DNA from: Prochlorococcus marinus str. AS9601
GTDB lineage: Bacteria; Cyanobacteriota; Cyanobacteriia; PCC-6307; Cyanobiaceae
Direction of reading: 5' to 3'
NCBI RefSeq assembly: GCF_000015645.1
Contig: NC_008816.1
Coordinates: forward strand, 186,001-250,000
Length of the DNA stretch: 64,000 nt
In this document: positions 1 to 64,000 of the stretch, in pieces
How positions within the stretch are numbered: position 1 is the first letter of the stretch
How the letters are laid out: each line of letters opens with the position of its first letter
Translations under genes and position numbers: made by a program
The notes under the pieces: generated by a model
The model's database searches: none
What the model saw: only the letters and a program-made list of their open reading frames with translations
Told to the model about the DNA's origin: nothing

Positions 1-184
1 TGATTCAAGTTCTTTACCATCTTGTTTCGACATAACTGCGACTTTAGAAGACTCAACAATTATGGCTATCTCTCATAAAGAATATAAACATTTACATGGG
101 GTACAGTTCCATCCTGAAAGTGTGTTGACGCAATTTGGTCATAAATTAATTAGTAATTTTCTAAAAATGGCTGAAAAAAAGTAA
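1..184 (+). CDS. trpG: Anthranilate synthase component II, glutamine amidotransferase (3' end only)
   Basis: This is the last 60 codons of a class I glutamine amidotransferase; the reading frame runs in from the left edge and stops at TAA 182-184. The visible GVQFHPESVLT segment carries the His and Glu of the Cys-His-Glu triad and is characteristic of TrpG/PabA, which release ammonia from glutamine for anthranilate (tryptophan) or aminodeoxychorismate (folate) synthesis. The nucleophile cysteine lies outside the window. TrpG and a dual-role TrpG/PabA cannot be told apart from this fragment. Confidence 0.85.
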   Translation, partial: DSSSLPSCFDITATLEDSTIMAISHKEYKHLHGVQFHPESVLTQFGHKLISNFLKMAEKK

Positions 185-203
185 AATAAAAAAAAATAAT
201 ATT

Positions 204-929
204 ATGATTTCTCAAATTAAAAACTTTTTATTTTTGATACTAGTTAGCTCTTTTTTACCTACCTCATTATTGGCAAGGAACTTAGGAATAAAAAGTTTGG
301 GACATAGTAGTTTTTTAATTACTAGTGCAGATAAATCTATTCTTATAAATCCCTTTAAAGCAATAGGTTGTGCAAGTAATTTAAAGGAGCCAAAAGAAGT
401 CAACGTAGATTTTATTTTGGCTAGTTCTAGGCTTCCAGATGAAGGATATAACCCTAATGATCAATTAATGTTCGTTGAGCCAGGAATCTATCAATTTGAG
501 GATATTTTATTAAATGGAATTTCTGTACCACATGACAGAGTAGATGGAAGAAGATTTGGGATGGCAACTGTTTGGAGTTGGGAGCAGAATGATCTTAAAA
601 TTGTTCATATGGGAGGAGCTGCTGGTGATATTGATATAAACAGTCAAATTATTTTGTCTGGTCCAGATATATTGTTTATTTCAATTGGAGGAGGAATAAA
701 ATCTTACAATGGTAAAGAAGCCTCAAAAATAGTTAAGCTTCTAAAACCTAATGTAGTTATTCCTGTTCACTTTGAACGCGGCAAAAAAATTAATAAAGAA
801 TGTGATTTCTCAAATTCTGATTTATTTATCGAAAATATGAAAGATTTTAAAGTAAAATATGTTGGAAAAAATTTTCAAATAAAACCTAAAAGAATCGATC
901 AAAATACAATTTATATTTTCAGTAATTAA
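204..929 (+). CDS. Secreted metallo-beta-lactamase-fold protein lacking the HxHxDH motif
   Basis: 241 residues. Residues 1-24 look like a Sec signal peptide (hydrophobic core, then SLLA-R), so the product is probably periplasmic or in the thylakoid lumen. The GHSSFLI segment (33-39), the following INPF strand and late histidines (H110, H135, H189 in IPVHFERG) match the MBL-fold, UPF0173-like family. Where that family has its HxHxDH metal motif this protein reads ILASSRLPDE (71-80), so ordinary two-metal hydrolysis looks unlikely. It starts 19 bases after trpG and may be co-transcribed with it. It converges with hisC, overlapping it by 4 bases. Substrate unknown. Confidence 0.75.
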   Translation: MISQIKNFLFLILVSSFLPTSLLARNLGIKSLGHSSFLITSADKSILINPFKAIGCASNLKEPKEVNVDFILASSRLPDEGYNPNDQLMFVEPGIYQFEDILLNGISVPHDRVDGRRFGMATVWSWEQNDLKIVHMGGAAGDIDINSQIILSGPDILFISIGGGIKSYNGKEASKIVKLLKPNVVIPVHFERGKKINKECDFSNSDLFIENMKDFKVKYVGKNFQIKPKRIDQNTIYIFSN

Positions 930-2035
930 TTTTTTAAATCTAATATCTTGTAATTGTCCCAGAAAAAAATCATTTGTTCTTTAGTTCCAATACTAACCCT
1001 TATAGAATTACTGATATCTTTTTTGTTTTCCATACTTCTAATAAGAATACCTTTTGCTCTCATCTGTTGTATTAAGATTTTAGGATCTTTTTTTGGCCAA
1101 ATTAAGAAATAATTACCTCCACTAAAGTGAGTTCTGATTTTTGTTGATTTAAATTTATTTAAAATCCATTCCCTCGCCTTTTTTACTTCTAAAACATAAT
1201 TATCAATATATGATTTGTCTTTAAGTGCTGCTAATGCAGCTGTTATAGCAAAGCTGTTTACATCATATGGTCCTGTAACTTTATTAATGTACTGAATTAA
1301 ACTTTTATTGCCAAAAGTAAAACCTATTCTTAAACCAGCTAGACCTGCAGTTTTTGAAAGAGATTGTATTATTAGTATATTTTTATTTTTTTCAAAATCT
1401 ATCGATTTAAGAAGACTATCTCCATTAAATTTTTCATATAGTTCATCAACAACTATTAATGAATCTTTATTGATATTGGCTAAATTAATTATTTCATGAG
1501 AGCTTAGAACAGTTCCTGTTGGATTATTTGGATTGCAAATAAATATTAACTTTGGATTATGCTTTATTATTTTTTCCCTAAATTCTTCGATGGGGAATAG
1601 AAAATTTTCTCCAATGTAAGAACAACTTATTTTTTTCATTCCTCGGATTTCTGCACAAGGAGAATAGTAACCAAAAGTTGGATTTGTGGTTAGAAATATT
1701 TGATCTTTTTCTCCAAAGCAATTGAAAATTGCATTTATTGCTGCATCTGCTCCATTGAAAATTCCGATTTCATCATTACCAAATTTTCTTGAATCAAGAT
1801 ATTTATCACATAAATATTTTTTTAAAAAATTATATTCTGGATAAATTGAAATCTCATCTAATTTTATCGCTTTTAATGCCTCTAGAACCTTAGGACTTGG
1901 ACCTAAAGTATTTTCATTAAAGTCTAAGCGGAGTAAATTTCTTCTATTTTCTAAAGGTGCAGAGTAAGACTGCATATTTATTATTTCTTCTCTTGGTTTT
2001 GGGAAAAGATTATTTAATGGATCAAAATCATTCAT
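926..2035 (-). CDS. hisC: Histidinol-phosphate aminotransferase (class I/II PLP aminotransferase)
   Basis: 369 residues, normal length for HisC. It transfers an amino group from glutamate to imidazole acetol phosphate in histidine synthesis. The PLP signature is complete: FNENTLGPSP near residue 40, CNPNNPTG near 168-174, the VVDELYEKF strand near 195, and the Schiff-base lysine in QSLSKTAGLAGLRIGF (K228). The start codon overlaps the argS stop by one base (TAATG), so translation is probably coupled to argS. HisC and aromatic or CobD-like aminotransferases are related; a second, CobD-like member lies at 15774-16895. The LDFNENTLGPSP opening favours HisC. Confidence 0.8.
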   Translation of the reverse strand: MNDFDPLNNLFPKPREEIINMQSYSAPLENRRNLLRLDFNENTLGPSPKVLEALKAIKLDEISIYPEYNFLKKYLCDKYLDSRKFGNDEIGIFNGADAAINAIFNCFGEKDQIFLTTNPTFGYYSPCAEIRGMKKISCSYIGENFLFPIEEFREKIIKHNPKLIFICNPNNPTGTVLSSHEIINLANINKDSLIVVDELYEKFNGDSLLKSIDFEKNKNILIIQSLSKTAGLAGLRIGFTFGNKSLIQYINKVTGPYDVNSFAITAALAALKDKSYIDNYVLEVKKAREWILNKFKSTKIRTHFSGGNYFLIWPKKDPKILIQQMRAKGILIRSMENKKDISNSIRVSIGTKEQMIFFWDNYKILDLKN

Positions 2036-3849
2036 TACATTCTTTCTAAAGTTTCAATTCCTAAAATCTCTAAGCTTAATTTTAGTGTTTTTGCAGTTAG
2101 GTCACATAAATTAAGCCTAGAAATTTTTATATTTTTTTCTTCTTTGAGGATTGGAACTTGATCATAGAATCTATTAAAAGTCTGACATAGCTCGAACAGA
2201 TAATTGCATAATCTATTTGGCATTAAGTCTTTTTCAATAGAAATTATGACTTCATCGAACTTAAGTAATTTTCTGATAAGTTTCCACTCAGATTTATGTT
2301 CATAATTTACGTACTGAAAATCTTTAGAGTCATAAACAAAATTATTTTTTCTTTTAATTCCTAAAATTCTTACAAGTGTATATAACAAATAAGGAGCAGT
2401 ATTACCATTTAGGGAAAGCATTTTATCAAAACTAAATTGATAATTGGTAATCCTATTTTGACTTAAATCTGCATACTTAACAGCTCCTAATCCAATAATT
2501 CTTGAAGTATTTGCTATAAACTCTTCGGTCTCATAACGATCTTCATCTTCTAATCTTTTCAATAAATCTTCTTTTGCTCTTCTAACTGCTTCATTTAATA
2601 AATCTTTTAGGCGTATTGTTTTACCTTCTCTTGTCTTTAGTTTTTTGCCATCAATTCCTTGAACTAACCCAAAAGGGACATGGTCTACTTGACAATTTTC
2701 TGGGATCCATTTTGCTTTTTTTGCAACTTGAAAAACTCCAGCAAAATGATTTGCTTGCCCATGATCAGTTACATAAATAATTCTTGAAGCATCATCTCCA
2801 TTAGGAGGTTTATTGAATCTGTATCTTATAGCAGCAAGATCTGTAGTGGCATAATTAAAACCCCCATCTTTTTTTTGAATAATTAGCGGTAAAGGTTTGC
2901 CTTCTTTATTAGTCATCCCATCTAAAAATACACATTTTGCTCCTTGATCTTCTACTAATATTTTTTCTAAATTCAAATCATCAATAACTGATTTTAAGAA
3001 GGGATTATAAAAAGATTCACCTCTTTCTTCTATTTTTATTTTTAAATTTTTATAGATTTCATCAAATTCTTTCCTTGATTGATCACATAATAATTTCCAA
3101 GCTTTAATCGATTTAATATCTCCACTTTGTAACTTAACTACTTCTTCTCTAGATCTTTTTTGGAATTCAGATTCGTTATCAAATCTTTTTTTTGATTCTT
3201 TATAAAATTCAACTAAATCACTTATTTTGATCTTTCCTATTTCTTCTAGATCATTTGAATATAAATCTTTGAGCTGAGTAATAAGCATGCCAAATTGTGT
3301 TCCCCAATCACCAACATGATTGAGTCTTAATACTTCATAACCTCTTAACTCGAAAATTCTAGATATTGAGTCACCTATTATTGTTGATCTTAAATGCCCT
3401 ACATGCATTTCTTTAGCAATATTAGGGCTAGAAAAATCTACAATAACTTTATTGGATAAACCACTTTCTAAATCTTTTCTAATTAGAGGTATGCCAGCCC
3501 TATTGCATTGAATATTTGACTTAATTTCATTTATTAGAACCTCATCTTTTAATTTTATATTTATAAATCCAGGTCCAGCTATTTCTAGACTCTTACATAA
3601 TTTTGATATCCTTTTATTTTTATTTAAAAGGTTAATAAAATCATTAGAAATATCTCTTGGGTTCTTTTTATATATTTTAGATAAACTTAAACAAACATTA
3701 CATTGATAATCACCAAATTCCTCTTTTGATGATTGTGTAATTAAATTTTTTCGAAGAATTTCGAATTCTCCTTTTTTATCATTATTTTCAAGACTATCTA
3801 AAAGAGATTGTTCAAATTGTTTTGTTAATTCTTTAAAAATGATTAGCAT
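2035..3849 (-). CDS. argS: Arginyl-tRNA synthetase
   Basis: 604 residues, class I aminoacyl-tRNA synthetase that charges tRNA-Arg. The N-terminal Add-1-type domain is followed by the catalytic HIGH-type motif [16 protein letters not shown] (HVGH at 149-152). A KMSKS-like loop appears in degenerate form as [13 protein letters not shown]. The C-terminal helical anticodon-binding (DALR) domain ends in a typical [14 protein letters not shown] tail. First gene of an argS-hisC pair read leftward; nadC lies 27 bases upstream in the same direction. Nothing unusual is visible. Confidence 0.96.
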
Positions 3850-3876
3850 TAATTATTCAATTATTTATCTATATAG

Positions 3877-4743
3877 TTAATTAATATAACGCATACTCAA
3901 ATCAATCCAATTACTTTTGGTGATTGAAGAACTTGTTGAAATCAAATCAATACCTTTTATTAGATATTTACTAATTTCTTCAGGGTTAATTCCAGAAACT
4001 TCTATTATCAAATTTTTATTTACTTCTTTTTTTAAGCTATTCATTGATAAATCTCTTAATTCTTGAACGTTTTTTTTGATTATTTCAGGGCTAAGTTCAT
4101 CCAATAAGACACTATCTGCTCCTGCTAATACTGCTTCTTTTGCCTGTTCGATATTCTCAGCTTCAATTATGATATGAGTTGTAAAAGGCGAATTTATTCG
4201 AATTTTTTTTACTGCATTATTAAGATTATCTGTCCATGCAATGTGATTTTCTTTTATCATAGCTGCATCGTATAATCCCATTCTATGATTGACTCCACCT
4301 CCGCATTTGAATGCATATTTTTCAAATATTCTTAAGCCAGGAGTCGTTTTCCTAGTATCTGCTAATTTTATATTTGTACCTTCTAACTTATTTACAAGAT
4401 TCTTTGTGTATGTTGATATTCCAGATAAATGCATTGCTATATTTAAGCTTATTCTTTCACTAGCTAGCAAACTTTTTGAAGGCCCATATATTTCTAAGAG
4501 TTTTTGATCTTTAACAAATTGATCTCCATCAGAGATATTAAATTTTGGACTGATTTTTAAATCAATTTTTCTAAAAATTTCTTTTATAATTTCAACCCCG
4601 CAGAATATACCCTCTTCTTTTGCAATCCAATATGCATTACCATTCTCTTCTGTAATAGAGGAACTTGTAAGATCTCCCCTACCTATATCTTCATCGATCC
4701 AATTATCAATGATTTTACTTATTATTGGAGTATTTAAATCCAC
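3877..4743 (-). CDS. nadC: Nicotinate-nucleotide pyrophosphorylase (quinolinate phosphoribosyltransferase)
   Basis: 288 residues. Converts quinolinate and PRPP to nicotinate mononucleotide in de novo NAD synthesis. Typical segments are the N-terminal EDIGRGDLTS, the ADTRKTTPGLR loop near 128-138 (phosphoribosyl and quinolinate binding), KENHI near 164, and the C-terminal VSGINPEEISKYL strand. It reads leftward after mnmE with an 82-base AT-rich gap (4744-4825) that holds no recognisable gene, and is followed by argS. Confidence 0.95.
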   Translation of the reverse strand: MDLNTPIISKIIDNWIDEDIGRGDLTSSSITEENGNAYWIAKEEGIFCGVEIIKEIFRKIDLKISPKFNISDGDQFVKDQKLLEIYGPSKSLLASERISLNIAMHLSGISTYTKNLVNKLEGTNIKLADTRKTTPGLRIFEKYAFKCGGGVNHRMGLYDAAMIKENHIAWTDNLNNAVKKIRINSPFTTHIIIEAENIEQAKEAVLAGADSVLLDELSPEIIKKNVQELRDLSMNSLKKEVNKNLIIEVSGINPEEISKYLIKGIDLISTSSSITKSNWIDLSMRYIN

Positions 4744-4825
4744 TAAACTAATAAATAATTAATTAATAAAAATTAAACTGAAGTTAGAGAATCAACTATA
4801 TATCACTATGTAATTTAACTCAAAT

Positions 4826-6208
4826 TTATTTACCAATACAAAACTTAGAAAAAATATTATCTAGAAGTTCCTCTGTTAATTCTTGACCAGTTATTTTAGA
4901 TAAGTTTTGAATTCCATCTCTCAGCTCAATTGATAACAAATCAAATGGTAATTTATTTTCAATTATTTCATCAGTATCATTTAAATTAGATAAGCAAGCA
5001 GACAAATTTGTTAGATGTCTATCGTTTAAAAATATATTGATATTTTCTACTTGTTTTAATCCGCATTTTTTTATAATTGTGTCTATTAATAATCTTTCAC
5101 CATCATTATTCTTAATACTCATAAGAATTGTGTGTTTTAACTCATTTGAATTAATATTTTTGCAATCAATTAAATCTTTTTTATTGCCCAAAATAGTAAT
5201 TAATTTTTCTTTGGGAATTTCTTGTATTATTTTTTTGTCTTCTTCATTAAATCCTTCTTCAAGACTATAAATATAAATTATAAAATCTGACTCTTTTATT
5301 TTCCCAAAACTTTTTTTAATTCCAATACTTTCAATTTGTTCATGAGTTTCTCTTATGCCAGCAGTATCAATTATTTTCATTGGAATATCATTAATAGTTA
5401 AATTAACTTCAATAACATCTCTAGTTGTTCCAGGAATATTAGTTACGATTGCTTTCTCTTTTTTCGCAAGCAAATTTAATAAAGAGCTTTTGCCAACATT
5501 TGTTTTTCCTATAAGCGCAATGGATATTCCATTGTGAATATATGAATTTCTTTTTGCATTTTCTATTAGTAATTCTATTTTTTCTTTGACTTTTTTAATG
5601 TTTTTTAGATATTTGGTGTAATCAAAATCTGTGAAGTCTTCTTCAAAATCAACTCTCGCTTCTATTTCGCAAAGTTGATTTATAAGGTCATTTTTAATAT
5701 CATCAATTTTTTTCTTTATTTCTCCTTGAACCCCGCTAAAGGCTAACTCTGCTGATCTGGCATTGCTTGCATTAATTAATTGATTAATCGACTCGGCTTG
5801 AGTAAGGTCTATTTTCCCATTAAGAAAAGCTCTTTGACTAAATTCTCCTGGGTTTGCAAGTCTAACTCTAGAATTATTAGATAATAATATCTTTAAAACT
5901 TTATTTACTATGATAATTCCGCCATGGCAATGAAGTTCAACTACATCCTCTCCTGTGAAGCTATTTGGGGATTTCATCACTAAAATTAAAACCTCATCTA
6001 TAAATTTATTTTGTTTATTTTCCTGAATAAAACCACGAAAAACTCTATGTGATTCCCATGCATATTTAGATTTAGTTTGAACAATCTTTTTGCAAGAATT
6101 TATTGCGTCTTTCCCTGATACTCTTATTATCGCAACTCCTCCCTTCCCAATACTTATAGCTGAAGCAATTGCGGCTATCGTATCTTCTGTAGTAACTATC
6201 GAATCCAT
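4826..6208 (-). CDS. mnmE: tRNA uridine-5-carboxymethylaminomethyl modification GTPase
   Basis: 460 residues, full length for MnmE/TrmE. With MnmG it modifies the wobble uridine of certain tRNAs, using a formyl-folate and GTP hydrolysis. The N-terminal folate-binding domain opens [11 protein letters not shown]; the helical domain is interrupted by the G domain with P-loop [10 protein letters not shown] (around 235), switch TTRD and DTAG, and NKKD (G4). The C-terminal FCIGK carries the family's conserved cysteine (residue 458). The gene is divergent from the DUF2062 gene, sharing a 66-base spacer. Confidence 0.95.
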
Positions 6209-6274
6209 CTCTCGCTTTGTTATGGATAATTAAGTAAGATTATCAAGAATTTAATTTTGAAATTTTCTTTCTGA

Positions 6275-6718
6275 ATGAGATTTAAAAGAGATATTACCTA
6301 TAAGAAAATTCTATCATTATTTAGGAGTCAGAATGGAAGTCCTTTCTTTAATGCTAAAGGTTTAGCAATAGGGGTATTTAGTGGTTGCTTTCCATTTTTT
6401 GGTTTTCAGACTTTAATGGGAGTATTTTTTGCGAAAATAGCTAAGGGAAATATTGTTCTAGCTGCAATTGGTACCTGGATCAGTAACCCTTTTACTTATA
6501 TTCCACTTTATTATTTTAACTATAAAGTTGGTTCGATTTTTTTAAATAATCCTTCTAATAAAATTCTTGAAAAAAGTTTAGTTATTGATGACTTATGGAA
6601 ACAAGGTAGAATTTTTTCCTTAAAATTACTCTTAGGTTCATCTTGTGTAGGTATTTTATTAGCTTTGATTTGCGGCAGTATTGTTTTCTTTATCTACAAG
6701 ATAAAAAGTAAAAGATAG
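6275..6718 (+). CDS. DUF2062 small membrane protein
   Basis: 147 residues with at least three hydrophobic segments. The GVFSGCFPFFGFQTLMG and IGTWISNPFTYIPLYY segments are the hallmark of DUF2062, a bacterial inner-membrane family of unknown biochemical role sometimes fused to glycosyltransferases. Here it stands alone between the divergent mnmE and the convergent spoT. The 18 bases between its stop and the spoT stop hold no obvious terminator. Function is not assigned. Confidence 0.75.
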   Translation: MRFKRDITYKKILSLFRSQNGSPFFNAKGLAIGVFSGCFPFFGFQTLMGVFFAKIAKGNIVLAAIGTWISNPFTYIPLYYFNYKVGSIFLNNPSNKILEKSLVIDDLWKQGRIFSLKLLLGSSCVGILLALICGSIVFFIYKIKSKR

Positions 6719-6736
6719 ATTGATCTGATTTTAAAA

Positions 6737-9046
6737 TTAACTTTGTCCAACTCTGGCAATATCTAAAACATCTGCCATTGATTTAATTTGTTCAATTGTT
6801 TTGTGAAGTTGATTATAACTTTCAAGACCTACACAAAGATTTATAATAGCTGGTTTACCATAAGCAGTTTTAACATTGGCATCACTAACGTTTATACCTT
6901 TATCAGATAACCGCATAAGAATATCTTTGAGAACTCCAACTCGATCAATTACTTCTATTCGTAGCTGAATTGGAAACTTATTATCGCCAGTTTTATTATC
7001 TTGATTCCAACCGACAGGTAATCTTCTCTCTATTGGAATTGGTATTACATTTTCACAATCTTCCCTATGTATAGTTATCCCATGGTTGCCGAGCGACACA
7101 GTTCCGATAATATCCTCGCCTGGGAGTGGGGAACAGCATTTACCTATTCTGTAATCAAGACCTTCTATCCCGGAAATTGGTGATTTAGCTGCTGTATTAG
7201 ATTGATTAGTGGATAAATTATTATTACTTTTAAGAGATTTTGCTATTTCAGAGTCAGAATCATTTTTTACATCTTCTGTCTGTAATTTTATTTCTTCTCT
7301 TAGTCTGTTTAATACTTGATGCAAAGTTAAACCACCAAAACCAAGAGATGCAAGAAGGTCTTCAGTAGTTTTTAAATTGCATCGATTTGCAACTTTTTTC
7401 ATGGCTTCACTAGAAAGTAATGCTTCAAAACCGTTTCTACCTACTTCTTTTTCAAGTAAATCTCTACCTCTTTTAATCGTTTCATCACGATGGCTTTTCT
7501 TATACCATTGGCGAATTCTATTTTTAGCAGTTGGCGTAACTACAAAGTTCAGCCAATCCAAGCTTGGAGTAGCATTATTACTTGTTAAAATTTCTATGAA
7601 GTCACCATTTTGAAGTGCTGTAGATAATGGAGAAAGCTTTTCATTAATTCTTATTCCATTACAGTGGTTTCCAACTTCAGAATGGATTCTGTAGGCGAAA
7701 TCTATCGCGGTAGATCCTTTCCTTAAACCAACAACATCTCCTTTTGGAGTGATTACAAATACTTCTTCATCAAATAAATCTTCTTTAATTGAAGCTAAAT
7801 AATCATTATGATCCCTTTCATTACCTTCTTGTTGCCATTCTACTAATTGTCTTAGCCAATTAAATCTCTCGGCATTACTTTTAGCAGGAGAACCACCCTC
7901 TTTATATTGCCAATGAGCGGCAATACCATATTCAGCAATTTGATGCATCGAAGTAGTTCTAATTTGAACTTCAATAGGTCGATGTCTTCCAATCACAGAA
8001 GTGTGTAAGGACTGATATCCATTAGGTTTTGGTAATCCTATATAGTCTTTAAATCTACCTGGAATTGGTTTGAAAGTATCATGAACAACTGCTAAAGCTC
8101 TATAACAACTATCTGAATTGTCCACGATAATTCTTAGGGCAGCAACATCATAAATCTCGTGAAAATGCTTTTGTTGTCTTTCCATTTTGCTCCAGATGCC
8201 ATAAAGATGTTTTGGCCTTCCTGTTATTTCAAAATTTTTCAAACCCGCTGAAATCAAGTTTTCCTTCATAAGATTCAAAGTTACTTTTAATCTTTTTTCT
8301 CTATCACTTCTTTTAACGGCGATTTGATCTTTAAGATCTAGATATTCTTTAGGCTCTAGGAATTTAAAAGCTAAATCTTCTAATTCCCATTTAAATCTGT
8401 TTATTCCTAGTCGATTAGCTAATGGTGCATAAATCTCTCTTGTTTCTCTCGCTATTCTTAGTTTTTTCTCATCATTTAGCCATTCAATTGTTCTCATGTT
8501 ATGAAGTCGATCTGCAAGTTTAACTAAGACAACTCTGAAATCGCTGGCCATAGCCAAAAACATTTTCCTAAGATTTTCAGCTTGTGCTTCAGTCCTATTG
8601 TTAAAGTGAATGCCGCCTAATTTTGTTACACCCTCTACAAGTATTTTTACTTCTAATCCAAAATTTGTTTCTATTTCAGATAAATCAATGCCAGTATCTT
8701 CAACTACATCATGTAAAAGGCCTGCAGCAATAACAGATGAACTAGCGCCTATTTCTTTAAGGAGATTTGCAACAGCAACCGGGTGGATAATGTATGGTTC
8801 GCCGCTCGCACGGAATTGTCCATCATGAGCTTTATAAGCAAGTTTAAAAGCCTTTACTATAAGGTTTTGATTCTGATCATTTTCTTTATTTGATTTTTCA
8901 AAATTATGAATATCTTTAAGAAGCCAATCGGGAATGTTTATTTGATAATTCAAAGATTCACTTTCATATTTTTTATTTTCAGGCAAAATAGTTTTGGAAA
9001 CTTCAATTTCGTTTTTTTCTTTTGAATTTGCAGCTGCCTCGGACAT
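6737..9046 (-). CDS. spoT: Bifunctional (p)ppGpp synthetase/hydrolase (RelA/SpoT family)
   Basis: 769 residues with the full long-RSH architecture: an N-terminal HD hydrolase domain (HDVVEDTG at 112-119 and HPVAVANLL upstream), a nucleotidyltransferase domain (GRPKHLYGIWSKM, then YDVAALRIIVD), a TGS domain (VFVITPKGDVVGLRKGSTA, around 430) and a C-terminal ACT domain (IEVIDRVGVLKDIL). The intact HD motif argues for hydrolase activity and the synthetase segment also looks complete, so it is probably the cell's single stringent-response enzyme. It is divergent from the ABC gene, with a 54-base spacer. Confidence 0.94.
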   Translation of the reverse strand: MSEAAANSKEKNEIEVSKTILPENKKYESESLNYQINIPDWLLKDIHNFEKSNKENDQNQNLIVKAFKLAYKAHDGQFRASGEPYIIHPVAVANLLKEIGASSSVIAAGLLHDVVEDTGIDLSEIETNFGLEVKILVEGVTKLGGIHFNNRTEAQAENLRKMFLAMASDFRVVLVKLADRLHNMRTIEWLNDEKKLRIARETREIYAPLANRLGINRFKWELEDLAFKFLEPKEYLDLKDQIAVKRSDREKRLKVTLNLMKENLISAGLKNFEITGRPKHLYGIWSKMERQQKHFHEIYDVAALRIIVDNSDSCYRALAVVHDTFKPIPGRFKDYIGLPKPNGYQSLHTSVIGRHRPIEVQIRTTSMHQIAEYGIAAHWQYKEGGSPAKSNAERFNWLRQLVEWQQEGNERDHNDYLASIKEDLFDEEVFVITPKGDVVGLRKGSTAIDFAYRIHSEVGNHCNGIRINEKLSPLSTALQNGDFIEILTSNNATPSLDWLNFVVTPTAKNRIRQWYKKSHRDETIKRGRDLLEKEVGRNGFEALLSSEAMKKVANRCNLKTTEDLLASLGFGGLTLHQVLNRLREEIKLQTEDVKNDSDSEIAKSLKSNNNLSTNQSNTAAKSPISGIEGLDYRIGKCCSPLPGEDIIGTVSLGNHGITIHREDCENVIPIPIERRLPVGWNQDNKTGDNKFPIQLRIEVIDRVGVLKDILMRLSDKGINVSDANVKTAYGKPAIINLCVGLESYNQLHKTIEQIKSMADVLDIARVGQS

Positions 9047-9100
9047 TTTATATTGCTTTAGATGTATTTTATTTATGTCTAGAAAAATTTGCTATAAATC

Positions 9101-10699
9101 ATGGAAAAAAATAAAGAAAAAATTATTGTAGTTAAAAATCTTATTGTTAAATATGGTCTAAAACAGCAACCTATTATCAAAAATTTTAATTTGGAAATAG
9201 ATAGTGGAGATCATTTGGCCATAATAGGACCTTCTGGATGTGGAAAGACCACTTTTGCAAAAACATTAGTAAATATATTGCCTGCAAAGGCCTCTTCTCA
9301 AGGGTATCTATCGATTTCTAATGTAGATCCTAGGAAAATAAACAACAAAGATGCACAATTATTTAGAAGAAAGAATTTTGGATTTATTTATCAAGACTCT
9401 ATAAAAAAACTTAATCCGCTAATGAGAGTTGGGGATCATTTATATGAATTATTTAAAACACATGATCAAACTAAATCATCTTTAGCTATTAAAAAATTAG
9501 TAAGAGAAGTTTTTCAAAAAGTCGGAATTGAAGAAAGTAGACTTGATTCTTTCCCACATCAATTTAGCGGCGGAATGAGACAGAGAGTTTCTATAGCAAT
9601 GGCACTTGCTTTGAAACCTAAATTATTAATAGCTGATGAACCTACAACAAGCTTAGATACCAAAACAAGTTTTGAAATTATGCAAGAAATAATTCATCTA
9701 TGTAATGAATTTGATACAACTTTAATTCTAATTAGTCATGATATTAATCTTGCAGCAAAGTGGTGTAGAAAAGTTGCAATAATTGAAAAGGGATCGATTG
9801 TTGAAAAGGGGAATATATTAGATATTTTTCAATCACCAAAATCAGATATCGGGAAAAAGTTAGTAAATGCTTCAAAAATAGTATTAGAACCAAATACTAA
9901 AAATAATGCTCGAAATCAGGTCGTTCTTGAGGTAAATAACCTTAGACATTGGTATAAATTAAATTCTTCAATTTTCATTAATAAATGGAATAAGGCTTTA
10001 AATGAAGTTAGTTTCAAGTTATATGAGAATGAGACTCTTGGAATAGTTGGTTCTTCAGGGAGTGGTAAAAGTACATTATGTAGGGCTTTAATTGGACTTC
10101 TTAAAGTAAGAGGTGGTGAAATCAAAATTTATGATAAAAATCATGCATCGAAAAAAAATAAATCTTTTAAAAAGAACAATAAAGTGCAAATTATTTTTCA
10201 AGATCCTTTTTCAAGTTTGAACCCGAAAATGACAATTAAAAGTATTTTGGAAGATATATTTTTTATTCAAAAAATTTCAGATAAAAGAAAAATCGAAAAA
10301 GAAATAAAATTAATGTTTAGAAATTTGAATCTTCCCTTAAATAATGATTTTTTTAATTCTTATCCTAGCCAATTATCTGGTGGTCAATTGCAAAGAATTT
10401 CATTAGCCAGAGCGCTATTGTTGAAACCAAAAATTTTGATTTGTGATGAGAGCGTTAATATGTTGGATGCTTCAGTAAAAATAGAGATTCTTGAATTACT
10501 TAGAGTCTTGCAAGAAAAAATGAATTTAACGATTATCTTTATTACTCATGATTTGGGCATTGCTAAAAGATTTTGTGATAGGTTGCTAGTTATGAATCAC
10601 GGAAAGATAGTTGATGAAGGAGAAAGTTCCACAATATTCACTAAAACTCAAAACACGTATACAAAATCGCTTCTAAATTCCTCTTTGAATCTTATTTAA
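9101..10699 (+). CDS. Fused two-ATPase ABC transporter subunit, dipeptide/nickel (DppD-DppF) type
   Basis: 532 residues containing two complete ABC ATPase domains in tandem. Domain 1: Walker A GPSGCGKTT (43-51), signature FSGGMRQRV, Walker B LLIADEPTT. Domain 2: Walker A GSSGSGKST (around 315), signature LSGGQLQRI, Walker B ILICDESV, followed by a DppF-like tail. It powers uptake of a peptide or similar solute in this family. No permease or binding-protein gene lies beside it, so partners must be elsewhere. The 3' end overlaps the convergent rluD-like gene by 8 bases. Confidence 0.85.
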   Translation: MEKNKEKIIVVKNLIVKYGLKQQPIIKNFNLEIDSGDHLAIIGPSGCGKTTFAKTLVNILPAKASSQGYLSISNVDPRKINNKDAQLFRRKNFGFIYQDSIKKLNPLMRVGDHLYELFKTHDQTKSSLAIKKLVREVFQKVGIEESRLDSFPHQFSGGMRQRVSIAMALALKPKLLIADEPTTSLDTKTSFEIMQEIIHLCNEFDTTLILISHDINLAAKWCRKVAIIEKGSIVEKGNILDIFQSPKSDIGKKLVNASKIVLEPNTKNNARNQVVLEVNNLRHWYKLNSSIFINKWNKALNEVSFKLYENETLGIVGSSGSGKSTLCRALIGLLKVRGGEIKIYDKNHASKKNKSFKKNNKVQIIFQDPFSSLNPKMTIKSILEDIFFIQKISDKRKIEKEIKLMFRNLNLPLNNDFFNSYPSQLSGGQLQRISLARALLLKPKILICDESVNMLDASVKIEILELLRVLQEKMNLTIIFITHDLGIAKRFCDRLLVMNHGKIVDEGESSTIFTKTQNTYTKSLLNSSLNLI

Positions 10700-11651
10700 T
10701 TTTAAGAACACTTAGTAATTTTTGAAAATCTAATGGTAATTCTGATTCAAATATCATTTCTTTACCATTTATTGGATGTATAAGTCCAAGCTTAATGGCG
10801 TGTAAAGCTTGGCCATCTAATTTACATGGTAGTTTTTTACATCTTCCATATAACGGATCACCCACAATTGGATGATTAATGTGAGCGCAATGTACTCTTA
10901 TTTGATGCGTTCGCCCCGTATCTAGCTTGAAACTCATTAATGAGTAATTGCCAAATCTTTCTTCTAATTTCCAATAGGTACAGGCATACCTTCCTGAAGT
11001 TTCTTCAACTACTTTATATTTCAATCTATTTAATTTATCTCTGCCAATGTTTCCCACTATTTGGCCTTCTTCAGAATTCGGTGCTCCATGAATTACTGCA
11101 ATATATTCGCGTGATGCTATTTTTTCTTTAATTTGTTTCTGGAGATTTACTAATGCCTCTTGGCTTTTTGCAACAACCATACATCCGGAGGTATCTTTAT
11201 CTAATCTGTGAACAATCCCAGGTCTTAATTTCCCATTAATTCCAGGTAGATCTTTACAGTGAAAAAGTAATCCATTCACTAAAGTTCCAGATTTGTGTCC
11301 AGGGGCTGGATGAACAATTAGTCCTGATTGTTTATTAATTACTATGATGTGCTCGTCTTCAAAAAGGATATTTAAATCCATTTTTTCAGGTTTCAAATAA
11401 ATAAGAGGTTCTGGAGGAGGCATCCATATTTGAATATTGTCGCCATTTTTTAATGGGGTCTTTGCTTTCGCAGTCTTATAGTTTACAAGTACTAAACCTG
11501 AATTTATAAAATGTTGAATTCTTGCTCTACTTTGTTCTGGCCTTTTACTTACCAACCATCTGTCTAGCCTCATAGGAAGAGGTAGCTCATAAATAATTTC
11601 TATAAGCTCACCTTCTCCAATGCCGAAAGAATTTTGATTATTTAATTCCAT
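10692..11651 (-). CDS. rluD: Ribosomal large-subunit pseudouridine synthase, RluD/RluA family
   Basis: 319 residues. An N-terminal S4 RNA-binding domain (MRLDRWLVSKRPEQSRARIQ region, residues about 27-75) is followed by the RluA-type catalytic domain with HRLDKDTSG (around 150), whose aspartate attacks the target uridine. The later TGRTHQIRVH segment is also typical. Probably modifies 23S rRNA helix 69 if a true RluD; the exact target is not readable from sequence. The start overlaps the end of the rbgA gene by 10 bases, implying co-transcription. Confidence 0.88.
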   Translation of the reverse strand: MELNNQNSFGIGEGELIEIIYELPLPMRLDRWLVSKRPEQSRARIQHFINSGLVLVNYKTAKAKTPLKNGDNIQIWMPPPEPLIYLKPEKMDLNILFEDEHIIVINKQSGLIVHPAPGHKSGTLVNGLLFHCKDLPGINGKLRPGIVHRLDKDTSGCMVVAKSQEALVNLQKQIKEKIASREYIAVIHGAPNSEEGQIVGNIGRDKLNRLKYKVVEETSGRYACTYWKLEERFGNYSLMSFKLDTGRTHQIRVHCAHINHPIVGDPLYGRCKKLPCKLDGQALHAIKLGLIHPINGKEMIFESELPLDFQKLLSVLKIK

Positions 11652-12514
11652 AGTGGGACTTCTAAAGCAATTTTACCCAGCATTTGATTTCTATAATCTT
11701 CCAATAACTTATGAGACATTCTCCTTTTATCGCCAGAGGTATGTTTTGAAGCTGCTTCGTCGATCCAAGCAGAAGGACTCTTAAAGCCTTTAGTAATATC
11801 AACTCCATATCTATTAGATATTTGTTTAACTGAGATATTCGCATTCTTATCTTTGTTGAGAGTGGATATAATTTTGATAAATCCAATTGCGACACTCTCT
11901 ATTTCATAAGCAGCTTCTCCAATATCGTCACACAGTGCAAGATTAAGTGCTGATTTTTGATCTTCTAAATTTGGAGGTATAACACCAGGAGCATCTAGCA
12001 GATCTATACCACTTTCTAATTTTATCCATCTTAAATTACGAGTCACGCCTGCTTTCCTAGCGCTATCTACAACTCTTTTTTTTGCGATTCTATTAATTAA
12101 TGCCGACTTTCCTACGTTTGGAAAACCAAGTGTAAGGGCTCTAATTGGCCTAATTCGCATTCCTCTAGAGAGTCTTCTATCGTCGATTGACGACCTAGAA
12201 TCTTTGGCTGACTTACAAATTTCTTTAATCCCTATTCCTCTTTTAGCATCACACCAAAGAGGATATTGATCTTTAGAATTAAACCATTTATTCCAACTAT
12301 TGATTGTATTCGGGGAGATCATATCTGATCTGTTAATGACCAGAATATGTTTTTTATTATTTATCCATTTATTTAAGTGTGGATGTCCTGTTGACAAAGG
12401 AATTCGTGCATCTCTCACTTCTATAACTAAATCTACTTTATTGATAACTTCAGATAATTTCTTTTCTGCTTTTGCGATATGGCCTGGGTACCATTGGATT
12501 TTGGGTATGTCCAC
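11642..12514 (-). CDS. ylqF: Ribosome biogenesis GTPase, RbgA/YlqF family (circularly permuted)
   Basis: 290 residues. GTPase motifs occur in permuted order, as in the YlqF/YawG family: G4-like NRSDM comes first (around 61), then G1 GFPNVGKS (around 130), then G3 DAPG (around 175). The N-terminal IQWYPGHIAKA is diagnostic for RbgA, which helps mature the 50S subunit. It is upstream of and overlaps the rluD-like gene, so a two-gene ribosome-maturation operon is likely. Divergent from pgk across 212 bases. Confidence 0.92.
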   Translation of the reverse strand: MDIPKIQWYPGHIAKAEKKLSEVINKVDLVIEVRDARIPLSTGHPHLNKWINNKKHILVINRSDMISPNTINSWNKWFNSKDQYPLWCDAKRGIGIKEICKSAKDSRSSIDDRRLSRGMRIRPIRALTLGFPNVGKSALINRIAKKRVVDSARKAGVTRNLRWIKLESGIDLLDAPGVIPPNLEDQKSALNLALCDDIGEAAYEIESVAIGFIKIISTLNKDKNANISVKQISNRYGVDITKGFKSPSAWIDEAASKHTSGDKRRMSHKLLEDYRNQMLGKIALEVPLWN

Positions 12515-12726
12515 TTCAATAAATCAAATAAAATTTTGTATTCCTTTTAGTTTTTATAAGTTTCAAAAGTATTTACTTCTAAATTTTAGTATAAATTTAA
12601 TAACTAAAAATTTTTATAATCGTTAATTCTTAAAATTTATTAAGGCATAGGTAACAGTAACTACTTTTTAACCCAATAAGCCCAAATTAACGTTAGGCTC
12701 TTGAGATTATAAATATAGCTTGTTTA
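12515..12726. promoter_or_regulatory. Divergent spacer between ylqF and pgk
   Basis: The 212-base spacer is very AT-rich in its ylqF half. The pgk half contains a slightly more G+C-containing stretch (about 12640-12700) and a TTATAAATATAG run just before the pgk start that could hold a -10 element. No small gene, hairpin or known RNA was recognised. Promoter placement is inference. Confidence 0.3.
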
Positions 12727-13935
12727 ATGTCAAAATTATCTCTTTCCAGTCTTGATAAGACACATTTAGAAGGAAAAAAAGTTCTTGTAAGAGTAGATTT
12801 TAATGTTCCATTAAATGAAGACGGTCAAATAACCGACGATACGCGTATTCGTGCAGCGATCCCAACTATTGAATATCTTATTAATCATTCTGCAAAAGTC
12901 ATTTTAGCTGCTCATTTTGGTAGACCGAAGGGTCAGGTAAATGAAAAAATGAGATTAACTCCAGTAGCAGCAAGATTAAGTGAATTGTTGGGGCAAAATG
13001 TTGCTCTTACTAACAGTTGTATTGGTGATGAAGCAGTTGCACAATCAAATAGCTTATCTAATGGAGATGTTCTTTTACTTGAGAATGTTCGTTTTTTTGG
13101 TGAAGAGGAGAAGAACGACCTGGAGTTTGCTGAAAAATTAGCATCACATGCAGATATGTATGTAAATGATGCTTTCGGTGCTGCTCATAGAGCGCATGCT
13201 TCAACTCAGGGTGTTACAAATTATTTAAGTCCCTCAGTAGCTGGATTCCTTTTAGAAAAAGAATTGAAATACCTACAAGGAGCAGTAGATTCCCCAAATC
13301 GTCCATTGGCAGCAATAGTTGGAGGGTCAAAGGTTAGTAGCAAAATAGGAGTACTTGATTCTTTACTAGATAAGTGTGACAAAATCATGATTGGTGGAGG
13401 TATGATTTTCACTTTTTATAAAGCTAGAGGTTTAGATGTCGGAAAGAGCCTTGTAGAAGAAGATAAACTCGAGCTTGCTAAAGATTTAGAAGCAAAAGCA
13501 AAAGCAAAAGGAGTAGAGTTATTATTACCCACTGATGTTGTTTTGGCTGATGAATTTTCTCCTGACGCCAATAGTAAAATATCTCAAATTGATGCAATTA
13601 GTGGGAATTGGATGGGTCTAGATATTGGTCCAGATTCTATTAAAGTTTTTCAGAATGCTCTTGCAGAATGTAAGACAATTATTTGGAATGGTCCAATGGG
13701 AGTTTTTGAATTTGATAAATTTGCAGATGGTACAAATGCAATAGCTACGACTCTTGCGGACTTAAGTGCTTTTTCTGAAGTTTGTACAATAATTGGTGGT
13801 GGAGATTCAGTTGCAGCAGTTGAAAAAGCAGGATTAGCTGAGAAAATGTCTCATATATCTACCGGAGGTGGGGCTAGTTTGGAACTTTTAGAAGGTAAAA
13901 CTTTACCAGGTGTGGCTGCGTTAAACGACGCTTAG
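12727..13935 (+). CDS. pgk: Phosphoglycerate kinase
   Basis: 402 residues, standard PGK. Interconverts 1,3-bisphosphoglycerate and 3-phosphoglycerate; in a cyanobacterium it serves the Calvin cycle and glycolysis. Visible family segments are [16 protein letters not shown] (residues 19-34), the substrate loop AHFGRPKG, the LLLENVRFF strand, and the nucleotide loop [13 protein letters not shown] near the C-terminus. The stop is 1 base from the stop of the convergent hypothetical gene. Confidence 0.98.
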
Positions 13936-13936
13936 G

Positions 13937-14662
13937 CTATATCTCATCAACAATATCAATGCTCTTTGTGAAAGTAATCATTCCCTCAGGATGAGCTATG
14001 ATTCCTGACCAAATTTGCATCCCTGGTTTTGAAGGGGCTCTTGTAATTTTAAAAATCCCTCCAGACGCCAATGGTTCCAATAATATTTCTTGTTCAAACA
14101 ATGAATTAACTTGATGAGGTTTTATAGCTCCAGCAATAATCACTTCTTCAAGAGGCTTATTTAGAATTATATCGATATCGTATTTTGAACCAGTAAGAAC
14201 TCTATCAGGAATTTTAAAACTAATATCTATTTTTTTATTATCGTTTCTTATTGTGGTGAATAAATTTTTGATAATCCCTTCACTTATTTTTCTATTTACG
14301 ATTGAAAATAAATAATCAAATTTAGATTCGAGTATATATATTTCTCCGTTAACTATTTTTTCCCCAGAAACTTTTATTCGCAAAATATCTTCATCTGGAA
14401 TATTAGATTTTAATCTTTTGATCTTCCATTTGCTGTTAGGGAAATCATTAATAATCTTTGAAAATTGTTTTGGAATATTTTGGTTTTCATCATTTCTAAA
14501 ATTTTTTTTAATAAAATCTAAGTCTCGCTTATTTAATGAGGTTTCTAAATTTCTTATAAAATCAACTTTTAAAGTTTGCGTTATTGCTGAATAGGGCAGA
14601 ATGAGATAAATAAATAAGTAGAGAGGGAATCCTATATTTCTGAATAAGTTTAAATTCAACAT
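13937..14662 (-). CDS. Hypothetical exported protein
   Basis: 241 residues, not recognised. The first 28 residues (hydrophobic IGFPLYLFIYLILPYSAITQ, then polar) look like a signal peptide, so export across the inner or thylakoid membrane is likely. The mature part has a mixed alpha/beta look, with late beta-strand-like stretches (KYDIDIILNKPLEEVIIAG, then IWSGIIAHPEGMITF). It is convergent with pgk and divergent from murG (41-base spacer). The function cannot be inferred. Confidence 0.65.
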   Translation of the reverse strand: MLNLNLFRNIGFPLYLFIYLILPYSAITQTLKVDFIRNLETSLNKRDLDFIKKNFRNDENQNIPKQFSKIINDFPNSKWKIKRLKSNIPDEDILRIKVSGEKIVNGEIYILESKFDYLFSIVNRKISEGIIKNLFTTIRNDNKKIDISFKIPDRVLTGSKYDIDIILNKPLEEVIIAGAIKPHQVNSLFEQEILLEPLASGGIFKITRAPSKPGMQIWSGIIAHPEGMITFTKSIDIVDEI

Positions 14663-14703
14663 ATTTATTATTTATTATTTTCATTCTACTAATTTAAGTT
14701 TTT

Positions 14704-15795
14704 ATGTCTAAAAAAAATAATTTATTAGTTGCAGCTAGTGGAACAGGAGGCCATATTTTTCCAGCTTTAGCAGTTTCTAAAGAGGTGGAAGATGAGTGGA
14801 ATATTCATTGGTTGGGTATTCAGCAAAGACTTGATGCGAATTTGATTCCCCAAAAATATAATTTGAAGACTTTGAATTTAAAGACACCAAGAAAAAATAT
14901 TTTTTTGTTTTATCAATATATAAAAATTTTAATGTCAACTTTCCAAATAATTAGGATCTTAAAAGAAAAAAAAATTAACTTGGTTTTTACGACTGGAGGT
15001 TATATATCTGCCCCTACTATTGTTGCTTCAAAAATTCTAAAGATACCTATCATTATTCATGAATCAAATGTAGTTCCAGGAATGGTCACGAAATATTTTG
15101 GTTTTTTATGTAACTATGTTCTTTTAGGATTTAAAGAAACAAATTCTTATTTAAAAAATTGTAAAACTATTTTCACTGGAACACCTTTAAGAGAGCAATT
15201 CTATAAATTTAATTTTTTGCCAGAATGGGTTCCAAAAGGAAATGGACCTCTTTTGATTGTTATGGGAGGTAGTCAAGGTGCAAAAGCTATAAATCAAATT
15301 CTTTATGAATCTCTAGAGTTTTTAATAAAAAAACAATTTCGGATAGTTCATATTGTTGGCGAATCTCATCTAAAAACTTTTCATGTAAAAAACTCCAAAA
15401 ATTATATTCAAAAGAAATTTACTAATGAAATAGCAGCTTTAATTCAAAACTGTGATCTTGTAATATCGAGATCTGGTGCAGGAACAATCAATGAATTAAT
15501 GGAGGCTGAAAAACCTTCAATTTTAATTCCATATCCATATTCTAAAAATAATCATCAGGAGAAAAATGCCATGATTCTTGCTGCAAGTGGAGGCTCAGTT
15601 TTAATCAATCAGAATAATATGTCTAAAGAAGTTTTTGAAGAAACTCTAGAAAGAATTTTTAAAATAAAATCAAAAAAGGGAAAAAAAAATTATGAAATAT
15701 TAGATCTCATGAAGAAGAATATGGAAAACAATAATAAAATTAAATCTAAAAATGAGATTAAAAAGTATATTGATTATTTTTTAAAGGAATTCTGA
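14704..15795 (+). CDS. murG: UDP-N-acetylglucosamine transferase MurG
   Basis: 363 residues, GT28 family. Adds GlcNAc to lipid I to give lipid II in peptidoglycan synthesis at the cytoplasmic face of the membrane. Hallmarks are AASGTGGHIFPALA (10-23), the acceptor loop GGYISAP, HESNVVPGMVTK, GGSQGA, and the UDP-GlcNAc motif SRSGAGTINELMEA. The C-terminus overlaps the convergent aminotransferase gene by 22 bases, an unusually long tail-to-tail overlap for this window. Confidence 0.94.
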   Translation: MSKKNNLLVAASGTGGHIFPALAVSKEVEDEWNIHWLGIQQRLDANLIPQKYNLKTLNLKTPRKNIFLFYQYIKILMSTFQIIRILKEKKINLVFTTGGYISAPTIVASKILKIPIIIHESNVVPGMVTKYFGFLCNYVLLGFKETNSYLKNCKTIFTGTPLREQFYKFNFLPEWVPKGNGPLLIVMGGSQGAKAINQILYESLEFLIKKQFRIVHIVGESHLKTFHVKNSKNYIQKKFTNEIAALIQNCDLVISRSGAGTINELMEAEKPSILIPYPYSKNNHQEKNAMILAASGGSVLINQNNMSKEVFEETLERIFKIKSKKGKKNYEILDLMKKNMENNNKIKSKNEIKKYIDYFLKEF

Positions 15796-16895
15796 ATTTC
15801 TTCACATAAAAGAGTGTTATTTTTTCTATTCTGTAGACTTATTCTTGCCCACTTTTCGTCAAGAAATCTAAATGAAGTGCATTCTCTAAGCAATATTCCC
15901 TTATTTTCTAAGTATTTTATATTTGGCGACAAGGATGTTTCACTTTCTATTAAAAAAAAGTTGGTTGAAGAGTTATGAATTTTAAGGTTCTCTATTTTTA
16001 ATAATTTTTCAAATACTCTCTTTTTTTCAATATTTATCCAGCTGTGAATCTGTTTTGTCCACTGTTCATAGAATTTCTTATTACTTAGTAGATCAATCCC
16101 GGCTTTAATAGAAAATGAATTTAAAGGCCAAGGATCTCTATTTATTTCCCATTGTTTAAGTTTTTTCGATGAGCCAATAACGTAACCTAATCTAAGTCCA
16201 GGAATATTGAAGATTTTGGTCAAGCTTCTCAAGACTAATAAATTATCAAATCTTTTGGTTAATGGTATTAAAGATTCTTTGTCTCCATTAGGTGTTATGG
16301 ATAAAAAAGCTTCATCGCAGATAACTAATTTATATTTTTTTACAACTTCCTCCAATGAATTCTTTTCCCATAATTGGCCGGTAGGGTTATGTGGATTTGT
16401 TATCCAAAGAACATCACCTTTTGGATGAAGCGGAAATGATTGAGGAAAAATATCACTCCAGTTTTTTGGTAATTCGCAATTTATAAAATTGCTATTCCAA
16501 CAATTTAAAGATCTTTCATAATCAACAAATGATGGAGAAGGAATACAACTGATTCCGAATTTGGATGCTTCATAACCTGCCCAGGTTATTAATTCAGAAG
16601 CTCCATTCCCAGGCAATACATTATCTGGATTTATCTCATGAAATTTGCCGATTATTTCTTTCAGATCACTTAAGTTTCTTTCTGGGTAATATCTAAAGCC
16701 AAGATTCTTAATTTCGGCATTTATTGAATCTATGAGTATTTGAGGTGGATCAAAGGGTACTAATGATGCACTAGCATCAATGATTTCGGAGGGTAATAAA
16801 TTTAATTTTTTCGCAATTGCATATACATTTCCACCGTGCTTCAAGTTTGATCCTTGCATGGCTAACGTTGAGTAATCATGAGGTTCATTATTCAT
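15774..16895 (-). CDS. CobD/HisC-like PLP-dependent aminotransferase or decarboxylase
   Basis: 373 residues, fold-type I PLP enzyme. The N-terminal LKHGGNVYAIAKK followed by DASASLVPFDPP resembles threonine-phosphate decarboxylase CobD (HGGN...DFSAS) more than HisC. The rest carries NPHNPTG, VICDEAF and the PLP lysine in LRSLTKIFNIPGLRLGY. CobD makes the aminopropanol-phosphate arm of cobalamin; this role is plausible because the organism makes a cobamide, but no cobalamin gene is adjacent. The gene is 9 bases upstream of... reading leftward, it follows pyrD with a 9-base gap, so the two may share a transcript. Confidence 0.75.
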   Translation of the reverse strand: MNNEPHDYSTLAMQGSNLKHGGNVYAIAKKLNLLPSEIIDASASLVPFDPPQILIDSINAEIKNLGFRYYPERNLSDLKEIIGKFHEINPDNVLPGNGASELITWAGYEASKFGISCIPSPSFVDYERSLNCWNSNFINCELPKNWSDIFPQSFPLHPKGDVLWITNPHNPTGQLWEKNSLEEVVKKYKLVICDEAFLSITPNGDKESLIPLTKRFDNLLVLRSLTKIFNIPGLRLGYVIGSSKKLKQWEINRDPWPLNSFSIKAGIDLLSNKKFYEQWTKQIHSWINIEKKRVFEKLLKIENLKIHNSSTNFFLIESETSLSPNIKYLENKGILLRECTSFRFLDEKWARISLQNRKNNTLLCEEIQNSFKK

Positions 16896-16904
16896 TCTCT
16901 AATT

Positions 16905-18074
16905 TTATTCAATCCATTTTAAATCTGATCCAATTGCATCTTTTATACTAGATAATTGATGGTTATTGAGTTGCTTTATAATTCCCTCAAGTATATCTGG
17001 TACTAATTGTGGACCCTTATATATCCATCCTGTATAAAGTTGAATTAATGATGCTCCAGAACAAATTCTTTCCCAAGCTGACTCAGGACTATCTATTCCA
17101 CCAACCCCAATTAAAATAATCTTTTTATCAATATTATGTATATGTTTTATTATTTGATTTGCTTTTTTTTGGAGCGGCTTTCCACTTAATCCTCCATTCT
17201 CTTGAGAGAGTAATAATCCAGTTTGCTTGATTTTTCTATTTTCAAGACCTAATCTATCAATGCTGGTATTTGTAGCAATTATTCCATCGATGTTCTCCTC
17301 GATTATTAATTTGCAAATATCTTCAATATCTTTAAGGCCTAAATCTGGTGCAATTTTTACAAATAATGGTGGACAATTAGGTAAGTTTTTAATTTCTCTA
17401 AGAAGTTCTTTTAGAAGAATTGGATCTTGTAATTTTCTTAGTCCTTCAGTATTTGGAGAACTAACGTTTATTGCTGCGTAATCACAATATGGAATTAATA
17501 ATTTTAGAGAAGTTAAATAATCATCTTTTGCTTGAGATAAACCTGTAATTTTTGACTTCCCGAAATTTATCCCTAAACAAATATTCTCCCTGTTTTTTTT
17601 AAACTCAATACCTTGTTCGACAAAGTTTTTAACTAGATTTTCAGCACCATTATTATTGAAACCCATTCTATTTAATGCTGCTTCTTCTTCTGCCAATCTA
17701 AATAACCTTGGTTTGGGATTTCCATCCTGAGCAAATTTAGTTACTGTTCCAAGCTCAGCAAATCCAAAACCAAAATCTTTCCATATATTTGCGGCATTTC
17801 CATTTTTGTCAAAACCCGCAGCTAAACCAATTGGATTACAAAAATTTATTCCACATATCTTCTGAGTTAACCTTTTATCAACTACAGAAAATTCTTCATT
17901 TAGATTTTTTAAGATAGAAGATACTATAGGCCAATTATATTTTCTTGAACTGAATGATAGGAGACTAAGAGATAAATTTGTTAAGTATTCTGCATCAATT
18001 CCAGAGTCTTTTTGTAATACAGGGGTAATCAAGTTTTTATAAAGATTTTTAAATCCACCCTTCTGTTCATTCAT
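16905..18074 (-). CDS. pyrD: Dihydroorotate dehydrogenase, class 2 (quinone-dependent)
   Basis: 389 residues, FMN enzyme oxidising dihydroorotate to orotate in pyrimidine synthesis with quinone as acceptor. The N-terminal helical extension before the barrel (residues 1-60) marks the membrane-associated class 2 type. Barrel motifs are NPIGLAAGFDKNG, the catalytic serine region NVSSPNTEGLR, FVKIAPDL, IIATNTS, and the phosphate loop IGVGGIDSPESAWE. It is the third gene in the leftward rplL-rnhA-pyrD-aminotransferase run, 6 bases after rnhA. Confidence 0.95.
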   Translation of the reverse strand: MNEQKGGFKNLYKNLITPVLQKDSGIDAEYLTNLSLSLLSFSSRKYNWPIVSSILKNLNEEFSVVDKRLTQKICGINFCNPIGLAAGFDKNGNAANIWKDFGFGFAELGTVTKFAQDGNPKPRLFRLAEEEAALNRMGFNNNGAENLVKNFVEQGIEFKKNRENICLGINFGKSKITGLSQAKDDYLTSLKLLIPYCDYAAINVSSPNTEGLRKLQDPILLKELLREIKNLPNCPPLFVKIAPDLGLKDIEDICKLIIEENIDGIIATNTSIDRLGLENRKIKQTGLLLSQENGGLSGKPLQKKANQIIKHIHNIDKKIILIGVGGIDSPESAWERICSGASLIQLYTGWIYKGPQLVPDILEGIIKQLNNHQLSSIKDAIGSDLKWIE

Positions 18075-18080
18075 AAAAAA

Positions 18081-18800
18081 TTAGGCTTCTTTTTTTTCTA
18101 TTATCCAATATTTTTTATCTTTAGGAATCAATATCCAATTACGCCATTCAAAAAGTGAATATTGTTTTATCTTTAAGTGGTTTTCGTCACCTAATAAGGT
18201 GTCTAGTTCAGGTGAACTTAACAGGTATTTTTTTTCTGCAAATTTTTGAATTAATTCATTGCGGGAAAATAATTTCTGAATTTCTGCAGGTGCATTTTTT
18301 TCAAAAAAATCAACTGAGTATTCTACTTTTTTTAAGTTACTTTCTATAGATATACCTTTGCTGTAATTAGTTGCAATTTTATCAACCCTATCATTTTGTT
18401 TATCCCCGCTATGACCTTTAACATATTCCATTATTAGGCCATTAATTCTTAATTGATCAATTTTTTGCCATAGATCAAGATTTTGAACTGGTTTTCCTGA
18501 ACTTGTTTTCCATCCATTTTTCTTCCAATTAATAATCCATTTTGTATAACCCTCTATGACATATTTACTATCAGTTCTTAGTTTAAAGTTCTCTTTTAAT
18601 TTGTAGGTTTTTAATTTCTCAAGAGTTTTTATAGCCGCCGTGAGTTCCATTCTATTATTAGTAGTATTTTGCTCGGACCCACCTATTTCTAATTCGCTGT
18701 TATCGTCAAAAATTATTAAACCGCCCCAACCACCTGGGCCTGGATTACCGCTGCAGGCTCCATCGGTTGCGGCTTCAATCGCAATACTATCACTATTCAT
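18081..18800 (-). CDS. rnhA: Ribonuclease HI with C-terminal extension
   Basis: 239 residues. Residues 1-150 are a complete RNase HI domain: [16 protein letters not shown] (first Asp), [10 protein letters not shown] (Glu), [11 protein letters not shown] (Asp) and [14 protein letters not shown] near the end. It cuts RNA in RNA-DNA hybrids. About 85 residues beyond the usual end (from roughly 155) have no motif I recognise; the tail ends [23 protein letters not shown]. The gene follows rplL across a 47-base spacer containing a stem-loop. Confidence 0.93.
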
Positions 18801-18808
18801 AATTTTTG

Positions 18809-18833
18809 AAGCCGATATTGAGGTTATCGGCTT
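18809..18833 (-). terminator. Perfect 9-bp stem-loop between rplL and rnhA
   Basis: AAGCCGATA (18809-18817) and TATCGGCTT (18825-18833) form a perfect 9-bp stem with a 7-base loop. On the rplL transcript strand it is followed by CAAAAATTATG, the rnhA start, with no U-run. It is therefore not a strong intrinsic terminator; it may be an mRNA-end or processing element separating the abundant ribosomal message from rnhA. Confidence 0.45.
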
Positions 18834-18847
18834 GAAAAAATGTACTC

Positions 18848-19243
18848 TTACTTAAGTGTAACTTTACCGCCAGCTTCTTCAATCTCTTTCTTTAAAGATT
18901 CAGCATCTGCTTTGGCAATTCCTTCTTTTACTGTTTTTGGTGCAGATTCAACAAGTGCTTTTGCATCGCCAAGACCTAAGCCAGTTGCATTTCTTACAAC
19001 CTTAAGTACTTTGATTTTTGCAGCTGCATCAAAGCTTTCGAGAACCACATCAAATTCAGTTTTTTCTTCAGCAGCGCCACCATCTGCGTCACCGCCAGCT
19101 GCTCCTGGAGCTGCCATTACTACACCTGCAGAAGCTGCAGCAGATACACCAAAAGCCTCTTCAATTTGCTTTACAAGCTCAGATGCTTCTAAAAGTGATA
19201 AAGATTTAAGTGATTCAAGAATTTCTTCAGTTTTTGCGGACAT
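18848..19243 (-). CDS. rplL: 50S ribosomal protein L7/L12
   Basis: 131 residues. Dimeric stalk protein that recruits translation GTPases. The N-terminal dimerisation helix ([23 protein letters not shown]) is followed by an Ala/Gly-rich hinge (about 33-60) and the conserved C-terminal domain with [15 protein letters not shown] and the K-rich helix. It lies downstream of rplJ with a 28-base gap; the two are expected to share translational control through the L10 leader. Its strand-opposite open frame is an artefact of Ala-rich codons. Confidence 0.98.
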
Positions 19244-19271
19244 TTTCTTAAAAGTTAATTAGGGTTTTGAA

Positions 19272-19799
19272 TTAAGATTCTGATTTTTCAGAATGTTGTT
19301 TAAGTGATCTAGCAAGTCCAGAAGGCACTTCATTGATAGAGATCGCAATTTTTGTTGCTACGCCATTTAGAGCGCCAGCAATTTTTGCCATCAATACTTC
19401 TTTAGATGGAAGACTTGCAATTTCTTTTATTTCAGAATCGCTAAGAAGTCTGCCTTCAAATAAAGCTCCTTTGGTCTCGGATTTTTTGGTGTCTTTTTGA
19501 AAAGATTGGATTGCTTTTACAGCACCACCAACATCTTCTTTAATTAACACAAAAGCATTCGTTCCGGTCAGTAAAGATTCAAGATCGTTCCAATTACTAT
19601 CTCCATCAATAGCTTTGCGCATTAATGAATTTTTAGTAACTTTGCAGATGCCGTTAGTTGTTTGCAATCTAGATCGCAAATCTGACATCTCTTTGATAGT
19701 TAAACCTTTATAGTCAAGAACCACAGCCATTTCCGAGTCGTCTAAAAGAGATTTAATCTCAGTAACGATTTTTTGCTTATTCTCTAGTGTTCGGCCCAT
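19272..19799 (-). CDS. rplJ: 50S ribosomal protein L10
   Basis: 175 residues, the stalk base that anchors L7/L12 dimers to 23S rRNA. The [19 protein letters not shown] opening and the [15 protein letters not shown] segment are typical. The C-terminal helices bind L12. It is preceded by a 190-base leader with long-range pairing (see 19801-19935) that fits the L10(L12)4 autoregulation model known in other bacteria. Confidence 0.97.
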
Positions 19800-19800
19800 T

Positions 19801-19935
19801 GATGTTTTTTGGATCGTAATTTAGGGAGAGCAGGAAATGCGGCAAAGTTCTTTTAAAGAGGCCGCTTTTATTAGATCCAAAAAGAAATAATTTAAGACGA
19901 GTCCTCGGTAGGAATTAAAAATTTAGAATAACTAA
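19801..19935 (-). promoter_or_regulatory. L10-type mRNA leader upstream of rplJ
   Basis: The leader shows nested pairing. TTTTTGGATC (19806-19815) pairs perfectly with GATCCAAAAA (19874-19883), enclosing an inner stem GCGGC/GCCGC (19839-19843 with 19861-19865). Upstream in the transcript is a conserved-looking CCTACCGAGGACTCGTC stretch (about 19896-19912). In other bacteria L10, or L10 with L12, binds such a leader and represses rplJL translation. The assignment rests on position and structure; a covariance search with the L10 leader model was not run. Confidence 0.7.
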
Positions 19936-19973
19936 ATCAACCTACTTTCTTTGGCCGTATTATTGCAATTTAA

Positions 19974-19979
19974 ATTATA
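19974..19979 (-). promoter_or_regulatory. Possible -10 element of an internal rplJL promoter
   Basis: A perfect TATAAT on the minus strand lies 11 bases after the rplA stop and upstream of the L10 leader. The -35 region would fall inside the end of rplA and has no good consensus. An internal promoter separating rplJL from rplKA is plausible but is inference. Confidence 0.35.
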
Positions 19980-19989
19980 CTACAAAGCG

Positions 19990-20697
19990 TTAACCTTCAG
20001 GTTGGTAATCTTGTACAGCATTTATGTCTAATTGAACTGAAGGCCCCATTGTTGAAGTTACATAAAAAGTTTTCCAATACTTTCCTTTAGCTCCACTTGG
20101 TTTATTTTTATCAATTGATTCTTGTAAGGTTTTTAAGTTGTCAAATAGAGCCTCTTTTGTGAAACTTGCTTTTCCAAAGCGGACATGAACGATTCCAGCC
20201 TTATCTGCTCTAAATTCGAGTTTACCGGCTTTGAATTCTTTTATTGCATTAGCAATGTCATTAGTTACTGTCCCAGCTTTAGGATTAGGCATTAAACCTC
20301 TAGGTCCTAAAACTCTTCCTAATTTTGCAACCTTTGGCATCATATCTGGAGTTGCAATAAGTAGATCAAACTCCATATTTCCTTTATTGATGCTTTCTAC
20401 AAGATCTTCTTCGCCAAATAAATCTGCACCAGCAGCCTTAGCTTTCGATACATTTTCACCGCTTGTAATTACTGCAATTTTGATGCTTTGGCCAGTACCA
20501 TGTGGTAATACAACAGTGGTCCTTAATTGTTGATCAGTATATTTTGGATCAATACCTAGACGTATATGTGCTTCAATAGTTTCATCAAATTTTGCATTAG
20601 CATTTTCCTTGATAATACTAAGAGCTTCAAGTGGTGCGTAAATGCGATCTTCTATCTTTGTTGATAGAGCCGCCATTCTTTTAGATAGTTTTTTCAT
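19990..20697 (-). CDS. rplA: 50S ribosomal protein L1
   Basis: 235 residues. Forms the L1 stalk and, in other bacteria, represses its own operon. The family signature appears in full: [19 protein letters not shown] followed by [11 protein letters not shown]. The N-terminal [20 protein letters not shown] is basic, as expected. The gene follows rplK in the leftward cluster with a 66-base gap, and a 190-base spacer then separates it from rplJ. Confidence 0.98.
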
Positions 20698-20763
20698 AAT
20701 AATATTGGGTGCAAACGGTTATTAACTAACCTCCCCTAAATAGTGAGAAATTGTGTATTGAAC

Positions 20764-21189
20764 TCAATCAGTGATAGAGACGCCCATATTACGAGCAGTA
20801 CCCTCAATTACTTTCATTGCTGATTCAACACTAGAACAGTTTAGATCAGGAAGCTTAGTTTTGGCTATTTCTTCTAATTGAGCTTTACTTATATTCCCAA
20901 CAGAGCCTTTTGCGGATTCACCTGAACCTTTCTCTATACCAGCTGCTTTTGTTATTAAGACGGAAGCAGGAGGTGTTTTTGTGATAAAAGTAAAGCTTCT
21001 ATCTTCAAAAACAGAAATCTCGACAGGAATTACAAAACCTGCTTTATCTTGTGTCCTTGCGTTGTATTCTTTGCAAAATGCCATGATATTGACACCATGT
21101 TGTCCTAAAGCTGGCCCTACAGGAGGAGCAGGATTTGCTTTGCCTGCTTGTAGAGCAAGCTTGATAACTGCAACAATTTTTTTTGCCAT
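20764..21189 (-). CDS. rplK: 50S ribosomal protein L11
   Basis: 141 residues, normal length. Binds the GTPase-associated centre of 23S rRNA; its N-terminal domain mediates thiostrepton and RelA sensitivity. Motifs are [27 protein letters not shown] (shown here only by its first residues [20 protein letters not shown], 10-29) and the C-terminal [10 protein letters not shown]. Second ribosome-related gene after nusG, 67 bases downstream of it. Confidence 0.98.
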
Positions 21190-21256
21190 TAGATTAGAGA
21201 ATTTAAGCTGGAGTAGAAAATCATAATTTTACTCGATAAACAAGAACAATTAGAAA

Positions 21257-21868
21257 TTAATTTTGTTTATTGATTTGGGAGAATTCTAATTCTACAGGAG
21301 TCTCGCGCCCAAATATAGAAAGTAATGCTTTTAATTTATTTCTCTCTCCAGAAACTTCTATAACTTCTCCCTGGAAATCCTTGAATGGACCGCTAGTTAC
21401 AATGATTCTATCTTTTTCTTCAATATCTAATTTGATTACAGCTTTCTTCTCTGATGCGCGCTTAAAGATTCTATTAACTTCTTGTCTTGATAATGGTCGA
21501 GGTTTGATGTGACCTCGCGATCTTCCGCTGCCTCTTCCGTCTTCAGCACCAACAAAGTTAATTACATTTGGAGTACTTTTAACAGCCATCATTGTATCTT
21601 CATCCAAAATCATTCTTACGAGGACATAACCTGGGAAAACTTTTTCTTCAGTAGTTTGTCTGCTTCCATCTTTTTTTAATTTAATTCCTGGAGTTTGGGG
21701 AATTTCAATTTCAATGATTCTATTATTAACACCTAAAGTTACCGATCTCTGCTCAAGAGTCGCTTTTACTTTTTTTTCACAGCTTGATGCTACTTGAACT
21801 GCATACCATCTCGCGATGCTTGTATTTGCTTTTGAAGAAGCAAGGTTTGTAGTTAATTCATTACTCAT
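21257..21868 (-). CDS. nusG: Transcription termination/antitermination factor NusG
   Basis: 203 residues. The N-terminal NGN domain (ARWYAVQVASSCEKKVKATL, residues 20-39; VFPGYVLVRM) binds RNA polymerase. A KOW domain follows (IIVTSGPFKDFQGEVIEV, around 160), which in other bacteria contacts ribosomal protein S10 or Rho. The first roughly 19 residues are a variable polar extension. It lies between secE (51 bases upstream) and rplK, the classical secE-nusG-rplKA arrangement. Confidence 0.97.
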   Translation of the reverse strand: MSNELTTNLASSKANTSIARWYAVQVASSCEKKVKATLEQRSVTLGVNNRIIEIEIPQTPGIKLKKDGSRQTTEEKVFPGYVLVRMILDEDTMMAVKSTPNVINFVGAEDGRGSGRSRGHIKPRPLSRQEVNRIFKRASEKKAVIKLDIEEKDRIIVTSGPFKDFQGEVIEVSGERNKLKALLSIFGRETPVELEFSQINKQN

Positions 21869-21919
21869 TTTTCTGGAAGCTTAATTAAGATCTTTATTAA
21901 TGGATATTCGGGAGATAAT

Positions 21920-22162
21920 TCAACCAAAAATTTGCGAGGCTGCCCATCCATAGAATCTGCTAACAGAAGCAATGGCTGCAGCAGAAAAAGATACCATAAT
22001 TATAACTGCTACTGATTCGCTAAAAAGTTGTTGTTTGTTAGGCCACACGACAAGTTTAAGCTCATCGTAGGTAGATCTAAAAAAATTATTCTTTTTTTTA
22101 GGCTCTTCAACTTCAGGAGAATCCTTTTTAAGAGGTTCTTTATTAGTAGTAGGACTTGTCAC
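21920..22162 (-). CDS. secE: Preprotein translocase subunit SecE
   Basis: 80 residues, the short one-helix bacterial SecE. A polar N-terminus (1-25) precedes FFRSTYDELKLVVWPNKQQL, the conserved amphipathic segment, then one membrane helix (VAVIIMVSFSAAAIASVSRF). It clamps SecY in the translocon of the plasma and thylakoid membranes. It heads the secE-nusG-rplKAJL cluster, 61 bases after clpB2. Confidence 0.93.
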   Translation of the reverse strand: MTSPTTNKEPLKKDSPEVEEPKKKNNFFRSTYDELKLVVWPNKQQLFSESVAVIIMVSFSAAAIASVSRFYGWAASQIFG

Positions 22163-22223
22163 AAAATTTTTTTGAAATTAAGCTTTATGCTTTAGTTTTT
22201 ATTTTAGCTTATTGATTTACTCC

Positions 22224-24986
22224 TCAGCTAGGTTTGAAAACGATCTCATCTTTTTTAGTAGGGTTAAGTTTAATTGTTATATTTTTTTTATTTTTGAAAC
22301 TATCCTCTAAAAGTTTTGCAGCCAAGGGATTTTCTATTTGTCTTCTAAGTTCCCTGCTAAGTGGCCTAGCACCATATTCAGGTTCGTAAGAATCGTTTGC
22401 AATTTTATTGATAACTTTTTTGTCTATAGCGATATTTATTTTCTGCTCAAGTAGCAGGTTCTTTAAATCTTCTGTTTGTAGAATGATTATTTTTTGAAGT
22501 TCATCAATAGAAAGTGGATCAAACTTTACCACTTCGTCAATTCTATTTAAAAATTCAGGTCTAAAAATTGAAGACAATGCATTACTAATTGAATCATCTA
22601 GGGTTTGTTGATCTTTTTCTAACTTTCCCTCACTTTTAGAAATTTTTTGTGAATACTCCAGTATAGATTTACCAGCTAGGTTACTTGTCATAATGATTAC
22701 CGTATTTTTGAAATCTACGGTCCTTCCTTGAGAGTCCGTTAATCTTCCTTCATCTAAGACTTGCAAAAGGATATTAAATACTTCTGCATGAGCTTTTTCT
22801 ATCTCGTCAAGAAGTATTACTGAGTAGGGTTTACGTCTTACAGCTTCAGTTAATTGACCTCCCTCTTCATAACCAATATAACCTGGGGGAGCTCCTAAAA
22901 GTCTTGCTACGGCATTTTTCTCCATATATTCACTCATGTCTAATCTTAAAAGTGCGTCTTCTTCATCAAATAAAACTGTTGCAAGAGATTTTGCTAATTC
23001 TGTTTTACCAACACCAGTAGGACCCATAAATAAAAAAGATCCAATAGGTCTTTTGGGACTTTTCATGCCAACTCGAGCTCTTCTAATTGCAGCAGAAACA
23101 ACTTCTATGGCTTTTTCTTGTCCAATAACTTTTTCACTTAGTTCTGTTTCTAGATTGACTAATTTCTTACGTTCATTTGAAACTACTTTAGAAATTGGAA
23201 TACCTGTGATTTTCGATATAACATCTGCAATATCATCAGGTTCAACTTGATATTTAAAAGGGAAATTTCTATTTTTCTTTATTTTAGTAAAGTTCTCTTC
23301 AAGTTTTTGTATTTCATTCTCTATTTTACTTAACTCTTCTTCAAGCTTTTCTAAATAATCTAGATCATTTTCAATTTCGCGATTTGATTTATCTTTGATT
23401 TGTTTGGTTAGCTTATCTTCTTCTTTCATTAAAATGGATAATTCCTCCATCTCTTCACGTAAATTGTTCCAATTTTCTAAAAGAACGTTCAATTTTGCCT
23501 CTGATTGTTGTCTATTATTCAATAGTTTTTCTTGAGCTTCGATATTGTCTCCTTGCAAATTATTCAATTTTTCATCGATAGTATTAAGTTTGTTTTCTTG
23601 TTGGAGAATGATTTGAGGCATATTATTAGACTCGATTTTTAACTGTGCGGCTGCTTCATCAATTAAATCTATTGCACTATCAGGGAGACATTTATCGCTG
23701 ATGTATCTATCGGCCAATTTTGCAGAATAGTTTACAGCCTCTTCAGAAATTTTTATGCCATGATGTGATTCATATTTCTTTTTGATCCCTTGTAATATTT
23801 TTGCGCTTAATTCTACTGAAGGTTCATTAACAGTTATCTTTTGAAAGCAATTATTTAATGCCTGATCTTTTTCAATAGTTTCACGAAATTTCTCAGGTGT
23901 AGTTGTACCGATACATCTAAGTTCTCCTTCAGCTAGTAAAGGTTTTAAGATATTACTGATGTCGGTAGAAGATCTGTCAGAACTTAATATTGAGTGAATT
24001 TCATCAATAAATAGGATCATTCCTTGGTTTGGATTATTTAGTTCCTGCATTATTAAGCTTAGTCTTTCCTCTAGTTGACCTCTAAATTTAGTCCCAGAAA
24101 CTAATGCACCTAAGTCAAGTGAAATAATTTTTAAGTCCTTTAAAGTATCAGGAACTTTTTTGTCTACAATTAATTGAGCAAGTAATTTTGCAATTGAGGT
24201 TTTACCAACTCCAGGATTGCCAATAAGTATAGGGTTATTTTTGTTTCTTCTGCAGAGTACCCTCATTAAATTATTGATCTCATTTTCTCTTCCTAAAACG
24301 GGATCCAGTAACCCTTTTTTAGCTGATTCTGTTAAATCTTTTCCATAAATTGAAAGAGCATTTTCATCTTTTCCAACTTGTTTTGTTTCAATTTGAAGTT
24401 CACTTTTCTGTAATGGAACAATAGCTTTTTTAAATTTTTCTTCTTTTACAAAAGTCTCGTTAGTCTCATTGTTTGATTCAAAATTGGATTGATTATTTAT
24501 TTCAATTACATTCCCATAATTAAAAGAATCTTTTGATTGATTAATATTTGGGAAAAACTTTAATTCTTCCTCTAATTTTTCCATTGAAAGGTTTCCTTCT
24601 TCAAAAACATAATTTCCAATTCTTAAATCTCTTCCAAGAGCAATTAGTAAATGAGGGATTTCTATTAATCTCGATCCCCATTGAGTTTTAATCTGATTCG
24701 CGTTATCTAATAAAATTTCTAAATCTTCTCCGATAGTAAAAATATCTGACTCATTTGTTGGTGTCTCTTCTAAAAAATCTTCTGTTATGTCTAAAACTGT
24801 ATCTTGGTCGATTGATAATTTTTCAATGAAGGCAAAGAATTCACTTGATGAGAACAATGTATGAATTATGTGTTCAATATTAAATTCGCTATGATCCCAT
24901 TTTTTTGCGGTTTCTTCCCCTAATAAAAGAAGATTCCAACTAATATCGCTAAATAGTTCAGGACTGGATGTAAGTGTTTCTCTCAT
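22224..24986 (-). CDS. clpB2: ClpB-type HSP100 disaggregase, second copy type (ClpB2)
   Basis: 920 residues. A divergent Clp N-domain (1-150) and a low-complexity Asn/Glu linker (about 155-190) precede AAA-1 (Walker A GNPGVGKT, around 258; pore-type KFRGQLEER; Walker B ILFIDEIHS). The long Glu/Lys/Asn-rich middle coiled coil (about 440-580) is followed by AAA-2 (Walker A GPTGVGKT; GYIGYEEGG pore loop; LLDEIEKAH). It has the M-domain of ClpB and lacks the ClpP-binding loop I would expect in ClpC. The weak N-domain conservation and placement next to secE fit the picocyanobacterial ClpB2 paralogue; client proteins are unknown. Confidence 0.85.
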   Translation of the reverse strand: MRETLTSSPELFSDISWNLLLLGEETAKKWDHSEFNIEHIIHTLFSSSEFFAFIEKLSIDQDTVLDITEDFLEETPTNESDIFTIGEDLEILLDNANQIKTQWGSRLIEIPHLLIALGRDLRIGNYVFEEGNLSMEKLEEELKFFPNINQSKDSFNYGNVIEINNQSNFESNNETNETFVKEEKFKKAIVPLQKSELQIETKQVGKDENALSIYGKDLTESAKKGLLDPVLGRENEINNLMRVLCRRNKNNPILIGNPGVGKTSIAKLLAQLIVDKKVPDTLKDLKIISLDLGALVSGTKFRGQLEERLSLIMQELNNPNQGMILFIDEIHSILSSDRSSTDISNILKPLLAEGELRCIGTTTPEKFRETIEKDQALNNCFQKITVNEPSVELSAKILQGIKKKYESHHGIKISEEAVNYSAKLADRYISDKCLPDSAIDLIDEAAAQLKIESNNMPQIILQQENKLNTIDEKLNNLQGDNIEAQEKLLNNRQQSEAKLNVLLENWNNLREEMEELSILMKEEDKLTKQIKDKSNREIENDLDYLEKLEEELSKIENEIQKLEENFTKIKKNRNFPFKYQVEPDDIADVISKITGIPISKVVSNERKKLVNLETELSEKVIGQEKAIEVVSAAIRRARVGMKSPKRPIGSFLFMGPTGVGKTELAKSLATVLFDEEDALLRLDMSEYMEKNAVARLLGAPPGYIGYEEGGQLTEAVRRKPYSVILLDEIEKAHAEVFNILLQVLDEGRLTDSQGRTVDFKNTVIIMTSNLAGKSILEYSQKISKSEGKLEKDQQTLDDSISNALSSIFRPEFLNRIDEVVKFDPLSIDELQKIIILQTEDLKNLLLEQKINIAIDKKVINKIANDSYEPEYGARPLSRELRRQIENPLAAKLLEDSFKNKKNITIKLNPTKKDEIVFKPS

Positions 24987-25052
24987 AAACTATAAAAACT
25001 ATAGTTGATTATTAATTAATATTCTAAATAAGATCTGCATTAATAATCATCC

Positions 25053-25090
25053 AATAATTTTCAAATTGTAAGATGAATTTGAAAATTATT
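25053..25090. repeat. Perfect inverted repeat (15-bp stem, 8-base loop) between clpB2 and eno
   Basis: AATAATTTTCAAATT (25053-25067) is exactly complementary to AATTTGAAAATTATT (25076-25090). The two flanking genes diverge, so a terminator is not needed here, and neither strand shows a following T-run of terminator quality. It may be a protein-binding palindrome or a hairpin in the eno or clpB2 leader. The rest of the 262-base spacer (24987-25248) is AT-rich with no convincing gene. Confidence 0.6.
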
Positions 25091-25245
25091 TAGATGAAAG
25101 GATTTGCGGGGACTTTAGAATGAAAAAAAACTTTAAATAATATCTAAGCTCTTACAAAAATAAAAATTATAGTTGGTTAACAAATATATTTCAGATATTA
25201 GCCAAATAGTTCAGCTATTAATAGGATTTAAATAGTAATAATTAA

Positions 25246-26541
<1,296 letters not shown>

Positions 26542-26546
26542 TTTTT

Positions 26547-28214
26547 TTAGCGCTTAAGTTTTTCTAAACGTGAGCCTTTTCTCATACTTAATTGGCACTT
26601 TATCCAATCAATACTTATTGGTAGTGCAAAAAAGAGTGGCAACAATGCAAAATTATTTTGTTTATTGGATACAAGTAAAGCGGATGCAATTGATAAGCTT
26701 CCTATTAGAATTGAATGGCCTAAAGTTTTTTGAGCCGTAAACATTTTTTTGAATTGCCTATCAGACTCGCCCATTCTTATTTGCAATTGTAAATCTCCCT
26801 GTTCTAATCTTTCTAAACTTTCATCTATTCTTTTGGGAATTCCAACAGCTTTCGATCCTAGTTCGCCTACTTGCCTTCCAAATTGGTTAATTAAATCGTT
26901 GGGACTTTGATTATTTGAAGTCATAAGTTCTATTAAATAAGGCTTGGTAACTGATACAAGGTTAAACCCTGGATCAAGCATTCTACCAACTCCTTCAAAA
27001 GTTGATAAAGCTCTCATCACAAAGATTAAATCTACTGGCAGTTGAAATGGCGTTTCATAAACCAGTTCGTATAAATCTCCAGATAATTTTTCAATAATAT
27101 TAGGACTAAATGGAGGAGTTAAGGCTTCTTTAAGCATCAATCTGACTAATCTTCTGACTGGTCCTACATCTATATCTTTTGAAATTAGCCCAGCTTGTTG
27201 TAATTGACTAACTAGTGATGAGGCGTCTCTAAGAGCAGCAGCCTTAACCATCCCCCCTAATCTTTTTTGAAGATTATTTGAGATGTTCCCCATCATTCCA
27301 AAATCATAAAAAATTAATTTACCTTCACTTGAAACTGCTAAATTCCCTGGATGAGGATCTGCATGAAAAAAACCGTAATTTACTAATTGTTTTAAGTAGC
27401 TGATTGCACCTATCTCTGCAATTTTAGGTAAATCAATTTCTTGTGATTTTAATTTTTCTAAATCGCTTATTTTTGTCCCTTCTACATAACTTAAACAAAG
27501 TACTTTTTCACTGCTCATATCCCAAATTACTTCAGGAACTTCAACATTTTCATCATCAAGAAATTGCTGCCTAAATCTTGCTGCATATTGCGCTTCGCAA
27601 TTAAAATCAAGTTCTTTCATCAGAACTTTCCTACACTCTTTAGCAATCTCAACCCAGTTTCTACCTCTACTCAAATTCTTATTTTTCTGCAATAATCCTG
27701 CTATTTGCTGCATTATGCCCAAATCGATAATAAATAATTCTTTTAAATTGGGTCTTTGAACTTTAAAAACTACTGTCTTACCATCTTTTAGAGTCGCCCT
27801 ATGAACCTGAGCTAGTGATGCTGATCCAACCGGATCACATATTATTTGATCTATTTCATTAAACTTAGACCCTAGTTCATTTCTAATAGTCTCTTCAACT
27901 TGCGTAAATGAAAAATTAGGAACTTGATCCTGCAATTTAGACAATTCCTGTATCCAGGTATTAGGAATTAAATCAGGCCTCGCTGATAATAATTGTCCAA
28001 TTTTAATAAATGCTGATCCAAGCTTTATTAATTGATTAGTAAACCACCTAGCTCTCTTAATTTGAACCCTACTTTTTTCATTATTCTTAGTTTGGAAAAT
28101 TGTAAATCTAATATTATCTATCCATAAATTTATTAAAAGCGAAATCAGAGTTATCCAAATAACAAAGGCCCTCTTCAATTTTTTTAAACGATAATGAAAA
28201 ATGTGATAACTCAT
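26547..28214 (-). CDS. UbiB/ABC1-family atypical kinase
   Basis: 555 residues. The kinase-like core has the family's own motifs: the KxGQ helix in FIKIGQLLSARPDLIP (residues 68-83), GSASLAQVHRA in place of a Gly-rich loop, the VFKVQRP lysine, FHADPHPGNL catalytic loop and FYDFGMMG (DFG). The C-terminus has two hydrophobic segments (ILIGSLSIASALLVS; NFALLPLFFALPISI) that could anchor it in the membrane. Cyanobacterial and plastid relatives act in isoprenoid quinone or lipid metabolism. Its start overlaps the preceding gene's stop by 4 bases (ATGA), indicating coupling. Confidence 0.88.
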   Translation of the reverse strand: MSYHIFHYRLKKLKRAFVIWITLISLLINLWIDNIRFTIFQTKNNEKSRVQIKRARWFTNQLIKLGSAFIKIGQLLSARPDLIPNTWIQELSKLQDQVPNFSFTQVEETIRNELGSKFNEIDQIICDPVGSASLAQVHRATLKDGKTVVFKVQRPNLKELFIIDLGIMQQIAGLLQKNKNLSRGRNWVEIAKECRKVLMKELDFNCEAQYAARFRQQFLDDENVEVPEVIWDMSSEKVLCLSYVEGTKISDLEKLKSQEIDLPKIAEIGAISYLKQLVNYGFFHADPHPGNLAVSSEGKLIFYDFGMMGNISNNLQKRLGGMVKAAALRDASSLVSQLQQAGLISKDIDVGPVRRLVRLMLKEALTPPFSPNIIEKLSGDLYELVYETPFQLPVDLIFVMRALSTFEGVGRMLDPGFNLVSVTKPYLIELMTSNNQSPNDLINQFGRQVGELGSKAVGIPKRIDESLERLEQGDLQLQIRMGESDRQFKKMFTAQKTLGHSILIGSLSIASALLVSNKQNNFALLPLFFALPISIDWIKCQLSMRKGSRLEKLKR

Positions 28215-28528
28215 TTAATTTGATTATTTAAAGTTTTATTAAACAGATCAATTTGCTTATTGATACCTTCAATTTCATTTAAAGCTTTTTTTATTTTTGA
28301 ATCTTGATAAGTATTTGTAGACTCATTTTCTTGAATATTTTCGGCTTTTTCCAGTCTTGATGCTTCTTCGATTATGGATTCTTTTAAACTATCAAATTCT
28401 TTTTTGATAATTTCTGGAGCATCCTGAGCAATATTCGTTGCTTCTTCAATCTTTTCAACCAATATTTCGTTTAATTTTTCGGTTACTTTCTTAATGGCAG
28501 CTTTTAAAAGGTAATCAGAGTTGGTCAT
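28211..28528 (-). CDS. Hypothetical helical protein coupled to the UbiB-family gene
   Basis: 105 residues, not recognised. The sequence is charged and almost entirely predicted helix by eye, with heptad-like spacing (AIKKVTEKLNEILVEKIEEA; EIEGINKQIDLFNKTLNNQI), suggesting a coiled coil. No membrane segment. It is first in a two-gene unit with the UbiB-family kinase (ATGA overlap), so a physical or regulatory partnership is a reasonable guess. Confidence 0.6.
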   Translation of the reverse strand: MTNSDYLLKAAIKKVTEKLNEILVEKIEEATNIAQDAPEIIKKEFDSLKESIIEEASRLEKAENIQENESTNTYQDSKIKKALNEIEGINKQIDLFNKTLNNQIK

Positions 28529-28631
28529 GAAAAATATAATGTTTCAACGGCAATTGATTTTTCGATATGACCTAATAATAGATCAATACAGAACATTTCA
28601 CGTAACTGATCATTTTGATAATTAATTTTTT

Positions 28632-28754
28632 ATGTTTTTCCTATGTAAGTTTGTTTCTATATTAAGCTTTTTTCTCTTTTTTCTTTTAACTTATATCTAT
28701 ATAAAGGTTCAGGTATTTACTTTAAAAATATCTTCTAACCAAAAACTCATCTAA
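28632..28754 (+). CDS. Possible 40-residue small membrane protein
   Basis: An ATG-initiated frame in the spacer upstream of the thioredoxin-reductase gene. It encodes a strongly hydrophobic stretch (about residues 8-27, rich in Phe and Leu) followed by a short polar tail. No clear ribosome-binding site and no homologue recognised. AT-rich spacers produce Phe/Leu-rich frames by chance, so it is offered with low confidence. Confidence 0.25.
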   Translation: MFFLCKFVSILSFFLFFLLTYIYIKVQVFTLKISSNQKLI

Positions 28755-28768
28755 TTTACTACTAAAAA

Positions 28769-28774
28769 AAGGAG
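28769..28774 (+). promoter_or_regulatory. Ribosome-binding site fixing a TTG start
   Basis: AAGGAG lies 10 bases before TTG 28785. The next in-frame ATG is too far inside the FAD-binding region to be the start, so this site supports the TTG. Confidence 0.65.
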
Positions 28775-28784
28775 TTTTTTAAAA

Positions 28785-29741
28785 TTGGAAATCATTGAGT
28801 CAGATGTAGTTATTATCGGAGGAGGCCCGGCCGGATGTACTTGCGCACTTTATACATCTCGTTCAAACTTAAAGACAGTAATTTTAGATAAAAATCCATC
28901 TGTTGGCGCCTTAGCAATAACTCATCAAATAGCTAATTATCCAGGTGTTCCGGTTGATATAAGTGGAGAGAAATTACTTACTCTAATGAGAGATCAGGCT
29001 GTGCAATACGGCACAGATTATAGAAGAGCGCAAGTGTTTGGAATAGATGCTACTGGAGAATGGAAAATGGTTTATACGCCCGAAGGCACTTTCAAAGCTA
29101 AAGCACTTGTGCTTGCAAGTGGAGCCATGGGTAGGCCTGCATCATTTAAGGGCGAAGCGGATTTTCTTGGCAAAGGAGTAAGTTATTGTGCTACATGTGA
29201 TGGGGCCTTTTATAAAAATAGAGAAGTTGCCGTTGTTGGAGTGAACAAGGAGGCAATTGAAGAGGCAACTGTTCTAACTAAATTTGCATCTACTGTGCAT
29301 TGGATTACATCAAGTGATCCTAAATCAGATAATGAAGAAGCTATGGAATTGATGGATAATTCAAATATAAAACATTGGAGTAGAACAAGATTATTAGAAA
29401 TATTGGGCGATGATTTGGGTGTGAATGGGGTTGTTGTAAAAAATAAACAAGAAGAAAATCCTATCAATTTAAATTTAGATGGAGTGTTTGTCTACATGAG
29501 TGGCTCAAAGCCGATTACTGATTTTTTAGGTGATCAAATTGCTTTAAAAGAAGACGGAGGAGTTATTGTTGATGACTTTATGTCTACAAACTCTGATGGA
29601 GTATGGGCTATTGGAGATATAAGAAATACACCATTTAAGCAAGCCGTAGTTGCGGCTTCTGATGGATGTATTGCTGCAATGTCAATTGATAGATACTTAA
29701 ATAGTCGAAAAAATATAAGAGTAGATTGGATTCATTCTTAA
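28785..29741 (+). CDS. trxB: Thioredoxin reductase flavoenzyme, ferredoxin-dependent type (FFTR, formerly DTR)
   Basis: 318 residues, TTG start. The FAD domain is intact (VVIIGGGPAGCTCALYTSR from residue 8; C-terminal GVWAIGDIRNTPFKQ), as is the active-site pair C135-A-T-C138. The domain that binds NADPH in ordinary enzymes is altered: GGGNTAVEEA is replaced by GVNKEAIEEA (152-161), and the HRRDxFRA phosphate-binding motif by ITSSDPKSD. Published work on Gloeobacter and Prochlorococcus describes such flavoenzymes as ferredoxin-linked thioredoxin reductases that replace NTR and FTR. Electron donor here is inferred from that family. It converges with sbtB. Confidence 0.82.
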   Translation: MEIIESDVVIIGGGPAGCTCALYTSRSNLKTVILDKNPSVGALAITHQIANYPGVPVDISGEKLLTLMRDQAVQYGTDYRRAQVFGIDATGEWKMVYTPEGTFKAKALVLASGAMGRPASFKGEADFLGKGVSYCATCDGAFYKNREVAVVGVNKEAIEEATVLTKFASTVHWITSSDPKSDNEEAMELMDNSNIKHWSRTRLLEILGDDLGVNGVVVKNKQEENPINLNLDGVFVYMSGSKPITDFLGDQIALKEDGGVIVDDFMSTNSDGVWAIGDIRNTPFKQAVVAASDGCIAAMSIDRYLNSRKNIRVDWIHS

Positions 29742-29762
29742 AAAGAATATTTCTTCTTGAAT

Positions 29763-30044
29763 TTAAAGGGGTGTTGCTTCAGAAATATAAGCCACTCCTC
29801 CGTAGTAGCTTAAATCGTCCCTGATGTTATCTCTCATTTTATCTATTAATTCTTGCTCACAAAAAACAATTACATGAGCATTTGCTCCTAATCCTGTAAA
29901 TTCCATATCTTCAGTAACAACTCTTTCAGGCCCTCTTCCGGTAGCATGTTTCATAACTGTATATCCAGGAACATTAGCTTTTTCTAATGTTTTAATGATT
30001 GCATCTAGTTCTCTTTCACTAAATATCAAATCTAATCTTTTCAT
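29763..30044 (-). CDS. sbtB: PII-like signalling protein SbtB
   Basis: 93 residues. The ferredoxin-like PII fold is suggested by KRLDLIFSERELDAIIKTLE and the T-loop-like HATGRGPERVVTEDMEF. SbtB binds adenyl nucleotides in freshwater cyanobacteria and acts on the bicarbonate transporter SbtA. This version ends at ISEATPL and lacks the cysteine-containing C-terminal extension (CGPxGC) known in some freshwater SbtB proteins. The start is 2 bases after the sbtA stop, so they are one operon. Confidence 0.87.
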   Translation of the reverse strand: MKRLDLIFSERELDAIIKTLEKANVPGYTVMKHATGRGPERVVTEDMEFTGLGANAHVIVFCEQELIDKMRDNIRDDLSYYGGVAYISEATPL

Positions 30045-30046
30045 TT

Positions 30047-31045
30047 TTATAAAGAGGATAGTGGGATAATAGTATTTACTAAACTCATATATATGGGAAT
30101 GCCGAGAACTATATTGAATGGGAAAGTTAAACCTAGTGTTGTTGAAATATAATAACTAGATTTAGCTTCTGGAACAGTCATTCTCATTGCTGCGGGAACT
30201 GCTAAATAAGAGGCGCTTGCACATAAAACCACAAATAAAAGTGCGTTGCCAGGTCCTAAAGATAAAAATCTTGCAACGAAAACACCAATAAATGCGTTAA
30301 ATAAAGGCATAAAAATGGCAAATCCAATCAAAAATGAACCCGCATTTTTCAGTCTCGGTAATCTTTGAGCAGCAACTATTCCCATATCTAACAAGAAGAA
30401 GCATTCTGCTCCATAGAATAATTGTCCAGTAAAAGGCTCCATTTTTTCAATTCCTGAGGGATTACTGGAAGCAGTGAGAAATCCTACAATCAAGCTTGAG
30501 AGCAATAAATAAACTGATCCATTCAAAAGGGATTCGTGTAATATTGCGCTTAGATGCATTTTTCTTGATTTTGGTCTATTTTTTGGAGCTGCAAATTTCA
30601 CAAGTAATAATCCAACAATTATTGCAGGAGATTCCATTAAAGCTAAAGCCCCAACCATAAACCCATCAAAAGCTATTTTTTGACTTTCTAAAAAACTTTC
30701 TGCAGAAATAAATGTAACAGCACTAATTGAACCGTATGCTGCTGCTATTGCGGCTGAATTAAAGACATCAAATTTAAATCTTAGAATTAAAAATCCAATC
30801 AGAGGTATTAGTAGTGACATTAGTATTGCAGCGCTTAAAGTCGGCAATACTTGATTTGTAAACCCACTTTTCTGTATCTCTATACCTCCTTTAAACCCAA
30901 TGGCTAAGAGCAAATACAATGAGAAGAGTTTAGGTAATGGAGCTGGTATTTCTAAATCAGATTTAAAGAGTACTGATATTGCTCCAATTAAAAAGAAAAG
31001 AACAGGCGGGGCTAATACATTTTGCAGAATTGGATTGATTTCCAT
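30047..31045 (-). CDS. sbtA: Sodium-dependent bicarbonate transporter SbtA
   Basis: 332 residues with about ten hydrophobic segments arranged as two similar halves. NPILQNVLAPPVLFFLIGA opens the first half, and GFKGGIEIQKSGF and GALALMESPAIIVGLLL are typical of SbtA. It imports bicarbonate with sodium as part of the CO2-concentrating mechanism. It sits between bicA (6-base gap) and sbtB (2-base gap), so transporter and PII-like partner are made together. Confidence 0.92.
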   Translation of the reverse strand: MEINPILQNVLAPPVLFFLIGAISVLFKSDLEIPAPLPKLFSLYLLLAIGFKGGIEIQKSGFTNQVLPTLSAAILMSLLIPLIGFLILRFKFDVFNSAAIAAAYGSISAVTFISAESFLESQKIAFDGFMVGALALMESPAIIVGLLLVKFAAPKNRPKSRKMHLSAILHESLLNGSVYLLLSSLIVGFLTASSNPSGIEKMEPFTGQLFYGAECFFLLDMGIVAAQRLPRLKNAGSFLIGFAIFMPLFNAFIGVFVARFLSLGPGNALLFVVLCASASYLAVPAAMRMTVPEAKSSYYISTTLGLTFPFNIVLGIPIYMSLVNTIIPLSSL

Positions 31046-31051
31046 AAATTA

Positions 31052-32704
31052 TTAGGCTATTTCATTTAGAGCGGTTTCTAAAGCTTCTTTTCTTGTCTCA
31101 ATGATGCCTTCAACTCCAAACTTAGCTAATCTATCCTTTACTTTTTCATTAGCCCCAGCAACAAATGCTTTTCTGGAATTATTTTTAGCTTCTTGCATCA
31201 TATCTTCTATTGCCAGAGTCGCGGTCACTCCAAGTCTTGGTACATCAGTGATATCTAATATCAAAACCTTATAGTTTCTTACTAGCATCATTCTCTCAGA
31301 TATACCTTTAGCTGCTCCAAAACTAAGTGGTCCTTTAAGTCTAAATAACATTACTTCTCCTGAACATCTATCAAGTAGTGCTTTTTCATCAGCAGGTAAT
31401 GCATTTTTAGCTTGATCATCTTTTGATAAAGGATTATCTTCATCCATACCTTCTAGTTGAGTTTCCGTTATTGAATCAATAGTGAGCATATTTGCTATGA
31501 ATACACCGACTAAAACTGCCCAAATTAAATCCCAAAAAACAGTCATGAGGAGTACGCCGTACATAACAACTGAAGTTTTTAAAGATAATTTGTGGGCCCT
31601 CCTTAAGAACCCCCAATCAATAATATCTAGACCAACTTTTATAAGAATTCCTGCTAATAACGCAGTTGGTATTTGCTCGGCTAAAGGACCTGCGCCAACT
31701 AAAACTATCAACAAGACAACTGAGTGAACCATACCAGAAATGGGAGTGGATCCTCCAGATTTAACATTTATAACTGTTCTCATTGTTGCTCCGGCTCCAG
31801 GTAAGCCTGAAAACAGACCGGCAACAGCATTTCCTATTCCTTGACCAATAAGTTCTCTATCAGAATTATGTTTTGTTTGAGATATATTGTCTGCTACTAG
31901 TGATGTTAGTAAAGAGTCAATTGCGCCAAGTACTGCGAGGACTAATCCTGCCTTAAAAATGATTGGAAAATATTGATTAAAACTTGGGAAATTTAAAGAT
32001 GGAACTCCCCTGGGAATTTCACCAATTCTATCAATAGCTCCTTCTCCAAAAATTAATATTGATATTGGGGTTACTATCAATAAGGCTAAGAGGGGAGAAG
32101 GAACCCATTGACTTATTTTTCTAGGAGTAAGAAATACTATACCTAGTGTCATTATTGCTACTCCAATAGCAGCACCGTTTGGCTGGAAATTTGAAAATAC
32201 AGTTGATAAAGATTCAACTACTCCACCTCTGGTACTGATTCCTAGTAATGGACCAATCTGAAGTGCAATTATTATTACTCCAATACCAGACATGAATCCT
32301 GACACAACAGAATATGGAACTAAAGTAATGTATTTACCTAGTTTGAGAATTCCAAATAATATTTGCAGTAAGCCGCCAATTACTACCGCTGCCATCACTA
32401 AAGGTAAAATTTGTCCTGCAGAAAGATCTCTTGGAACCCCCACTGCTGCTAAGCCTGCTACTACGCCAGCAACAGTTACACTCATTGGACCGGTAGGTCC
32501 ACTAACTTGAGCAGGTGTTCCTCCAAATAATGCTGCTAAAAAACCAACTACTACTGCCCCATATAGGCCATAAATTGCCCCGCCAGGTCCTAATGCAGCA
32601 TTACCAAAAGCAAGAGCGAGAGGTAAAGCTACTACAGCAGCAGTGATCCCTCCAAGAATATCTCCTCTTAAATTCTTTAGATGAAATCCATTAATTATTT
32701 TCAA
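31052..32704 (-). CDS. bicA: SulP-family bicarbonate transporter BicA with STAS domain
   Basis: About 550 residues from the preferred TTG start at 32704 (an in-frame ATG at 32728 would add 8 residues). The SulP membrane domain holds 12-14 hydrophobic segments, including LGGITAAVVALPLALAFG near the N-terminus and the PVSGMVHSV-type motif. A C-terminal STAS domain follows (VMLFRLKGPLSFGAAKGI, LILDITDVPRLGVTAT). BicA imports bicarbonate with sodium at high flux. First gene of bicA-sbtA-sbtB; substrate is inferred from that linkage, sulfate being the alternative for SulP proteins. Confidence 0.88.
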   Translation of the reverse strand: MKIINGFHLKNLRGDILGGITAAVVALPLALAFGNAALGPGGAIYGLYGAVVVGFLAALFGGTPAQVSGPTGPMSVTVAGVVAGLAAVGVPRDLSAGQILPLVMAAVVIGGLLQILFGILKLGKYITLVPYSVVSGFMSGIGVIIIALQIGPLLGISTRGGVVESLSTVFSNFQPNGAAIGVAIMTLGIVFLTPRKISQWVPSPLLALLIVTPISILIFGEGAIDRIGEIPRGVPSLNFPSFNQYFPIIFKAGLVLAVLGAIDSLLTSLVADNISQTKHNSDRELIGQGIGNAVAGLFSGLPGAGATMRTVINVKSGGSTPISGMVHSVVLLIVLVGAGPLAEQIPTALLAGILIKVGLDIIDWGFLRRAHKLSLKTSVVMYGVLLMTVFWDLIWAVLVGVFIANMLTIDSITETQLEGMDEDNPLSKDDQAKNALPADEKALLDRCSGEVMLFRLKGPLSFGAAKGISERMMLVRNYKVLILDITDVPRLGVTATLAIEDMMQEAKNNSRKAFVAGANEKVKDRLAKFGVEGIIETRKEALETALNEIA

Positions 32705-32711
32705 AGATACT

Positions 32712-32717
32712 CTCCTT
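32712..32717 (-). promoter_or_regulatory. Ribosome-binding site deciding the bicA start
   Basis: AAGGAG on the minus strand lies 7 bases before TTG 32704. It would fall inside the coding region if the upstream ATG (32728) were used, so TTG is the better start. The 200-base spacer to hemB beyond it shows no convincing gene. Confidence 0.6.
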
Positions 32718-32927
32718 AAAATAAACACTTAACTAAAAGATATTATCTCTTAATGACGTAAATTTGTGAAAAATGAAGTTTGTGCAAAATATTTTTGTAA
32801 CTTTTTTTGCTTTTTTTAAATAAATTTTAGTTACTTTTCCTGAACAAAAGTAGTCTCTGATTGATTTATATGCGAGGCAAGCGATTAATGTATTAGATAA
32901 ATATTTTTCAATTTTAATAATATTCAA

Positions 32928-33929
32928 ATGAATTCGATTATTCGTCCAAGAAGATTAAGAAGAACTGAGTCAATAAGAGAAATGGTTAGAGAAAACCATT
33001 TGGCGGCATCGGACTTTATCTATCCATTATTTATTCATGAGAAAGATTTTAAAGAGGAAATTTCCGCAATGCCCGGAACTTATAGATGGGATATTGATGG
33101 TTTACTAAAGGAGGTTACTAGGGCATGGGAATTGGGAATTAGATGTGTGGTTCTTTTCCCAAAAATTAATGATAGCTTAAAGACTGAAGATGGAGCAGAA
33201 TGTTTTAATGAGGACGGTTTAATACCTAAAGCTATTCGAATATTAAAAAAAGAGATTCCAGAAATGGCAATAATGACAGATGTTGCCTTGGACCCTTACT
33301 CCTGTGATGGACATGATGGCTTAGTTGATGAAACTGGAAAAATATTGAATGATGAAACGATTGAAATTTTAAAAAAACAAGCTTTAACTCAAGCTAGAGC
33401 TGGAGCAGATTTTATTGGCCCTAGTGACATGATGGATGGGAGAGTTGGAGCAATTAGGACTGCTCTTGATAGTGAAGGATTTAGTGATGTAGGTATTATT
33501 AGTTATACAGCTAAATATTCATCTGCTTATTATGGTCCGTTTAGAACTGCTTTAGATTCGGCTCCTAGAGAAAATAGTAAGAAAGTAATTCCAGACAATA
33601 AGTCTACATATCAAATGGACCCTGCCAATTCAAAAGAGGCTTTAATTGAATCTGCATTGGATCAGTATGAAGGAGCTGATATTTTGATGGTAAAACCAGG
33701 AATTTCATATTTGGATATTGTTTATAGAATAAGCACATTTTCAAATAAGCCCATAGCTGCATACAACGTTAGTGGGGAGTATTCCATGGTAAAGTCTGCT
33801 GCTATGAAGAACTGGATTAACGAAAAAGATATTGTTTTAGAGACATTGCTTAGTTTTAAAAGAGCAGGAGCAAAATTAATACTCACTTATCATGCTTGTG
33901 ATGCATCTCAATGGTTGCAGGATACTTAA
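32928..33929 (+). CDS. hemB: Porphobilinogen synthase (delta-aminolevulinate dehydratase)
   Basis: 333 residues. Condenses two 5-aminolevulinate molecules into porphobilinogen for heme, chlorophyll and cobamide synthesis. Landmarks are RPRRLRRTESIREMVRE at the N-terminus, the DVALDPYSCDGHDG metal region (Asp-rich, Mg-type rather than Zn-Cys type), the Schiff-base lysines in SYTAKYSSAYYGPFR and MVKPGISYLDI, and AYNVSGEY. Divergent from bicA; the glyoxalase-family gene follows after 62 bases. Confidence 0.96.
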   Translation: MNSIIRPRRLRRTESIREMVRENHLAASDFIYPLFIHEKDFKEEISAMPGTYRWDIDGLLKEVTRAWELGIRCVVLFPKINDSLKTEDGAECFNEDGLIPKAIRILKKEIPEMAIMTDVALDPYSCDGHDGLVDETGKILNDETIEILKKQALTQARAGADFIGPSDMMDGRVGAIRTALDSEGFSDVGIISYTAKYSSAYYGPFRTALDSAPRENSKKVIPDNKSTYQMDPANSKEALIESALDQYEGADILMVKPGISYLDIVYRISTFSNKPIAAYNVSGEYSMVKSAAMKNWINEKDIVLETLLSFKRAGAKLILTYHACDASQWLQDT

Positions 33930-33991
33930 AAACTCATTATTAACAAAAATTTGGTTTATTCTTAGATAAGTAATAAATTAATTGCTTTGTT

Positions 33992-34378
33992 TTGAAGTTT
34001 TCACAAGGAGTAAATAGGATTGGTCACATTGCACTTAGAGTAGATAATCTCGAAAGGGCGAAATCTTTTTATATTAAGCTGGGTATGAATTTGGTTTGGG
34101 ATGATAAAGATTGGTCTTACTTAGAGGCAGGTAAAGGGAAAGATGGACTTGCGTTGTTAGGCCCTAGCTACAAAGCTGCTGGACCTCACTTTGCTTTTCA
34201 TTTTGAAAATAAAAAAGAAGTGGAAAATATTCAAAATGATTTAAAAAATTCTGGTGTAAAAGTTGGTCCTTTACATGAGCATAGAGATGGAACGGCATCT
34301 TTTTATATGAAGGATACTGAAGGAAACTGGCTTGAGATGCTTTATGTTCCTCCTGAAGGGATTCAATCGAATGTTTGA
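33992..34378 (+). CDS. Glyoxalase/VOC-family protein
   Basis: 128 residues from a TTG start. A single vicinal-oxygen-chelate domain: IGHIALRVDNLERAKSFY near residue 10 and FYMKDTEGNWLEMLYVP near the C-terminus, with the conserved His and Glu metal ligands (H12-like and E in WLEML). Such proteins include lactoylglutathione lyase and many dioxygenase-like enzymes; the substrate here cannot be named. It overlaps the longest mutS2 frame by 4 bases. Confidence 0.75.
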   Translation: MKFSQGVNRIGHIALRVDNLERAKSFYIKLGMNLVWDDKDWSYLEAGKGKDGLALLGPSYKAAGPHFAFHFENKKEVENIQNDLKNSGVKVGPLHEHRDGTASFYMKDTEGNWLEMLYVPPEGIQSNV

Positions 34379-34392
34379 TTCTTTTTTTTTGT

Positions 34393-36804
34393 ATGCAAGA
34401 GAAAAGTTATTCTAAAAAATCATATTCAGATAACACCTTAGAAGAAGAATCTATAAACCTTTTAGAGTGGGATTCATTAAAAACGCATTTATCTTCGTTC
34501 GCCTCAACGGAAATGGGTAAACAATCAATTTTAAGTTTTGTTATACCTTCAGAATACGAGGCATCTAAAAGACTTTTGAATGAAACTGTTGAAATTAATG
34601 AGCTAGAAAAAAATTTAGATAAATCAATTAGTTTTTCTGGTGTTTTTGATATTAGTAGAAATATAGAAATTTGTTCGAAGGGAGGTGTAATTACATCTTC
34701 TGAGTTGTTAGAAATAGCGAAAACAATTGCTGCAGCAAGAAATTTAAAAAAAATCTTATTAGATTTTGAACAAAGACCTTATATTTCATCATTCACAAAA
34801 AATTTAATTGACCATCAGAATATCGAAACGATTTTTAAAAAAGGCATTGAATCGAATGGAAGGATTTCAGACAATGCTAGTAATGAGTTATCTATTCTTA
34901 GAAAAGAATTTTTATCTAAGAAACTCGAAAGAAAAATATTAGTTGAGAAATTTATTCAAAAGAATTTAGCTTATTTGCAAGATACTACTATTGGAGATCG
35001 GTATGGAAGGCCTGTTTTAGCAGTGAAAGTTAATTATGTAGATAAATTTAAGGGAATAATTCATGACTCTTCATCTTCAGGAAATACAGTATATTTCGAG
35101 CCTGAAAGTGTAGTAACTAAAGGTAATAAGATTGCTTCTTTAGAGGCTAGGATCACAGCAGAAGAATTTAAATTACTTAAGAAATGGTCTCATGTTGTTA
35201 GTGATAATTCAAAAAATCTTATTGAAATGGCGTCCATTTTATTAAGATTAGAAAATGCCCTAACTCGTTCAAGATATTCGAAATGGATTGGAGGTAAAAC
35301 TCCTACATTTGAGAAAAATCCTATTATTTCTTTAATTGGTTTTTCTCATCCGTTATTGATTTGGGAACATAAGAAAAAAGGAGCCCCTCCACCAGTAGCT
35401 GTCGATTTTTATATAAATCGAAATATTAAGGTTGTAGCTATTACAGGCCCAAATACTGGAGGTAAAACAGCAGCTTTAAAAGGTTTGGGCTTGTCTTTAC
35501 TTATGGCTAGAGCAGGATTATTGATACCTTCAACTAATAATCCTATTATCCCTTTCTGTCCAAATATATATGTGGATATAGGAGATAATCAATCATTAGA
35601 AGAAAATTTATCTACCTTCAGTGGGCATATATCCCGCATAAAAGGGATATTAGATTCACTTGATTATAAGAAAGGATTATCAGTTGTTTTGTTAGATGAG
35701 ATTGGATCTGGTACAGATCCTCTTGAAGGAAGCGCTCTTGCGATGGCTTTATTAAAAGAATTTGCAAATAAATCTGATATCACTTTGGCAACTACACATT
35801 ATGGAGATATTAAGGCTTTAAAATATAACGACTCGAGATTTGAAAACGTATCAGTTGCCTTTGATGAGGAATCTTTGAAGCCAAAATATATACTCAACTG
35901 GGGTATTCCTGGGAGAAGTAATGCTTTGTCAATTTCAAAGAGAATTGGTCTCGATGAAAGCATACTCAATGAAGCTGCAAATTATCTAAAGCCAAAAGAA
36001 GTTGACAACATTAACAGTATTATTAAAGGACTTGAGGAAGAGAGGATTAAACAACAAAATTCTGCAGAAGCTGCTGCAGAATTGATTGCAAGGACTGAAA
36101 TACTACATGATGAACTGAAGAGAAATTATGAACATCAAAAAATAAATGCTCAAAAAATTCAAGAACTTGAAAGGTCTAAATTATCAAAACATATCATATC
36201 CGCTAAAAAAGAGGTGATAGATTTGATTAAAAAATTAAGAGATAAAAATGTTAATGGAGAGGATACGAGAATTATTGGAAAAAGATTAAAGGAAATTGAG
36301 ACGGAACATTTAACCCAAAAAAAATCTGAAAAGTCAATATCATGGAACCCTCAGGTAGGCGATTTTGTAAAGATTAAAAGTCTAAATAGTACGGGACAAA
36401 TTGTAGATTTAGATAAAAAAGGTGGTTTTTACGAAGTTAAATGTGGTTCATTCAGAAGCACATTATCTGCAAATGACTTTGAAGGTATTAATGGAGAAAA
36501 GCCTAATTTCAAAATGTCAAAAATTGAGATCAAGGCTACAAGAGAGGATTTTTCTTTTTCTAAAATTAGAACAAGTAAAAATACAATTGACGTAAGAGGA
36601 TTAAGAGTGCATGAAGCCGAAATAATTATTGAGGAGAAAATTAGAAGATTTCATGGACCACTATGGATTGTTCATGGAATTGGCACAGGAAAATTAAAGA
36701 AAGGACTAAGAAATTGGTTATCAGGTTTAAATTATGTTGATAAGATTGAAGATGCAGCCAACAACGAGGGTGGCCCTGGTTGCAGTATTGCGTGGATAAA
36801 ATAA
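34393..36804 (+). CDS. mutS2: MutS2 family ATPase with Smr endonuclease domain
   Basis: About 803 residues from ATG 34393; an in-frame ATG at 34375 would add MILFFC and overlap the upstream stop. It lacks the mismatch-recognition domain of MutS1. A lever/clamp region is followed by the ATPase with ITGPNTGGKTAALK (around 350), DIGDNQSLEENLSTFSGH, LLDEIGSGTDPLEG and ATTHYGD, then a coiled coil and a C-terminal Smr domain (IDVRGLRVHEAE; HGIGTGKLKKGLRNWL). MutS2 proteins act on recombination intermediates or stalled ribosomes in other bacteria. obg starts 40 bases downstream. Confidence 0.93.
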   Translation: MQEKSYSKKSYSDNTLEEESINLLEWDSLKTHLSSFASTEMGKQSILSFVIPSEYEASKRLLNETVEINELEKNLDKSISFSGVFDISRNIEICSKGGVITSSELLEIAKTIAAARNLKKILLDFEQRPYISSFTKNLIDHQNIETIFKKGIESNGRISDNASNELSILRKEFLSKKLERKILVEKFIQKNLAYLQDTTIGDRYGRPVLAVKVNYVDKFKGIIHDSSSSGNTVYFEPESVVTKGNKIASLEARITAEEFKLLKKWSHVVSDNSKNLIEMASILLRLENALTRSRYSKWIGGKTPTFEKNPIISLIGFSHPLLIWEHKKKGAPPPVAVDFYINRNIKVVAITGPNTGGKTAALKGLGLSLLMARAGLLIPSTNNPIIPFCPNIYVDIGDNQSLEENLSTFSGHISRIKGILDSLDYKKGLSVVLLDEIGSGTDPLEGSALAMALLKEFANKSDITLATTHYGDIKALKYNDSRFENVSVAFDEESLKPKYILNWGIPGRSNALSISKRIGLDESILNEAANYLKPKEVDNINSIIKGLEEERIKQQNSAEAAAELIARTEILHDELKRNYEHQKINAQKIQELERSKLSKHIISAKKEVIDLIKKLRDKNVNGEDTRIIGKRLKEIETEHLTQKKSEKSISWNPQVGDFVKIKSLNSTGQIVDLDKKGGFYEVKCGSFRSTLSANDFEGINGEKPNFKMSKIEIKATREDFSFSKIRTSKNTIDVRGLRVHEAEIIIEEKIRRFHGPLWIVHGIGTGKLKKGLRNWLSGLNYVDKIEDAANNEGGPGCSIAWIK

Positions 36805-36844
36805 AATTTAAAATACCTAGAAAACAATTTAATAAACGTATTAA

Positions 36845-37828
36845 GTGCAATTTATTGATCAAGCGAACATTATTCTTAAAGCTGGAAAAGGTGGCAATGG
36901 AATAGTTTCATTTAGAAGAGAAAAATTCGTTCCTGCTGGAGGACCTTCGGGGGGGAATGGTGGTAGAGGGGGTTCAGTTATTTTGATGGCTGATAATAAT
37001 CTACAAACATTATTAGATTTCAAATTCAAACGTGAAATAATTGCTGAAGATGGATGCAAAGGAGGTCCTAATAAGAGATCAGGTGCTTCAGGTGAGGATA
37101 CAATCCTTAAAGTACCATGCGGAACAGAAATCAGGGATATTAAAACCGGCATTATTTTAGGAGACTTAACTAAACATAAACAGAGTTTAACTATTGCCAT
37201 TGGAGGAAGAGGTGGACATGGTAATGCATACTATTTAAGTAATCAAAATAGAGCCCCAGAATCATTCACTGAAGGAAAAGATGGTGAGATATGGGAGGTT
37301 CAATTAGAACTAAAACTTCTTGCAGAAGTTGGGATTATAGGTCTTCCAAATGCTGGGAAAAGTACCTTGATTTCTGTTGTATCATCTGCCCGTCCAAAAA
37401 TCGCAAATTATCCTTTCACAACTCTAATACCTAACTTAGGTGTAGTAAGAAAAATTGATGGGAATGGTTGCCTTTTTGCGGATATTCCTGGATTAATATC
37501 AGGGGCAGCTGATGGAGTAGGTTTAGGCCATGATTTTTTAAGGCATATCCAAAGAACGAAGATACTTGTTCACTTAATTGATGCAATTGCAGAAAATCCT
37601 TTACATGATTTTGAGATAATTGAGCAGGAATTAAAAAAATATGGAAAAGGTCTTTTAGATAAAGAGAGGATAATAGTATTGAATAAAATCGAGCTGGTAG
37701 ATGATGATTATCTGAAAATAATTTCAAAAAAGTTAGAAGATTTATCTAAAAAGAAAGTTTTAGTTATTTCTTCATCTTTAAAAAAAGGTTTATCTTCACT
37801 GCTTTCTGAAGTATGGAAAAGGATTTAA
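36845..37828 (+). CDS. obg: Obg-family GTPase
   Basis: 327 residues from a GTG start. The glycine-rich Obg fold occupies residues 1-158 ([26 protein letters not shown]), followed by the G domain with GLPNAGKST (around 166), DIPGLI and NKIE. The variable C-terminal OCT domain of some Obg proteins is absent. It is needed for 50S maturation in other bacteria and is sensitive to (p)ppGpp. It follows mutS2 in the same direction. Confidence 0.95.
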
Positions 37829-37913
37829 CTTAAATTAAAATTTTTTTGTAAAAAAAAACACTTGATTTAATAATGAAAATTAGTCATAAATAAGATACCT
37901 CTTTAAACACAAT

Positions 37914-38096
37914 ATGAATTTCTATACTTGCTTTGATCAACAAGGAAAAATAATAGCTAGATGTCAAACCATTCAAGATATTGAGGTTTTAAAGAAAATG
38001 GGAAGACCAATTGTAGAAGTCAAGGAGATGAAAAATGAAGAGTCAGTTGTATGTTCACTTACAGGAAGTCCATCCGACTTTAATAGAGATTACTAA
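37914..38096 (+). CDS. Small conserved-looking hypothetical protein (60 residues)
   Basis: 60 residues, not recognised. Beta/alpha pattern by eye: NFYTCFDQQGKIIARCQ, a helix IQDIEVLKKM, then a strand PIVEVKEM. Three cysteines (C6, C17, C47) could be redox-active or metal-binding, but no CxxC is present. It is read toward cp12 and shares a bidirectional terminator with it. Good codon usage and a clean start support a real gene. Confidence 0.6.
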   Translation: MNFYTCFDQQGKIIARCQTIQDIEVLKKMGRPIVEVKEMKNEESVVCSLTGSPSDFNRDY

Positions 38097-38109
38097 TAGA
38101 ATTAATAAA

Positions 38110-38142
38110 TAAAAAAAGGGCTTTTAGAGCCCTTTTTTATTG
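38110..38142. terminator. Bidirectional intrinsic terminator between the 60-residue gene and cp12
   Basis: AAAAAAAGGGCTTTTAGAGC continues into CCTTTTTT: an AAGGGCT/AGCCCTT-type stem with A-run on one side and T-run on the other. It can stop transcripts from both converging genes. Confidence 0.85.
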
Positions 38143-38165
38143 TGTATTATCTATCAAAAGAAAAC

Positions 38166-38384
38166 TTAATCATCATAAACAAGACATTCTGGTTCGTCCG
38201 GGTTGGCATCGCAGAATAGTTCCAAAGCATTAGGATCATGTTTATCCTCTGGATGATGATCTTTGTACTCTTCGAGTTCTTTTAGCTCTTCAGTTAAATG
38301 TCTGACCTTTGGAAGATTGCCCTCTGCTTTTGCAGATTCGATTTCCGATTGATCTTTTTGGATGTGTTCGTCAATGGATTTCAT
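38166..38384 (-). CDS. cp12: CP12-domain protein with only the C-terminal cysteine pair
   Basis: 72 residues. The C-terminus FCDANPDEPECLVYDD (C58 and C67) is the CP12 segment that binds GAPDH. Classical CP12 also has an N-terminal cysteine pair that forms the PRK-binding loop; residues 1-50 here contain no cysteine and are a charged helix. In the dark, CP12 holds GAPDH and PRK inactive in a thioredoxin-controlled complex; the one-pair form presumably keeps only part of that redox switch. Separated by a terminator from its convergent neighbour. Confidence 0.88.
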   Translation of the reverse strand: MKSIDEHIQKDQSEIESAKAEGNLPKVRHLTEELKELEEYKDHHPEDKHDPNALELFCDANPDEPECLVYDD

Positions 38385-38515
38385 TTTAAGCTTTTCGCAC
38401 TTTAGTAGACATACATAACATAGTTAATTTCTAATGAAATTGCATTATCTATGAACTAAATAAGTGTTCATTACAACATCATTTTTTTTTTTTTGAAATT
38501 GATTTATTTATTTTT

Positions 38516-39460
38516 TTAGGTCTCTACTTTCATTATTTCCTTTAGCGATGGTAAAACTGGGATTATTTCATTTGGGTTCAAAGGGAATAAAGCTCGATAG
38601 TAATCTTTTTTCCATTCATTGTCGAAGCATGTCCTATTTACATTAGATAATTTAAAGAATTTTAATCTCCATTCAATAATCTTTTCGAAACTTGAAAGTT
38701 CTTGTTCAGTACATTTGAAAAGTTTGCTATATATCAATTCCCATCTTATAAGAGTTGGAAAAAGGTAAATATCTGCGTAGGTTAACTCTTCTCCAAATAT
38801 CCAGTCCCCTTTGTTTTTCTCTAGTAAATTTTCAACTTCATTTATAGCCGTGAAAAGATTTTGACTTGCTTTTTCGTAAGCTGACTGGTTTCTGGCGAAA
38901 CCACATTTATATACGCCATCATTAATGCTGTTATTAATTAAATCTAAAAATTTTTGATTACAATTTTTAATGCTTAATGTCTTATATTTCGATTCATTTT
39001 TTATTGAATTGAGCAGCCTTATAATCTGTGAACTTTCATTAGACAAAATATTTACTTCATCTTTTACAAAACTAATTAAAAGAGGTAATGTCGCTCTAAA
39101 AATAATCTTTTCATTAGCATTTTTGTAAAGGTCTGAAAGTCTTATATATCCTTTAATACTTGTATTGAAGATCCATTCGCCATGCTCAACATCTGCTTTT
39201 AAAAAAATAACCTTAACTTTTTTTGATAAATGTTTTATTTCGTGGACGAGTAAAGTTCTTTGACACCATGGACAAGAATTGCCTACTAACAAATAAATTT
39301 GCCCATGCTCATTATTAATATCGTATTCACTATCAATTGTTATACCTTTGGGCCTTATATAATTACCATGTAAATCTGATGGCGCAAAGCCATTCATTAG
39401 TTGAGTCCAAAACCAAAACCAGAATTTTTTGGAGGCCATAATAAGGTGTCTATTTTGCAT
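38516..39460 (-). CDS. Glutathionyl-hydroquinone reductase-like protein (Xi-class GST)
   Basis: 314 residues. A thioredoxin-fold domain with LVGNSCPWCQRTLLVHE (around 53-69) is followed by a helical GST C-terminal domain with WIFGEELTYADIYLFPTL. The Cys-Pro-Trp-Cys site and length match ECM4/Xi-class enzymes, which reduce glutathionyl-hydroquinones; those usually have CPWA, so the second cysteine here is notable. The start may be the second Met (MASKKFWFWF, residue 8). It is divergent from the aspartoacylase gene by 23 bases. Confidence 0.72.
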   Translation of the reverse strand: MQNRHLIMASKKFWFWFWTQLMNGFAPSDLHGNYIRPKGITIDSEYDINNEHGQIYLLVGNSCPWCQRTLLVHEIKHLSKKVKVIFLKADVEHGEWIFNTSIKGYIRLSDLYKNANEKIIFRATLPLLISFVKDEVNILSNESSQIIRLLNSIKNESKYKTLSIKNCNQKFLDLINNSINDGVYKCGFARNQSAYEKASQNLFTAINEVENLLEKNKGDWIFGEELTYADIYLFPTLIRWELIYSKLFKCTEQELSSFEKIIEWRLKFFKLSNVNRTCFDNEWKKDYYRALFPLNPNEIIPVLPSLKEIMKVET

Positions 39461-39483
39461 AAAATTTTATTTTTAAAGAAAAA

Positions 39484-40389
39484 ATGACTGTTCAAAGAAT
39501 ACTTATCGTTTCAGGCACTCATGGGAATGAAATTAATCCTGTTTGGGCGGTTAAACAATTTAATAGAGAGGAAAATAGTTTAAAACATGGTATTGAGTAT
39601 GAATACATCATAGGTAATCCTGTTGCCTATGAAAAAGGGTGCAGATATATAGATGTAGATTTAAATAGATCTTTTAAAGAAAGTGAGAATTGTGATCAAC
39701 AAAAGAATAGCTTTTATGAAACAAATAGAGCCAATTTTTTGTTAGATGAATTTGGAATTGACGGATCTAAACCCTGTCAAATTGTAATCGATTTGCATAC
39801 TACTACTGCAAATATGGGAACTAGTATTGTTTTGTATGGGAGGAGATTCAAAGATTTTTGTTTAGCTGCGTTACTGCAGAACAAATTTGGATTGCCTATT
39901 TATTTGCACGAAAAAGATAAAGCTCAAACTGGCTTTCTTGTAGAAGCTTGGCCATGTGGTCTAGTTATTGAAATAGGAGCTGTAGCACAAAATTTTTATG
40001 ATCCAAAAATCATAGATAGATTCTCTCTAATAATTAGCTCCCTAAGGGAAGAGATAGATAAATTAAAAAATAACCTTATAGAACTCCCAAAGGAATTGGT
40101 TGTTTATGTTCATCAAGGAAGCATAGATTATCCAAGAGATAAAAAAGGAGTTATTGATGGTCTAATTCATCCTGAGAGAATAAATCAAGATTGGAAAATG
40201 ATTAAAAAAGGAGATCCATTATTTCTTGATAGCCAAGGAATAGTTCACAAATATGACGGAGACCAATTGATTTGGCCTGTTTTTATTGGAGAAGTTGCTT
40301 ATAAGGAAAAAAATATTGCCATGAGTTACACAAAAAAAGAAGTTATTTGTTCCAAAAAACAATGGGTTCAAGATTTTGAAAGTCTTTAA
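39484..40389 (+). CDS. Aspartoacylase/AstE-AspA family zinc hydrolase
   Basis: 301 residues, M14 zinc-carboxypeptidase-like fold. Zinc ligands appear in VSGTHGNEINP (His and Glu, residues 11-19) and DLHTTTANMG (His); the substrate-arginine RYIDVDLNRSF and the late VIEIGAVAQ glutamate are also typical of aspartoacylases, which deacetylate N-acetylaspartate or related N-acyl amino acids. The physiological substrate in picocyanobacteria is not known to me. Upstream of the psbA promoter region, same direction. Confidence 0.83.
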   Translation: MTVQRILIVSGTHGNEINPVWAVKQFNREENSLKHGIEYEYIIGNPVAYEKGCRYIDVDLNRSFKESENCDQQKNSFYETNRANFLLDEFGIDGSKPCQIVIDLHTTTANMGTSIVLYGRRFKDFCLAALLQNKFGLPIYLHEKDKAQTGFLVEAWPCGLVIEIGAVAQNFYDPKIIDRFSLIISSLREEIDKLKNNLIELPKELVVYVHQGSIDYPRDKKGVIDGLIHPERINQDWKMIKKGDPLFLDSQGIVHKYDGDQLIWPVFIGEVAYKEKNIAMSYTKKEVICSKKQWVQDFESL

Positions 40390-40506
40390 ATTAAGAAACC
40401 GGAACAATAAATCATTGAAAACTAATAAGGATTTTTTATTTAATAGATAATTTTATTTAATGTTCAATACTTTAATTTTTTTTACTAACTCTTAAACCCT
40501 AAAAAC

Positions 40507-40635
40507 CTAAATTCTTTCGCTCCAATAGATAACAGCTCCAAAACCCTCTAATTGCAGTCTTCTAAACCTAGCCTCTTTTAAGGAAACTACCTCTTTCGAT
40601 CTTTTTCCGTTAAGAAGCCATTCGATAATTACCAA
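40507..40635 (-). CDS. Small protein (42 residues) divergent to psbA
   Basis: A TTG-initiated frame on the minus strand inside the 434-base gap between the aspartoacylase gene and psbA. The product, IIEWLLNGKRSKEVVSLKEA in its first half and FRRLQLEGFGAVIYWSERI in its second, has a balanced, basic composition unlike random AT-rich translation (two Trp, many Arg/Glu, no long Phe/Lys/Asn runs). An in-frame stop lies 3 codons upstream, so TTG is the only usual start. No homologue was identified; conservation would decide it. Confidence 0.5.
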   Translation of the reverse strand: MVIIEWLLNGKRSKEVVSLKEARFRRLQLEGFGAVIYWSERI

Positions 40636-40723
40636 GTTTAATCACCAATTACAAAGAAAATATTAAGACATAAAGTCTCTTTTCTTAGTATTTCGCAAAA
40701 ATAACTTTACCTAAAGAAAATAA

Positions 40724-40757
40724 TTTACACATTTTTAGAGATTTTGGTCTAAAATCT
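40724..40757 (+). promoter_or_regulatory. Probable psbA promoter
   Basis: TTTACA (40724-40729) could serve as -35, with TCTAAA/TAAAAT (40748-40755) as -10 at 18-20 bases. The -10 region lies in an inverted repeat, AGATTTT (40739-40745) and AAAATCT (40751-40757). The transcript would start near 40762, giving a roughly 60-base leader. Inference from sequence only. The remainder of 40390-40720 holds only the small minus-strand gene. Confidence 0.45.
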
Positions 40758-40762
40758 TCGAA

Positions 40763-40780
40763 GCGGAATTTATTTTCCGT
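40763..40780 (+). promoter_or_regulatory. Stem-loop in the psbA leader
   Basis: CGGAA (40764-40768) pairs with TTCCG (40775-40779) around a 6-base loop, followed by a short T-rich run. It sits at the expected 5' end of the psbA mRNA, where it could protect the message or act in light-dependent control. Confidence 0.4.
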
Positions 40781-40823
40781 TTTTATTTACACGTCTCAAT
40801 TTAGAGACATACTTTACGAACTC

Positions 40824-41906
40824 ATGACAACTATTCAGCAGCAGCGTTCTTCGCTGTTAAAAGGTTGGCCACAGTTTTGTGAGTGGGTAACATCAACTAA
40901 CAACAGAATTTATGTTGGTTGGTTCGGCGTCTTAATGATTCCATGCCTTCTTACAGCAGCGGCTTGCTTCATCGTTGCATTCATCGCAGCACCACCAGTA
41001 GACATCGACGGAATTAGAGAGCCAGTTGCTGGTTCATTCCTATATGGAAACAACATCATCTCAGGTGCAGTTGTTCCTTCATCTAACGCTATTGGTCTAC
41101 ACTTCTACCCAATTTGGGAAGCAGCTACTGTAGATGAGTGGTTATACAACGGTGGTCCTTACCAGCTTGTAATTTTCCACTTCCTAATTGGTATCTCAGC
41201 ATACATGGGAAGACAGTGGGAGCTTTCATACCGTTTAGGTATGCGTCCTTGGATCTGTGTTGCATACTCTGCACCAGTTTCAGCAGCTTTCGCAGTATTT
41301 CTTGTATACCCATTCGGTCAAGGTTCATTCTCTGACGGAATGCCTTTAGGTATCTCTGGAACATTCAACTTCATGTTTGTTTTCCAGGCAGAGCACAACA
41401 TTCTTATGCACCCATTCCACATGGCTGGTGTTGCTGGTATGTTCGGAGGATCTTTATTCTCAGCTATGCACGGTTCACTTGTTACTTCATCTCTAATCAG
41501 AGAAACAACTGAGACAGAGTCTCAGAACTATGGTTACAAGTTCGGACAAGAAGAAGAAACATATAACATCGTTGCAGCTCATGGCTACTTCGGTCGTTTG
41601 ATCTTCCAATATGCTTCATTCAACAACAGCAGAAGTCTTCACTTCTTCCTAGCTGTATTCCCAGTTGTTTGTGTATGGTTAACTTCAATGGGTATCTGCA
41701 CAATGGCATTCAACCTTAACGGTTTCAACTTCAACCAGTCAGTTGTTGATGCAAACGGTAAGATTGTTCCTACATGGGGTGACGTTCTTAACAGAGCAAA
41801 CCTAGGTATGGAAGTAATGCACGAGCGTAACGCTCACAACTTCCCACTTGATCTAGCAGCAGCTGAGTCTACAACAGTAGCTCTTTCAGCTCCAGCTATC
41901 GGTTAA
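40824..41906 (+). CDS. psbA: Photosystem II D1 reaction-centre protein
   Basis: 360 residues, five membrane helices. D1 binds P680, pheophytin, QB and most Mn4CaO5 ligands. Visible: [13 protein letters not shown], the QB-site region with [15 protein letters not shown], the conserved NFNGFNFN-type loop, and the C-terminal [14 protein letters not shown], after which CtpA trimming is expected (family knowledge). Position 131 is Gln (equivalent to Gln130, the low-light/standard type). Codons end in C or G far more often than in its neighbours, as expected for a very highly expressed gene. A strong terminator follows. Confidence 0.99.
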
Positions 41907-41927
41907 GCTTAAAGTTCTTAAATTTAC

Positions 41928-41955
41928 AAGCCCCCTTTTTGGGGGCTTTTTTTTT
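41928..41955 (+). terminator. Intrinsic terminator of psbA
   Basis: AAGCCCCC (41928-41935), a 5-base T loop and GGGGGCTT (41941-41948), followed by a run of T. A strong 8-bp G+C-rich stem just after the psbA stop. Confidence 0.95.
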
Positions 41956-42015
41956 GTTTAATTTTCAATTGGTTTCATATAATGTTTATATATAGATAAA
42001 ACATTTGATATTTCT

Positions 42016-43113
42016 ATGAGTAGTAGTTTTGGAAAAATTTTTCGTGTTAGTACTTTTGGAGAATCACATGGTGGTGCAGTAGGAGTTATCCTTGATGGAT
42101 GTCCCCCTAAGTTAAAAGTAGATATAAATCTGATACAAAATGAATTAGATAGGCGAAGGCCTGGCCAAAGTGACATTACAACGCCCAGAAATGAAGAAGA
42201 TAAAATTGAAATATTAAGTGGGATAAAGGAAGGGTTCACACTTGGAACTCCAATAGCGATGTTGGTAAGAAACAAGGATCAAAGACCAGGAGACTATGAT
42301 AATTTGGAACAAGTATTTAGGCCTTCTCATGCAGATGGTACATATCATCTGAAATATGGAATTCAGGCAAGTTCTGGCGGTGGAAGAGCCTCTGCTAGAG
42401 AAACAATTGGGAGAGTAGCTGCTGGTGCTGTAGCAAAACAATTATTAAAAACCTTCTGTAACACTGAAATACTATCTTGGGTAAAGCGTATACATGATAT
42501 TGAGTCTGATATAAATAAAGAGAAGATTTCTCTCAAACAAATAGATTCTAATATTGTTAGATGTCCAGATGAAAAGGTATCAACAGAAATGATCGAGAGA
42601 ATTAAGGAATTAAAGCGTCAAGGAGACTCTTGCGGCGGTGTTATTGAATGTCTAGTAAGGAATGTTCCCTCGGGTCTTGGAATGCCAGTTTTTGATAAAT
42701 TAGAAGCTGATTTAGCAAAGGCTTTGATGTCTTTGCCTGCCACGAAAGGCTTTGAAATAGGTTCAGGTTTCTCTGGAACTTATTTAAAAGGAAGCGAACA
42801 TAATGATGCATTCATCAAGTCTGATGATATTAGTAAGTTAAGAACAACATCAAACAATTCAGGAGGTATACAGGGCGGAATAAGTAATGGTGAAAATATC
42901 GAGATGAAGATAGCTTTTAAACCTACAGCAACCATCGGGAAAGAACAGAAAACAGTAAATGCTGAAGGTAAAGAAGTACTTATGAAAGCAAAAGGGAGGC
43001 ACGATCCATGCGTTCTACCAAGAGCAGTTCCCATGGTTGATGCTATGGTAGCTCTAGTACTTGCTGATCATTTGCTTCTAAATCATGCTCAATGTGACTT
43101 AATAAATAAGTAG
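42016..43113 (+). CDS. aroC: Chorismate synthase
   Basis: 365 residues. Converts EPSP to chorismate with reduced FMN, the last common step of the shikimate pathway. Motifs are [15 protein letters not shown] (residues 14-28), [26 protein letters not shown], and the C-terminal [18 protein letters not shown]. The conserved histidines (H18 and the one in GRHDP) are present. It starts about 60 bases after the psbA terminator and converges with the eda-like gene. Confidence 0.97.
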
Positions 43114-43147
43114 TATTTTTCTTGAATAAATTATATTTATCTTTGAT

Positions 43148-43774
43148 TTAATTATTTTTGAGCCATTCAAATATTTTTGGATCAAATTTTTTATTTTTGA
43201 TAGCTTTATCTCCAATTACGACTGCTTTATACCCTAAAGATTTATAAGTTTTTAAATCATTGATTGATAGTCCTCCAGCAGCAATGAAATCAATATTTGT
43301 ATAGTTGAGTATATCTATCGAACTATCTTTACTGTTTATTGGGTAAATTTTGATAATTTTGCAATTTAAATCTATCGCTTCCTTAAGATCTTTTAAATTA
43401 TTAATTCCAGGAATTAATAAATAACTTTTTGACTGCGCATAATTGAAAAGATCTTTATCCCAAAATTTCATCATCGAAAAATTTAATCCAATTTTTAAAG
43501 AATCTTCTATTGATTGCTTATTAACTATGGAGGCGGAGCCTAAATTAATTCTTGGATATTTAATTTTAATATCGGATACAAAATCGAACCAATTTTCGTT
43601 GTTAGACCAACTTATTTCAATATTCTTTAATCCTAATTTTACTAAGTATTCTAATTCTTCAAAAAATGAATTTCTTATAGAGGTATTTGAGTAAATATTA
43701 TCTTCAGGTTTTATAAGTAAAAAAAAAGACTCAGTTTTCAGGAACTCCGAAAAAGAATCTTCTTTATTATTCAT
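43148..43774 (-). CDS. eda: KDPG/KHG aldolase-like protein
   Basis: 208 residues, a (beta/alpha)8 barrel of the Eda family by pattern: the NIEISWSNNENW strand (family Glu), LGSASIVNKQSIEDSLKIG, and IIKIYPINSKD with the candidate Schiff-base lysine (K142), then FIAAGGLSINDLKTY. Motifs are weaker than in enterobacterial Eda (usual strand KFFPAE is KIYPIN). Entner-Doudoroff cleavage of KDPG is possible; a different 2-keto acid substrate cannot be excluded. It lies 21 bases downstream of ftsH, same strand. Confidence 0.7.
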   Translation of the reverse strand: MNNKEDSFSEFLKTESFFLLIKPEDNIYSNTSIRNSFFEELEYLVKLGLKNIEISWSNNENWFDFVSDIKIKYPRINLGSASIVNKQSIEDSLKIGLNFSMMKFWDKDLFNYAQSKSYLLIPGINNLKDLKEAIDLNCKIIKIYPINSKDSSIDILNYTNIDFIAAGGLSINDLKTYKSLGYKAVVIGDKAIKNKKFDPKIFEWLKNN

Positions 43775-43795
43775 TAAAAATTTAAACTTTCGCGA

Positions 43796-45649
43796 TTAAA
43801 TATAGTTTGCGACTTTTACTTCTGAGCGGTTAAGCAAATCTTGGATATCTTCAGTATCTATAGTTTCTCTTTCAATTAGCATTTGAGCCATTTCGTCTAG
43901 AACTGTTCTGTTATCTGATAAAACTTTTGTAGCTCTCTTATAGGCAACATCAACAAGTTCTGAAACCTCTACATCAATTGTTGCGGCCGTGTCTTCAGAG
44001 AAATCTCTTGTAGAGCTCATATCTCTTCCTAGAAACATTCCACCTTGAGATTGACCTAGAGCGACAGGACCTATTTTGTCACTCATGCCGAATTTAGTGA
44101 TCATTTGTCTTGCTACATTAGCAACTTGTTGTAAATCATTTGAAGCTCCAGTTGTTACTTCTTCTTCTCCATAAACAATTTCTTCAGCAACTCTTCCACC
44201 AAGAGCTACAGCCATTTGATTTTGAAGGTAAGAACGTGAGTAAAGACCAGATTCCATTCTTTCTTCACTTGGAGTAAAGAAGGTTAGACCTCCAGCTTGA
44301 CCTCTTGGAATAATTGAAACTTTTGCTACTGGATCATAATCAGGCATTAATGCTCCAACGAGTGCATGACCAGCTTCGTGATAAGCAACTAATTCTTTTT
44401 TCTTATCACTGATGACTCTATCTTTCTTTTCTGGGCCAGCCATAACTCTTTCAATGGCATCACCGACTTCATCGTTACTTACTTTATCTAAATCTTTTCT
44501 AGCTGCTAATATTGCTGCTTCATTTAAGAGGTTAGCTAAATCTGCACCAGTAAATCCTGGTGTTCTTCTAGCAACTTTATCTAAATCTACGTCTTTTGAA
44601 AGAGTTTTATCTTTCGCATGAACATTTAATATCTGCAATCTTCCAGCATAATCTGGTCTATCTACTGTTACCTGTCTATCGAATCTTCCAGGACGCATTA
44701 AAGCTGAATCTAAGACATCTGGTCTGTTGGTGGCAGCAACTATTATTATTCCTGAATTACCTTCGAAACCATCCATTTCAGTTAGGAGTTGATTTAATGT
44801 TTGCTCTCTTTCATCATTTCCTCCGCCCATACCAGCACCCCTTTGTCTTCCAACTGCATCTATTTCGTCAATAAAAACAATACAAGGAGCATTCTTTTTA
44901 GCTTGTTCAAAAAGATCTCTAACTCTGCTAGCTCCAACTCCTACAAACATCTCTACAAATTCTGAACCAGATATTGAGAAAAAAGGTACACCTGCTTCTC
45001 CAGCTACTGCTTTTGCTAATAATGTTTTTCCTGTCCCAGGAGGGCCAACAAGAAGAACTCCTTTTGGAATTTTTGCTCCTACTGCAGTAAATCTATCTGG
45101 GCTCTTAAGAAAATCTACAACTTCTGTAAGTTCTAATTTTGCCCCTTCAACACCTGCAACATCTGAAAAGGTTACTTGTGTAGATGGTTCCATTTGCAAT
45201 CTAGCTTTGCTTTTACCAAAACTCATGGCAGGGTTACCACCTCCAGCATTACCGCTTTGGGATCTTCTGAAAAGAAAAAATAGGCCTCCGATCAAAAGTA
45301 CTGGAAAAATTAAGCTACTTATAGCTTGTTGCCATGGATTGGCTAATTTTGTAGGAGTTACAGCTATATCTACATTATTCTCAGTCAGTATTTTTAATAA
45401 ATCTTTGTCAGGGGCTAAATTGACCTCAGACCTGCTCCCATCATTTTCAACAACTTGAGCTGTGGCATTATCTGGAGATATTAGGACTCTACTGATTTCT
45501 TTATCTTGAACTGCCTCTATAAAATCACTATATCTCAAGGTCTTTGTAGAACTTTCAGTATTAGGTTTATCAAAAACTGAGGTACCAATGAAAATTACAG
45601 TAATAACAGCTAGAACGTAAAGTCCTACGTTTCTCCAACGTTTGTTCAC
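43796..45649 (-). CDS. ftsH: Membrane-bound AAA zinc protease FtsH
   Basis: 617 residues from a GTG start. Two N-terminal membrane segments (about 8-24 and 112-130) flank a lumenal/periplasmic domain. The AAA domain has [16 protein letters not shown] (around 200), [12 protein letters not shown] and the SRH arginines in RPGRFDRQV; the zinc protease site is HEAGH (around 424). Cyanobacterial FtsH hexamers remove damaged D1 during photosystem II repair, which suits a window that also carries psbA and psbO. It follows sat after 46 bases. Confidence 0.97.
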
Positions 45650-45695
45650 AATAAAAAATCTTTAATAAATCTATAATACTAATAATAAAACATTA

Positions 45696-46871
45696 TTAAG
45701 AGCGTCTTAGAACATCTACTACACTTTTGAATGCAAACCATTCAGGAATTGGTTCGCCATTCCTTAATTTCTTTCTAAATTCAGTACCACTAAGTTTCAT
45801 AATTTCATAATTTAATTCTTTGGCTTCTTCAGCTGTTATATATCCTTTTTCCTTCGTATAAACTAAATTTTTTGAAGGAACAGTTTGCATCATCAATTCA
45901 TCTGCGCACTTATTTGCAAAATTCTGGGCGTCATATGGACCATAAAAATCCTCACCAGTTGATGAAGACTTACAACCAGCCATATCTCTACCAATAATAA
46001 AGTGGGTGCAGCCATAATTTCTTCTGATTATCATATGTTGCAAAGCTTCTCTTGGCCCCGCCATATGCATTGAATAAGGTAAAAAAGCCCATTTTATTCT
46101 TTCATCAGATATTTCCTCTTCTAATTCTTTATATGTCAAATATCTAACTTTCCCCGGGATATCATCTTGTTGAGTTGGTCCACAAGTTGGATGAACTAAA
46201 ACAACTGATTTAGAGGAGACATTTTCTGAAAGTAAGGCATTAGTAAATAATTCATAATGTGCTCTATGAATTGGATTTCTGCATTGAAATGCAACTACAT
46301 CATGATTTGGTGGCAGTGTAGATCTAACTTCTTCTGGAGTTTTGCAGGGGAATTCTCTAGTTGGCAGTTCGAAACCATAAACTCTTCCTCCTATATAAAA
46401 TCTACCTCTCTCGTTAAAAATCATCTTAACAGCAGGATGATCTAAAGAATTAGTACCATAACAAAGTTCAGCTTCTAAGGATTTGTCAGGCTCCCATTTA
46501 GAGCTAACTTCTAAAACTGCTATTTTTTGTTTTTTATAGGTAAGTAATATTGTCTCTCCAGTTTTTACTTTTTCATTATTGGAATCAAATACAATAGGCA
46601 AGCCAAAAAGCAACCCGCTTGTATTTCTATTATTCTTAATCACCGAATTGTAGTTATTTGCATCCATAAAACCTTCCAATGGAGAAAAAGCTCCAACCAT
46701 TAAAAGTTCTACATCGCATGCATTTCTCTCGCTACATTCAAACTCATAAGTAGCTTTAGAAATAAGTTCATTTTTAAGGCTTTTATCTTTGATAATTAAA
46801 TTTTTTAGTTCCCCTCCATAAGGCGGTATTAGTCCATTATTATCTGTTTTAGTTTTTTGTTGTAATTCCAT
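45696..46871 (-). CDS. sat: ATP sulfurylase (sulfate adenylyltransferase)
   Basis: 391 residues, homo-oligomeric type without an APS-kinase domain. Makes adenosine 5'-phosphosulfate from ATP and sulfate. The active-site loop FQCRNPIHRAHYEL (QxRNPxHxxH) and IIGRDMAGCKSSS with the mobile loop are all present. It begins 72 bases after psbO, from which it is separated by a terminator, so it needs its own promoter; no clear one was picked out. Confidence 0.95.
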   Translation of the reverse strand: MELQQKTKTDNNGLIPPYGGELKNLIIKDKSLKNELISKATYEFECSERNACDVELLMVGAFSPLEGFMDANNYNSVIKNNRNTSGLLFGLPIVFDSNNEKVKTGETILLTYKKQKIAVLEVSSKWEPDKSLEAELCYGTNSLDHPAVKMIFNERGRFYIGGRVYGFELPTREFPCKTPEEVRSTLPPNHDVVAFQCRNPIHRAHYELFTNALLSENVSSKSVVLVHPTCGPTQQDDIPGKVRYLTYKELEEEISDERIKWAFLPYSMHMAGPREALQHMIIRRNYGCTHFIIGRDMAGCKSSSTGEDFYGPYDAQNFANKCADELMMQTVPSKNLVYTKEKGYITAEEAKELNYEIMKLSGTEFRKKLRNGEPIPEWFAFKSVVDVLRRS

Positions 46872-46899
46872 TTTTAAAATTGATTAAAGAAAAATTTTG

Positions 46900-46932
46900 A
46901 AAAAAAAAGAGGGGTTTAACCCCCTTTTTCTC
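46900..46932 (-). terminator. Intrinsic terminator of psbO
   Basis: On the minus strand AAAAAGGGG, a 5-base TTAAA-type loop, then CCCCTCTTTTTTTTT. The stem of G:C plus A:T pairs with a long T-run lies directly after the psbO stop. Confidence 0.9.
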
Positions 46933-46943
46933 TCGAGTAGGAT

Positions 46944-47738
46944 TTATGCTTTTCTTCCGTAAAGCTCCCCAATTATTTTTACATCCAGTGGATCCTTTGA
47001 ACCCATATCTGTATCTGAAGGTTGAATTGCTTCAAAAGTACCAGCAAATTCGTCTGTGTCTGAATCTACATTGTTGATTGAAAGAGTAATAACGCCAGTA
47101 CCGTTTACATCAACTTTAATATTTTCTTTTGCAAGTTCTTCGTCATCGCCTCCTAATGCAACTAAACCTTGAGCATATTCAACACCAGTGTTTTTTGCTC
47201 TTGCCTTAGGATCTAGAAAGTCACCAGTTCTATAGTTAGGTGTAAACGTTGAACCACTAACCTCAGTGCCAGGCTCAATTGATGAAGGTAAATCAGCTGT
47301 AAGATCTTTTGCTGAGAATGCAAATGGCACCTCTAAACCACCAGGAGTTAATACAGTAATAAGTTGAAAATCAATACCACCTTTTTCAGTGAAAGTTCCT
47401 GAATCTATATCTCCATAAACTTCTGTCACTGTGGTGTTATTTCTAGGACTAATAATTTTTGTAGAAACAAATTCTGCAGCTTTTCGTTTTGTTCCTGGCA
47501 CTTTTACATAAACTTCTGTTGGATGCATGCATATTCCTTTAAGGCTATCTCCATTTCCTAGAGATATTGATCCGACAAGAGATGAGTCTAATGTAGGACA
47601 ATCATTAGCTTTTCCCGTGTTAACAACATCTGTGAATTGTGCATTTCCTCTTTCAGAAAAAGCAAATGTTTTAACAGGTACGAAAGCAAAAGTTATACAA
47701 AGTGAAATAACAAAAGCTAAGAAAGAACGAATTCTCAT
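46944..47738 (-). CDS. psbO: Photosystem II manganese-stabilising protein PsbO
   Basis: 264 residues from the Met at 47738, preferred over an in-frame ATG at 47783 because it gives a normal lipid-free signal peptide: MRIRSFLAFVISLCITFAFV, then cleavage near TFAFS. The mature lumenal protein shows TGKANDCPTLD and GDSLKGICMHPTEVYVK (the two cysteines of the PsbO disulfide), RKAAEFVSTKI and the C-terminal beta-barrel ending VKIIGELYGRKA. It shields the Mn4CaO5 cluster. Confidence 0.95.
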   Translation of the reverse strand: MRIRSFLAFVISLCITFAFVPVKTFAFSERGNAQFTDVVNTGKANDCPTLDSSLVGSISLGNGDSLKGICMHPTEVYVKVPGTKRKAAEFVSTKIISPRNNTTVTEVYGDIDSGTFTEKGGIDFQLITVLTPGGLEVPFAFSAKDLTADLPSSIEPGTEVSGSTFTPNYRTGDFLDPKARAKNTGVEYAQGLVALGGDDEELAKENIKVDVNGTGVITLSINNVDSDTDEFAGTFEAIQPSDTDMGSKDPLDVKIIGELYGRKA

Positions 47739-47955
47739 AATTAAAGTTGCAGTAAAGTTCTGTGACGATAGATTAAAGGTCATCTAATAAGTTCAGTACG
47801 GATATTACAAGGGAAAGGACCATAAAAGATAGGACTATTAAATCCTCGAAACAACCCGTAGCTTTTTAGATTTTAAAAAACTGGAATTATTTTAAGCTAT
47901 CACATTATTTTTAATGATTAAGATTACAAAAAAATACAAATTAAAAAATTTTTTT

Positions 47956-49212
47956 TTATTTTTTTAATGAAATAATTTGGGTTATTAATTTATTTGCTAA
48001 ATCAATTTTTGATGTTTTGTTAATGTAGTGCTCCATATTATTAGTATCGAATAACCAACCTTCATTTTGTGCTAAAAAGCCAAATCCTTGGCCTTCAAGA
48101 TCAATTGGATTTGCGAATAGATAATCACAACCCTTTTGGATAATCTTTTTTTTAATTGTCATTCGTGCTTCTTCTATAGATCCTGTAAAAGCACAAAAGC
48201 CTACAAAAACTTGGTTATCTTTTTTTGATTTACTAATTGTTTTTAAAATATCTGGGACTAGTTCAAAGTTTTTATTCAAATGAGCATTAATTTGATTTTT
48301 TGGAATTTTAGCTGAAGTATCAGAGGTTATTTTGAAATCAGATACTGCTGCATTCATGAAAAAATAATCGCAATTTGATATTTCATTATTAAGTGTCCTA
48401 ATTAAATCAACACTAGTTTCAATTTCATATCTTTTTATTCCATCAGTAAGATTCTTATCGATTTTAAGAGGACCATGAACATATTTTACTTGTGCTCCCC
48501 TGAACCTCGCTACTTGAGAGAGAAGTAGGCCCATAGCTCCAGAACTTTTGTTAGTAATATGTCTTGCCGCGTCAATTTTCTCTGAGGTACACCCTCCAGT
48601 TATTAAAATTTCTTTATTAAGTAAATCTTTGCGATATTCATTTTGCTTATGTGAAGCTATAAATTCAAGAGCTAATTGGATTAGATCATTTGGAGGTATC
48701 TTACCGATGCCAAGAGCATCACATGCCAAGAGGCCTTCACTTGGTTGCAAAGACAAAACATTTTCATAATTCTGTAAATTCTCATAATTTTTTTGGACAG
48801 CTTTATTTAGCCACATTTGTGTATTCATTGCTGGTGCAACAATAATGGGCTTAATATTTGCTATTAATATGCTTGGGATCAATCCCTCTGCATTTCCAGT
48901 TACCCATTTTGCTAATGTTGTGGCTGTTAAAGGGGCGATGATTAAAATATCAGCCCAATTACTTAGTTCTATGTGAAGAGGTGTTGATTGACAATCAGAC
49001 CATTGATCATTTTCTAAAATGCACGGGTTTCTACTTAAAATAGAAAGAGAAAGCGGCTTTATTAATTTTTCTGCATTTTTTGATAAAACGCATTTTATTT
49101 CATAATTTTCTTTCGCTAATTGGCTAACTAATAATGGAATTCTTACAGCTGCAATACTTCCAGTTATTAATAAAAGAACCTTTATTTTTGAGTCCTTACT
49201 TTTAGTTTTCAT
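47956..49212 (-). CDS. coaBC: Bifunctional phosphopantothenoylcysteine decarboxylase/synthetase
   Basis: 418 residues, Dfp. The CoaC half (1-185) has the flavin fold: VLLLITGSIAAVRIPLLVSQL, the SNWADILIIAPLTATT histidine/asparagine region and PAMNTQMW (PxMNxxMW signature). The CoaB half (from about 195) has ITGGCTSEKIDAARHITNKSSG and VSDFK, which binds CTP. It makes 4'-phosphopantetheine for coenzyme A. The start overlaps the end of the DUF2555 gene by 11 bases. Confidence 0.95.
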   Translation of the reverse strand: MKTKSKDSKIKVLLLITGSIAAVRIPLLVSQLAKENYEIKCVLSKNAEKLIKPLSLSILSRNPCILENDQWSDCQSTPLHIELSNWADILIIAPLTATTLAKWVTGNAEGLIPSILIANIKPIIVAPAMNTQMWLNKAVQKNYENLQNYENVLSLQPSEGLLACDALGIGKIPPNDLIQLALEFIASHKQNEYRKDLLNKEILITGGCTSEKIDAARHITNKSSGAMGLLLSQVARFRGAQVKYVHGPLKIDKNLTDGIKRYEIETSVDLIRTLNNEISNCDYFFMNAAVSDFKITSDTSAKIPKNQINAHLNKNFELVPDILKTISKSKKDNQVFVGFCAFTGSIEEARMTIKKKIIQKGCDYLFANPIDLEGQGFGFLAQNEGWLFDTNNMEHYINKTSKIDLANKLITQIISLKK

Positions 49213-49423
49213 CGAAAGGTTCCTGATCGAGGAGATGGGTATAATTAGTCGTTAATTCAGGCCTATTGATTGCAAGAGCTCTTAGTAAGTGCCAGTCTTT
49301 TAAACCATCAAATGGAGTATTATAATCATCTTCCTCTAGCCTTTTAGCGAGCTCAAGGGTCATTTCTTCATCAAAAGAATTTACTAGTTCCTCACTTATT
49401 TTATTTTCAGAAATGAATTTCAT
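49202..49423 (-). CDS. DUF2555-type small cyanobacterial protein
   Basis: 73 residues from Met 49423 (an in-frame start at 49438 would add five). Acidic and soluble; EEMTLELAKRLEEDDYNTPF followed by DGLKDWHLLRALAINRPEL is the pattern I associate with DUF2555, a family restricted to cyanobacteria with no known role. Its stop overlaps the coaBC start by 11 bases, so the two are co-transcribed. The 203-base spacer upstream to the next gene shows nothing convincing. Confidence 0.65.
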   Translation of the reverse strand: MKFISENKISEELVNSFDEEMTLELAKRLEEDDYNTPFDGLKDWHLLRALAINRPELTTNYTHLLDQEPFDEN

Positions 49424-49641
49424 ATTGAGTAAAGTCAATATACTTTAATAATAAAGCCTCAAGTAATTATTTAAAATTGATATAAGAATTAAGTACATAT
49501 TACAAGGATATGATAATTTCAATTTTCATAATCTTTATCAAATTTTTGTTCGGTCATTTATCTTCATTCTCAGTCATAAATATGCAAAATCTTCTTTTCA
49601 AAAATATTCTTTCTTAAAATGTTTGTGTAAAAATTTATATC

Positions 49642-49842
49642 ATGTCGCAAACCAAAAAAGAGCAAATTATTAGTCACATACGCTATTTAAGGCAAGAGCT
49701 CAGAGAAATACATTTAGGAATAAAAGAAGATGACCTCTTCCCTGACCCAGGCGAATTAAGAGGATTAATGGCTCAGTTGGAAGCATTACTTGAATTAATA
49801 GAAGGAAATACTAAAATTCAATCAAACTCTAAAGTGGCTTAG
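49642..49842 (+). CDS. Small hypothetical helical protein (66 residues)
   Basis: 66 residues, not recognised. The first half is helical (KKEQIISHIRYLRQELREIH), then an LFPDPGELRG turn and a second helix (LMAQLEALLELIEG), so a helical hairpin is likely. It is charged and soluble, and lies 11 bases before the ycf20-like gene in the same direction, probably in one operon. Confidence 0.6.
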   Translation: MSQTKKEQIISHIRYLRQELREIHLGIKEDDLFPDPGELRGLMAQLEALLELIEGNTKIQSNSKVA

Positions 49843-49853
49843 TTTAATGCAAA

Positions 49854-50195
49854 ATGGTTGTTAAACCTCAAAAGACAAAATTTCAGCTAAACATTGTGGA
49901 AAATATTCAGACATTAAGTATTTGGGCTAGTAATCCATGGAGAAGATATTCAATTTCATTGATTACACTTTTAATAGGCTACTTTTTTGGAAGTTCTCTT
50001 GGTATGGTAAGTGCCGTTGTGGAACTCATGGATCCTGTAGCAGCTTTTTTATCAGTAGTTTTTATTGAGTTTTTAATAGTTCTAAGAAGAAATTTTAGAT
50101 TTGAAAAGAAAAAGAAATTTTTAGTACTTTTATTAGATTCTTTAAGATTGGGATTATTTTATGGTTTCTTTACTGAAAGTCTTAAGTTGCTATAA
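49854..50195 (+). CDS. ycf20: Ycf20-family (DUF565) membrane protein
   Basis: 113 residues with two or three hydrophobic segments. ASNPWRRYSISLITLLIGYF, FFGSSLGMVSAVVELMDPVA and FIEFLIVLRRNF follow the Ycf20/DUF565 layout known from cyanobacteria and plastids, where a role in photoprotection (non-photochemical quenching) has been reported for an algal member. Function here is inference. It converges with pyrB, with 2 bases between. Confidence 0.78.
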   Translation: MVVKPQKTKFQLNIVENIQTLSIWASNPWRRYSISLITLLIGYFFGSSLGMVSAVVELMDPVAAFLSVVFIEFLIVLRRNFRFEKKKKFLVLLLDSLRLGLFYGFFTESLKLL

Positions 50196-50197
50196 AT

Positions 50198-51214
50198 TTA
50201 CTTGTTGTGTTTTTGTAATAGATAAAGCAAAGCCATTCTTATGGGGATTCCATTTGCAACTTGATTATTTATTAAGCAATTAGGATATCGATCTACCACT
50301 TTGCTGCTTATTTCAATATCTCTGTTAATGGGACCAGGATGTAGAATTGGAATTTCTTTATTATTTAAAGATAATTTCTCTGGGGTTAAGCCATAATCCA
50401 AACTATATGAATCAATGCTACTTAGTAAATTTTCCATCATTCTCTCTTTCTGGAGTCTTAAAACAATAATCGCATCTGCAGTTTTTATTGATTCTTCCAA
50501 TGATCTAGAAATTGTTATGGAACCTCTTGATTTAACAGGATCTTCTGTTTGATTTGGCGCGGGGGTTTTTAAAAAATTGATAAATTCATCAGGTATTAAT
50601 GCCTTAGGACCACATAAGATTATATCCGCGCCGAATGCACTTAAAGCCCAAAGATTTGACCTCGCAACCCTTGAATGATTTACGTCTCCAATTATTAAAA
50701 TTTTTTTGGAATTTAAAACCTCTGGATTCAATGTTTGTGGGGAAAAGAATTTTATCAATGTATAGATGTCAAGCAATCCTTGGCTGGGGTGACTATGTAA
50801 TCCATCTCCCGCATTAAGAACCGATGTCTTGGAATTTATTGCATCAAGTTTTTTTGCGATTTCAAAGGTTATGTAACTTGATGAATGTCTGATAACTAAT
50901 GTATCCGCCCCCATAGCTGAATAAGTTATAGCGGTATCAATTATTGTTTCGCCTTTTGTTAAAGAGCTGGAGGATGGCGCAAACGTTTGGACATCAGCAG
51001 AAAGTCTTTTTGCTGCAAGCTCAAAACTATTTTTTGTTCTTGTACTTGCTTCAAAAAATAAAGAAGTTACCAAAGTCCCTTGTAAAGCCGGTATCTTTTT
51101 TGTTCCTGCATTCTTTAGTGCATCAAATCTATTAGCTAATTCAAATACTGACTCATAATCTTTAATTGAAAAATTAGCTAGTGTGTGTATATGTTTATGA
51201 GGCCAAATTTGCAT
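50198..51214 (-). CDS. pyrB: Aspartate carbamoyltransferase catalytic subunit
   Basis: 338 residues. Joins carbamoyl phosphate and aspartate in pyrimidine synthesis. The carbamoyl-phosphate loop [13 protein letters not shown] (51-63), [13 protein letters not shown] (the catalytic Ser/Lys loop), HPSQGLLD, and the C-terminal [13 protein letters not shown] are all present. A regulatory PyrI subunit is not seen nearby. It lies 21 bases downstream of the glycosylase gene on the same strand. Confidence 0.97.
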
Positions 51215-51235
51215 TACGTTTAAAAAGATAAATGA

Positions 51236-51817
51236 TTATAGAAATTTAGGTGTTCTGTCACCTTTTAATCTTTTACTTACACTCCTACTATTTTTGAGAT
51301 ACCAACGCCATTTTATATTTTTTGCCTTTGATATGCCAATTCTCGTTGTTTGAATAAGATCTTTTTCTTCTAGAGTGGAGTCTCGTGGAGAAATCCATAA
51401 AGATTTGTTATCAAGAACTTCAAGTGAGTTAAATGAAATGTCTACACTGAATGTTTTAGTTACTAGGCCAGGTCCAGAAGCTAATCTTTCATTCTTGTTA
51501 GATATAAAAACTGATCTTATCAAAACACCACTTGCAAAATTTTCTCTATCAGTAACTATATTTAAACAATGATGAATGCCATAAGATTTGTAAATATAAA
51601 ATGTGCCAGGTTTACCAAATAATGATTTGTTTGATTCAGTCATTTTGCGGTAGCCATGACAGGCCTCTTCTTCCTGTGAATAAGCTTCAGTTTCAACAAT
51701 TATCCCTTTAACTTGATCTATCTCATTATTTTTTTTTATGAGGTAACAGCCTATTAAATCAGGAGCAACAAGTTTAGAGTGCCGATAAAAAAAATTTTTT
51801 GGAAATAATTCTTCTAT
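51236..51817 (-). CDS. mpg: 3-methyladenine DNA glycosylase (MPG/AAG type), start codon non-canonical
   Basis: The conserved domain runs 193 codons: LFPKNFFYRHSKLVAPDLIG, then VETEAY (catalytic-type Glu), CHGYRKMTESN, and FGKPGTFYIYKSYGIHHC, which flips and excises alkylated purines in this family. The first ATG (51643) lies downstream of VETEAY and would remove the catalytic glutamate, so the coding region must begin earlier. Upstream in frame there is no ATG/GTG/TTG before a TGA at 51821-51823; ATG 51841 is cut off by that stop. ATA 51817 is my proposed start. Alternatives are a young pseudogene or a sequence error. Confidence 0.7.
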   Translation of the reverse strand: MEELFPKNFFYRHSKLVAPDLIGCYLIKKNNEIDQVKGIIVETEAYSQEEEACHGYRKMTESNKSLFGKPGTFYIYKSYGIHHCLNIVTDRENFASGVLIRSVFISNKNERLASGPGLVTKTFSVDISFNSLEVLDNKSLWISPRDSTLEEKDLIQTTRIGISKAKNIKWRWYLKNSRSVSKRLKGDRTPKFL

Positions 51818-51984
51818 TGTTCAATATCTATCTAATAACATATTTAGCTGAGAAAAATAATTAAGGCTAATAGTTGATATTGATTTTTAAAAAAAAGTGA
51901 TTTTTTAAATTATTTGAAATTCAAAGGATATGTAAATAAGTTGCTCTTAATAACCTATTATTTAGTAAGAAAGATATTAAAAGT

Positions 51985-52278
51985 ATGACAAAAATAACTA
52001 AAGAGGAAGTAAATAAAGTTGCTCATTTAGCGAGATTAGAACTTAACGAGAATGAAATTAATAATCATGCAGAACAATTAGAAAAGATATTGGATTATAT
52101 AAGACAACTTGAAAAAATTGATACTGATGATGTGCCCTGTACAACTAGAGCTATAGAGGTTGTAAATGTATTTAGAAAAGACGAAAAGAAAAATTCTGAT
52201 TGCAATGAAGAACTTTTAGAATTGGGTCCATCGAGAGAAGATAAATATTTTAAAGTACCAAAAATCCTTAATGAATGA
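51985..52278 (+). CDS. gatC: Aspartyl/glutamyl-tRNA amidotransferase subunit C
   Basis: 97 residues. GatC bridges GatA and GatB in the complex that converts Glu-tRNA(Gln) to Gln-tRNA(Gln). Family features are VNKVAHLARLELNENEINNH near the N-terminus, LEKILDYIRQLEKIDTDDVP in the middle, and the C-terminal GPSREDKYFKVPKIL. GatA and GatB are not adjacent, as usual in these genomes. It converges with crtR, leaving 5 bases between the stops. Confidence 0.92.
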   Translation: MTKITKEEVNKVAHLARLELNENEINNHAEQLEKILDYIRQLEKIDTDDVPCTTRAIEVVNVFRKDEKKNSDCNEELLELGPSREDKYFKVPKILNE

Positions 52279-52283
52279 GTAAG

Positions 52284-53315
52284 TTAGTTGCTTCCAATAA
52301 ATGTTTTGTTTACTATCTTTAATAAAAATTTTTTTATTTTAAAGCTTGGATATAAATTTATGATTTTTCTAATTTTCCCTCTCTTTTTGCTATGACTCCT
52401 TACACCAATTAATAAATCATAAATAAAATTAAAAATGTCATCTTTGCTTTCGAATATCCCAACCCTTTGAGGGGAGCCTTTTTTATCCAATAAAGGCTTA
52501 GTTTTTTCATAAGCTATTTTGTATTCAAACCAAGGAATCGATGGCCAAAGATGATGAATGAGATGATAATTTTGTCCCATTATTAATAAATTCATAAATT
52601 TGCTTGGATAAACTCGAGAATTTATCCATTTATTTCTTGATCTAAATGGTCTATGGGGTAAATAATCAAAAAATATTCCTAAAGTGACCCCTACCATTAA
52701 TGCTGGGCCGAACCATAAATTATAAATTAAATTCATAAAGTCAAATTTCAAACCTGCTAATATGATTGTTATGAATATTGATCTTTCAATTCCCCATTGT
52801 AGTAATTCATATCTTCGCCAGAGTTTTCTTTGAAAGAAAAATACCTCATGATAAAAAAATCTTGGAGCAATTAGCCAAATTGGACCAAAAGTACTGACAA
52901 TATGATCTGGATCATTTTTGGGGTGATTTACGTGAATATGATGTTGTAAATGAACTCTAGTAAAAACTGGGAAGCTAAACCCTAACAGAATAGCTGAGCC
53001 ATGCCCCATTGCTTGATTTATCCAAGGAACTGGATGAGCAGCTTTATGACAGGCATCATGAATTACAGTACCCTCAATATGTAAAGCTAAAAAAGCAGTG
53101 GCTACAAGTAAAGGCAAAGGCCAAACACCTCTATACCATTGCCATATGCTAAGAAAAGCGAGAAAATAACCGCCAAAAAATAAACCTAATGTTGGATTCC
53201 AAAAACTTGGCGGATCTACGTAATTTTTAATCTCTTTTTGCCAATTAAATGTTTTTGAAGAATTAGTATTTTTCGTTGTATTTTTACTGGTTAAGTTTGA
53301 AATCGTTTCTTTTAT
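52284..53315 (-). CDS. crtR: Beta-carotene hydroxylase CrtR, start codon non-canonical
   Basis: About 343 residues if initiated at ATA 53315. It hydroxylates beta-carotene toward zeaxanthin in the membrane. The His-box set is complete: HDACHKAAH, HLQHHIHVNH and NYHLIHHLWPS. Codons 53118-53315 encode a membrane-anchor region (WQKEIKNYVDPPSFWNP, then FFGGYFLAFLSIWQWYRGVW) joined seamlessly to the rest, but contain no ATG, GTG or TTG; the first is TTG 53117, which would delete 66 residues including the first helix. An in-frame stop (TAA 53319-53321) bounds the frame. ATA, or less likely ATT 53303, are the candidate starts. Confidence 0.8.
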   Translation of the reverse strand: MKETISNLTSKNTTKNTNSSKTFNWQKEIKNYVDPPSFWNPTLGLFFGGYFLAFLSIWQWYRGVWPLPLLVATAFLALHIEGTVIHDACHKAAHPVPWINQAMGHGSAILLGFSFPVFTRVHLQHHIHVNHPKNDPDHIVSTFGPIWLIAPRFFYHEVFFFQRKLWRRYELLQWGIERSIFITIILAGLKFDFMNLIYNLWFGPALMVGVTLGIFFDYLPHRPFRSRNKWINSRVYPSKFMNLLIMGQNYHLIHHLWPSIPWFEYKIAYEKTKPLLDKKGSPQRVGIFESKDDIFNFIYDLLIGVRSHSKKRGKIRKIINLYPSFKIKKFLLKIVNKTFIGSN

Positions 53316-53339
53316 TCTTTAAATAATATAACTAATATT

Positions 53340-53424
53340 TTAAGATGATTGCATGCTCAAACATAAAAAATTTCTTTTAGGAGATTTTTAATTTAATTTT
53401 AATGTGTCAAATTAATCATCTTAA
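53340..53424. repeat. Inverted repeat, 11-base arms, upstream of tRNA-Leu
   Basis: TTAAGATGATT (53340-53350) and AATCATCTTAA (53414-53424) are perfect inverted copies separated by 63 bases, between the crtR 5' end and the tRNA gene. Could be a binding site pair or chance in AT-rich DNA. Confidence 0.35.
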
Positions 53425-53472
53425 GAAAAAAAATTTTTAAAATAAACTTCTTTCAATTATTATTTTATTTGA

Positions 53473-53554
53473 GCGGTCGTGGCGGAATTGGTAGACGCGC
53501 GAGTTTTAGGTACTCGTATCTTCGGGTGTGGGAGTTCAAGTCTCCCCGACCGCA
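53473..53554 (+). tRNA. trnL: tRNA-Leu, anticodon UAG
   Basis: 82 bases. The acceptor arms GCGGTCG (53473-53479) and CGACCGC (53547-53553) pair exactly, with discriminator A. A GGTAGAC D-loop, an anticodon stem CGAGT/ACTCG enclosing TTTAGGT (anticodon TAG), a class II variable arm, and GTTCAAG T-loop make a complete class II tRNA-Leu. The 3' CCA is not encoded. Confidence 0.97.
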
Positions 53555-53625
53555 CTTAAGGAAATTCTGATAGATAGTTTGTTTATTGATATCAACTCTT
53601 ATAATTTAATCAAGAAGTTAATTTA

Positions 53626-54075
53626 ATGAATAGTTTGATATTTTATTTAGGAATTTTTTATATAGTAATTGGAACCATTTTTTTAACTGTACCGATACTT
53701 TATCTTGAGCTCAGCAAACCGAGAGACCTAATAAAAGCTTTTTTAAATTTATTAGTAGGTTTTATATTAATAATTAAAAATAAAATAATAGAAGAATCCT
53801 TTTTTGCAATTTTCCTCTTATTAACAGTACTTGTTATTTTTTATCTAGTAGAGATTTTTTTATCTAGATGGTTCCAATTGACGGAAATCGAAAAGAAAAA
53901 ATTAACTACATTTTTGGAATTTAAAAATAACTTTTCGAAAATCTTAGAAGCTATTAATCTGGGATTTGGTAGTTTTACGAAACTTTCAAATTTTTTTAAT
54001 TTTGGCAGTAAAAATAAAAATACAACTCAAAAAAAGTGGGTAAGAAATGATAAAAATGATAATATAAAAGTCTGA
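53626..54075 (+). CDS. Hypothetical membrane protein
   Basis: 149 residues, not recognised. Three hydrophobic stretches fall in the first 95 residues (LIFYLGIFYIVIGTIFLTV; AFLNLLVGFILIIK; FFAIFLLLTVLVIFYLVEI), followed by a Lys/Asn-rich cytoplasmic tail ending KKWVRNDKNDNIKV. It sits between tRNA-Leu and ileS, 71 bases after the tRNA. It may be a lineage-specific membrane protein. Confidence 0.55.
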   Translation: MNSLIFYLGIFYIVIGTIFLTVPILYLELSKPRDLIKAFLNLLVGFILIIKNKIIEESFFAIFLLLTVLVIFYLVEIFLSRWFQLTEIEKKKLTTFLEFKNNFSKILEAINLGFGSFTKLSNFFNFGSKNKNTTQKKWVRNDKNDNIKV

Positions 54076-54195
54076 AATCATATACACTGGTTACTTGAAA
54101 CTTCTCGAAAAAACTAAAGGTCAATTAAGAAAGAATATAATGAATTAAATTTATTTAAATAATTCTTTTGATCACCAATATTTCCATATCGTCGT

Positions 54196-57102
54196 ATGAA
54201 ATCTCAAAATAGCAAAGAACAAAAATCAGACTTTTCTTATAAAGAAACTTTAAATTTACTTAAAACTGACTTCTCAATGCGAGCAAACTCAGTTGTAAGA
54301 GAACCTGAGATTCAGAATTTTTGGGCTAAAAATAATATTGATTTCAAATTAGGGTCAAATAATTCAGGAGAAATATTTACATTACATGATGGCCCCCCTT
54401 ATGCAAATGGAGCTCTTCATATGGGTCATGCCCTTAATAAAGTGTTAAAAGACATAATAAATAAGTATAAAACTTTAAGAGGATTTAGGGTGCATTACGT
54501 ACCTGGTTGGGACTGTCATGGATTACCTATTGAATTAAAAGTTCTTCAGAATTTAAAATCTGATGAAAGAAAAAATCTTGACACTTTAAATCTAAGAAAA
54601 AAAGCAACAGATTATGCTCATATCCAAATTAATAATCAAATGGAGGGTTTCAAAAGGTGGGGCATATGGGGAGATTGGGATAACCCTTACTTAACCCTCA
54701 AGAAAAGTTATGAATCTGCTCAGATTGGAGTATTTGGGAAGATGTTTTTAAATGGCTATATATATCGAGGTCTTAAACCTGTGCATTGGAGCCCAAGTTC
54801 GAGGACTGCACTTGCAGAAGCAGAATTAGAATATCCTGATGAACATTATTCAAAAAGTATTTATATTTCTTTAAAAATAACAAAAATATCTGAGGAAATT
54901 TTATTAAATTTTGTCCAAGAAAATCTTAATATTAAAAGAGAATTTTTTGAAAATAATTCTTTCATAACTATTTGGACTACTACTCCTTGGACTATACCTG
55001 CAAATGAAGCAGTTGCAGTAAATCCAAAAATAAAGTATGTTTTTGCTATCGATGAAGAGAAACGAATTTACCTTTTTGCAAAAGATTTATCTACTGAAAT
55101 AAGTAATAAATTTAATAAAGATTTAAAGGTGCTTTTAGAGGTTAAGGGCTCTCAATTAGAAAATATTGAATATCAACATCCTTCTAAAAATAAAAATTGC
55201 AGAATTGTAATTGGTGGAGATTATATTACTACAGAATCAGGTACTGGAATTGTTCATACCGCCCCTGGTCATGGAGTAGATGATTTTAATGTGGGTCAAA
55301 AATATGATTTACCCATAACATGTGTTGTTGATGAAAAAGGTAATTTAAATGAATATTCTGGTCAATTCCAAGGATCAAATGTTCTTAAAGATGCAAATGA
55401 TTTAATTATTGAATATCTAAAGGGTAATAATTTGCTTCTATTACAAGAAAATTATAAGCATAGATATCCGTATGATTGGAGAACTAAAAAACCAACTATT
55501 TTTAGGGCAACAGAACAATGGTTTGCATCTGTAAATGGCTTTAGATCATCCGCATTACAGGCAATCGAAGATGTTGAATGGATGCCAGCAACTGGAAAGA
55601 AAAGAATTTATTCTATGGTTGTTGGTAGAGGAGATTGGTGTATTTCAAGACAAAGGTCATGGGGAGTCCCAATTCCAGTTTTTTATAAAAAAAATGGTAA
55701 TGATATTCTTCTTAACAGCGAGATAATTAATCATATTCAAGAACTTTTTAGCGAACATGGAGCAGATATTTGGTGGGATTGGGATGTTAAGAATCTATTG
55801 CCAGAAAAATATGCAAGAGAATCGGATCTATGGAAAAAAGGAACAGATACAATGGATGTCTGGTTCGATTCAGGATCTAGCTGGGCCGCAGTATGTGAAC
55901 TAAGAAGTGAATTAAAGTATCCAGCCGATCTTTATTTAGAGGGATCAGATCAACATCGAGGATGGTTTCAGTCTTCTTTGCTAACATCTGTAGCAGTCAA
56001 TAATAAACCTCCATATAAAAAAGTTTTAACGCACGGTTTTGCACTTGATGAAAACGGAAGAAAAATGAGTAAATCTTTAGGGAATGTTGTTGATCCAAAT
56101 ATAATTATTAATGGAGGTAACAATAAAAAAACTGAACCTGCTTACGGCGCTGATGTTTTAAGGCTATGGGTAAGCTCTGTAGATTATTCAGTTGATGTTC
56201 CAATTGGTTCAAATATACTCAAGCAACTTGCAGACGTTTATAGAAAAGTTCGAAATACTGCAAGATATCTTCTAGGTAATATTCATGATTATGATCCAAA
56301 TATTGATAGTTATGAAATTGATCAGTTACCTCTCCTAGATCAATGGATGTTAGGCAGGTTAGTTGAGGTTACAGATCAAATATCAAATGCTTATGAAAAT
56401 TATGAATTTTCAAAATTTTTTCAAATCTTACAAAGTTTTTGTGTTGTTGATCTATCAAATTTTTATTTGGATATTGCGAAGGATAGGTTATATGTAAGTT
56501 CTAAATCACAATTTAGAAGAAGATCATGCCAGTTTGTTATGTCAAAAGTTGTTGAAAATTTAGCCGTACTTATTTCTCCAGTGCTTTGTCATATGGCTGA
56601 GGATATTTGGCAAAATATTCCATATTTAACTAAAGAAAAATCAGTATTTCAAAGGGGATGGCCAATATTTGCACAGTCATGGAAAAATCAAATTCTTAAT
56701 GAGCATATTGCAAATTTAAGAAATTTGAGAGTTGAAATTAATAAAGCTATAGAAGGATGTAGGAACAAACAAATAATTGGAGCAGCTTTAGAAACTGAAG
56801 TTAATTATTTGCCTGAAGATAAAGTTGTAAAAGATTCACTAATTTGGCTACAGGAATTTGGCAGTCAAGATGTAGATTTATTTAGGGATTGGCTTATAGT
56901 GTCAAACTTTCAAGTGGTATCCGATTTGGTAGAGAATTCTCTAATTATAGATAATAATGCACTTGGTAAGATTCAGATAATAAAAGCACAGGGACAAAAA
57001 TGTGATAGATGTTGGCATTATCAAAAAGAAACTTTTAATGGAATTCAAAATACAAAATTATGTAAAAGATGTTCAAATATTATTAATCTTGAATTTACTT
57101 AA
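54196..57102 (+). CDS. ileS: Isoleucyl-tRNA synthetase
   Basis: 968 residues, class I synthetase with CP1 editing domain. HIGH-type [18 protein letters not shown] (around 63-80), editing-domain [12 protein letters not shown] (around 260), KMSKSLGN near 620, the anticodon-binding domain, and a C-terminal zinc finger (CDRCWHYQ...LCKRCSNI). Charges tRNA-Ile and edits valine. The stop overlaps the convergent 111-residue gene by 4 bases. Confidence 0.97.
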
Positions 57103-57434
57103 ATCCAGTTTTTTTTATTTAGAAAGAAAACTGAGTTTTGATTTTCTCTTATAAAATTATCTTCGGTTTCTAATAAGGGTGCTTTATAAAGTTTAAATTT
57201 GGTGATTACATATTGAGATTCTATAACTTTCTTTTCTAAATCTATTTCAATTGGATGAGTTGTAGAGCTGCTAAAACCTTTGAAAATTATTATTTCTAAT
57301 TGTTCTTTGTGATTTTCTTTTAGAATAAAACCTTCTAGTTTAATTATCCTATTAGGTATCTCGGAACTTATTTTTTCAAGATTATTTATTAAATCAATTT
57401 CTGCCATTTTGAGAGAAGCAAGAGTTTCTTCCAT
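57099..57434 (-). CDS. Hypothetical protein of the cyanobacterial core
   Basis: 111 residues, not recognised with confidence. A helical start ([20 protein letters not shown]) precedes an alternating-strand region ([39 protein letters not shown]). No membrane segment. Its start lies inside the last codons of the DUF3177 gene (41-base overlap), an arrangement that implies coupled translation. A second possible start is Met 57407. Confidence 0.5.
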
Positions 57435-58101
57435 TTTTAGGTAATTTGATTATTGACCATTGAATAAGGCCTAAAGCATAAATTAATAATGAAATTAATC
57501 CTAAAAATTTCGCTATCGGCTGAGTAAAGTTGGCTCCGAAGAAAAAGTTGAATAAATTTTTTATAAAAATATATAAATTTGAAGAAGGCTGAAGCCATAT
57601 TGCACATGCATCTGAATTAATAAAAGAAAAGCAGTTAAAGTTTAGTAAGCTCTGAATTAGAAAATTGAGAGATATAAAAGTTACCGTCCATCTCCATATT
57701 TTTGTCGTTGTTGTAAGAGAGTAAGAAAAATCATATTCTCTTAATTCATCATTAATATCCTTCCAAAACCAAACTGAAACTGTGATTAATAATGTTGAAA
57801 TATTTGTTATCACAAGAGCATTATTATACTTACCAATTAAAAGTAGAAGGCTTATAAAAAATAAAAGGGATATTTTCCAATACATTGATAGAAGTTTAAT
57901 AACTGCTTTATTTCTTTTTTTAATTGACCAGAGGGATAGAGTTGTAGGTATACCAATAAGGAAAACTATTGAAAGTTGAAAGGATAGCCAAATAGAAAGT
58001 TGATTAAAAACGTTCAAAACTTTTTTTTTAAATACATAATAATTAAACATCAAACTGTTACTTTTGAACTCACTATTGTCATAGTTATGAATATTATGCA
58101 T
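57394..58101 (-). CDS. DUF3177-type cyanobacterial membrane protein
   Basis: 235 residues from Met 58101; longer (58179) and shorter (58050) starts exist. The longer start would overlap trmB on the other strand. Five or six hydrophobic segments (IWLSFQLSIVFLIGIPTTLS; ISLLFFISLLLLIG; ALVITNISTLLITVSVWFWK; FISLNFLIQSLLNF; FLGLISLLIYALGLIQW) match my memory of DUF3177 in cyanobacteria. No known function. Divergent from trmB; overlaps the 111-residue gene downstream. Confidence 0.62.
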   Translation of the reverse strand: MHNIHNYDNSEFKSNSLMFNYYVFKKKVLNVFNQLSIWLSFQLSIVFLIGIPTTLSLWSIKKRNKAVIKLLSMYWKISLLFFISLLLLIGKYNNALVITNISTLLITVSVWFWKDINDELREYDFSYSLTTTTKIWRWTVTFISLNFLIQSLLNFNCFSFINSDACAIWLQPSSNLYIFIKNLFNFFFGANFTQPIAKFLGLISLLIYALGLIQWSIIKLPKNGRNSCFSQNGRN

Positions 58102-58137
58102 CCTTATATTATTGCCTAAAAATATATTAATAATCGT

Positions 58138-58767
58138 ATGAGACAGCATGTTAATCCGCTTAGTATTAATTTCAATCAAATTGAGAGAATACCATCTTTG
58201 GGTGAAATGTTTGGTGATTCTAAATTAAATCTTCATTTGGATATAGGCTGTGCTGCTGGAGAGTTTTTATTCGATTTAGCTTTAGTAAATACTAGTTGGA
58301 ATTATTTAGGAATCGAAATCCGTGAGAAATTAGTCAAAAATGCTAAATTAAAAGTACTTGAAAGTGAAATCAAAAATTTATATTTTTTATTTGGTAATGC
58401 TAATAATATTTTGAATGATGTCCAAAGTGAATTGATTATTAAAAATTTAAAAAGTATTTCTTTTTATTTTCCTGATCCATGGTTTAAAAAGAGACATTAT
58501 AAAAGGCGTGTCATTCAGCCAGAATTTATTAATATTCTCTCTAATTTATTGCAAAAAGGTACCTTAATTTTTATAAAAACAGATGTAAAGGATTTATTTG
58601 ATTATATGGATTACACTATTTCTAATAATTTTTATTTTAAAACGATAGATAAAAAAGATTTTAATTATTCTGAAAGTTTTAATCCAAATAAAGTGAAAAC
58701 TAATCGGGAAAAGTATGTGATTAATAATCAACTTGATATTTTTGAAAGGATTTATATAAAAATTTGA
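58138..58767 (+). CDS. trmB: tRNA (guanine-N7-)-methyltransferase
   Basis: 209 residues, class I SAM methyltransferase that makes m7G46 in tRNA variable loops. SAM motif [15 protein letters not shown] (residues 36-50), [13 protein letters not shown], the TrmB-specific [19 protein letters not shown] segment, and [13 protein letters not shown]. The start is tight to the divergent DUF3177 gene. It converges with glmM, 7 bases between the stops. Confidence 0.95.
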
Positions 58768-58774
58768 TTCATTT

Positions 58775-60127
58775 TTAATTTATTATTTTATTAATTTCTA
58801 AACTGAGTTTGTTTGTTATTTCGCTTGATAAAGAATTAACTTTCTTATGACTTTTGGCCTCAACAAGAACTCTAATTAAGGGTTCTGTGCCACTAGGCCT
58901 TATATAAACTCTACAATTATGGGAATATAATGCTTGAAAATTTTCTATTGTTTTATCAATTAAGATTTTGGCTTTTAGACTTAATTTATTAATATTAAAA
59001 TTTAATTTGATATTGGTTAGTTTCTGAGGAAAAGGTTCGAAACTACTTTTAAGCCAATCATTTAAATTAATATTTTTCTTTTTACAATATTTAGAAATTT
59101 GAAGTGCAGTCAATATCCCATCTCCAGAAAAATTATTAATTTTCGAAAGTATATGACCTGACTGCTCACCTCCTAAAACAGCTCTTTTTTCTTTAATTGC
59201 CTCATGCACATATTTATCTCCTACATCAGTTCTATATAAAACTCCTCCAATTTTCTTCCATGCCTTTTCAAAACCTAAGTTTGCCATTTGCGTTGATATT
59301 AGTAAATTATTTGTGAGAATTTTTTGTTCCATAAGTTCTCTCCCCCAAAGAAAGAGAATGTGATCTCCATCCAATACATTGCCTTTTGAATCTATTCCAA
59401 TTACTCTATCGGCATCTTCGTCGAAGCTAAAACCCATATCTGCAGGACTCTCTTTTAATGCTTTTTTTAATGGTGCTAGGTTAGTAGAACCACAATTCAT
59501 ATTAATTTTAGACCCATTTTTTGAATTATTGATAACTCTTACATCAGCACCAAGAGACTGAAAAATTTCTTTTGCGCAGGTTGTTGCTGATCCATAGCAT
59601 GTGTCTAATATTATTTTTAAGCCACTAAGGTTTTCCCCATCCATTGCTTGGACTAAACTTTTAATATAAATATCCATAAGATTTTTATTTGTATTTAGGG
59701 GGATCACTTTTGTAGGAACTGATATATTTTGATTTGTTTCTTCAATTAATTTTTGAATTTTATTTTCAAAATATCTGGTAATTTTTTGACCATTATGATC
59801 AAAAATTTTTATGCCATTATATTCTGGCGGATTATGACTTGCAGATATCATGATCCCGCTACTTAGATTCTCTTTTTTGATCAAAAAAGGTATTGCTGGG
59901 GTAGGGCAGATTCCTAGATTTATAAATTTTTTGCCACTTTCATTTATTCCTTGTGTTATTGCCTGAAGAAGAATATCTCCACTAATTCGCGTATCTCTCC
60001 CTATTAATATTGGACTTTTCTTCTTTAAAGTCGAACCTAGAGCATACCCTACTTTGTAAGCTAGAGAATAAGTTAACTCTTCATTAAATCTGCCTCTTAT
60101 TCCATCTGTTCCAAAGATTGATTGCAT
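58775..60127 (-). CDS. glmM: Phosphoglucosamine mutase
   Basis: 450 residues. Interconverts glucosamine-6- and glucosamine-1-phosphate for UDP-GlcNAc. The phosphoserine loop [15 protein letters not shown] (around 95-109), metal loop [14 protein letters not shown] (around 235), GGEQSGHI substrate loop and the C-terminal [15 protein letters not shown] are complete. The N-terminal [11 protein letters not shown] is diagnostic of GlmM within the phosphohexomutases. Divergent from the thioredoxin-like gene across 137 bases of featureless AT-rich sequence. Confidence 0.94.
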
Positions 60128-60264
60128 AATTAGATTTCAGGAATCAAAGAAATTTTGATAATTATTCAGTTCTTATTTTATCAGTAGATTAAAAGCTGGT
60201 AGATTTCAATTCTCTTTATTTGTTGAACTTATTTAAGATGTTCTTAGTTAGTAATACTTGAATA

Positions 60265-60810
60265 GTGCAATCTGAGAGTCAAGACCAAATTTTAAAGTCA
60301 AATTTAAAAATAATATTTATTTTGATTATATCTATTGTTATGATTTCATTGCTTTTGTTTAAAAATTTCTTTTTTAGATCAACTTATCTTTTAAAGAGTT
60401 TTGGAGAATTATCCGTTGACCCTGAAATAGCTTTTGTAAATAATAAGCCTACATTTCTGGAATTTTATGCTGAGTGGTGTGAAGTTTGCAAAGAAACGGC
60501 TCCACAAGTTTCTGCTTTTAAAGATGAATATGAAAAAGATATTAATTTTGTTTTTTTAAATGTTGATAATCAAAAATGGGGTAATTACATTCAGAAGTTT
60601 GCCGTCAACGGGATTCCTCAAGTTAATCTTTTTGATAAAAAGGGTAATCTAATTTCTACTTTTATTGGTAAACAAGACGAAATAAAAATAAGAGAATCTA
60701 TTAATAATTTAAAAAAAGGAGAGAAACCCTTTGAGGAGATTATTAATTCTGAATTTTCAATCATTCAAGAAAATAAAAATAATGAGGTTAGTCCTCGTAG
60801 TCATGGATAA
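60265..60810 (+). CDS. txlA: Membrane-anchored thioredoxin-like protein (TxlA/HCF164 type)
   Basis: 181 residues from a GTG start. One N-terminal membrane helix (IIFILIISIVMISLLLFKNF, about residues 17-36) is followed by a thioredoxin fold with AEWCEVCKETAP (active-site Cys at about 74 and 77) and a GIPQVNLFD cis-proline segment. TxlA/HCF164 relatives act in the thylakoid lumen or periplasm in cytochrome or photosystem assembly. The soluble domain should lie on the lumenal side. It converges with thyX, 3 bases between stops. Confidence 0.88.
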   Translation: MQSESQDQILKSNLKIIFILIISIVMISLLLFKNFFFRSTYLLKSFGELSVDPEIAFVNNKPTFLEFYAEWCEVCKETAPQVSAFKDEYEKDINFVFLNVDNQKWGNYIQKFAVNGIPQVNLFDKKGNLISTFIGKQDEIKIRESINNLKKGEKPFEEIINSEFSIIQENKNNEVSPRSHG

Positions 60811-60813
60811 TTT

Positions 60814-61446
60814 TTACCATGCTAAAGATTTTGATACAATCGGAAAACTTTGTTTAAAAATAGACTTGCAATTTTGGGCTATAGACTTATGTTCTTTTTG
60901 GGTGCCGTGAGCTGATCTTAAATGAATGTAATGTATCCACGATCTGCATGATCCAGTCATATATATTCTTGTCGGAGTAGCTAATGGTAAAACAAATCTC
61001 GCACATTCTTTCGCTACACCTTCAGCAAGTAAATCTTCATATAATTCTGAAGCTGCCTGAAAATGCAAACCAATTTTTTCATTGAATCTTTGTTTTAACT
61101 CATCAGGGAGATCAGGGATTGAATTTTGCCTATTTTTAAAATCTTGACGTCTCAACTCTGGTAAGGGAATATTTCCCAATTGAGAACTATCTGCATATCT
61201 CTGCGAAAATTCCTGGAAAGTAAATGATCTATGTCTTAAAATTTGGGCAGCTATTCCCCTGTTAGTTTCTATTTGTAATGTCATAAATGACTGTTCAAAA
61301 ACACTCCAATGTTCATTTTTAATGCAATAACTCAATAATTTCGAATAGTCCTCATTTTCCTGATTTTTTGGGTTACTAACTCTTGCAATGTAAGCCATTG
61401 TTTTTTCTGCATCAGGTGTTAGCGAAATTAGTTCAACTTTACTCAT
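60814..61446 (-). CDS. thyX: Flavin-dependent thymidylate synthase ThyX
   Basis: 210 residues. Makes dTMP from dUMP using FAD and methylene-THF. The ThyX motif is RHRSFTFQEFSQRYAD (around 71-86; consensus RHRxxSxxxxSxR, with Thr in the first Ser position), and the active-site region RFVLPLATPTRIYMTGS is also present. Third gene of a leftward thyX-dcd-cobO-like unit with 1- and 4-base gaps, linking the two dTTP-pathway enzymes. Confidence 0.95.
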   Translation of the reverse strand: MSKVELISLTPDAEKTMAYIARVSNPKNQENEDYSKLLSYCIKNEHWSVFEQSFMTLQIETNRGIAAQILRHRSFTFQEFSQRYADSSQLGNIPLPELRRQDFKNRQNSIPDLPDELKQRFNEKIGLHFQAASELYEDLLAEGVAKECARFVLPLATPTRIYMTGSCRSWIHYIHLRSAHGTQKEHKSIAQNCKSIFKQSFPIVSKSLAW

Positions 61447-61447
61447 T

Positions 61448-62041
61448 TTAGATCTTTGCTAAAGTCACTTTTTCTGGTTGGTTTTGATATTTACCTCTTC
61501 TATCTTCGTAGGTCGTAGAGCAAGGATCACCTTCAAAAAAGAGTAGTTGGCAAATGCCCTCTTCAGCATAAATTCTGCAATCTGCTCCTGAACTATTACT
61601 GAACTCTAAAGTTAGATGACCTTCCCATCCTGCTTCTGCGGGAGTTGTATTAACAATAATTCCTAGCCTTGCGTAAGTACTTTTCCCTATACAGATTACA
61701 GTTATATTTTCCGGTACTTTCATCTTCTCTAAAGCCACTCCTAAGCCATAGGAGTGAGCAGGAAGAATAAAAAAGTCTCCATCATTATCATGGTGAAGGA
61801 CAGTTTTTTCTAAATTGTTAGGATTAAAATTTTTGGGATTCATGACAGTACCAGGAACATGTCTGAAAATTAGGAATTCTTTTGATGAAAGTCTTAAATC
61901 ATAGCCATAGGAAGAACATCCGTAACTCAAAACGGGCTTTTGTTTATTGTCAGGCTCAAGGTGCCTCACTAAATTTGATTGAAAGGGCTTTATCATTCCT
62001 TCCGAGGCTTTTTGATTTATCCAGAGATCATTTTTTAGCAT
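61448..62041 (-). CDS. dcd: dCTP deaminase
   Basis: 197 residues, dUTPase-fold trimeric enzyme producing dUTP, the source of dUMP for ThyX. GYDLRLSSKEF, KSTYARLGIIVNTTPAEAGWEGHLTLEFSN (spanning about 119-150; only the part KSTYARLGIIVNTTPAEAGW is the core) and the C-terminal YQNQ match Dcd, including the catalytic glutamate in AEAGWEG. It overlaps nothing but is 1 base before thyX, so the two are co-translated neighbours. Confidence 0.94.
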   Translation of the reverse strand: MLKNDLWINQKASEGMIKPFQSNLVRHLEPDNKQKPVLSYGCSSYGYDLRLSSKEFLIFRHVPGTVMNPKNFNPNNLEKTVLHHDNDGDFFILPAHSYGLGVALEKMKVPENITVICIGKSTYARLGIIVNTTPAEAGWEGHLTLEFSNSSGADCRIYAEEGICQLLFFEGDPCSTTYEDRRGKYQNQPEKVTLAKI

Positions 62042-62045
62042 TTTT

Positions 62046-62627
62046 TTATGAGCGAAGTTCTGTAATTTGGTTGGCCATTAATAATAAATCTTTAGGAATA
62101 TCTGTACCAGTAAGGATTACATCTCCTGATATAAATCGGTTTTCAAGTGTTGAAATCAAATCATCTTTATCGATTATTTTCATGTCAAGAGCTAAAAAAA
62201 TTTCATCAAGTATGATTTGGTCGTTCTTGCCGGACTGTAGTTCTTTTTTACAAAAATTCCATAATTCAATAGTTGATTCATGAATAGATTTTTTTAAATT
62301 TTTATTATTTTTAATTGCTTCAGAATTATATTGATCAAAGGAATGTGATGATCTTACCCAAGTTAAATTGCCGCATAACGTTTCTGGATTATCAACTCCC
62401 TGCTTTACCCCTCCTTTCATAAATTGTATTAGGAGCACTCTCCTGCCTAGAGCCGCATTTCTTAGAGAGTCTCTAATGATAGATGTATAGCTTCCTCGAT
62501 ATGAGGATTGATAGATTTGAATTTGCCCGTTTTGTGTCAATCTTTTATCATTAATTTTTTTAGAAGTATTTATATTTACAACATCAAGATTATTTTTTGA
62601 ATAAATATGAGATGAACTAATTACCAT
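62046..62627 (-). CDS. cobO: CobO/BtuR-like corrinoid adenosyltransferase homologue with lost P-loop
   Basis: 193 residues. VLLIQFMKGG, the ILDEIFLAL strand and the C-terminal DVILTGTD follow CobO/BtuR. The family's ATP-binding P-loop (consensus GxGKGKTT) is here SSYRGSYTS (about 41-49), with no Lys in the Walker position, so ordinary ATP-dependent adenosylation is doubtful. The start is 4 bases from the dcd end. It may be a moonlighting or inactive paralogue, or use an altered nucleotide site. Confidence 0.75.
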   Translation of the reverse strand: MVISSSHIYSKNNLDVVNINTSKKINDKRLTQNGQIQIYQSSYRGSYTSIIRDSLRNAALGRRVLLIQFMKGGVKQGVDNPETLCGNLTWVRSSHSFDQYNSEAIKNNKNLKKSIHESTIELWNFCKKELQSGKNDQIILDEIFLALDMKIIDKDDLISTLENRFISGDVILTGTDIPKDLLLMANQITELRS

Positions 62628-62765
62628 TATTTAGATTCTTTCTACATGCAGTATAATTAGTTTCTATTGACGCTGCATATAGTGTAATTTTACTTAAAAA
62701 AAGAGTTAAGCAAGTGAAAAATAACTGAAAGAGGCTTATTGATAATCTAATAAGAATTGAAAACT

Positions 62766-62807
62766 GTTACTGTTGATACAAGATATTTTAGAGTGTCTTC
62801 TTAAATT
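62766..62807 (+). promoter_or_regulatory. Likely NtcA-activated promoter of ntcA
   Basis: GTTACTGTTGATAC (62766-62779) matches the NtcA core GTN10AC, in the GTAN8TAC form with one mismatch. TAAATT (62802-62807) lies exactly 22 bases after its end and fits the TAN3T -10 element; this spacing is characteristic of class II NtcA-activated promoters. Self-activation of ntcA is known in other cyanobacteria. Confidence 0.65.
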
Positions 62808-62827
62808 TTTTAATAGTCAAGATATTT

Positions 62828-63562
62828 ATGATACCTGCTTCACGAGGATTCAATCGCTTTAGTTCGCAACAGTCAGGACAAAGTAAAATAAATTCTGTTG
62901 GAGAACGTTTTCCAATTAATAGAACTTTAATGGAAGTTATTAAAGGTCTAGATGGTGCAAGCACAGAAATGATTGAGAGATCGAAAACAATATTCTTCCC
63001 TGGTGACCCTGCTGAAAGGGTTTATCTAATAAGAAGAGGAGCAGTAAGACTGTCAAGAGTTTATGAGTCAGGTGAAGAAATAACTGTTGCTCTTTTAAGA
63101 GAGAATAGTCTCTTTGGTGTTTTATCTCTTCTAACAGGCCATAGATCTGATCGTTTCTATCATGCAATAGCATTCACAAGAGTAGAAATGATAACGGCAC
63201 CGGCAAATTCGGTTTTAAGAGCTATAGAGGAAGATGCATCAGTCGGACTATTACTTTTACAGGGGCTATCAAGTAGGATACTGCAAACTGAAACAATGAT
63301 AGAAACTCTTACACATAGAGATATGTCTTCTCGTTTAGTAAGTTTTTTAATGGTTCTTTGTAGAGACTTTGGAGTTGCAGGTGAAAAAGGGATTACAATA
63401 GACTTAAGGCTTTCACATCAGGCAATTGCTGAAGCTATTGGTTCGACAAGGGTAACCATTACAAGATTATTGGGAGATTTAAAGGATTCAGGGCTTCTTA
63501 ATATTGAAAGAAAAAAGATCACAGTTTTCGATCCAATTGCTCTTGCAAAAAGATTTAATTGA
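62828..63562 (+). CDS. ntcA: Global nitrogen regulator NtcA (CRP family)
   Basis: 244 residues. The effector domain ([27 protein letters not shown]) senses 2-oxoglutarate in this family, followed by the dimer helix and a helix-turn-helix ([20 protein letters not shown]) that reads GTAN8TAC. About 20 residues longer at the N-terminus than the usual 222-225, the extra part being Ser/Gln-rich ([10 protein letters not shown]). Activates nitrogen-assimilation genes when nitrogen is scarce. It is divergent from the thyX-dcd-cobO unit. Confidence 0.95.
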
Positions 63563-63601
63563 TTCATCATAAATTATGATGTACTGAGTTTATGCAAAAG
63601 T

Positions 63602-64000
63602 GTGGCTTGGATTTTAATTGTTTTTTTAATATTACTCGGGGGATTAATTGCACCATTTGGGGATATTCTTGGAACAAAGATTGGTAAAGCAAGATTTAGC
63701 ATCTTAAAGTTAAGACCTAAAAAAACAGCGACTATAATAACCATTATTACCGGTGGTTTTATTAGTTCAATATCGATAGGGTTATTGATTTTAGTTAGTG
63801 AAGAATTCAGGCAAAGGCTTTTTGTTGATATACCTTTTTTGCAAAAAACTCTAGATGAAAGTAAAAAGGCTTTAATCCCTTTACAGGAAGAACGAAAAGA
63901 ACTTGAAGGTAAAATTATTCAAAAAGAAAAAGATTTAAATCAATTAAAAAATAATATTAAAGAATTTAGGAGAGGAAATATTGTTATTAGGAGAGGACAA
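63602..64000 (+). CDS. DUF3084-domain membrane/coiled-coil protein (5' part only)
   Basis: 133 codons are visible from a GTG start to the right edge, with no stop. The start region VAWILIVFLILLGGLIAPFGD and the TIITIITGGFISSISIGLLI segment are two membrane helices; a Glu/Lys-rich helix follows (KKALIPLQEERKELEGKIIQ). The first 50 residues match the DUF3084 family found in cyanobacteria, whose role I do not know. The remainder lies outside the window. Confidence 0.7.
   Translation, partial: MAWILIVFLILLGGLIAPFGDILGTKIGKARFSILKLRPKKTATIITIITGGFISSISIGLLILVSEEFRQRLFVDIPFLQKTLDESKKALIPLQEERKELEGKIIQKEKDLNQLKNNIKEFRRGNIVIRRGQ

Follow-up and report, generated by a model that had tools for sequence, protein, structure and literature searches.

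An invariant AUA codon as the probable start of a DNA glycosylase gene in Prochlorococcus, with AUH counterparts in related picocyanobacteria

The 64,000-nucleotide stretch of DNA analysed here (the window) lies in a Prochlorococcus genome of 1,669,886 bases, assembled as one contig, and carries on its minus strand a gene for a methylpurine/3-methyladenine DNA glycosylase (aag, 51236..51817), which matches PF02245 and comprises 193 codons counted from an ATA, followed by the stop TAA. Conservation in the genus and in the family points to this ATA (51815..51817, minus strand) as the start codon, AUA in the message. Read along the minus strand, an ATG (51841-51839) is followed by TTA TTA GAT AGA TAT and by TGA (51823-51821), then comes ACA (51820-51818), and the ATA (51817-51815) leads into GAA GAA TTA TTT CCA AAA AAT TTT TTT. 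The TGA (51821..51823, minus strand) stands in the aag frame, which it closes 5′ of the AUA, and it also ends a mini-ORF of six codons (MLLDRY-stop, 51821..51841, minus strand) that lies directly 5′ of the AUA and is conserved only in part. A TTG 5′ of aag (51822..51824, minus strand) is out of frame, and its use as a start would need a frameshift on an A/T tract. From stop to stop, the aag frame extends from 51820 to 51236 (194 codons), and the earliest ATG, GTG or TTG in it, hereafter the canonical codons, is an ATG at codon index 59 (51643-51641), beyond the catalytic motif. Such an index is unusual, as the first canonical codon of 1228 ORFs from a related genome (G015) has a median index of 4 and a 99th percentile of 35.7. 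An earlier note on this DNA had placed the ATG of MLLDRY at 51841, the TGA at 51821-51823 and the ATA, preceded by ACA and followed by GAA GAA, at 51817, and had stated that no canonical start precedes the catalytic segment; both descriptions are correct, the next in-frame canonical codon being the one at 51643.

When read from the ATA, the predicted product matches PF02245 over profile positions 2-180 of 181 (5.2e-50, 169.7 bits, curated cut-off 27). Translation from the internal ATG (51641..51643, minus strand), the first in-frame ATG 3′ of the AUA and itself within the domain, would cover profile positions 51-180 only, with loss of positions 1-50 and the VETEAY motif they include; this truncation rules it out as the start of aag, while the recovery of positions 2-180 supports the ATA in that role. 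The closest solved relatives of the product are structures of human AAG (1f4r and others, 1.7e-15), and the motif aligns as iveteay over IVETEAY of 1f4r. The catalytic Glu, E125 in human AAG, is taken here to lie within this motif. By its full-length domain and VETEAY, the product is assigned to the methylpurine-DNA glycosylase family PF02245, the enzyme activity being predicted from these features. Domain and motif are thus shared with the human alkyladenine DNA glycosylase/MPG family, and only the start codon of aag is unusual. For human AAG, the catalytic residue is given as E125 in the available text of one study (PMC5363859).

Conservation within the genus was assessed from the 5′ ends of aag at 150 loci (the 30 best matches, 40 picked by hand from the match list and the best 80 of a second search), many of which come from the same genomes and which give 116 distinct sequences when 90 upstream and 582 downstream bases are compared. 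The gene is present in 168 of 200 genus genomes, and in 63 of 66 when only genomes with a completeness of 90% or more are counted. All 116 distinct sequences carry ATA at the start position and none has ATG, GTG or TTG there. In 103 of them, the 90 bases scanned contain no in-frame canonical codon from which the ATA could be reached without meeting a stop (a stop closes the frame within this distance in 102, and one is open and contains no canonical codon). The upstream canonical codons of the other 13 are not conserved, comprising ten ATG at -8 (one at a contig end), a GTG at -7, a TTG at -2 and a TTG at -25. Across 109 aligned distinct sequences, the codon that precedes AAA ATA is TGA in 77, TTA in 13, TAA in 11, GAA, CGA and GGA in two each, AGA in one and a different codon in the last, so that a stop stands there in 88 and a sense codon in 21; the upstream ATG is kept in 83 and replaced by another codon in 26. 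Because the TGA and the upstream ATG vary and the ATA does not, the ATA is the conserved element of this region.

The weight of this invariance has to be judged against its surroundings. Across the 109 sequences there are no departures from the main codon at the start ATA, versus 4 to 26 at nine other Ile columns, and conservation across the genus is likewise high in the 40 bases that precede the AUA. Since those columns are nearly as constant and those bases conserved too, invariance within the genus is by itself weak evidence, and the genus data alone do not prove selection on the start codon. Two genes at the same loci served as controls for ATG, which begins pyrB in 83 of 83 distinct sequences and gatC in 83 of 83 (5 loci missed). 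The conserved stretch at about 51821-51860 (minus strand) may be a promoter, a leader or part of the control region of the divergent gatC. A promoter scan was uninformative (7 sites, 5.4 expected). A Shine-Dalgarno-like four-base motif at -20 to -4 was found in only 5 of the 109 distinct aag 5′ regions, and no RNA structure beyond that of shuffled sequences was detected at the aag start (z 1.15).

Outside the genus, aag was found in 112 of 121 family genomes searched, and its 5′ end was read in 60 of these 112, from 39 genera (59 sister genomes and one of Prochlorococcus itself, L309); the sample is mostly the better-scoring half of the matches, the lower half, made up mostly of larger genomes with longer open frames, being left out. 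In 24 of the 60, from 16 genera and with L309 included, no canonical codon lies between the in-frame stop and a conserved FF motif, and every one of these 24 has an AUH codon (AUA, AUU or AUC) in that stretch. The AUH codon stands exactly nine codons before FF, as in Prochlorococcus, in 15 of the 24 (13 ATA, one ATT and one ATC, again with L309 included), and elsewhere in the remaining nine. Three members of one genus (g56) have ATC, ATC and ATT at -7. Among family genomes open at -9, AUH occupies this position in 19 of 59, compared with 76 of 844 at the other positions from -20 to -3, an enrichment with p ~5e-7 when calculated as if related genomes were independent, which they are not; a canonical codon occurs at -9 in only 3 of the 59. 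The other 36 of the 60 genomes have some canonical codon upstream of FF and may start there. In a tree built from 71 sequences, with weak deep forks and a bootstrap that had not settled, the lack of a canonical codon is clustered, requiring 12 changes against a shuffled mean of 23.9 (none of 500 shuffles as low). In six genomes (G245, G243, G268, G289, G302 and G311), the complete gene is accompanied by further partial hits to the N-terminal portion of the glycosylase domain, which would be fragments or paralogues.

The frame of a crtR-like hydroxylase gene (Pfam FA_desaturase; 52284..53303, minus strand) is likewise without a canonical start in the window, and its start is placed at ATT 53303-53301. 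At this position, 101 of 103 distinct genus sequences have ATT and two have ATC (8 loci missed). An ATA further upstream (53313..53315, minus strand), earlier proposed as the crtR start, is not conserved, as only 69 of 80 distinct sequences have ATA there and the rest have ATT, GTA, TAT, ATC or TAA (32 loci missed); in-frame stops moreover separate it from crtR in several relatives, for example L095, L127 and L143. The parallel that the earlier note drew between aag and crtR is therefore right in one respect, as crtR also has no canonical start and seemingly uses an AUH codon, and wrong in another, as that codon is ATT 53303 and not ATA 53315. A shared G-to-A change at both starts, offered as the common cause, was refuted for aag, and crtR, with a conserved ATT, needs none. 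In 27 of 28 sister crtR loci, an ATG precedes the first WQ or WK by 18-23 codons (by 22 in 23 of them), and one locus (L337) has no ATG there. The Prochlorococcus ATT sits 20 codons before the first WQ or WK, so that the sister ATG is near it without coinciding exactly. The crtR start probably went from ATG to AUU or AUC en route to Prochlorococcus, with small shifts in the variable N-terminus.

Additional candidates for AUH starts were obtained by scanning the 1228 ORFs of G015 for coding signal 5′ of their earliest canonical codon, where scpA, recF, comB and trmH were followed among 12 listed candidates, and by comparing 411 gene pairs between G171 (first 396 kb) and G015, from which cobS came. 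The scan is coarse, aag and crtR not being among its 12 listed candidates. Each gene was read in up to 30 genus genomes, and the counts for recF, comB and trmH refer to loci, not to distinct sequences. A trmH/spoU-type methyltransferase gene (L400-L428, L490-L519) has ATA in 29 of 29 genus loci, 26 of them without a canonical codon; its 28 sisters show AUH at one position in 16, against 32 of 356 elsewhere, and 21 of them also have a canonical codon. It is a candidate for a second family-wide AUH start. The conserved Ile of ITSxxN was rejected as the trmH start, being kept inside the protein in 28 of 28 sisters, and the ATA seven codons before it is the better candidate. ATT was found in all 30 loci of both recF (L341-L370; 23 without an upstream canonical codon) and comB (L429-L458; TTG or ATG 2 to 7 codons upstream in 14), and the alignment with solved RecF proteins begins close to their N-terminus. 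The corresponding codon of scpA (L371-L399) is ATA in 23, GTA in five and ATT in one of 29 distinct sequences, one of which has an upstream TTG, while that of cobS (L459-L488) is ATC in 25 and ATT in one of 26, with a TTG eight codons downstream in 19; cobS is doubtful as an AUH-start gene. On present sequences, AUH starts look limited to a minority of genes.

The explanation regarded as likely is that aag is intact and translated from the AUA at 51817-51815, and that selection keeps this codon, most likely as a translational throttle. The gene has no usable canonical start, the position of its AUA/AUU/AUC codon is fixed, and the domain is intact from that codon onwards; it is highly probable that ribosomes initiate there. 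A low yield and a dependence on IF3 are what analogy with known weak starts would predict, and the chances are about even that low or IF3-dependent expression is the purpose of the AUA. Mechanistically, the initiator tRNA would decode AUA as fMet through a weak mismatch at the third position, and initiation at AUA, AUU or AUC would be inefficient and opposed by IF3, leaving little glycosylase to be made. Selection would hold AUA in place of AUG since an excess of the glycosylase can be mutagenic and scarcity of the enzyme would be favoured. The presence of AUA in all genus sequences read together with AUH in sister genera suggests such selection against AUG in a DNA-repair gene. In the available texts, IF3 is described as repressing non-canonical starts (PMC5472188), and excess human AAG as raising frameshift mutations in yeast, where catalytically dead AAG is as mutagenic as the active enzyme (PMC5363859). 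The harm of excess would then not arise via excision, and the mutagenic effect of over-expression would give a reason for keeping the protein scarce.

The AUA might instead serve as the start without any regulatory use, as a relic that AT-biased mutation left behind and that streamlined genomes tolerate. The AT-rich sequence, the AUH-type starts of several unrelated genes and the ATT of Prochlorococcus crtR, where most sister loci have ATG close by, are in line with drift of this kind; however, ATG is only one mutational step off and is found in none of the 116 distinct genus sequences, the family prefers AUH (19 of 59) over a canonical codon (3 of 59) at -9, and pyrB and gatC retain their ATG in all 83 distinct sequences. 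A relic is accordingly held to be possible but rather unlikely. The lack of a canonical aag start in the window might also be read as a pseudogene or a sequencing error, and a newly broken gene and a consensus error had both been suggested in the earlier note. Each is refuted by the identical ATA in 116 of 116 distinct sequences, which recurs across many separate genome assemblies, and the full PF02245 domain is retained in a gene that persists in most genus genomes at the frequencies given above; decay or error is hardly conceivable here. Comparison with sister strains, which the note had proposed, found no ATG at the 51817 position in the 116 distinct genus sequences, and of the options it had listed for aag the non-AUG start at ATA is the one supported.

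Two further routes to the glycosylase frame involve the region upstream of the AUA. In one, the mini-ORF MLLDRY is translated as far as its TGA, after which ribosomes reinitiate at the AUA or read through the stop. Of the 116 distinct genus sequences, 78 have an in-frame mini-ORF that terminates directly 5′ of the ATA, and reinitiation at non-canonical codons is reported in the available text of a study on stop-codon-based unnatural amino acid expression systems (PMC4648390), but the mini-ORF is missing from the other 38 sequences, its ATG and its stop are replaced in 26 and 21 of 109, respectively, and in only 2 of the 24 family genomes without a canonical codon does the in-frame stop terminate such a mini-ORF, looked for within 12 codons. 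This route is improbable, and read-through, another option of the earlier note, does not fit the variable codon before AAA ATA (TGA 77, TAA 11, sense 21) or the changed upstream ATG; the mini-ORF may modulate aag expression and is not required for it. The other route, initiation at TTG 51824 in a different frame with a subsequent shift on the A/T tract AAAAAATTTTTTTT that would bring ribosomes into the frame of the glycosylase, is very improbable. The TTG is present at that offset in 77 of 116 distinct sequences (76 if only the farthest codon is counted) with its frame open to the tract, and the tract region reads CCAAAAAATTTTTTTTAT in 87 of 116, yet 39 of 116 do not have this out-of-frame TTG, 38 have no canonical codon whatever in that frame, and the last of the three frames lacks one in all 116. 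Both the TTG and the mini-ORF are absent from 25 of the 116, and an A5T6 or T7 tract near FF is absent in 17 and present in seven of the 24 family genomes without a canonical codon. The mini-ORF and a TTG frameshift may therefore add to expression in some strains, and cannot be the common mechanism.

Start codons of the AUH type are already known, and the picocyanobacterial aag appears to add a new gene to this group; among the titles and abstract openings listed by searches of the open-access PMC literature, none reports an AUA or other rare start for it. According to the available text of one report, S. aureus ccpN, citZ and infC start with AUA and cvfC1 with AUU, AUH codons like the inferred aag start, and in poor medium ccpN, citZ and cvfC1 are expressed at about 10% of the level obtained with AUG, a share that for ccpN can reach 30% in rich medium (PMC13009471). 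The starts of ccpN and cvfC1 are conserved among relatives, as is that of aag, and are seen as translational attenuation, whereas the extended Shine-Dalgarno motifs of ccpN, cvfC1 and infC (PMC13009471) have no equivalent in aag, a cyanobacterial DNA-repair gene. An AUA without a Shine-Dalgarno motif thus does not simply reproduce what is seen in S. aureus. The available texts also describe two AUU genes of E. coli, infC, in which the inefficient AUH start limits translation in the autoregulation of IF3 (PMC5472188), and pcnB, a different gene from aag whose translation is limited by the same type of start (PMC13009471). Streptomyces sigR offers a further non-canonical comparison, as its GTC start is repressed by IF3 and misannotated in genomes, and sigR given a canonical start over-produces SigR (PMC5472188). 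It differs from aag in the codon itself and in encoding a sigma factor that is balanced against an anti-sigma factor, as described in the same text (PMC5472188). The IF3 gene is present in the Prochlorococcus genome, where infC (L489) begins with an ATG directly after an in-frame stop and not with the AUU of E. coli, and nothing thus points to a special circuit involving IF3. This ATG contrasts with the AUU, AUA and AUC starts of infC known in other bacteria.

Gene finders usually accept only ATG, GTG and TTG, and under this restriction genes with AUH starts may be annotated too short, taken for broken or overlooked altogether. Tentatively, and with less confidence than is attached to aag itself, marine picocyanobacteria might possess a set of genes (aag, trmH, crtR, recF, comB, scpA and perhaps cobS) with AUH starts that have no Shine-Dalgarno sequence and are jointly tied to initiation fidelity through IF3 and the supply of initiator tRNA. 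If true, this would constitute a small regulon defined by the start codon alone and overlooked by gene finders. The aag AUA would offer, in a very abundant photosynthetic genus, a natural test of whether the amount of a protein is set by a weak start codon, and of the way in which AUA is recognised when no Shine-Dalgarno sequence is present.
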